From contig JANXAS010000036.1 in NCBI GenBank assembly GCA_025062195.1, forward strand, positions 1 through 33,195: a DNA stretch of 33,195 nucleotides, read 5' to 3'. Position numbers and translations under genes: made by a program. Shown here piece by piece: positions 1 through 33,195 of the stretch. The first letter of the stretch is position 1. The number at the start of each line of letters is the position of its first letter. The notes beneath the pieces were generated by a model that saw only the letters and a list, made by a program, of their open reading frames with translations, made no database searches and had not been told where the DNA came from. This stretch comes from Armatimonadota bacterium (lineage in GTDB: Bacteria; Armatimonadota; Fervidibacteria; Fervidibacterales; Thermosaccharophagaceae).

Positions 1-984
1 AGGGTGAGCGGGAGAGTGGGCAGGGAGAACAGCGCTCTTATTGGCGCTGTAATTTATCTGGCTTCTGCGTCCCTAATTCCCATTGCATACCACACTCACA
101 GCATAGCACTCCTCCTAATCCTCTCGGCGATCGCTGGAATTGCAATTGGCTTTTATTGGCCAGCTGTCCAGGCGCTTATGGGAACAGCAGCACCAAGAGA
201 AAAGTTGCTCACATTCATCACCATCTATAACTTGGCTTGGAGCGCGGGCAGGATGCTCGGAATGAGACTCTCTGGAAACTTGTTCATGCACTCCCCTAAC
301 ATGCCTTTCATTGTGGGCGGTGCAATCAGCCTGCTGGTGGTGCTTGCCACTTTGGCAGCGCGTGCATTTGAGGCGCAGAGGGATAGTGAGGCGGTTGACT
401 TTTCTCGGGTATTGGCTCGCTACAGCTCGGCTGAATTTAACAGTCTCGTTGTAGCTTCAGCTCAGCTTGGGAATCTGCTTCGCACACTCTCCGTCGGGAC
501 AGCTGTCGCTCTTTTCCCCAAATGGGCTTCATCGTTGCGTTTCAGCCCAGCTCAAGTTAGCGAGCTTGTCTTCCTTTTGCTTGTCGGTCATTTCCTTAGC
601 TTCATCGTTGCGCCAGCACTTTACGCATGGATAAGCCCAAAGATGCTCGTCATAATCAAGATAGCTATTTCCTGCGGTTCTATCCTGATCTCCTTGAGCA
701 ATGCCGCATGGCAATTCTTCCTCTCGTTCCTTCTCGTTGGCGTTTGCGCCGGATTAGCGTGCACAACGAGCACATACTACTCAATCCTCTCGCAAGGCAG
801 AACAACAAGTGGCAGCGCACGCCATGAGGCAAGCGTCGGTGCCGGATCTGTCCTCGGTCCCATACTCGGTGGGTTTATAGCGCAAGTTACAGCATCACAG
901 CGCTCACCATACATGCTTATGGCGTTCATCGGGCTATGCCTGCTAGCGCTTGACATTGTATATCTCCTGAGGCGCAGGAATTAG
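1..984 (+). CDS. MFS-type transporter, 5'-truncated
   Basis: This is a polytopic membrane protein of the major facilitator type. The reading frame is open to the first base of the window, and the first in-frame GTG (base 4) has no room for a ribosome binding site, so the true start lies upstream. The visible 326 residues carry about nine or ten hydrophobic segments. A full MFS protein has 12 segments and about 400 residues, so roughly the first two segments are missing. Features fitting the family are a helix with Gly-rich FYWP near residues 49-53, an R-x-x-G-M-R stretch near 82-87 at the end of a helix, and a basic C-terminus. Substrate cannot be predicted. It is followed by a 124-base gap and a receiver-domain gene on the same strand. 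Confidence 0.75.
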   Translation, partial: RVSGRVGRENSALIGAVIYLASASLIPIAYHTHSIALLLILSAIAGIAIGFYWPAVQALMGTAAPREKLLTFITIYNLAWSAGRMLGMRLSGNLFMHSPNMPFIVGGAISLLVVLATLAARAFEAQRDSEAVDFSRVLARYSSAEFNSLVVASAQLGNLLRTLSVGTAVALFPKWASSLRFSPAQVSELVFLLLVGHFLSFIVAPALYAWISPKMLVIIKIAISCGSILISLSNAAWQFFLSFLLVGVCAGLACTTSTYYSILSQGRTTSGSARHEASVGAGSVLGPILGGFIAQVTASQRSPYMLMAFIGLCLLALDIVYLLRRRN

Positions 985-1108
985 CGCCGCAAACTGCCGA
1001 CACCCGCGCTCAACAATTTGCTGCCACCTTGTTAAACCAGATAAGCCCACATGGAATGTTCTTTGCGGGACTGAGAGTTCACCACAACTAAAGGGAGGTG
1101 AGGACAAG

Positions 1109-1489
1109 ATGGCAACGGTTCTTGTAGTTGACGATGAAGAGTGCATCCGCAGACTGCTCAACATAGCGTTGACTAAAGCTGGTTACGATGTCCTGACTGC
1201 CTCAAACGGTGAGCAAGGTTACACGATCGCCCGTTCCGTTCACCCAGACTTGATACTGCTTGATGTGAACATGCCGGACATATCCGGTGTAGCAATCTGC
1301 AAACTTCTAAAAGGTGATCCAAAGACAAGCGATATTGAGGTGCTCCTGATGACCGGCGGATGCCTGACCGAAGAACAAGCTATGGAAGCCGGCGCAAAAA
1401 AGCTGTTACGAAAGCCTTTCAGCCTTAGGATGCTTGTTGAGTATATTAACTCACTGTTCGCATCAAATCGCCTTGCACCGGTGGGTTAG
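1109..1489 (+). CDS. stand-alone response regulator receiver (CheY-like)
   Basis: This 126-residue protein is a single receiver domain with no output domain, the usual size for CheY/Spo0F-type phosphorelay proteins. All key residues are present: the acidic pair D8-D9, the phospho-acceptor D52 in LLDVNMPD, the conserved T82 in LLMTGG, and K102 in RKPF. It should accept phosphate from a histidine kinase and act through protein-protein contact in the cytoplasm. No kinase is encoded in the window, so its partner is elsewhere. The ATG start follows a strong GGGAGGTGAGG ribosome site at about 1093-1103. It converges on the aminotransferase gene with only 23 bases between the two stop codons. Confidence 0.93.
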   Translation: MATVLVVDDEECIRRLLNIALTKAGYDVLTASNGEQGYTIARSVHPDLILLDVNMPDISGVAICKLLKGDPKTSDIEVLLMTGGCLTEEQAMEAGAKKLLRKPFSLRMLVEYINSLFASNRLAPVG

Positions 1490-1512
1490 AGAATCAGCGA
1501 TTGTGCCATCCT

Positions 1513-2724
1513 TCAGTTCTCACGCAACGCTTTTTCCATTATGTCCATTGCCATTTCAACCTCATCGTCGCTCACATTAAGTGGTGGAGCAACTCTCACA
1601 ACCCTCTCGGAATGCAGCGTCCATCCAAGTATCAGGCGGCGCTTGAGAGATTGCGAGACGAACCTTCTTGCTGCACCTTCATGGGCAAATTCAATCCCTA
1701 TGAGCAAACCGAGACCACGCACATCCAATATGAGGTTTGAACCCCACTTGAGCTTGCGAAGCCTGCCTATGATGTATTCTCCGACTGTGTTCGCCCTCTC
1801 CCACAACCTCTCTCCGATTATCACATCAAGGGAGGCGAGCGCTGCCGCACAACAAACCGGGTGACCACCAAATGTGGTCACATGAGATAACGGTGGTTCT
1901 TGAGACAGCGTCCCCATAACATCAGCCCTTCCGACGAACGCACCAATTGGCATGCCGCCGCCGAGCGCCTTCGCAAGCGTGATTATATCTGGAACGATGC
2001 CCCAGTGTTCCAGCGCAAACATTCTCCCGGTGCGCCCAAAGCCCGTTTGCACCTCATCAAATATGAGCAGAGCGCCAACCTGATCACATCGGCTCCGCAA
2101 TTCCCTCATGAACCTTTCGCTCGGTATTCGTATCCCGCCCTCGCCCTGTATTGGCTCAACTATAACAGCTGCAGTCTGCTCATCTATCTCCCCAAGGGCG
2201 TCAACATCGTTGAACGGAAGAAAGGTGACATTGGTTAGCAGCGGTTCAAATGGCTCACGATAAACGCTCCGCCCAGTCACAGACAATGAGCCATGTGTGT
2301 CGCCGTGAAAGCTCCCGTCAAAAGCGATGAGCTTGCTTCGGCGAGTAAATTTCTTTGCCACCTTGAGCGCCCCTTCATTTGCCTCTGTGCCGCTGTTAGT
2401 GAAATAGACGACATCAAGCGGTTCCGGGAGAAGTTCGCTGAGGCGCTTTGCGAGCGTCACTTGCGGCTCAAGCACATACTCACCGTAGACCATGACATGT
2501 AGATACTTTTGAGCTTGCTCCACTATGGCTGATACAACCTTTGGATGAGTGTGCCCGATGTTATTGACAGCTATTCCGGACATGAAGTCAAGGTATGCCT
2601 CACCATCAACTGTGTAAACGAATGAACCGCTTGCTCTCTCCACAACCAACCCCAATGGCTCGCTTGAAGTTTGACAGACATGCCTGAGGAACAGCCGGCG
2701 CAACTCTTCCTTTCGCCACGCCAT
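1513..2724 (-). CDS. class III PLP-dependent aminotransferase (acetylornithine/ornithine aminotransferase-like)
   Basis: The product is a fold-type I, subgroup III aminotransferase. Counting from the ATG at 2724 (403 residues), PLP contacts include D223 in FDEVQTGFGRTG and the Schiff-base lysine K252 in TLAKALGGGMPIG; TNSGTEAN near residue 110 binds the cofactor phosphate. The family transfers amino groups from ornithine, acetylornithine, putrescine or similar omega-amines to 2-oxoglutarate. An argD role is possible but not proven, since argF is 13 kb away in another operon. An upstream in-frame GTG at 2778 overlaps the mutL stop (GTGA). I prefer the ATG at 2724 because GAGGTGGG at 2731-2738 lies 6 bases before it and the extra 18 residues look non-conserved. 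It is probably co-transcribed with mutL. Confidence 0.88.
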   Translation of the reverse strand: MAWRKEELRRLFLRHVCQTSSEPLGLVVERASGSFVYTVDGEAYLDFMSGIAVNNIGHTHPKVVSAIVEQAQKYLHVMVYGEYVLEPQVTLAKRLSELLPEPLDVVYFTNSGTEANEGALKVAKKFTRRSKLIAFDGSFHGDTHGSLSVTGRSVYREPFEPLLTNVTFLPFNDVDALGEIDEQTAAVIVEPIQGEGGIRIPSERFMRELRSRCDQVGALLIFDEVQTGFGRTGRMFALEHWGIVPDIITLAKALGGGMPIGAFVGRADVMGTLSQEPPLSHVTTFGGHPVCCAAALASLDVIIGERLWERANTVGEYIIGRLRKLKWGSNLILDVRGLGLLIGIEFAHEGAARRFVSQSLKRRLILGWTLHSERVVRVAPPLNVSDDEVEMAMDIMEKALREN

Positions 2725-2774
2725 TTCAGACCCACCTCGCTGCGCCTTCATAAACCCGACCTTGGTGTTTATTG

Positions 2775-4631
2775 TCACCGCTCAAATCTCCTGTTTAGCT
2801 CCTCAGTTGTGAGGGCGAGCATAACAGGTTGTCCATGAGGGCAGAGCAATGGTTTGCTCGTTTTGCAAAGGTCGGCAATGAGCCGTTCCATCTCGTGCAT
2901 TGAGAGCGCCTCGCCAGCCTTGATCGCCGACTTGCAAGCAATGCTCGCTCTAAGCTCGTCGGCAAGTTCTTCAAGCGTTCTTGGGCGCTGTTCAAGCATC
3001 AGCTCGGCGACAATATCGTGCAATAGTTGCGCATATGGCTGATTTAGCATGACAGCCGGTATTGAGCGCACGACAAAGGCGTTTCCACCAAACGGCTCAA
3101 TCTCAACCCCAATTGACCTAAAGACCTCCAAATGTTCCTCAACAAATTTCGCCTCAGCCTGCCCCAATGATAGCGTCATCGGTGTAATGAGCCACTGTAT
3201 GGCATGTCTGTCAGTCGCCCTTTCGCATAGCGACTCATAAATGATGCGCTCATGTGCCCTATGCTGCGAGATGATGTATAGCCCATCTTGCGCCTCAGCG
3301 AGTATGTATGAGCGATGAAGTTGAGCTATCGGGCGAAGCGCGGCAATTAAAAGGTTGGCATCGCACGAAATGTCAGTTTGCAACCCCATCTCAATTTGTT
3401 CCATTGGCTGTGTTCCCTTTTGAGGAGAGCTATCATGCGTGTGCGATGGCTGCGCAGCCTGCATAGCAGCGCCCTGCGGAATTTGAGCGGGTTTTGTGGC
3501 AGTGGAATCTGATGGCGAAAAAAGCCTTGCTCTTAGCAGCCTGCCAAACGCATCCTGCTTTTGCCCCCGCCGCTTTTGAACATGAACATCCACTGACGCT
3601 GGCGGCTTAAGAGCCATTCCCGGCGAGACTACAACCTTTACGAGCGTAAGCTGTATGGCTTCAATTATAAGCCTTTGGACCTCAGCTTCGTTTTCAAACT
3701 TGACCTCAATCTTAGCTGGGTGCACATTGACATCCACAAGTGATGGCTCAACCTCAATGCAGACCACGCACACAGGATGCCTGTCGCTTGGAATCATACC
3801 CCGGTAGGCATAGCTTATGGCGAGTGATATGCCATGATGCCTTACGCAGCGTCCATTTACGATGATGACTTGATAGCTTCGGCTGCTCTTTGTCAACGAT
3901 GGCTTTGATGTTAACCCGAGTATGCGCACCTTTGGTGTTGAGAGTTCAACTGGGACAAGCTCTTTAGCCACTTCGCTCCCCCAGACAATTGCCACTGTTG
4001 AGCGTAGGTCGCCGCCGGTGGCTTCTACAGAATGATGGATTATATCCCTGCCATCATGGCGCAGCGTGAATGATACATTTGGGCGAGCAAGGATGAACCT
4101 CGTGAGCAAATCTGCAATTTGATTGAACTCCGATGTGGCTGAACGCAGGAATTTCAATCTCGCCGGAACATTGTGAAACAATTTGTGCACACTGACGATG
4201 GTTCCAACCGGACAGCCAACGGATGAAAGCTCAACTATGACGCCCTCTTCAACGACCACCTTTGTTCCGACATCGCTGCCATGCTCTCGCGTCAAAAGTT
4301 CAACCCTTGAGACGGCAGCTATGCTTGGCAATGCTTCGCCTCTGAAGCCAAGCGTCGTTATGCGGTGCAAGTCATCTGCAGTTCGTATTTTGCTTGTGGC
4401 ATGCCTTTGAAAGGCGAGCACTGCATCCTCGGGTGACATGCCACACCCATCGTCTGAGACCCTGATCAGCCTTTTCCCGCCGGCTTCAACTTCGACGGTT
4501 ATTTTCCTTGCGCCAGCATCAAGCGAATTTTCAACGAGTTCCTTGACTACGGATGCGGGGCGCTCAACCACCTCACCAGCGGCGATCTGCGCCACTACAT
4601 CCGGTTCAAGAACGCGTATTTTCGTCGCCAT
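2775..4631 (-). CDS. mutL: DNA mismatch repair protein MutL
   Basis: MutL couples mismatch recognition by MutS to strand incision. The N-terminal GHKL ATPase is intact: E31 and N35 in VKELVENSLDAGA, the DDGCGM box at 60-65, and GFRGEAL at 95-101. A middle transducer domain and a Pro/Gln-rich linker precede the C-terminal dimerization/endonuclease domain. That domain keeps ACKSAIKAG (C566) and CPHG (C597-G600), but the normally DQHA(x)2E(x)4E motif reads SQHRAHERIIYE with S455 replacing the metal-linked Asp. Length (618 residues) is normal. An in-frame start at 4718 exists, but the ATG at 4631 has an upstream GAGGGCGAG site and begins with the usual family N-terminus (KIRVLEPDVVAQIAAGEVV). It lies upstream of the aminotransferase gene and diverges from the VWA operon. 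Confidence 0.95.
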   Translation of the reverse strand: MATKIRVLEPDVVAQIAAGEVVERPASVVKELVENSLDAGARKITVEVEAGGKRLIRVSDDGCGMSPEDAVLAFQRHATSKIRTADDLHRITTLGFRGEALPSIAAVSRVELLTREHGSDVGTKVVVEEGVIVELSSVGCPVGTIVSVHKLFHNVPARLKFLRSATSEFNQIADLLTRFILARPNVSFTLRHDGRDIIHHSVEATGGDLRSTVAIVWGSEVAKELVPVELSTPKVRILGLTSKPSLTKSSRSYQVIIVNGRCVRHHGISLAISYAYRGMIPSDRHPVCVVCIEVEPSLVDVNVHPAKIEVKFENEAEVQRLIIEAIQLTLVKVVVSPGMALKPPASVDVHVQKRRGQKQDAFGRLLRARLFSPSDSTATKPAQIPQGAAMQAAQPSHTHDSSPQKGTQPMEQIEMGLQTDISCDANLLIAALRPIAQLHRSYILAEAQDGLYIISQHRAHERIIYESLCERATDRHAIQWLITPMTLSLGQAEAKFVEEHLEVFRSIGVEIEPFGGNAFVVRSIPAVMLNQPYAQLLHDIVAELMLEQRPRTLEELADELRASIACKSAIKAGEALSMHEMERLIADLCKTSKPLLCPHGQPVMLALTTEELNRRFER

Positions 4632-4735
4632 TGCATCTCGCCCTCGCCTTGAGTTTAAATCCGACATTTGAATTTTATGCTCACAATATTTTTGGATGAG
4701 CCTTTGTGGTGTGCTCAACCCGTTCCATCAAGCCC

Positions 4736-4764
4736 TTGACACTGCAAGTGCGCCGTCACAAAAT
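4736..4764 (+). promoter_or_regulatory. sigma-70-like promoter for the VWA operon
   Basis: TTGACA at 4736-4741 is followed after exactly 17 bases by CAAAAT at 4759-4764. The -35 is perfect and the -10 matches four of six consensus bases. It lies in the 268-base divergent spacer between mutL and the VWA gene and would start transcription near 4771, giving a leader of about 130 bases. The same -35/-10 pair with the same spacing occurs upstream of the SRP RNA gene. No start-site evidence is available. Confidence 0.5.
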
Positions 4765-4881
4765 GGGATGTGACTTTTTCTACCCACAATGAGTATGGTT
4801 GTGCCGATGCCATCTCGCCAGGTGTGAAGGTGCTTTTAATGCGTTCTCCCATTGTGCGTCCTTAATGGGTGGCATCAGCTT

Positions 4882-4889
4882 GGGAGGTG
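4882..4889 (+). promoter_or_regulatory. ribosome binding site fixing the VWA protein start
   Basis: GGGAGGTG lies 10 bases before the ATG at 4900. It supports that start over the longer in-frame candidate beginning at 4852, which has no comparable site. Confidence 0.75.
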
Positions 4890-4899
4890 TCTTTTTGAC

Positions 4900-6189
4900 A
4901 TGTCTGAACAAATCGTGAAGTTGCAATGCGTGCTTGGGAGGGAAAGGGTGCTCGCCACACAAACCCCACAACTTTGCTACTTGCTTATTGAGGTGCTGCC
5001 AGTTGGCACTGCGGAGGGCGAGCGAATGCCGCTCAACATTTCGTTCGTGCTTGATAGGAGCGGTTCAATGGCTGGCGAGAAAATTGAAAACTTGAAGGAA
5101 GCTGTCAGGCTTGTCATTGACCAGCTTGAGCCGGACGACATCGTCTCAATCGTGATCTTTGATGACAAAGCGGATACGCTCGTTTCAAGCCAGCCAGCAA
5201 CTGATAGGAATGGATTAAAACGACTCGTTGACAAGATCACCGATAGAGGCGGGACAGAAATGTCAAAGGGCATGAGGCTTGGCTTGAATGAGTTGCGTAA
5301 GCATATGGCTCCGACAATGGTCAATCGCATGGTTCTCCTCACAGACGGTCAAACATTCGGCGATGAGGATGAATGCGTCCGCATAGCGAGGGAGTGTCAG
5401 GAACTCGGCATACCCATAGCCGCGTTTGGCTTGGGTGAGGATTGGAATGAGGAATTGCTTGATGAGATAGCGGAGGCTACAAAATACAGCGGCGGCTTCT
5501 CGGAGTTCATTCGTGAGCCAAGCCAGATATTGACTCACTTCCAAGATGTGCTGCGCAGCATGAAGGGCACTGTCGCAAAGAATGCTTACCTAACCCTAAG
5601 GCTTGTTCAGGGCGTTTCGCCAAGACAAGTTTGGCGAGTCTTGCCGCTCATATCCAATTTGGGTTATCAACCGCTTTCCGACAGGGATGTGCAAGTATCG
5701 CTTGGCGATTTGGAGAGAGATGTTGGGCAGGCATTGCTCGTTGAATTGGTAATACCACCAAGGTCTCCCGGAAGATACAGGATAGCCCAAGCGGAAGTCA
5801 GCTACGACATACCGAGCCGGAACATATTCGGTGAGAAGGTGCGCTCAGATGTTGTTGTTGAATACACTTCCGATGAGGCGGCAGCGAAGCAGGTGAACGC
5901 GAAGGTCATGAACTTCGTTGAGAAAGCTACAGCCTTCAGGCTGCAGACGCAGGCGTTGCAGGCTGCAAGGGCTGGCGATTATCAGCGTGCCACACAGCTG
6001 CTCCGTCAGTCGGCAACTCGCCTCTTGAACCTCGGTGAAAGGGAACTTGCGACGGTGGCGCTTGAGGAGGCAAAGCGCCTTGAGCAAGGTGAAGGAATGT
6101 CGTCGACCGGCACGAAGCGATTGCGATACGAAACACAGAGGCTTACTCGGCAATTGCCGAGGGAGGAAGAGAAGCCACAAAGCGGATGA
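4900..6189 (+). CDS. VWA domain protein with intact MIDAS site
   Basis: The 429-residue protein holds a von Willebrand factor A domain at about residues 44-215. The metal-ion-dependent adhesion site is complete: D52-x-S54-x-S56 in FVLDRSGSM, T119 in DRGGTEM, and D149 in LLTDGQ. VWA domains with this site bind protein ligands through a coordinated divalent cation. A beta-rich region follows, then an alpha-helical C-terminus (about 330-429) rich in Ala, Arg and Glu that resembles a short helical repeat or coiled segment. No signal peptide or membrane helix is visible, so it should be cytoplasmic. Only 16 bases separate it from the zinc-ribbon/FHA gene, and both are likely one transcript from the promoter at 4736. 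The ligand is unknown. Confidence 0.88.
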   Translation: MSEQIVKLQCVLGRERVLATQTPQLCYLLIEVLPVGTAEGERMPLNISFVLDRSGSMAGEKIENLKEAVRLVIDQLEPDDIVSIVIFDDKADTLVSSQPATDRNGLKRLVDKITDRGGTEMSKGMRLGLNELRKHMAPTMVNRMVLLTDGQTFGDEDECVRIARECQELGIPIAAFGLGEDWNEELLDEIAEATKYSGGFSEFIREPSQILTHFQDVLRSMKGTVAKNAYLTLRLVQGVSPRQVWRVLPLISNLGYQPLSDRDVQVSLGDLERDVGQALLVELVIPPRSPGRYRIAQAEVSYDIPSRNIFGEKVRSDVVVEYTSDEAAAKQVNAKVMNFVEKATAFRLQTQALQAARAGDYQRATQLLRQSATRLLNLGERELATVALEEAKRLEQGEGMSSTGTKRLRYETQRLTRQLPREEEKPQSG

Positions 6190-6205
6190 CTGGAGGTGAG
6201 ATGTA

Positions 6206-6841
6206 ATGGGTGTAAAATGCCAGCAGTGTGGAACCGAGAACATAGATGGAGCATTGTTTTGCGACGAGTGTGGCGCAAGCTTGAGCGCAGCTGCTGCACT
6301 CCAATTGCCACAGGCGGCGGAGCAAGCGGAGCCACAGGAGGCAACATTAACTGAGGCGATGCAGGTCGCTGTCGGGAAGGCTTGTCCAAGCTGTGGTCAC
6401 ACAAATCCGCAGGATGCACGCTTCTGCGAGGATTGTGGTGCCGCACTTGTTGAAGTACCCGAAGTTGAAAAGCCCCAGGGCGCACCAGCTGCACCAGCGG
6501 TCGCACCGCCTGCTGTTATGGCTAAGCTTATTACGGACGAAGGCAATGAGATACAACTTGATTTCGGAGCCAAGTCAGAATTGCTCATCGGGCGCGCAGA
6601 CCCAGTGAGCCGTGTCTTCCCCGATGTTGACCTTACTCCGCACGGCGGATATGAAGCCGGCGTATCAAGAAAGCATTGCATCATACGATATGCTAATGGG
6701 CAGTTCACGGTTGAGGATTTGGAAAGCACGAACGGAACGAAGCTAAACGGAAGGTTCATACAGCCGAAGGTGCCACATCAACTTAACGACGGCGATGAGC
6801 TTGTGCTTGGTGCGCTCAGACTCAGGTTTTCGTCGCGATGA
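6206..6841 (+). CDS. double zinc-ribbon protein with C-terminal FHA domain
   Basis: Two CxxC...CxxC zinc ribbons (C5/C8/C19/C22 and C60/C63/C74/C77) are joined by Ala/Gln/Glu-rich linkers to an FHA domain at about 107-211. The FHA phosphothreonine-binding residues are in place: G129-R130 of IGRAD, S154-R155-K156-H157, and N176 in STNG. FHA domains bind phosphothreonine, so this protein is a likely reader for a Ser/Thr kinase, none of which is encoded in the window. GGAGGTGAG sits just before the ATG. The stop codon overlaps the next start (ATGA at 6838-6841), which implies translational coupling to the membrane protein. A related zinc ribbon of the same spacing occurs in the protein at 13300-13761. 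Confidence 0.88.
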   Translation: MGVKCQQCGTENIDGALFCDECGASLSAAAALQLPQAAEQAEPQEATLTEAMQVAVGKACPSCGHTNPQDARFCEDCGAALVEVPEVEKPQGAPAAPAVAPPAVMAKLITDEGNEIQLDFGAKSELLIGRADPVSRVFPDVDLTPHGGYEAGVSRKHCIIRYANGQFTVEDLESTNGTKLNGRFIQPKVPHQLNDGDELVLGALRLRFSSR

Positions 6842-9165
6842 CTGGTGAGCCTCAAAAGGCTTTCGGTGAGACAGTGAGCGCTTTTATGGCACTTCATAAA
6901 GTCAGCCTTTCACTCCTGTTGCTGACAGTGACATTTTACCACTGCGTGCGGGCTCAAGGGGCACAACCGCATGCGCCCAAATCATGCAATGGGGGTGGGA
7001 ACACCCCTTCCCATTTATCCGATTCACTCATTGCCGGACGCAAAATCATTTATGCGCATCCGTTATCCTGCGGGAAGAATGTAAAGCGCATCCTCGTCAT
7101 CCTCATCGGCGGTTTAAGGTTTACCGAAGCCACATCACTTGAAATGCCCTTCCTCAGCAATCAGTTGAACAGGTGTCCGGTTGGGTTGATGAGCCGTGAT
7201 TGCAGGCGTAGGGAGAAGGAGGGCAGTGTCTATGTCACTATAGCCCTCGGAACACGCTCAGCCGGAAATGAGATGGCAAGCTTGGCATTCAACTTGAATG
7301 ATAGAGTCAATGGCGAATTAGCCCGAGAAGCTTATAGACGCATCTATGGCAAAGCTCCAAGTGGTGACATTGTTCACCTCGGGTGGAGCAGCATCGCAAG
7401 GTTAAACGGCACAAGCAAGCTGCGCGGGTTGGGATGGGCTCTCAAAGTGGGCAATACAGCTGCTGCTTTCATCGGCGGCAGGAATTTTTCCTGTGAACAT
7501 TCGGGCTATGGAGCTTGCTTGCTCGCAGATGAAGATGGATGCATCATGCGCGGGGTCATTGATGAAGACCTATGCAGGCAAGTTAGCATCGGTGGCTACT
7601 TTGTTCCGCTGACTGATGTGCACAGGCTGAAAGCGCTTGCCGAAAAAGCCTTGAAGGCGCACAGGTTCGTTGCAGTTGAGATTGATGATGCACTCTGTGT
7701 CGCCGATGCGCCGTCACCTTTGCGCCGATATGCATTGAATCATGTTGACCGGCTAATACAGATGCTCTTTGAGCTGTGCAACGATAAGGGGGCATACACT
7801 TGGCTTGTCGTTCCGTTACCACCAAGCCTGCGCGAACCGCAGATGACATTGGTTGCAGCGTTGAGCCAACCCAATCGCGGCTTGCTCATATCGGAGACAA
7901 CGAAATGGCTTGGGATCATATCAGCCACAGATTTGGCTGCCACTTGGTTGCATCAATTTGGGTTGAAGCCGCCACCGCATATGACCGGACATGTGATCCA
8001 TTTCGCCGAAGTTGAAAACGCTCTCAAAGCGCTGCTCAAATTGAATGAGAGGACGATGCGCCATTTTGTAGGCTATGCATGGGCTATATTAGGTGTTGCG
8101 GTATTGTGCGCTTTAACCCTTATAACATTCGGCATAAATGCCGCTTTCAAATTCGGCACTCCATCACATCTCCGCCTACTTCAGCTGACGGCGCTGATGA
8201 GTTTATCCACACCGCTATCACTGCTTACAGCCGGCGCATTTGAATTCCCCACAGGGCTGCACATAATGGCATTTATCATCGTTACAAGCCTCATCATCGG
8301 AATGCTTGCCGTAACCATTGGAGCCATTCGTGGCGCACATATGATCGCGGCAGTCATGTTGGTATTAACTGCGATTGACTGTGCTTTCGGCGGCAGCCTT
8401 TTGCGCAATTCCTTCATCGGTTACACGCCGATAAATGGGTGGCGCTTTTACGGTCTTGGGAACGAAGTCATCGGGGCGCTCATTCCGTGTTCGGCACTGA
8501 CGCTTTCATGGCTGCTTACCCGAGATATTGGGTGTGGATGTAAGCTTGCTGTCGCCATCCTCTTTTGGCTCTCCACTACAGCCATTGTGAGCGCGCCGGT
8601 GCTCGGGGCGAACTTTGGTGGTGCCATGTCAATCGGTGTAGCGCTGGCTGGGCTGAGCGCCGCACACATTCAACGCAGCCGTGGGTGGATACTCCCCATA
8701 TGCGCTTCAGGCGTATCCTTAATCCTTGTGCCATTGATGGCGAGCGCCCTTGAGCTAACAGTTGGTGAAGCGGCAAGGACTCACATTGGCGAGTTGCTCA
8801 TGCAAACTCGTTTGCATGGCTTAAGCGCAGTATATGATGCGGCATTGCGCAGGATGCTCGTGCATGTTGAGGTCATTCAAGGGCAGCGGCTTTACCTAAT
8901 TGGCATTGCATTTCTTCTGGCGCTCACTGCAGGGCTGTTTAAGTTGAAAGAGCTGCGCCACTTGCCGGTTGATTCGCGAATTGCCATCCTGTTCTCATGC
9001 GCAGGATTATGGGCGATGCTCTTCTTTAACGACACCGGTGCGCTGGCAATCATACCCGGGCTTATCACAGCGATTAGTTACACTTTCATATCCGTTGCCG
9101 CCACCGCTACAGGACCTCATTCTCGCTCATCAACTCAAACGGCAGCTGTTTTTAAAGGCGGTTGA
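6838..9165 (+). CDS. membrane protein with alkaline-phosphatase-like N-terminal domain and about ten membrane helices
   Basis: The 775-residue product begins with a hydrophobic signal segment (about residues 18-38, ending near HCVRAQGA). Next comes an extracytoplasmic region to about residue 405, then about ten hydrophobic helices. The outer region resembles the alkaline phosphatase/sulfatase fold as seen in uncharacterized membrane proteins: an [10 protein letters not shown] strand at the position of the usual metal-site strand, and a late [10 protein letters not shown]...HMTGHVI segment like the end of that fold. The usual catalytic Asp/Ser/Thr-metal set is not obvious, so it may not be an active phosphatase. 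The membrane part contains [13 protein letters not shown], a motif I associate with this uncharacterized family. The gene overlaps the FHA gene by ATGA, and its 3' end overlaps gatA by 31 bases tail to tail. A shorter start at 6886 is possible but has no good ribosome site. Confidence 0.8.
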
Positions 9166-10610
9166 AGGTTGCGCAAGCCGCTTGCCTGTTCGTATGCGTA
9201 TGCAACTCGCAAGACAGTTGGCTCATCAAGCAGCCTGCCAATTATTTGCATCCCGATGGGCATGCCATCTTGAAATCCACATGGGATTGATATTCCCGGC
9301 AGCCCAGCCATGTTAACTGGTATCGTGCACACATCGGAAAGCTTCATCTGCAATGGGTCATCAACTTTCTCGCCGAGCTTGAAAGCCACCGTCGGTGATG
9401 TGGGAGTTATAAGCACATCGCAGGCTTCAAAAGCCCTTTCAAAGTCCCTCCTTATGAGTGTGCGCACCTTTTGCGCTCTTAGATAAAAAGCCTCATAGTA
9501 GCCGGCACTGAGCGCGTATGTGCCGAGCATGATGCGATGCTTTACCTCTCTGCCAAACCCCTCTTTACGCACGCGAGAATACATTGCGACGATGTCATTC
9601 GGTGTTGGCTCACACCTGTAGCCATATTGGACGCCATCGTATCGTGCCAGGTTTGAACTCGCCTCAGCCGGCGCGATGATGTAATATGCAGCGAGAGCGT
9701 ATTCGGCGGTTGGAGTTGAAACTTCAACTGCCTCTGCGCCCATCTCGGTCAGAAGTTCAATGCCTTTCAATACGGCATCTGCCACCCTCTCATCAACACC
9801 TTGAGCGAAGAACTCTTTCGGTATCCCTATGCGCAATCCCCTCACATCTGGGACAAGCGCATCCAGATAGTTTGGGACTGCCATGTTGATGGATGTTGAA
9901 TCCTTTGTGTCATGTCCGGCGATGAATTGGAGCATAATTGCACAGTCCATCACATCCTTAGTTATAGGACCAATTTGGTCAAGCGAGGAGGCGAAAGCGA
10001 TTAGCCCATATCTTGAAACCACACCATAAGTTGGCTTCAATCCGACAACACCGCAGAATGCAGCAGGCTGCCTTATTGAGCCGCCGGTATCGCTCCCGAG
10101 AGCGCCGAGGCATTCACCCGCTGAGACAGCTGCTGCTGAACCGCCACTTGAGCCCCCCGGAACCCTTGTTAAGTCCCATGGGTTGCGCGTCGGGAAAAAG
10201 CCGCTGTTCTCAGTTGATGAGCCCATGGCAAACTCATCAAGGTTCGTTTTACCGATTATGACGGCACCAGCAACTTTAAGCCGCTCAACTACAGTGGCGT
10301 CATAAGGTGGTTTAAAGTTGTGGAGTATGCGGGAGCCAGCAGTAGTCAGAATGCCCTTCGTGCATATGTTATCTTTGACCGCAATTGGTATGCCGGTGAG
10401 GATGGTCACATTCTCTTTCCGCTTTAATCTCTCATCCGCTGCTTTTGCTTCCTCAAGAGCTATATCCTCAGCGACAGTTATGAAAGCCTTCACAAGTTCC
10501 TCAACTTGCGATATGCGCTCAAGCACGGCTTTTGTTAGCTCAACCGATGAGATGTCCCCCTTCACAAGTAACTTGTGCGCCTCGGATATGGTTAACTGCC
10601 ACAGCTCCAT
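9135..10610 (-). CDS. gatA: glutamyl/aspartyl-tRNA amidotransferase subunit A
   Basis: GatA is the amidase subunit of GatCAB, which converts misacylated Glu-tRNA(Gln) or Asp-tRNA(Asn) to Gln-tRNA or Asn-tRNA using ammonia from glutamine. The 491 residues are full length. The Ser-cisSer-Lys triad is intact at K79 (IAVKDN), S154 (PGGSSGGS) and S178 ([11 protein letters not shown]), the same numbers as in the structurally studied Staphylococcus aureus enzyme. GAGGGTGG precedes the ATG. gatC lies 31 bases upstream on the same strand, while gatB is not in the window. The 3' end overlaps the convergent membrane protein gene by 31 bases. Confidence 0.97.
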
Positions 10611-10641
10611 TTTTCATCCACCCTCTTGCATTTCCAATGGC

Positions 10642-10935
10642 TTATGATTCCTCAACTATCCTGGGCACGCGAAATGCATCTTCTGTGGCATCGGGAGCGT
10701 TTGCGAGCACTTCTTCTCTTGGGAGTGGTTTTTCAACCTCGTCTTCGCGAAACACATTTGTTATCGGTATCACATGGGATGTTGGCTCAACATCTGTGAC
10801 ATCAAGTTCTTTGAGTTTCTCCATATGCTCAAGTATTTGATTCAGCTCCCATGTGAAGCGCTCCACTTCAGCATCATCAAGCTCAAGGCGTGCAAGCCAC
10901 GCCACATGCAGGACATCCTCACGGCTGAGCCGCAT
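10642..10935 (-). CDS. gatC: glutamyl/aspartyl-tRNA amidotransferase subunit C
   Basis: This 97-residue protein is the small GatC subunit that wraps around GatA and GatB and stabilizes the complex. Typical features are the N-terminal VLHVAWLARLEL helix, an ILEHMEKLKELD helix, a VEPTSH stretch near the middle, and a C-terminal DAFRVPRIVEE that matches the conserved F-x-VP-x-(I/V) ending of the family. GAGGGTG lies upstream of the ATG. It is the first gene of a gatC-gatA operon. Upstream is a noncoding, repeat-rich region of about 600 bases. Confidence 0.96.
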   Translation of the reverse strand: MRLSREDVLHVAWLARLELDDAEVERFTWELNQILEHMEKLKELDVTDVEPTSHVIPITNVFREDEVEKPLPREEVLANAPDATEDAFRVPRIVEES

Positions 10936-10998
10936 GCGCTATCACCCTCGTGATGCGAAATACACACTGCTTTTTATGCTGTTTGTGACTTTTTAGGC

Positions 10999-11105
10999 TC
11001 GGCGCACTTTAAAACTCAATTCGCCATTTACTTCAAATTTTGTTGGTGCTTTGCTCCATGCCACTGGCTTTTGCCAGTGGTTGATGGCGAATTTACAAGC
11101 GCCGA
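10999..11105. repeat. nested inverted repeat (MITE/REP-like)
   Basis: Three pairs of arms are nested. The outer pair is TCGGCGC (10999-11005) with GCGCCGA (11099-11105). The middle pair is ATTCGCCAT (11019-11027) with ATGGCGAAT (11084-11092). The inner pair is CCACTGGC-TTTT-GCCAGTGG (11061-11080). All arms are perfect and share one centre region, so the whole about 107 bases could fold as one interrupted cruciform or RNA hairpin. Confidence 0.65.
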
Positions 11106-11161
11106 ATTTATTCAGCGAAAAAATCACGCTGTCTGAAGACGGCGCTCAAAAATTCGTCAGC

Positions 11162-11185
11162 TGCTATGGGCTAAAGCCCATAGCA
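11162..11185. repeat. perfect 11-bp palindromic hairpin
   Basis: TGCTATGGGCT at 11162-11172 and its exact reverse complement at 11175-11185 are separated by AA. No U-run follows on either strand, so an intrinsic terminator is unlikely. The GGGCTAAAGCCC core is a type of dispersed palindrome seen in many bacterial genomes. Confidence 0.7.
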
Positions 11186-11437
11186 TGGCTGGGGAAAATG
11201 GTCACCAACAACATTCGTAGTAAAGAGCGACTCAATTAATGCAGTGTGGCGCAATAGACGCAAATGCTACATCCCATCAACGTTAGCCACCGATTATCTT
11301 GGGGGCGACATCATCAAGTCGTATTCAACGCCCGATAAGCAGATGGACGAGTGCTGCAAGTGATGAAACGCATTTGAAAAAAACCGGTGAGCCATCATTC
11401 GCCGCTATCTCCGTGCTGAACGCACGGTTTTCGTTGG

Positions 11438-11515
11438 CTGCTCTCTATGGGTTAACTTTAGGGGTCGCAACTACAGCAGCCCACAGAGAGCAGTGGCAAC
11501 ATGTGTTAACTTTAG
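11438..11515. repeat. inverted repeat with flanking 11-base direct repeats
   Basis: CTGCTCTCTATGGG (11438-11451) pairs with the segment at 11480-11493 at 13 of 14 positions. GTTAACTTTAG occurs at 11451-11461 inside the loop and again at 11505-11515, a spacing of 54 bases. The element lies just downstream of the tRNA-Thr 3' end as the tRNAs are transcribed. Confidence 0.55.
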
Positions 11516-11541
11516 CGCCATACAAAACTGTTGACAGCACA

Positions 11542-11614
11542 AGCCCCCGCCGGGAATTGAACCCGGGAACCTCCTTCTTACCAGGAAGGCGCTCTACCAC
11601 TGAGCTACGGGGGC
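11542..11614 (-). tRNA. tRNA-Thr (GGT)
   Basis: The minus strand folds into a standard 73-base cloverleaf. The acceptor arms GCCCCCG and CGGGGGC pair perfectly. The D arm contains AGCTCAGTGGTAGAGC, the anticodon arm is CCTTC-CTGGTAA-GAAGG with anticodon GGT, and the T arm contains GGTTCAATTCC. The discriminator base is T and no CCA is encoded after it. It is 11 bases downstream of tRNA-Tyr and probably shares its transcript. Confidence 0.96.
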
Positions 11615-11625
11615 ATAACAACTTA

Positions 11626-11714
11626 TGGTGCAGGGGGGAGGATTTGAACCTCCGAAGGGCGGCGCCCACGAGATTTACAGTCTCGCCCCTTTGGCCAGAC
11701 TCGGGCACCCCTGC
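11626..11714 (-). tRNA. tRNA-Tyr (GTA), with encoded CCA
   Basis: This is a class II tRNA on the minus strand. The acceptor arms GCAGGGG and CCCCTGC pair perfectly. The D region is CCCGAG...GGCCAAAGGGG. The anticodon arm is CGAGA-CTGTAAA-TCTCG with anticodon GTA. A long variable arm (GGGCG/GCCC) and the T arm GGAGG-TTCAAAT-CCTCC follow. The discriminator is A at 11629, and CCA is encoded at 11626-11628, unlike the adjacent tRNA-Thr. It lies about 114 bases downstream of nadC on the same strand. Confidence 0.96.
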
Positions 11715-11828
11715 ACCTTCATTTGACGCAACCACAAAACATAATAACGCACTTCCTCACTTCAGTTCACCATTGCTTCTTCTTCAACTCGCCTTGTGCC
11801 AACGCATCTGTCCATCACTCATTGAGGC

Positions 11829-12689
11829 TCATGCTTGTTTGCGCTCAACTGAGACGATATCCAAAGCTATATCAAGCGCCGGCGCTGAGTGCGTTATTCT
11901 TCCAACCGAGATCAAGTTAACGCCGCAGGAAGCTACCTCACTCACATTTTCAAGCGTGATGTTTCCCGATGCCTCAATGACTGCTTTTCCGCCTATCAAC
12001 TTAACGGCTTCCCTTATCGTCTCAGCGTCCATGTTGTCCAACATGATGATGTCAGCACCGGCTTCAATCGCCTCTTTAACATCGGCGAGCGTGCGTGTCT
12101 CAACCTCAATCTTCTCACCCGGGGCATAATTTCGCGCTCGCCTTACAGCTTCGGATATGCTCCCGACAGCGCGTATATGATTGTCCTTAATCAAAATTGC
12201 ATCGTATAACCCGAAACGGTGGTTTGAGCCGCCACCCACCCTCACCGCATACTTCTCAAGCACTCTTAGGCACGGCGTTGTTTTGCGAGTATCAGTTATG
12301 GTCACTCCGTATGGGGAAGCAAGTTCAACAAATTTTGCGGTTAAGGTCGCAATGCCGGAGAGGCGTTGAAGAAAGTTTAACGCCACCCTCTCGCCCTTGA
12401 GTATGGTGCTGAGCTTCCCGTGCAATTTCGCAATATGAGTGTTGGCGCACACCCGTTCACCCTCTTTCACCAACATCTCAAATCGGATTTTTGGGTCAAG
12501 CGTTTCAAACACCCACATTGCAATTGGCAGCCCGGCAATGCATCCTGCTCCACGACTGACAATGATTGCGGTTCCAATAAGCTCATCATCAATCAAAGCT
12601 TCAGTGGTGATATCACCCGTGCCTATATCCTCGCGCAATGCTGCCTCAATTAACCCCTGAACTTCTTCTCTATCCAAATCAAAGCTCAT
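11829..12689 (-). CDS. nadC: nicotinate-nucleotide pyrophosphorylase (quinolinate phosphoribosyltransferase)
   Basis: NadC makes nicotinate mononucleotide, CO2 and pyrophosphate from quinolinate and PRPP in de novo NAD synthesis. The 286 residues are full length, with an N-terminal open sandwich domain and a C-terminal alpha/beta barrel. Signature segments are EDIGTGDIT near residue 20, DTRKTTPCLR at 133-142, GGGSNHRFGLYDAILIKDNH at 152-171 including K168, and EASGNI near 240. The usual Gly after TRKTTP is Cys here (C140), a minor oddity. A GGGGGAG site precedes the ATG. nadA and nadB are not nearby. The two tRNA genes lie downstream on the same strand. Confidence 0.97.
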   Translation of the reverse strand: MSFDLDREEVQGLIEAALREDIGTGDITTEALIDDELIGTAIIVSRGAGCIAGLPIAMWVFETLDPKIRFEMLVKEGERVCANTHIAKLHGKLSTILKGERVALNFLQRLSGIATLTAKFVELASPYGVTITDTRKTTPCLRVLEKYAVRVGGGSNHRFGLYDAILIKDNHIRAVGSISEAVRRARNYAPGEKIEVETRTLADVKEAIEAGADIIMLDNMDAETIREAVKLIGGKAVIEASGNITLENVSEVASCGVNLISVGRITHSAPALDIALDIVSVERKQA

Positions 12690-12866
12690 CTCTTTCTCCC
12701 CCTTGCCGTCAAAAGAAGGTGAACTTAACCTCTCATTTGGCGGGCGCCTTTAACAACTCATGCTATTAGATTCATCCGATGCCATTGGCAATTTTTCATC
12801 ATTGCCATCTTTGGTTGGGAAAGTCATCTTACAAGCATGCTCACCTCGTGCGCCAATACATTTTTA

Positions 12867-12882
12867 GCCGAATTAATTCGGC
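12867..12882. repeat. perfect 16-base palindrome
   Basis: GCCGAATTAATTCGGC is self-complementary over all 16 bases. A degenerate relative, GCCGAATTTATTCAGC, occurs at about 11101-11116 in the other noncoding region, which suggests a dispersed element or a binding site rather than chance. Confidence 0.6.
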
Positions 12883-12903
12883 GCTCTTTTGTCCCGCCAT
12901 CAA

Positions 12904-12946
12904 CTGTTGGTTAATGCCAGTGGTATGGATGGCTATGAACCAACAG
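12904..12946. repeat. 9-bp inverted repeat with 25-base loop
   Basis: CTGTTGGTT at 12904-12912 and AACCAACAG at 12938-12946 are exact reverse complements. The loop contains GCCAGTGG, which is also an arm of the hairpin at 11061-11080. Confidence 0.5.
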
Positions 12947-13299
12947 ATTTTTGAGTAATGCGCGCTTCAGCAAGTTGTAGTATGGCACATTCAAAGCCTT
13001 GAAAACGGTGTGAGGCGGCGTTTTCGCTGTGGACGAATATGCTTGGTTAAAAACAAATGGCATTGTGGGCGCATGAAGCACGCCCGAGAAAACTGGGCGA
13101 ACTATTGCCAGACTATACTGTTGACTGCCCATGGTAATTGCATCGTGCGGAGTGTGACAATTCTGGCATTGACGGCTCAGCCGCGATAGCGGCGGCAAGT
13201 ATATGCCTAATTCTGTGGGCGATTGACGCACGCAGTTGCAGCGCTGCATCTTTGCAATGCGTTTAGCCACTGCGAAGGCGATTTGAGGTGAATGATGGC

Positions 13300-13761
13300 A
13301 TGAAAGACGATAACAATAACACTTGCAAGGTGTGTGGCGCTGCAGTCCCTAAGGCAGCCATCTTCTGTCCGATGTGTGGTGCGAGGCTTGAGCGTGAACG
13401 ACAAGGCGATGCTAATCCGGCAGTGGTTGAGATGGTTGAGCAGTTCAGCAAGCGTGTGAGTGAATATCCAAACGATGCAGCAGCTCATTATAACCTCGCA
13501 TTGGCACTGCTCATGTTGCGCAGGTGGGGTGCTGCAGCACAATCGCTTGAGAAGGTGATCCAACTTGAGCCATCGTTCTTGGAAGCATATTTTTATCTTG
13601 CTCGGGTTTACATCGCTTTAGGCAACTTAGATGCAGCTCGTGCTGTTGTGTCCGAAATGATGAAGCAGGCTCCGGATGATGAAAGGACAAAGCGGGCTTT
13701 AAAGATGCTTCAAAGGGCGTCAGAGAAGCGCACCACCGATAGACGAGCAAACACAGCTTGA
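13300..13761 (+). CDS. zinc-ribbon and TPR-repeat protein
   Basis: The 153-residue product has an N-terminal zinc ribbon (CKVCG ... FCPMCG, first 30 residues). About three TPR-like helix pairs follow between residues 50 and 140, with the typical A-x-x-x-Y-NLA-ALL, W-x-A-A-x-x-LEKVIQLEP and AYFYLA-x-VY-ALG patterns. TPRs serve as protein-docking scaffolds; the partner is unknown. The ATG at 13300 has GAGGTGA 8 bases upstream, whereas the earlier in-frame GTG at 13288 falls within that site and is rejected as the start. The zinc ribbon has the same style as those of the FHA protein at 6206-6841. The oxidoreductase gene begins 41 bases downstream on the same strand. Confidence 0.85.
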   Translation: MKDDNNNTCKVCGAAVPKAAIFCPMCGARLERERQGDANPAVVEMVEQFSKRVSEYPNDAAAHYNLALALLMLRRWGAAAQSLEKVIQLEPSFLEAYFYLARVYIALGNLDAARAVVSEMMKQAPDDERTKRALKMLQRASEKRTTDRRANTA

Positions 13762-13802
13762 ATTGGCAACCTATAAACAAGGGGCTTACGAGGTGGTGTA
13801 TT

Positions 13803-14861
13803 ATGGGCAGTGTGAGGTCGCCATATGGGTTGAGTGAGCCAGTCACATGCGCGATTATTGGCTACGGTGGCGCCTTCAACATGGGCAAGCATCATGCCGA
13901 GTGGATACATTCCACTGGGCGAATGCGTGTTGTGGCGATTTGCGATATAGATGAGGAACGCCTTGAAGCTGCGCGCTCGGATTTTCCGGATGTGAGCACT
14001 TATTCAAGTGTCACGCAGCTGCTCTCAAAGCATGAATTTGATTTGGCGGTGATTGTGACACCGCACAACACTCATGCACCGATAGCGTTGCAATGCCTGC
14101 GCTCCGGAAAGCATGTCGTTGTTGAAAAGCCGATGTGCATCACCATAAGAGAGGCAACGGCAATGATTAATGAATCAAGGAAGCGCAATTTGATGCTTTC
14201 CGTTTTTCACAACAGGCGTTGGGACGGTGACTACCTCGCTATTAGAGAGGTCGTATCAAAAGGTGTAGTGGGCGATGTTTTCCACATTGAGATGTTTGGT
14301 GGTGGTTACGGCCATCCGGGCAGGTGGTGGCGCTCCGATAAAGCTATCTCGGGCGGAGCATTCTATGACTGGGGTGCTCATTATCTTGATTGGTTGCTTG
14401 GTGTGATGCAAAGGCGAATTTTGGCTGTCGGCGGTTTCTTCCATAAGCTGGTCTGGAACGATGTGACCAACGAGGATAATGTGGAAGCTGTAATCAAGTT
14501 TGAGGGCGGTGCTGTGGCTTATGTTCAACTCTCACACACAGCAGCTGCAAGAAAGCCGCGCTGGTTCATCCTCGGCACAAGAGGAGCTATCGTTGATTGG
14601 GGTGAGGGAACACTTACCGTCAACACATTCATTAACGGATTGCGCGCCGAAGCAAAAGTCCCATACAAGGAATCCCGTTGGCAATCGTATTACGAGAACA
14701 TAGCTGCTCACCTGCTCTACGGTGAGCCGCTCATCGTCAAGCCAGAGCAGGCAAGACGCACGATCGCCATAATGGAGCTTGCAGAACGCTCATCAAAAGT
14801 TGGGCGAATGCTAATTGTCCCATACGAGGATGAGGTTGAATTGCCATACTTGGCACCTTAG
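13803..14861 (+). CDS. Gfo/Idh/MocA-family NAD(P)-dependent oxidoreductase
   Basis: The 352-residue protein has an N-terminal Rossmann domain with AIIGYGGAFNMG (about 18-28) for the dinucleotide, an acidic CDID near 48-50, and the family EKP motif at 108-110. The C-terminal alpha/beta domain carries GGAFYDWGAHYLDWLLG, whose Asp and His match the usual catalytic face. Members oxidize or reduce sugars, inositols and related polyols, and the substrate cannot be named here. The ATG at 13803 follows AGGTGG at 13791-13796; the frame extends upstream to a TTG at 13758, but that overlaps the preceding gene and lacks support. It converges with the small membrane protein gene, with 183 bases of apparently featureless sequence between them. 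Confidence 0.92.
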   Translation: MGSVRSPYGLSEPVTCAIIGYGGAFNMGKHHAEWIHSTGRMRVVAICDIDEERLEAARSDFPDVSTYSSVTQLLSKHEFDLAVIVTPHNTHAPIALQCLRSGKHVVVEKPMCITIREATAMINESRKRNLMLSVFHNRRWDGDYLAIREVVSKGVVGDVFHIEMFGGGYGHPGRWWRSDKAISGGAFYDWGAHYLDWLLGVMQRRILAVGGFFHKLVWNDVTNEDNVEAVIKFEGGAVAYVQLSHTAAARKPRWFILGTRGAIVDWGEGTLTVNTFINGLRAEAKVPYKESRWQSYYENIAAHLLYGEPLIVKPEQARRTIAIMELAERSSKVGRMLIVPYEDEVELPYLAP

Positions 14862-15044
14862 AATAACGGGCGCAGGGAGCCGTCGGCTTCAGCCAACAGC
14901 AGTTCACATCAAGCCCGTGAAAGATTGCCTTAAGGTGAGGTTCCAGCACAGGGAGCATATCCTCAAAAAGTTTTCATGGGCGAAATGCTCATCCTGCACT
15001 TAAGTTGGGGGGCGAAAGTGCACCATCCCAAGTTACACGCTGAT

Positions 15045-15551
15045 TTATTGTTCGGAGCGCCTTGCATGGACAATCATCTCTCCGATTATGGGCAGCTTCC
15101 GTTTTATCACCTCTTTCAACGAGGCTCTCTCTATGACGAGCCTTTGCAGCTCCTCCCAACCATCTATTGAGCGCAAGCCGAGTTTGAAGTAAATTGCTCT
15201 CCCATCTTTACCCCTGATCCAACGCGTTGTCATTTCACAGACATCCTCCCAGCGCAAGCTCACCTTCACATACCTGTCGCGATAAGTAATTTTCTGTTCA
15301 TCAAGTAGGAGCACTGCAGTCATGTTCACGATGACAAGATACGAGCAGTAGATCCCGAAGCCGAATGAGGCGAGCAGGAGGATGAACATAGTCCTTGTCT
15401 CCATTGGGCTCTCAAACGGGAACCACATTATGGTGACCTGAGCCATCACGCCGAATACCCAAACAAAGAAGAGAATGACTATCCAAGCGCTCGCATATTT
15501 TCGGTATGTGAATGTGCGCAGTTGCATTTCAGGCTGAGGCTTTAATTCCAC
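15045..15551 (-). CDS. small membrane protein with two helices and a PH-like C-terminal region
   Basis: I do not recognise a named family. From the GTG at 15551 the protein has 168 residues: a short N-terminus, a hydrophobic segment at about 22-42, a second at about 54-80, and then a cytoplasmic beta-rich region (ITYRDRYVKVSLRWEDV) that resembles bacterial PH-like domains. The charged C-terminal helix ends in ARRSEQ. The GTG start is chosen because GGGAGGT lies 9 bases upstream (15561-15567); an ATG at 15596 would add 15 residues with no ribosome site. It lies 130 bases downstream of argF on the same strand. Confidence 0.75.
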   Translation of the reverse strand: MELKPQPEMQLRTFTYRKYASAWIVILFFVWVFGVMAQVTIMWFPFESPMETRTMFILLLASFGFGIYCSYLVIVNMTAVLLLDEQKITYRDRYVKVSLRWEDVCEMTTRWIRGKDGRAIYFKLGLRSIDGWEELQRLVIERASLKEVIKRKLPIIGEMIVHARRSEQ

Positions 15552-15560
15552 TTTTAGATT

Positions 15561-15567
15561 ACCTCCC
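15561..15567 (-). promoter_or_regulatory. ribosome binding site that selects a GTG start
   Basis: GGGAGGT on the minus strand, with a 9-base spacer, points to the GTG at 15551 as the start of the small membrane protein rather than the upstream ATG at 15596. Confidence 0.7.
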
Positions 15568-15681
15568 TGATTGGGGCAGCGCCGCACCTCATCCATTTAG
15601 AACTGTAAAACTGCTGCCAAATCATAATCGCTGCATTGCCCGACCAAATCTTAAATTGCCCCAACTTATAGGGCAAGCATT

Positions 15682-16617
15682 TCAAACACTATGCGCTATG
15701 AGCGCAAGGAGCGCCTTCTGCGTGTGCAATCTATTCTCTGCCTGTTCAAGGGCAACGCACCTATCCGAATCAAGCACATCATCGGTTATCTCTTCGCCCC
15801 TGTGCGCTGGCAGGCAATGCATTACTATTGCATGCTTCGGAGCTAACTCAAGCAACCTCTCATTAACTTGATAAGGGGCAAAGTCCGCCTTGCGCCTTTG
15901 TGCCTCTTGTTCCTGCCCCATGCTCACCCAAACATCCGTGTAGATTGCATCGGCATTCTTAAGCGCGTCTTTGGGCTCGTTGCCGACATTTACGCTTGCA
16001 CCAGTCGCGCTCGCAATGCTAACAGCTCGCTTAAAGATTTCTTCCTTGGGCTCGTAACCTTTCGGTGTGATGACGGAAACATTCACCCCAAGCATGGCGC
16101 ATAGAAGCATGAGCGAGTGAGCTACATTGTATCCGTCGCCGATGAAGACAAGATGCCTGCCCGTAAGCTCGCCGTAACGCTCCTTCAGTGTGAACAGGTC
16201 TGCAAGCGCCTGACATGGATGCTCAATATCCGACAGGGCATTTATGACCGGGATAGCTGCCCAATGCGCCATCTCCTCAAGCGTCTCATGCCTGTAAACT
16301 CTCGCCACTATCATATCAACCCATCTCTCAAGGTTTAGCGCTATATCTTTGACAGCCTCTCTTGTGCCGATTCCAACCTCAGCTTGTGTGAGCACAATTG
16401 GGTGTCCGCCAAGATGCTTTACTGCAAGTTCAAATGTCACCCTCGTCCTTAAAGAGGGCTTCTCAAAAAGTATCGCTACAGCCCTATGCAGCAACGGCTC
16501 TTTGAGCCCCTCTTTAACAGTGTCGGCTTTGTATTCGCTCGCCCATTGAAATACCGTCTCAACTTCTTCCGCTTCCAAATCGGTTACCGATAGGAAGTCC
16601 CTGTGCCTGCTGCCCAT
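15682..16617 (-). CDS. argF: ornithine carbamoyltransferase
   Basis: ArgF condenses ornithine with carbamoyl phosphate to citrulline in arginine synthesis. The 311 residues are full length. The carbamoyl-phosphate loop is S55-L-R-T-R59 (FEKPSLRTRVTFE), HPCQ is at 133-136, and the ornithine-binding HCLP motif appears near residue 270 (VMHCLPAHRGEE). An ornithine-loop SMGQE segment distinguishes it from aspartate carbamoyltransferase. It starts 5 bases after the polX stop, so the two genes are one operon, and its GGGTGA ribosome site lies at the end of polX. The other arg gene candidate in the window is the aminotransferase at 1513-2724. Confidence 0.97.
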   Translation of the reverse strand: MGSRHRDFLSVTDLEAEEVETVFQWASEYKADTVKEGLKEPLLHRAVAILFEKPSLRTRVTFELAVKHLGGHPIVLTQAEVGIGTREAVKDIALNLERWVDMIVARVYRHETLEEMAHWAAIPVINALSDIEHPCQALADLFTLKERYGELTGRHLVFIGDGYNVAHSLMLLCAMLGVNVSVITPKGYEPKEEIFKRAVSIASATGASVNVGNEPKDALKNADAIYTDVWVSMGQEQEAQRRKADFAPYQVNERLLELAPKHAIVMHCLPAHRGEEITDDVLDSDRCVALEQAENRLHTQKALLALIAHSV

Positions 16618-16622
16618 TTATA

Positions 16623-18362
16623 TCACCCTTTCCTTGAGCGTCTGCTTGGGCGGCGCTGAATCAAAAACTCACGCACCGCCTTTACCGGCTTTGTGTTTAT
16701 GACATCGCTCGGTTCAAGCCACCCACGCCGTGCAGTGCCAACACCATACTTCATGAACTCAAGGTGGACTATGGCGTGTGCATCCGTGCCTATTGCGATT
16801 GGCGCACCATAGTCCTTACACATGCGAGCATGTTCGTCCTTGAGGTCAAGCCTCTCTGGGCTCGCATTTATCTCAAGCGCTATTCCTTCACTTGCGGCGC
16901 GCTTTACTATCGCCTCCATATCAACCTCGTATGGCTCCCTCTGCCCGATCAGCCTTCCAGTTGGATGCCCAATGATGTTCACATACGGATTCTCCATAGC
17001 CCTAAGGATGCGTTCCGTCATCTTCTGTGCGCTCATCTTCATTTGCGAGTGTATTGAGGCGATGACTACATCAAACTCACTCAGCAACTCATCATCAAGT
17101 GCGAGTGTCCCGTCATGGAGTATGTCAACCTCAACACCAGTCAATATTAGGATGTCATTCAGATGCTCGTTTAGCTTCCTTATCTGAGTTATCTGCCGTC
17201 TGAGGTCTTCAGGCTTGACGCCCCAACCAAGCGGTGGTGAATGATCAGTTATGGCAATGTATTCATAACCAATTTCAACAGCTGCCTTTGCCAACGCCTC
17301 AATTGTCTCCGAACCGTCGCTCCAGTTTGAATGAATGTGTAAGTCGCCGCGTATGTCATCCAACTCAATGAGCGATGGTATTGCCCTCCTCTCTGCAGCT
17401 TCAATCTCACCCCTGTTCTCTCGCATCTCGGGCGGTATCCAGAGCAAGCCGAGCGCCTCGTATACTCCCTCCTCAGTTTCGCCGGCTATTTTCTCATCCG
17501 TTGGCTCCCTGAATACACCATACTCATTTATCTTCAACCCGAGCTTTATCCCGCGCTCCCTCAACGATATGTTGTGGTCTTTTGAGCCTGTGAAATATTG
17601 TGCGGCTGCACCAAATGACTCCGGATGAACCGCACGCACATCAACTTGAAGACCATGTTCAAACAGGACACTTGACTTAGTCGTGCCCTTGGCAAGCACA
17701 TCCCTAACTCCATCCAAGCTTACAAACTTGTCCATCACCGGCTCAGAATCGTTTGTAGCCACAAGTATGTCCACATCGCCTATTGTTTCCTTCATTCTGC
17801 GCAGGCTGCCGGCTGGAAGTATTAATTTCGCCTGCGGGAGCAAAACGAGCTCGCCGATGATGTAATCGGCAATCTTCCAAGCGATATCAAGGCGCACGCG
17901 CTGAGCAGTCGTTTTGAGTAGCTGTATGCCACGAATTATGTTCTCCTCCTTCTTCGGACCCATACCGGGCAAGTGGCGCAATCTTCCCTCCCTCGCAGCC
18001 CTTTCCAGCTCCTCAATTGTCGTTATTCCGAGGCGTTCATAAACAAGCCATGCCGTTCTTGGTCCCATATCAGGTATGTCCAAAAATGCGCGCAGAGATG
18101 GCGGCACCTTGCCCCTCAACTCCTCAAGCTCCCTAACCTTACCTGTCCGGATAAATTCGGTTATCTTTGCAGCCAAGCTTTCACCAACTCCGTCTATCTC
18201 GCTTAGCTTGTTTTGCTCAACCATTTCTTCAATTGGGGTGGTTAATCGCCTTATTGCCTCCGCAGCTCTTCTGTATGCGCGCACCTTAAACGGGTTCTCG
18301 CCAAGTATCTCCTTGAGGTCACCGAGTTCCTCAAGCATCTCAGCAACCTTGTCATTGCGCAT
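16623..18362 (-). CDS. polX: DNA polymerase X family with PHP exonuclease domain
   Basis: Bacterial PolX fills short gaps and carries a 3'-5' exonuclease, and it is usually assigned to base-excision repair. The 579 residues contain helix-hairpin-helix motifs (DGVGESLAAKI near residue 55 and LPGMGPKKEENI near 145). The polymerase motif GSLRR...GDVDILV has its two catalytic Asp near residues 193-195. A PHP domain runs from about 335, with metal ligands in DLHIHSNWSDGS, ITDHSPP, a VIASIHS strand, GHPTGRL and GTDAH. All metal motifs look intact. The ATG at 18362 follows GGAGGGTG with 9 bases between; the longer frame starting at 18374 begins inside that site. argF follows 5 bases later. Confidence 0.96.
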   Translation of the reverse strand: MRNDKVAEMLEELGDLKEILGENPFKVRAYRRAAEAIRRLTTPIEEMVEQNKLSEIDGVGESLAAKITEFIRTGKVRELEELRGKVPPSLRAFLDIPDMGPRTAWLVYERLGITTIEELERAAREGRLRHLPGMGPKKEENIIRGIQLLKTTAQRVRLDIAWKIADYIIGELVLLPQAKLILPAGSLRRMKETIGDVDILVATNDSEPVMDKFVSLDGVRDVLAKGTTKSSVLFEHGLQVDVRAVHPESFGAAAQYFTGSKDHNISLRERGIKLGLKINEYGVFREPTDEKIAGETEEGVYEALGLLWIPPEMRENRGEIEAAERRAIPSLIELDDIRGDLHIHSNWSDGSETIEALAKAAVEIGYEYIAITDHSPPLGWGVKPEDLRRQITQIRKLNEHLNDILILTGVEVDILHDGTLALDDELLSEFDVVIASIHSQMKMSAQKMTERILRAMENPYVNIIGHPTGRLIGQREPYEVDMEAIVKRAASEGIALEINASPERLDLKDEHARMCKDYGAPIAIGTDAHAIVHLEFMKYGVGTARRGWLEPSDVINTKPVKAVREFLIQRRPSRRSRKG

Positions 18363-18448
18363 GGCTCTTTGCACCCTCCAAACTGTGATAGTCGTTCATT
18401 CCCAAGACATGCCAAACTTGATCTGGAAACGCCCTTTGCCACAACCTT

Positions 18449-18477
18449 ATTATCGCCTAACTTGCACCGCTGTGCAA
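18449..18477 (-). promoter_or_regulatory. promoter for polX-argF, overlapping a small palindrome
   Basis: On the minus strand TTGCAC (18477-18472) and GATAAT (18454-18449) are separated by 17 bases, close to the sigma-70 consensus. The -35 is one arm of the inverted repeat TTGCAC-AGCG-GTGCAA (18462-18477), a possible operator. Transcription would begin near 18442, about 80 bases before the polX ATG. Confidence 0.5.
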
Positions 18478-18554
18478 ATGAGGATGTCTTAACCACCTCA
18501 CTAACTATAGCTTTGCGTTGAGTTAGCTAAGCTGAGTGGCTAAGGGGAGCTGAC

Positions 18555-18585
18555 TTTACATTTTTCAAACCCGCTGCATTATAAT
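18555..18585 (+). promoter_or_regulatory. candidate promoter for groES-groEL
   Basis: A perfect TATAAT at 18580-18585 is preceded by TTTACA at 18555-18560, a rather long 19-base spacing. The leader to groES would be about 110 bases. GAGTGGCTAA at 18534-18543 resembles one half of a CIRCE operator with an extra base, but no matching other half is present, so HrcA control is not supported. Confidence 0.45.
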
Positions 18586-18702
18586 TAAATGGCTGCTACG
18601 CCTCTTAACCTCTTGGCGGTGAACGAATCCCTTAGCGTCCTTTATGAGAGGGCAAATTTGTGTTTGCATAGCATCAATGCGCTGATGGGAGGTGAATGAG
18701 CG

Positions 18703-18993
18703 ATGAAAATAAAGCCGCTTCGTGATAAGGTGCTCATCAAGGTTGAGGAGGAAGAGGAGAAGACCGCCGGCGGGATTTATCTCCCCGATACGGCAAAGGA
18801 GAGACCGCAGCGCGGCATCGTCGTTGCGGTGGGTGATGGCAAAGTGACCGATGAGGGCAAGGTCATCCCCATTAATGTGAAGGTTGGCGACAAGGTTATC
18901 TTCTCAAAGTATGCTGGCACCGAGATAAAGCTGGATGGGGAAAAGCATGTGATCCTCAGCGCCGATGACATCTATGCCATAATTGAGGATTAA
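18703..18993 (+). CDS. groES: co-chaperonin GroES
   Basis: GroES is the heptameric lid of the GroEL folding chamber. The 96 residues match the family throughout: [32 protein letters not shown], with the mobile loop at about 17-32, [15 protein letters not shown] near 65-79, and the closing [24 protein letters not shown] with a short spacer precedes the ATG. groEL begins 97 bases downstream on the same strand, a longer gap than usual, so the pair is still likely one transcript from the promoter near 18555. Confidence 0.98.
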
Positions 18994-19090
18994 GCCGATT
19001 CTCCCTCAGCTAACTCGTTTGGCAACCGCCAATGCCGCCACGCGCCCTTATGGGTGCCCACAACCTTGAGAAGTTGGAGGTGAAAGAACG

Positions 19091-20698
19091 ATGGCGGCAA
19101 AGCAGCTGCTGTTCAGCGAGCAGGCAAGGCAAGCATTATTTAGTGGCGCAAGAGCAGTTGCAGAGGCTGTAGCCGTGACACTCGGACCGAGAGGAAGGAA
19201 TGTCGTGCTTGATAAGAGGTGGGGAGCACCATCCGTGAGCAAAGATGGCGTTACAGTGGCAAAGGAAATAGAGCTTGAGGGCAAGTTTGAAAACATGGGC
19301 GCACAGCTCATGCGTGAGGTGGCGTCAAAGACAAACGATGTTGCCGGCGACGGGACAACGACAGCAGTGGTGCTCGCATACGCGATGCTAAAGGAAGGCA
19401 TGAAAGCTGTTGCCGCTGGTGTTAATCCGGTGTTCTTGAAGAAGGGCATGGAGAGGGCTTTGAGGGATGTGACTGAACATCTTAGAAAGCTCGCCGTTGA
19501 TGTTGAGACAAAGGAAGAGATAAAGCATGTGGCGACCATAGCTGGAAATGATCCTGAGATAGGGCATGTCATTGCTGAGGCGATGGATAAGGTTGGCAAG
19601 GACGGCGTTATTACAGTTGAGGAAGCAAAGGGCACGCAAACGACGGTTGAAGTCGTTGAAGGAATGCAATTTGACAAAGGCTACATATCGCCGTATTTCA
19701 TCACAGATGCTGAAAACATGCAATGTGTTCTTGAGGAGCCGCTCATCCTCGTTCACGAGAAAAAAATAACTTCGGCGCTTGACTTGGTGCCGTTCCTTGA
19801 GAAAGTGGCAAGGGTAGGTCGCCCAATTCTAATCATAGCCGAGAATGTTGAAGGCGATGCTCTGGCTACGCTTGTAGTTAATAAGCTTCGCGGTGTGATA
19901 CAGTGTTGTGCTGTCAAAGCGCCAGCTTTTGGGGAGCGCAGAAAGGCTATCATGGAGGATATCTCAATACTCACCGGAGGGCGCTTCTTCAGCGAGGACT
20001 TGGGTATCAAGCTTGAGAACATAAACCTGAGCGACTTGGGCACCGCAAAGAGAGTTGTGGTTGAGCGAGAGAAGACAACGATAATTGAGGGCGGCGGCTC
20101 AAAAGAGGCAATAGCAGCTCGTATTGAGCAAATACGAAGACTGATCCAAGAGACGGAGTCCGACTATGACCGTGAGAAGCTTGAGGAGAGGCTTGCAAAG
20201 CTTGCCGGTGGAGTTGCCGTTATCAAGGTTGGAGCTCCAACGGAGACGGAGCTAAAGGAGAAGAAGCATCGCTTTGAAGACGCTTTGAACGCCTCAAGAG
20301 CAGCAGTTGAAGAGGGCATACTTCCGGGTGGTGGCGTGGCACTCATCAGGGCAAAGGCCGAGCTTAAGGGTATGGATTTTGAGGCACCTGAAGACGAGAA
20401 AGTCGGCTACCGCATTGTCCTCAACTCGCTTGAGGCACCGCTTCGCCAGATTGCTGAGAATGCCGGCTACGACGGAACCATCGTAGTTGATGAGGTTATG
20501 AACAGGGATGGCAACATGGGCTTTGATGCTCAGAGGGGAGAATTCGTTGATATGATGCAGGCTGGCATAGTTGACCCACTCAAGGTTGTGCGCACAGCGC
20601 TTGAGAACGCTGTTAGTATAGCTACGCTCATTTTAAACACTGAAGCGCTCATTGCTGAGAAACCGGAGGAGGAGAAGGAGAAGGGTAAGAAGTCGTAA
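19091..20698 (+). CDS. groEL: chaperonin GroEL
   Basis: GroEL is the 60-kDa ATP-driven folding chamber. The 535 residues include the nucleotide-binding segments [13 protein letters not shown] and [24 protein letters not shown] near residue 88, [15 protein letters not shown] in the apical to intermediate region, and [13 protein letters not shown] near 470. It ends in a charged tail ([12 protein letters not shown]) with no Gly-Gly-Met repeats, whereas most bacterial GroELs end in a flexible GGM tail. GGAGGTGAAAG precedes the ATG. A perfect hairpin follows the stop at 20708-20734, then rpoZ. Confidence 0.98.
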
Positions 20699-20707
20699 TT
20701 GCTCTAA

Positions 20708-20734
20708 TGGGCACGGCTGATGAAGCCGTGCCCA
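20708..20734. repeat. perfect 11-bp hairpin between groEL and rpoZ
   Basis: TGGGCACGGCT (20708-20718) and its reverse complement (20724-20734) flank the loop GATGA. The stem is long and G+C-rich, but no U-run follows, so it is not a canonical intrinsic terminator. It may protect the groESL mRNA 3' end, act as a weak terminator, or be a member of the common GGCACGGC-type dispersed palindromes. Confidence 0.6.
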
Positions 20735-20754
20735 ACTGATATAAAGCTGAGACA

Positions 20755-20762
20755 GGGAGGTG
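20755..20762 (+). promoter_or_regulatory. ribosome binding site fixing the rpoZ start
   Basis: GGGAGGTG lies 9 bases before the ATG at 20772. The upstream in-frame GTG at 20760 falls within this site and so is not the start. Confidence 0.7.
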
Positions 20763-20771
20763 AATTTTTTG

Positions 20772-21017
20772 ATGTCACTTGACGACGTGTTTCGTGCCAC
20801 CTCAAAGGGCATAAGAAACAAGTATCTTTACACCCTTGCCGTTGCTCAAAGGGCGCGCAGCTTGATTCAAGAGGCTGCCTTTCTAAATCAACCCCTTGAG
20901 GGAAACCCAGTCATAATGGCGCTTAAGGAATTGCGCGAGGGCAAGATAACCATTGAAGTGCTTGATGAGGATATTAAAAGAGCACTTGAAGGTCGCCCCG
21001 AAAGGATGTTGCCATAA
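20772..21017 (+). CDS. rpoZ: RNA polymerase omega subunit
   Basis: Omega helps assemble beta-prime into RNA polymerase. The 81-residue product has the normal omega layout: SLDDVFRATSKGIRNKYLYT at the start, AVAQRARSL as the conserved basic helix (usually AAKRAR), then NPVIMALKELREGKITIE, matching the family P-V-x-x-A-L-x-E-x-x-x-G-K-I pattern. The sequence is divergent but of expected size. It is read in the same direction as groESL, 73 bases after groEL, and converges with mgtC. In many bacteria rpoZ sits near gmk, which is not seen here. Confidence 0.88.
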   Translation: MSLDDVFRATSKGIRNKYLYTLAVAQRARSLIQEAAFLNQPLEGNPVIMALKELREGKITIEVLDEDIKRALEGRPERMLP

Positions 21018-21079
21018 AACAATGAGAGGAAAAGGGTTCGTAGTAAGGCGCGAAGCGGTCCTCATGAGATTGTTATCCT

Positions 21080-21760
21080 CTACTCCCACTCAATGACCCT
21101 GATGAAACTGAGACGCTGAAGCACTCTCGCAACTTCGTATGGCGTCACTTGAGCCGGCAAGTTAGCTGCTATTCTAGCAACTCTTTCGGTGCCATCAGTT
21201 GATGCTGTGAATTCAATCCTTGTTATATGGGCTTTTAGGGCGGTCAGCGATTGCAATATCTCATCAATGGCAAATGGATGCGGCTCGTATGTGCAGCGCA
21301 TAACTACAGGATATCTTTCACCCTTCCCGAACCATTTTCTCTCGGCAAGCCTCAACAGCGTTAATGAGGCAAAGGTGAGCAGAGTTGAGATCACTGCCGG
21401 GAAATACCAACCCATACCAACACACAGCCCAATCGCTGCGGTAGCCCATATGCTTGCAGCCGTAGTCAAGCCACGAATAACATCGCCACGAAGCCATATT
21501 GTGCCAGCTCCGAGGAAGCCGATCCCTGTAACGACATTTGCAGCTATTCGTGCCGGGTCTGCCCCCGGATTGCCAGACTGGACTGCAATTGCAATTGAGA
21601 CCATCATAAATAGGCACGAACCAAGCCCAACGAGAACATGTGTCCTCAAACCTGCCGGTCTTTCCCTCGCTTCCCTTTCAGCACCTATCAAAGCGCATAG
21701 AGCGATAGTCAACGCGAGGCGAAGAACGGTCTCGCCAACAGTTGGTTCTGTAAGGTGCAC
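21080..21760 (-). CDS. MgtC/SapB family membrane protein
   Basis: The 226-residue protein has the MgtC/SapB layout: an N-terminal membrane domain of four or five helices and a C-terminal soluble ACT-like domain of about 80 residues. Family motifs are IGAEREARERPAGLRTH near residue 27, GIGFLGAGTIW near 80 and RGLTTAASIWATAAIGL near 97. MgtC proteins are linked to survival in low magnesium and to ATPase regulation, while many other members have unknown roles. The GTG at 21760 is chosen because GGGAGGTG lies 9 bases upstream; the TTG at 21781 precedes that site. It is 66 bases after proS on the same strand and may be the last gene of the long cluster. Confidence 0.92.
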   Translation of the reverse strand: MHLTEPTVGETVLRLALTIALCALIGAEREARERPAGLRTHVLVGLGSCLFMMVSIAIAVQSGNPGADPARIAANVVTGIGFLGAGTIWLRGDVIRGLTTAASIWATAAIGLCVGMGWYFPAVISTLLTFASLTLLRLAERKWFGKGERYPVVMRCTYEPHPFAIDEILQSLTALKAHITRIEFTASTDGTERVARIAANLPAQVTPYEVARVLQRLSFIRVIEWE

Positions 21761-21769
21761 AAACAAAGG

Positions 21770-21777
21770 CACCTCCC
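21770..21777 (-). promoter_or_regulatory. ribosome binding site that selects a GTG start for the MgtC-like protein
   Basis: GGGAGGTG on the minus strand, with a 9-base spacer, points to the GTG at 21760 and away from the longer TTG-initiated frame at 21781. Confidence 0.7.
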
Positions 21778-21826
21778 TCAATTAGCCTGCCATATATCCT
21801 TTTGGCGGCTCGCTGACAGGGGGCTT

Positions 21827-23575
21827 TCAATCCCTCGGCATCAGTTCCTCATACAGCGTTGAGCGCAGCTGCAAGATGTGCCCCAATGCTTCCTTCGCAC
21901 TGACAAGCGATGGCTTTTTGTCCCTCCGAAGCCTGACCTCTATGCAACCCCTCTCTTTGTAAGTCCTCCCGATGATGATCTGAATTGGTGCTCCGATTAG
22001 GTCTGCATCCTTAAACTTCACACCCGGTCGTTCATCCCTATCGTCAATAACTGCCTCAACGCCAGCTTGGATCAGTTCGCTGTAGAGGCATTCTGCAGCC
22101 CCGGCTATATCGTCGTCATTCATATCAATCGGGATCATCCACAACTCATATGGCGCCACGGTTATCGGGAAGATGATCCCATCCTCATCGTGGCTCACTT
22201 CAACTACTGCCGCAAGTATTCGGCTAACGCCTATCCCATAACAACCCATGATGAACGGTCTCTCAACTCCATCCTCATCAACAAACTTCGCATTCATGGA
22301 ATCGCTATATTTTGTCCCCAGCTTAAAGACATGCCCGACTTCAATGCAATTTCTGAGATGCAATAGACCGCTGTCGCACCTTGGGCAGCCATCGCCATCC
22401 TTGGCAAATCGCAAGTCGGCAAACCGTGTTACTTCAAAGTCCCTGCCCCAATTGACATTGATGAAGTGATGGTCATCCTCATTTGCGCCAGTGACAAAGT
22501 TGCGCATCTCGGCTATGTCATAATCCGCTATCATTTCAACACCGCTCAACCCAATCGGACCTGAGTAACCCACATCCGCTTTGGTGAGTCCTCTTATCTC
22601 GTCCGGATCAGCCATGCGCACATTCGGCACACCGAGCAAGCGGCGCAGCTTTGACTCGTTCAATTCCGCATCGCCGCGAATGAGCACCGCCAAAGGCTTT
22701 CCATCAGCTATGTATATGAGCGTCTTAACAAGCTTCTCCGCACTCACCCCAAGATAATCCGTCACCTGCGCAACCGTTTTTCGGTTTGGCGTGAAAACCT
22801 TCTCCAAAGGGAGCATGGTATCTTGATGATACATGTTAATCGGTTCTTCAAACGGCTTTCGTCTCTCAGCGCGCTCCTGATTGGCAGCATACCCACAACT
22901 GCTACATATGAGCATCTTATCTTCGCCGCTGTCAGAGAGCACCATGAACTCAAGGTTCTCAGTCCCGCCAATAACACCGGCTTCAGCTTCAACTGGTATG
23001 GCTCTCAAACCGCACCTGTAAAAGATCCGTTTGTATGCCCTCACCATAGCTTGGTAGCTTTTTTCAAGTCCATCTTCGTCCTTATCAAACGAGTAGGCAT
23101 CCTTCATCGTGAACTCACGCGCACGCATCAAACCGCCTCTTGGGCGAGGTTCGTCTCGGAATTTGACTTGAATCTGATAGAGGATGATGGGTAGCTGCCT
23201 GTAAGAATGAACATCTCGTCTGACCAAGTCAGTTACAACTTCTTCGTGTGTTGGTCCAAGACAAAACGGGCGCTCTTGCCTATCTCGCAATTTGAACAAT
23301 ATTTCATCGCACTCATCCCACCTTTTGGTTTCCTCCCAAAGGTTTGCCGGATGAAGTGCCGGCATAAAAATTTCCTGAGCACAGATGGCATTCATTTCCT
23401 CACGGACTATGCGGGCAATCTTTTCAAGCGAACGATAGCCCAATGGCAAGTATGCATATATCCCCATAGCGACACGCCTTATGAAACCGGCTTTCGTCAA
23501 AAGCTTGTGGCTTATAAGCTCGGCTTCGGATGGAGGCTCACGCAATGTTGGGAAATATAGCTGCGATGCTCTCAC
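21827..23575 (-). CDS. proS: prolyl-tRNA synthetase (bacterial type with editing domain)
   Basis: ProRS charges tRNA-Pro. The 582 residues show the bacterial architecture: a class II catalytic core with motif 2 (FRDEPRPRGGLMRAREFTMKD), an inserted YbaK-like domain at about 235-380 that edits Ala-tRNA-Pro, motif 3 (GCYGIGVSRILAAVVE), and a C-terminal anticodon-binding domain (DDRDERPGVKFKDADLIGAP). The editing lysine is plausibly the one in KLVKTLIY. A GTG at 23575 gives the canonical N-terminus (M-R-A-S-Q-L) and is preferred over the TTG at 23584. It lies 52 bases after rseP, the usual neighbour in this cluster. Confidence 0.97.
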   Translation of the reverse strand: MRASQLYFPTLREPPSEAELISHKLLTKAGFIRRVAMGIYAYLPLGYRSLEKIARIVREEMNAICAQEIFMPALHPANLWEETKRWDECDEILFKLRDRQERPFCLGPTHEEVVTDLVRRDVHSYRQLPIILYQIQVKFRDEPRPRGGLMRAREFTMKDAYSFDKDEDGLEKSYQAMVRAYKRIFYRCGLRAIPVEAEAGVIGGTENLEFMVLSDSGEDKMLICSSCGYAANQERAERRKPFEEPINMYHQDTMLPLEKVFTPNRKTVAQVTDYLGVSAEKLVKTLIYIADGKPLAVLIRGDAELNESKLRRLLGVPNVRMADPDEIRGLTKADVGYSGPIGLSGVEMIADYDIAEMRNFVTGANEDDHHFINVNWGRDFEVTRFADLRFAKDGDGCPRCDSGLLHLRNCIEVGHVFKLGTKYSDSMNAKFVDEDGVERPFIMGCYGIGVSRILAAVVEVSHDEDGIIFPITVAPYELWMIPIDMNDDDIAGAAECLYSELIQAGVEAVIDDRDERPGVKFKDADLIGAPIQIIIGRTYKERGCIEVRLRRDKKPSLVSAKEALGHILQLRSTLYEELMPRD

Positions 23576-23627
23576 GGCGATCAACCCCCGGCGAGTTGCA
23601 GCGGTTAATTTTCCCCTTCGTCAAGCA

Positions 23628-24944
23628 TTACCATGCTCCAGTGATCCGTCTGAGTATGTATCCAATGTCCCTTGCGCTTATGAGCAGTGTTAACCCGAGC
23701 AGAAAAGCGATACCTATGAGTGTCATGTTTAACTCCCATTTTGGGTTTATGCGCTGCCCTGATAAAGCCTCGGCAAACAAAAGTGCTAACCTTCCGCCGT
23801 CAAGTGGCAGTATCGGAATGATCAGATTGAGCAACCCAACTATGTAACTCAGCATTCCGATTAAGCGCAATTGCAGAAAGAAACTCATCCACGCCTGTTC
23901 TTTTAACTCCCAGAATATGCGTATCGGACCGCCGACAGCGTGATGAAGCTCTGCCAGCCTTGCAAATAGCATTGCGATCCCGTAAGTGATGCGAATGCAC
24001 TCGCCCGCCGCGATTACTGCCCCATCTAATATGCGTTTCATTAGCGGCACTGGTTTATCAGAGGGAACTTGAAGGAATTCAACCCCGATTATGCCGCGCT
24101 TTCTCTTTACAACCTTTGTCTCGGATATTGCTTGTGCTCCTTCTCTTCCCCCCTTGCGCTCAACCTCCTTTATCTCAACTTCCTCAACTGCTGTGGGAAC
24201 AACGCTCAAGGTGATCGGTTTGCCTTCCCGCAACACCGTAAAAGTGATTCGCTTTGCCGGGCTTTCAGATATTGCTCCAATGAGTATGTCAACATCATTC
24301 CTACCAATGCCGTTTATGGAAAGAAGCACATCGCTGTGGCGCAGCGCTTTCGCCATGCATTCAATCTCCTTCCCCCCTCGCAGCACCCTGAATCTGACAT
24401 TGCTGCTGCGCTTGCCCCCGATGCCCTTTGCGAGCCTGAGCCATTCATCTGTCAGCTTAATACTCAATCCGTTTACACCGACGATTCTGTCGCCGGGTTT
24501 GATCCCCGCTTTTGCAGCTGGCATATTTGTAGCCACTCTTGCAACAACATTGGTGCTCCTTAAACCGCTCATTGCCATGCCATAAATGAACAGCAGTGCA
24601 AATGCTGTGATGAGGTTAGCAAGCGAACCGGAAAGGAGCACAACCATCCTGTGCTTGACCGGGCGATTGTGGAAAGCCTCGGGTGAAGCTAACACGCTTG
24701 GCTCGTCAAGCTCCATACCGAATATGCGCACATATCCGCCGAACGGGATGGCGCGAATGGAATATCTTATTCCACCGATAAGCCTCGTCCAAATTACCGG
24801 ACCAAGGAAGATAGAAAATTCAATCACCCTCATCCTGACCTTCAACGCTGCAAAGAAGTGCGCAGCTTCGTGAACGAGCACAACAAACCCAAGGACAAGT
24901 ATCGGTATAAGGAAAGACTTCAGCAGCGGTAACAAGCTATCCAT
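23628..24944 (-). CDS. rseP: site-2 protease RseP (RIP zinc metalloprotease)
   Basis: RseP cleaves transmembrane substrates such as anti-sigma factors and signal-peptide remnants within the membrane. The 438 residues contain the zinc site VHEAAHFF near residue 25, two tandem PDZ domains (about 135-290; GIKPGDRIVGVNG is the first carboxylate-binding loop), and the third zinc ligand in NLIIPILPLDGGR near residue 385 ahead of the last helices. Length and order match the family. GAGGTGA lies before the ATG. The gene is in its conserved place upstream of proS, but the dxr gene often found just before it is missing; a 234-base noncoding gap with paired hairpins is there instead. Confidence 0.96.
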   Translation of the reverse strand: MDSLLPLLKSFLIPILVLGFVVLVHEAAHFFAALKVRMRVIEFSIFLGPVIWTRLIGGIRYSIRAIPFGGYVRIFGMELDEPSVLASPEAFHNRPVKHRMVVLLSGSLANLITAFALLFIYGMAMSGLRSTNVVARVATNMPAAKAGIKPGDRIVGVNGLSIKLTDEWLRLAKGIGGKRSSNVRFRVLRGGKEIECMAKALRHSDVLLSINGIGRNDVDILIGAISESPAKRITFTVLREGKPITLSVVPTAVEEVEIKEVERKGGREGAQAISETKVVKRKRGIIGVEFLQVPSDKPVPLMKRILDGAVIAAGECIRITYGIAMLFARLAELHHAVGGPIRIFWELKEQAWMSFFLQLRLIGMLSYIVGLLNLIIPILPLDGGRLALLFAEALSGQRINPKWELNMTLIGIAFLLGLTLLISARDIGYILRRITGAW

Positions 24945-25028
24945 CAGTGGATATCACCTCGCAGTGGGACTACAAATGCCATTTTACAAGATGACATGGT
25001 GATGGGAGCGCACAGAACATGCTTACAA

Positions 25029-25123
25029 AGGCGGACTATCGTCCATCACCACTTTGTGCCAATTAAAATGTTTGCGCGTTGTTCGAAGCGTCTCTAACTT
25101 GCTTTTCAGGCAGACCATCGTCC
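25029..25123 (-). repeat. two near-identical hairpin units upstream of rseP
   Basis: On the minus strand a 16-base unit, GGACGAT(G/A)GTC(T/C)GCCT, occurs at 25123-25108 and again at 25044-25029 with 14 of 16 identical bases. Each folds with GGAC or GGCGGAC pairing to GTC(C/T)(GCC) around a GATR tetraloop. They sit in the 234-base spacer between the cdsA-position gene and rseP. No gene is visible in this spacer. Confidence 0.45.
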
Positions 25124-25178
25124 GCCCACTCAAAACAATGCTAACTGCGCAACCCCTGTTCGCTAAGGAATGATTGCT

Positions 25179-26057
25179 TCACAAAAGCTTTAAAAGCATT
25201 GCCGCTGATGCGCATACTCCGATAGCGAGGAAATGGCGCGCATAAAAGCCGATGCCTACTGACAAGATCTTTGGAACATTCTCTGGAACTTGCTCTATGC
25301 CCAACCCCGACAATAATCGCTGCTGCGCCATTACGCCGAATGTGACGAGCGCAAACAACTTTGCAGATTCCAACATGCTGTTTATTAGAATGCCGGCAAC
25401 TAACGCCGAAAACAACCCTCCAGCAATGGGGCTCAAAAATCTGTATCTTTGACTGCTTTGGCTGTTGGCTTCATCATCGGCTTTCAACAAGTTCGCTACG
25501 CTTACCCCACCGATCAGGGAAAGCAATGATAGTGCGCTCTCCTTCGGGGCAATCATTGTGACTGCCAACCCAAATGGTATACCAACAGTCAGCCCCACGA
25601 GAACGCTTGACGCTGTCCCAAGCACAACCATGATTGGCTTCCTTTGACTCCATGCATCAACAACGTATGAAACAATAGTGGCAGCTAAAACGAGTGCCCC
25701 CATCATCATGCCCATGCTCAAAGCTACAAGCGTCAATTCGTTCAGCCTCCATTGGATAGAACCGTAGACGGTGTTTTGACCGTGCGTTTGTATGAGTGTG
25801 GCGACGGCTTTATCAGTGCACCCGAAGTAAAATAGGGCACCAACTAAAATCAGCGAGATGCTCGTTGAGGATGATTCCGATGTATATGCGTTCCACTTCA
25901 CCCTGAACAGATGAGCAAGCTCCCACGATATAGCATATGCGAGGAAAAGGCAAAGAAGCGCTGTAGGTATCCCAAACATTGAGAATTTAATGTCGGCAGC
26001 CACAAGCGCGAATGATATAGCAGATAGCAGCTTACTTAGCTGTGTCCTTTGCATCAA
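25179..26057 (-). CDS. polytopic membrane protein in the cdsA position, lacking the CdsA signature
   Basis: The 292-residue protein has about eight hydrophobic segments and overlaps the end of uppS by 26 bases, the place normally held by cdsA (CDP-diacylglycerol synthase). The overall size and helix number fit CdsA. However, the family signature (a K-D-x-G...HGG-x-x-DR-x-D type sequence near the C-terminus) and the preceding D-T-x-A-Y...SPxKTxEG segment are absent; the corresponding area reads YRFLSPIAGGLFSAL without the acidic and basic residues. It may be a highly diverged or non-catalytic CdsA relative, or an unrelated membrane protein that replaced it. A working CdsA would then be encoded elsewhere. 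Confidence 0.6.
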   Translation of the reverse strand: MMQRTQLSKLLSAISFALVAADIKFSMFGIPTALLCLFLAYAISWELAHLFRVKWNAYTSESSSTSISLILVGALFYFGCTDKAVATLIQTHGQNTVYGSIQWRLNELTLVALSMGMMMGALVLAATIVSYVVDAWSQRKPIMVVLGTASSVLVGLTVGIPFGLAVTMIAPKESALSLLSLIGGVSVANLLKADDEANSQSSQRYRFLSPIAGGLFSALVAGILINSMLESAKLFALVTFGVMAQQRLLSGLGIEQVPENVPKILSVGIGFYARHFLAIGVCASAAMLLKLL

Positions 26058-26859
26058 TTGGAACTACACCTCCAAAACGCCTTTCACGCGCCTGATAGGA
26101 AAGTATGGCTATGTAAAGGTGCTTCCTTGTGAAGTCCGGCCAGTAAATTGGGGCAATGAAGAATTCGGTATAGGCAAGCTGCCAGAGCAGGAAGTTGCTT
26201 ATTCTTTGTTCACCAGCTGTGCGGATTAACAGGTCTGGGTCTGGCAAACTGTTTGTGAACAGGTAGCTTTGGAAAGTCACCTCATCAATAGCATCAGGTT
26301 TGGTCTTACCCTCAATAGCATCCTTTACCAGTCGCCTTACCGCACTTAATATCTCCTGCCTCCCACCGTAATTTATGGCGAGGTTTAAAATCATTCGTTT
26401 GTTATCACGGGTGAGTGCAACCGTATCGTCAAGTTCCCTCAAAAGTGAACTTGGCAACCTGTCTCTTAGACCGATGTGTCGTATCTGAATACCATTGCGG
26501 TGCAATTCGTATTTCTCTCTGCGCAGCGTCATTTCAATTAAGTGCATCAATCCCTTCACTTCCGGCGCCGGGCGCTGCCAATTCTCAGTTGAGAAAGCAT
26601 ACAGCGTGAGTATCGGGATACCAAGCTCAACACACGCCTCAACAACCTGTCTTGTGGCTCTTGCCCCAGCCCTATGCCCGTTTAGTATGGCTATATTCCT
26701 TTCCTTTGCCCAGCGCCTGTTGCCGTCCATTATGATGGCAATGTGCCTCGGCAACCTACTTCGGTCAATCAAATTGAGGCATTCTTCTTCGGTCAATCCC
26801 TCACACATGGTTATAAATTCAGCTGCGCACATCCGTGATATTTGGCTCTGCAGCTTCAT
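26032..26859 (-). CDS. uppS: isoprenyl (undecaprenyl) diphosphate synthase
   Basis: UppS is a cis-prenyltransferase that extends farnesyl diphosphate with isopentenyl diphosphate to make the lipid carrier for peptidoglycan. The 275 residues contain the diphosphate-binding MDGNRRWAKERN near residue 44, a TLYAFSTENWQRP segment near 86, a LNLAINYGGRQEI segment near 160, and DLLIRTAGEQRISNFLLWQ near 210. The ATG at 26859 follows GGGGGA; the frame also opens at a TTG at 26874. Its start lies inside the 3' end of the PASTA-like gene (41-base overlap), which suggests coupled translation. Confidence 0.96.
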   Translation of the reverse strand: MKLQSQISRMCAAEFITMCEGLTEEECLNLIDRSRLPRHIAIIMDGNRRWAKERNIAILNGHRAGARATRQVVEACVELGIPILTLYAFSTENWQRPAPEVKGLMHLIEMTLRREKYELHRNGIQIRHIGLRDRLPSSLLRELDDTVALTRDNKRMILNLAINYGGRQEILSAVRRLVKDAIEGKTKPDAIDEVTFQSYLFTNSLPDPDLLIRTAGEQRISNFLLWQLAYTEFFIAPIYWPDFTRKHLYIAILSYQARERRFGGVVPIDAKDTAK

Positions 26860-27112
26860 CCCTGTTTCCCCCAATTCGTCTGTATGGCTGAATGTATGCC
26901 TCTGTTGAGACGATGAGTTTTATTCTATTGCCTTCATCCCTTTGAGCTACCACACGAACGATATCGCTCTTATGAGGATGGCTTGGTGGCTCCGTCTGAA
27001 AAATTTCAATTCCTCTAACGCCAGCTCTGTGAAGCATTTCCAAAGCCTCTTCAACCTTAAGCCCAATCGTGTCTATTAGATTTCCATCTGTCAGCCGATA
27101 TCCGGCGCTCAT
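26819..27112 (-). CDS. small PASTA-like protein between frr and uppS
   Basis: This 97-residue gene has an ATG 11 bases after the frr stop, with GGAGGGG at the end of frr as the ribosome site. Residues 12-70 resemble a single PASTA-type fold: IDTIGLKVEEALEMLHRAG is the helix region, and IVRVVAQRDEGNRIKLIVS is the closing strand pair with the usual short turn. PASTA domains bind peptidoglycan or muropeptides when extracellular, but this protein has no signal peptide or membrane segment, so it would be cytoplasmic. Its 3' end overlaps the uppS start by 41 bases. The assignment is from pattern only and the function is unknown. Confidence 0.72.
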   Translation of the reverse strand: MSAGYRLTDGNLIDTIGLKVEEALEMLHRAGVRGIEIFQTEPPSHPHKSDIVRVVAQRDEGNRIKLIVSTEAYIQPYRRIGGNRDEAAEPNITDVRS

Positions 27113-27122
27113 TGTCGTAAGC

Positions 27123-27689
27123 CTACCCCTCCAATATCTCTTGCTCTTTTGCTTTTCGCAGCGCCTCAATTTCATCAATGTGCTTTGAGGTGATTTTGTC
27201 AAGCTCACTTCTCGCCCTTCTCACTTCATCCTCTGAGATGCTTTGCTCCTTTTCAAGCTTGCGCAATTCCTCAAGTATGTCCCTTCTAACATTCCTGACT
27301 GCTACCTTGCCCTCTTCAGCCCTCTTGTTCGTGAGCTTGACAAGCTCGTGTCTTCGTTCCTCTGTAAGCGGCGGTATCGGCACTTTAATGACATTTCCAT
27401 CGGTTGAAGGCGTAAGCCCTATATCGGAGCCCAGGATGGCTCTCTGTATTGAATCAATCAGGCTTTTATCCCAAGGGGCTATTATGAGCAGCCTCGGTTC
27501 TGGCGCAGTTATTGTTGCAAGCTGCTTTAGCTGATACATTGTTCCGTAATATTCAACCCGTATATGGTCAAGCAATGCCGGTGTTGCCCTCCCTGTGCGC
27601 AGCATCGCAAGGTTGCTTGCAGTTGCCTCAACGGCTTTCTTCATCCTTTGTTCGGCATCATTCAGCAGAGCCTTAATTGCCTCGTGCAT
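27123..27689 (-). CDS. frr: ribosome recycling factor
   Basis: RRF splits post-termination ribosomes together with EF-G. The 188 residues are of normal length and fully typical: NLAMLRTGRATPALLDHIRVEYYG near residue 28, LKQLATITAPEPRLLIIAPWD, GNVIKVPIPPLTEERRHELVKL near 105, and a long helical C-terminus with RNVRRDILEELRKLEKE and SEDEVRRARSEL. The ATG at 27689 follows GGGGTGGTGAAG; the frame extends to 27710 without a better start. It lies 102 bases after pyrH, its conserved partner. Confidence 0.97.
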   Translation of the reverse strand: MHEAIKALLNDAEQRMKKAVEATASNLAMLRTGRATPALLDHIRVEYYGTMYQLKQLATITAPEPRLLIIAPWDKSLIDSIQRAILGSDIGLTPSTDGNVIKVPIPPLTEERRHELVKLTNKRAEEGKVAVRNVRRDILEELRKLEKEQSISEDEVRRARSELDKITSKHIDEIEALRKAKEQEILEG

Positions 27690-27791
27690 CTTCACCACCC
27701 CAATCTGCAAATTCGCTTGTTTATCATGGCGACGATGTTTGCCATTGAGGGCAATTTACTCAGTGGGCGTCAATCCACATACAACAATGGC

Positions 27792-28526
27792 TCATGAGCG
27801 CACTATTGTTCCGACAGGTTCGCCCAAGATAACTCGCTTTAAGTTGCCAGGGACACAGATGTTGAAGACTATGATGGGTATGTTGCTCTCGTGGCACAGC
27901 GATATCGCGGCGGCATCCAACACCTTGACACCGAGCCTTAATGCTTCAACATGTGTTATCTCGTCAAACTTGCGCGCGTTCGGATACTCGTCTGGATCCC
28001 TATCAAACACTCCATCAACATCCGTCCCCTTTAACACAACTTCAGCGCCTATCTGTAACGCCCTCAAAGAAGCAGCTGTGTCAGTGGTAAAGAACGGGTT
28101 ACCTGTCCCAGCCGCAAATATTGTAATTCGCCCCACCTCAAGATGCCTTAACGCCCTTCGCTGTATGTATGGCTCCGCCACATCTCTCATCTCAATTGCT
28201 GTCATCACCCTTGTTTCTGCCCCGAGGTTTTCAATGGCATCTTGAAGCGCAAGAGCGTTTATGACAGTTGCAAGCATACCGATATAATCTCCGGTCACGC
28301 GCTTTATAGCATACCTTGCTGCATCCTTCAGCCCCCGGAATATGTTTCCGCCGCCGATCACTATGCCCATCTCAACACCCATCATATGCAGTTCCATTAT
28401 CTCGCTTGCTATGCGCTGAAGCACCTGCGGGTCAATGCCAAACCCTCTGCCACCAGCAAGCACTTCACCGCTCACCTTTAAGAGCACTCGCTTGTATTTT
28501 GGTTGCTGCGTTACCTCATCGCCCAT
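27792..28526 (-). CDS. pyrH: UMP kinase
   Basis: PyrH phosphorylates UMP to UDP with ATP and is the amino-acid-kinase-fold enzyme universal to bacteria. The 244 residues include VLLKVSGEVLAG near residue 13, IVIGGGNIFRG near 53, GTGNPFFTTDTAA near 133, and the KGTDVDGVFDRDP segment near 160. The ATG at 28526 follows AGGTGA with a 5-base spacer; a GTG at 28535 in the same frame lies within that site. It is 38 bases after tsf. Confidence 0.97.
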   Translation of the reverse strand: MGDEVTQQPKYKRVLLKVSGEVLAGGRGFGIDPQVLQRIASEIMELHMMGVEMGIVIGGGNIFRGLKDAARYAIKRVTGDYIGMLATVINALALQDAIENLGAETRVMTAIEMRDVAEPYIQRRALRHLEVGRITIFAAGTGNPFFTTDTAASLRALQIGAEVVLKGTDVDGVFDRDPDEYPNARKFDEITHVEALRLGVKVLDAAAISLCHESNIPIIVFNICVPGNLKRVILGEPVGTIVRS

Positions 28527-28564
28527 TACCCTCACCTTTTATCATGGTCAAGCAAGCTACCATC

Positions 28565-29158
28565 TTATTGCCCAACCGCGAATCTTACAAACCTTCTAAC
28601 AACTATGTTCTCCCCAAGGCGCGCTATCATCTCTTTAATCAGCTCACCGACAGTGCGTGTCTCGTCTCTTATGTATGGCTGCTCAAGCAAGCACACCTCT
28701 TGTATGAAACTTTCAAGGCGCTCATTTACAACCTCTTCAATCATGTCCTCTGGTATGCCCTCTGCAATGGCGTGCGTTCTATATGCCCTCTTTTGGCTCT
28801 CTATAACTTCCTCAGGTATGTCATGGCGTGAGATGTATTTCGGATCCATAGCCGCAACCTGCATTGCCAACTCATATGCCAGGCGCCTGAACTCATCTGT
28901 GCGTGCCACAAAGTCGGATTCGCAATCAAGCTCAACCATTGCACCTATCCTTCCGCCAGTGTGAATATAACTTGTGATGACACCCTCTGATGTAACCCTT
29001 CCGGAGCGCTTCTCGGCTTTCGCCAATCCCTCAGCACGCAATATCTCAATCGCCTTCTCAAAGTCACCCTCTGCCATCTCAAGAGCACGCTTGCAATCCA
29101 TTACGCCAGCACCAGTCATCTCACGCAGCCTCTTCACCTCTTCAACGCTCACCTTCAT
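28565..29158 (-). CDS. tsf: elongation factor Ts (short form)
   Basis: EF-Ts exchanges GDP for GTP on EF-Tu. The 197-residue length matches the short, Thermus-type form with one core subdomain rather than the about 280-residue E. coli type. The N-terminal UBA-like region (VKRLREMTGAGVMDCKRALE) is intact, and the key nucleotide-exchange motif appears as LDCESDFVARTDEF near residues 77-90. The C-terminus contains the usual LLEQPYIRD and GENIVVRRFVRF. GGGGGGAAGGAG precedes the ATG. It lies 102 bases downstream of rpsB, the conserved order. Confidence 0.97.
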   Translation of the reverse strand: MKVSVEEVKRLREMTGAGVMDCKRALEMAEGDFEKAIEILRAEGLAKAEKRSGRVTSEGVITSYIHTGGRIGAMVELDCESDFVARTDEFRRLAYELAMQVAAMDPKYISRHDIPEEVIESQKRAYRTHAIAEGIPEDMIEEVVNERLESFIQEVCLLEQPYIRDETRTVGELIKEMIARLGENIVVRRFVRFAVGQ

Positions 29159-29260
29159 TTACTCCTTCCCCCCTTTTGCGATGTGGTGCACAACTAATAC
29201 CTCAATGCAGCCAACCTACACCTTAGGACTTGGTTGGATTTGAAGGTTGCACTTAACTCA

Positions 29261-30262
<1,002 letters not shown>

Positions 30263-30411
30263 CTTTGACCCCTCCTTCTGTGATTGATTAACAAAGCTTG
30301 AAACAAAACCAACAAAGGCTTCGGTTGCTCAGCGCCCTCATCCAACACCTTGCAGATGACAGTAGTGTTAACAGCATGGGCAATGCAAAAATGGTGGCAG
30401 AGTATAGTCCG

Positions 30412-30598
30412 CTACTTCTCAAAGCATATGGAGCGCACCTTTACTCCCACATCAACAAATATCAAGTTAAGCTTAGCCTCTGCGCTTAAAGGTTCAAAGC
30501 GATAGTTTAGCGCATCATCCTTTTCGAGCCACAAAAGCAAGTCACTGACGGTTGATGGATGGCTTCCATCAAGTTTCGGTTGATAAATGCTACAGCAT
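30412..30598 (-). pseudogene. possible small gene with a one-base frameshift at its start
   Basis: On the minus strand a well-placed ribosome site (AAGGTGAAG) precedes an ATG at 30598, just after the stop of the 80-residue gene. That ATG frame stops at once (ATG CTG TAG). Omitting one base (C at the fourth position) would give a 61-codon frame starting M-C-S-I-Y-Q-P-K-L-D-G and ending V-R-S-I-C-F-E-K with TAG at 30414-30412. The peptide looks protein-like (a L-L-L-W-L-E-K-D-D run and a I-F-V-D-V-G-V-K-V strand). A 58-codon open frame can also occur by chance, so this could be noise, a sequencing error, a programmed shift, or a decayed gene. Confidence 0.35.
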
Positions 30599-30605
30599 CT
30601 TCACC

Positions 30606-30848
30606 TTATGCCATCTCTGGTGGCTTCTCAATTGCATCCTCAATTGTCTCTGGCTCTTGTCTTCCAGTGCGTATCACATACTCAATGTCTCGTATCGGTG
30701 TCACTTTGCCTGAGATGAGACAGTGAAATAGATACTGCCCAGATTCATTCCAAGGGGTGTTTGGCAGTATTATCCTTGTGAGTCTCTTCTTGCAACAGTT
30801 GCACATGGGGCGCAGCTTCATAATTTCCTCGTCGGGAATAGATGGCAT
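30606..30848 (-). CDS. small Cys-containing protein of unknown function
   Basis: I do not recognise this 80-residue protein. Its N-terminal part has a cysteine cluster (C16, C18, C19 in MCNCCKKRL) and another cysteine at C43 (FHCLISGK), which could form a metal site. The C-terminus is acidic (EPETIEDAIEKPPEMA). The ATG is well supported by GGGGTGA 6 bases upstream. It begins 57 bases after the 3' end of the SRP RNA gene on the same strand and is followed by the possibly frameshifted frame and rpsB. No signal peptide is visible. Confidence 0.7.
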   Translation of the reverse strand: MPSIPDEEIMKLRPMCNCCKKRLTRIILPNTPWNESGQYLFHCLISGKVTPIRDIEYVIRTGRQEPETIEDAIEKPPEMA

Positions 30849-30905
30849 GAACAGTCACCCCTTAAAAAGCAGTTGCTCAAAGTAGCCTTTTTCAGGCATG
30901 AATAA

Positions 30906-31180
30906 GCCCAGCCACGCACCCACCGTCGACAATCGCCCACGGGCGTAACTGCAAATGCCAACTCCAGCCAGGCTACCCTGCGGCACACGCCATTGGGTGC
31001 TTACCCTTGCTTCCTTCCGGACCTGGGGGGTTCACACCTTGCCGTTGCGCAGGACCCAACCTTCAACGCCGACATTTGCAGTTCGTTTCCACAGGCAATA
31101 GCCTCGGGCGGGAATTCAGCCCCGCTATAGCCGATTGCGGGTTCAGGGCACGGCTAGCTCCCCGCTTAGCGTGGCTGGGC
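30906..31180 (-). ncRNA. ffs: signal recognition particle RNA, large (Alu-domain) type
   Basis: The about 275-base minus-strand RNA scaffolds Ffh for co-translational membrane targeting. Its ends pair perfectly (GCCCAGCCACGC at 31180-31169 with GCGTGGCTGGGC at 30917-30906). The 5' part is a typical Alu domain, with GCTAAGCGGGGAGCTAGCC followed by GTGCCCTG and a GGGGCTGAATTCC stretch as in Bacillus scRNA. An inner 11-bp stem closes with AACTGCAAATG (31083-31073) and CATTTGCAGTT (30957-30947). The Ffh-binding hairpin carries the hallmark GTCCGGAAGGAAGC with a GGAA tetraloop at 31022-31009. GTGCCGCAGGGTAGCC is the conserved 3' segment. Exact ends are inferred from the pairing. Confidence 0.93.
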
Positions 31181-31226
31181 ACACCTTTGCCCTTTCTTCC
31201 GCCACTATTACTCTGTGGCACTCTTC

Positions 31227-31255
31227 ATTTTGCCTGCATTGAGAGATGTTGTCAA
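31227..31255 (-). promoter_or_regulatory. promoter for the SRP RNA gene
   Basis: On the minus strand, TTGACA (31255-31250) and CAAAAT (31232-31227) are separated by 17 bases, the same elements and spacing as the candidate promoter at 4736-4764. Transcription would start near 31220, about 40 bases before the mature 5' end, which would need processing, as is known for Bacillus scRNA. Confidence 0.5.
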
Positions 31256-31362
31256 ATGCAACTTTATAGCGGACCTTTAAAAGCCACCAATGCCGCATGG
31301 ATTTGTCTTGTGACAAAATTGCAATTGGCTCTTAGCATAATGAAACGCAACGGGTGAGCGTA

Positions 31363-32826
31363 ATGCCAAAGCTGCGCTCAAAATTCATCTGTCAGGAATG
31401 CGGCTTCCAAAGTGAGCAGTGGCTTGGCAGGTGCCCCGAATGTTCCTCCTACAATTCCTTTGTTGAGGAGTTGGTGGGAAGCGCTTCGGACGAACGCAAG
31501 CTGGATATAACGCTCCGTCAAAAGGCAGAGCCAATAACTGCGATTGTGAAAAGGGGGTTTGTTCGTGAGCGGAGCGGTATTGACGAAATTGACAGGGTGT
31601 TAGGCGGTGGAGTCGTGAGAGGCAGCACCGTCCTCCTTGGCGGCGAACCAGGCATAGGCAAATCAACGCTCATGCTTCAAATGCTTCACTCCTTCCTGAG
31701 CATTGATAAAGAACGCTCAGCGCTATATGTGGCTGCAGAGGAGTCAATTGAGCAAATTGCGATGCGTGCAGATAGGCTCAAAGTTGCATCACCGTCAATA
31801 ATGATTCTTCCAGACACCGATGTGACATTAGTGTGTGAAGAGATTGAGCGCCTCAAACCATCAATCGTTGTCGTTGATTCAATACAGGCAATGGTTCATC
31901 CGGAGCTTGTATCGGCGGCGGGAAGTGTTAGCCAGGTGAGAGAATGCGCATCTGAGCTTGTTCGCATGGCTAAAGTAACTGGCACATCAATCTTCATGAT
32001 CGGACATGTCACAAAGGAAGGTGTGATAGCCGGTCCAAAAGTGCTTGAGCACATGATTGATACCGTTCTCTACATGGAGGGCGACCAGCATTATGCGCTG
32101 CGGCTGTTGCGTGTGACGAAGAACAGGTTTGGTCCGGTTGGCGAAGTTGGGTTGTTTAAGATGACCGAAGACGGTTTGGAGCCGGTGACAAACCCATCCG
32201 AGTATTTGCTCTCAGGTTCACAAGTTGAGACATCAGGGAACATGGCTGCAGCGGTTATTGAAGGTAAGCGCCCGCTCTTGCTTGAGGTGCAAGCGCTTGT
32301 TGCCCCGACATACTTTGGAGCGCCAAGAAGGCTTGTAACAGGTATGGATTACAACAGGGCTTGTATTCTTATAGCCGTCCTTGAGAGGCGTGCCGATGTT
32401 CGCCTTGGTGATCAGGATGTTTACATCAATGTAGCGGGTGGAATAAGGGTAACCGAGTCAGCGCTTGACCTGCCTGCAGCTTTGGCAATTGCATCCAGCC
32501 GGTATGATGTAGTGATACCGAGAGGAGTAGCTGCATTTGGCGAGGTAGGTCTTGGCGGTGAAGTTCGCCCAGTGCCGCTCCCTGAGAGGAGATTGCTTGA
32601 GATGGAAAGGCTTGGGTTCAAAACTTGCTTTGGTCCGTTATATCCCAACGGAGGACGCTTTGGGGGTGAGTTGAAAGGTTTGAGTTATATAGCCGTGCGC
32701 CAGGTCGGAGAGGCGATTTCAAAGTTGCTCGGCTTAGGTTCATCAGGTGAGTGGCGGCACAGACGCAAGGGGATAGCAAGCGCAAAGCGTGGCGATAAGA
32801 GTTCGGCTGGCACCGAGGATGCTTAG
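31363..32826 (+). CDS. radA: DNA repair protein RadA (Sms)
   Basis: RadA is a RecA-related helicase that drives branch migration in recombination. The 487 residues hold all four parts: a C4 zinc finger (C10, C13, C24, C27), a RecA-like ATPase with Walker A GGEPGIGKST (93-102) and a VVVDSIQ Walker B strand, the RadA-specific KNRFG motif near residue 253, and a Lon-protease-like C-terminal domain (LDLPAALAIASS and GEVGLGGEVRPV). The ATG at 31363 has GGGTGA just upstream; the in-frame GTG at 31354 lies within that site. The next gene starts 136 bases later on the same strand. Confidence 0.97.
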   Translation: MPKLRSKFICQECGFQSEQWLGRCPECSSYNSFVEELVGSASDERKLDITLRQKAEPITAIVKRGFVRERSGIDEIDRVLGGGVVRGSTVLLGGEPGIGKSTLMLQMLHSFLSIDKERSALYVAAEESIEQIAMRADRLKVASPSIMILPDTDVTLVCEEIERLKPSIVVVDSIQAMVHPELVSAAGSVSQVRECASELVRMAKVTGTSIFMIGHVTKEGVIAGPKVLEHMIDTVLYMEGDQHYALRLLRVTKNRFGPVGEVGLFKMTEDGLEPVTNPSEYLLSGSQVETSGNMAAAVIEGKRPLLLEVQALVAPTYFGAPRRLVTGMDYNRACILIAVLERRADVRLGDQDVYINVAGGIRVTESALDLPAALAIASSRYDVVIPRGVAAFGEVGLGGEVRPVPLPERRLLEMERLGFKTCFGPLYPNGGRFGGELKGLSYIAVRQVGEAISKLLGLGSSGEWRHRRKGIASAKRGDKSSAGTEDA

Positions 32827-32962
32827 CTTTTGAGCCGGTTAGATCTCGCACAGCGATGCCGGTGTCAAATAGATGGTGTGAAGGTGGACATGATTTGCGC
32901 GGACGCAATCGGAAATGAAAGAATGAAAGGTTGAAATCCGTCTGGCAAGGCAGGTGATAAAT

Positions 32963-33195
32963 TTGAGCCAGCGCTTTCAAAGTGTTGTGCGTGTGGTCTT
33001 GATTGGATGCATGGTTGTGCTCTTTGCATTCGTGGGGAGATACTTGAGCAACCTCTATGGCGATTTAATTCAAAAATGGGTGGGAGACAGCGGGAAGTTG
33101 GAAACCGGGAGCCGCATCGGCATCATCATTGTTATGGCTTTAATCGGCTACCTAATTGGCAGCCCATTAAGCGTCCGTGCCGCCGAGGTAATGGC
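32963..33195 (+). CDS. N-terminus of a membrane protein, possibly PIN/TRAM (YacL-like); 3' truncated
   Basis: The frame starts at a TTG with AGGTGATAAA just upstream and runs open to the end of the window (77 codons). It encodes two hydrophobic segments (about residues 10-27 and 51-66) separated by a short polar loop, with GSRIGIIIVMALIGYLIGSP in the second. This layout and the position after radA fit the PIN/TRAM domain protein family often encoded there, whose N-terminus has several membrane helices. The diagnostic PIN domain would lie beyond the window, so the family assignment is inference. Confidence 0.65.
   Translation, partial: MSQRFQSVVRVVLIGCMVVLFAFVGRYLSNLYGDLIQKWVGDSGKLETGSRIGIIIVMALIGYLIGSPLSVRAAEVM

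Follow-up and report, generated by a model that had tools for sequence, protein, structure and literature searches.

A putative catalytically dead CdsA relative in the cdsA slot beside uppS in Armatimonadota

The membrane protein encoded between uppS and rseP in a 33,195-nucleotide stretch of Armatimonadota DNA (the window) is probably a CdsA-derived, catalytically dead protein that is still under selection. The essential enzyme CdsA stands at the start of phospholipid synthesis in bacteria, and in most of them its gene lies beside the cell-wall lipid gene uppS. The gene studied here (X) would descend from cdsA and still sit in the uppS-cdsA-dxr-rseP slot. With the Asp pair for the catalytic metals and the PGHGG..DR.D loop gone, X would be unable to act as a CDP-diacylglycerol (CDP-DAG) synthase, and CDP-DAG would be supplied by a complete CdsA encoded elsewhere in the genome. 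Similar genes in the phylum suggest a dead enzyme that was given another job, and the slot family would form a pseudoenzyme branch of a known enzyme family, CdsA. In the open-access literature that we searched there was no report of a CdsA pseudoenzyme family, and pseudoenzymes and CDP-diacylglycerol came together only in a protist plastid case.

The slot gene in the window and across the phylum

A sequence-only reading of this DNA had placed X at the cdsA position, overlapping uppS and preceding rseP, with about eight membrane helices. The open reading frame and its position were confirmed (Table 1), and a Kyte-Doolittle scan identified eight hydrophobic segments. X starts at a TTG (26055-26057) or at an ATG one codon further on, which gives 291 residues, and it overlaps the end of uppS (26032) by 23-26 bases; 234 bases separate its stop from the rseP start (24944). 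The minus-strand order is rpsB-tsf-pyrH-frr-(129-aa ORF)-uppS-X-rseP-proS, in which rpsB, tsf, pyrH, frr and proS were named by reading their translations, and dxr, another common occupant of the slot, lies on contig C85 of the window genome. Within the window's order the slot proteins are 20-27% identical, a very fast divergence, and the order has a polar loop of its own (GKSD..A..I...GQ) and a C-terminal block, both conserved. The AlphaFold model of X from its single sequence was unusable (pLDDT 45.9).

Table 1. Features of the window discussed in the text
Feature	Coordinates	Strand	Remarks
Slot protein X	25179..26057	-	291/292 aa, ~8 helices; CdsA-derived pseudoenzyme (proposed)
N-terminal part of X, residues 1-156	25587..26054	-	aligned to CdsA 1-125 (order-only profile)
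X residues 267-277, GIGFYARHFLA	25224..25256	-	opposite CdsA signature; Asp residues replaced (family alignment)
uppS, undecaprenyl diphosphate synthase	26032..26874	-	Pfam/NCBIfam matches
rseP, site-2 protease	23628..24944	-	Pfam/NCBIfam matches
129-aa ORF between frr and uppS	26819-27208	-	
S2-like ribosomal protein	29261-30262	-	rpsB by position
Membrane protein, presumably MgtC/SapB-like	21080-21781	-	

We then compared 76 uppS neighbourhoods from 76 genomes, namely the window, 56 of the 60 other genomes of an even sample, and 19 more, among which G035 and G070 were included since an earlier profile search had matched them and the rest come mainly from unsampled families. A membrane-protein ORF lies between uppS and dxr or rseP in 18 of these loci (10 of the 56, 7 of the 19, and the window), and a true CdsA occupies the slot in two (G050 and G219). 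In 31 loci dxr or rseP comes next after uppS, <330 bases away and with no membrane ORF between them (L110 and L148 being counted from the second of two uppS matches), and in 25 no dxr, rseP, proS or cdsA was seen downstream of uppS within the stretch read. Three further slot-type genes lie outside the 18: in G003 at a contig start, adjoining the end of uppS; in G022 with dxr-rseP, on a different contig from uppS; and in G041 at a contig end. The same slot gene is found in G001, G002 and G003, which belong to the window's order, and in other families, with open frames of 250-310 codons; none was found in G004 of the window's order (63% complete). As a yardstick among titled records of various phyla, the 80 loci most similar to the window's UppS, which are not a random sample, carry CdsA beside uppS in 61 cases and not in 14, with five loci cut. 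The slot presents a graded series in one phylum: true CdsA, an eroded full-length protein, a truncated protein, and none.

A search with alignment A1 also matched G059, G160 and G219 (E 4.6e-5 to 0.008); because the f6 member G022 was included in A1, the E-values for f6 lean on it. Another search gave the matches L008-L010 and L006 (G013); the last, which we take to be a TauE-type protein, lies in a different gene neighbourhood and was dropped.

Profile relationship to CdsA

Pfam and NCBIfam searches of X returned nothing above cut-off, and the CdsA family PF01148 (CTP_transf_1) was absent even at E<=10; the other slot proteins likewise gave no CdsA match above cut-off in these searches. The G226 slot protein reached E 0.011 against PF01148 over profile positions 2-144, below cut-off. 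In the PDB, neither the profile-to-sequence searches with A1 and A2 nor a sequence search with the G226 protein found a CdsA.

Profile-profile comparison did pick out the slot family as relatives of CdsA. Twelve full-length slot proteins aligned to 21 CdsAs of the phylum with Prob 97.3 and E 2.1e-11 (reversed control 0.6), and the alignment is collinear, slot columns 3-276 running against CdsA 1-284. That 21-row CdsA alignment left out L191, L207, L212, L215 and L216, the first two of which were brought back in a profile of 83 CdsAs. Among families built from the membrane ORFs of the loci, the CdsA family (30 members used) scored 96.6 against thirteen slot proteins, and the sole other two with at least three members scored 0.1 and 0.1; alignment A2 scored 94.5 against four CdsAs. 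Among control membrane ORFs, 75 of 78 scored <=3.1, and the three higher ones (85.6, 51.9 and 45.4) are the slot genes of G042, G221 and G031, which afterwards joined the slot-protein set.

In a broad test against the 83 CdsAs, with 40 block-shuffled nulls per group, six single groups exceeded all of their nulls (0/40 each): f37 (96.8), f23 (91.9), f16 (89.9), f36 (81.4), f20 (70.8) and f26 (69.0). The pooled set without f16 and f37 did so as well (94.0, 0/40), f29 scored 14.2 (1/40), and f6 alone 1.9 (15/40). The window's order alone scored 3.3, a value reached by 7/40 nulls, and is thus unrecognisable by itself against the broad CdsA profile. Against the 21 phylum CdsAs it gave Prob 51.4 over CdsA 1-125 (reversed 12.1). 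It is nevertheless linked to the other slot proteins, scoring 97.9 (E 4.7e-13, reversed 0.4) against f6+f23+f26+f29 and 68.5 (reversed 0.2) against f16+f37, while f6+f23+f26+f29 scored 96.0 against f16+f37. Whole-chain homology to CdsA is seen at the level of the slot family (Prob 97.3); the window's order reaches it via intermediates only. On these profiles a CdsA origin appears well supported for the slot family, with good support for the window protein through its intermediates, and X itself very likely descends from CdsA.

Catalytic residues, intact CdsA copies and the reduced form

According to the review PMC7018664, CdsA has one N-terminal helix, four middle (dimerisation) helices and four catalytic helices, carries the motif KDx5PGHGGx2DRxD, and in TmCdsA has the metal pair D219/D249, which we mapped by motif spacing to D232 and D262 in our numbering. 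Set against that layout, residues 1-156 of X align with the N-terminal helix and most of the middle domain. We aligned ten slot proteins singly to the profile of the 21 CdsAs; most of these alignments are weak, with Prob ranging from 0.07 to 97.8, and individual columns are accordingly tentative. The N-terminal Glu (E41) is kept in eight of the ten and is Asp in one, X being unaligned on its own. At D232 the six aligned proteins have His, Glu, Gln, Val, Val or Glu (two gapped, two unaligned), and at D262 eight have Gly, Ala, Tyr, Val, Val, Leu, Ala or Val (two unaligned). The catalytic Asp pair is hence missing from every slot protein aligned at that site, and the signature that contains it is replaced or unaligned, the loop of X reading GIGFYARHFLA. 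The absence of the CdsA Asp and HGG residues from X, already remarked on from its sequence, was confirmed. G008, G035, G070 and G018 still have the first Asp of DRxD, a pattern that reads as a graded loss. For resistant streptococci whose CdsA has lost its function, PMC7018664 reports an Asp-to-Asn change at the D219 equivalent. CDP-DAG synthesis is very unlikely once the metal pair is lost, and X is very probably inactive as a CDP-DAG synthase, judging from these substitutions.

The search for a second full cdsA in the window genome (G000; 3.42 Mb, 170 contigs, 97% complete) was successful: PF01148 matched in one place only, C96:1737-2552, at 190.9 bits, where the encoded CdsA (L001) carries the full signature, and it did not find X. 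With no family match carrying catalytic residues and a full CdsA elsewhere, neither of the two observations named beforehand as speaking against the sequence-only reading was made. This intact gene directly follows two genes that we take to be pdxS and pdxT, an order absent from the other CdsA loci examined. A CdsA elsewhere was found in 18 of the 21 slot-gene genomes, the window genome among them, counting that of G058 (its start only, cut by the contig end) and that of G039 (a partial match); none was found in the incomplete or highly fragmented assemblies of G003 (61% complete), G047 (1060 contigs) and G226 (710 contigs). Across the phylum, 58 of 61 genomes that are at least 90% complete have a CdsA at E<=0.01.

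Two genomes carry a second CdsA copy away from uppS with an eroded signature, L215 in G070 (PGSSGVLDQFASL) and L216 in G227 (PGRGG). From these, extra CdsA copies seem to erode repeatedly in the phylum, and the two may represent a decay like that of the slot proteins at an earlier stage. In a CdsA tree that included L191, L207, L215 and L216 and omitted L212, the CdsAs of G000, G001, G004, G035 and G005 and the second copy of G070 grouped together at 99/90. The backbone of this tree is open, so that either the relocated CdsAs or the f27 slot CdsAs may be the older line, and X may be a duplication paralog or the original slot copy, pushed aside when another CdsA took over.

The most reduced slot proteins are those of f20 (six genomes), which have 153-154 residues and 4-5 hydrophobic segments, and which align to CdsA 4-146, its N-terminal and middle part (in four of the six genomes). 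Over 153 codons (Nei-Gojobori), dN/dS for the f20 slot gene is 0.14 for G026/G058 and 0.17 for G224/G039; for the same two pairs it is 0.20/0.20 for uppS, 0.16/0.21 for dxr and 0.17/0.17 for rseP. The G026/G042 slot genes gave 0.39, and synonymous sites were saturated in the other pairs tested, that of the window included. The slot genes do not look like debris: they have stayed open over deep divergence, and the f20 form is under purifying selection in two pairs.

Among known systems, CdsA itself (PF01148, e.g. TmCdsA) resembles the slot proteins in its place beside uppS/rseP, in the full-length collinear match at family level and in the retained N-terminal Glu, and differs in that X has no PF01148 match, has lost the signature and Asp pair, and coexists with a full CdsA. 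In PMC7018664, the E. coli paralog YnbB is likewise a second CdsA-like protein alongside CdsA, but it keeps the catalytic C-terminal half and has diverged elsewhere, whereas the slot proteins lose the catalytic half. The archaeal CDP-archaeol synthase CarS, described there as a five-helix CdsA relative missing one domain, retains catalysis and lacks the dimerisation domain, in contrast to the f20 proteins, which keep the dimerisation part and lack catalysis.

Possible roles and alternative readings

The sequence-only reading had offered two choices, a decayed CdsA paralog with a new role or a different membrane protein in the slot. Decay from a CdsA relative was supported by slot synteny, the slot-family profiles and the eroded motifs in relatives; the new role stays at the level of a proposal, selection having been measured in relatives. 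A takeover of the slot by an unrelated polytopic membrane protein, its CdsA likeness due to membrane composition bias, would fit the lack of a Pfam match for X and the non-significant scores of the window's order and f6 alone, but it is improbable given that the composition-matched reversed and block-shuffled nulls fall below the observed scores in six single groups and the pooled set, that the alignments run collinearly from end to end and finish at the eroded signature, and that the location is the cdsA slot. Very improbable is a pseudogene in the course of being lost: the fast divergence within the order and the absence of the gene from many genomes would agree with it, yet the frames stay open across families, the f20 dN/dS values are low and conserved blocks persist in the window's order.

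The best-kept part of the slot proteins is the part through which CdsA forms dimers, and we therefore propose a non-catalytic membrane subunit as the most likely mechanism. Since CdsA dimerises via its middle domain and the slot protein retains that part, X could form a dimer, either with the active CdsA or with a second copy of itself, and in this way could adjust phospholipid synthesis or position it next to UppS, Dxr and RseP. That X acts by pairing with CdsA is a tentative suggestion, drawn from domain retention. The fuller version, in which the pseudoenzyme family joins the relocated CdsA as the regulatory subunit of a heterodimer, coupling phospholipid synthesis to the uppS-dxr-rseP operon and so to isoprenoid and undecaprenyl lipid supply, with one taxonomic family reduced to the dimerisation module, is rather unlikely as it stands. 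The nearest rival, also unlikely, is a CdsA-derived scaffold or regulator for UppS or RseP instead of CdsA. It would account for the overlap with uppS and for two arrangements that have rseP as their common neighbour, the G022 gene staying with dxr-rseP on a contig separate from that of uppS and the gene in the window's order staying with uppS and rseP, dxr being gone; neighbourhood alone is, however, no proof of contact, and many genomes in the phylum do without the gene. Members of the CTP transferase superfamily are diverse, and a CdsA-family enzyme with a changed active site acting on another lipid (e.g. in a CTP-dependent kinase-like role) might explain the conserved polar loop and C-terminal block of the window's order. 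We hold this to be decidedly improbable, as no slot protein aligned there has the metal-binding Asp pair and the six f20 genomes have no catalytic domain in the slot protein at all. To our knowledge, the balance of CdsA output against wall and envelope precursors is poorly understood; if the pseudoenzyme reading is true, a dead CdsA in the ancestral operon, together with a dimerisation-only version, would offer a natural handle on it.

Finally, we note three other features of the window. The 129-aa ORF between frr and uppS has weak PASTA-like and radical-SAM matches, below cut-off, and no relative of it was found beside uppS in the surveyed loci of the phylum. The S2-like ribosomal protein ends in about 40 mostly glutamate residues. 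A protein similar to the presumed MgtC/SapB-family membrane protein is found near rseP in L184.
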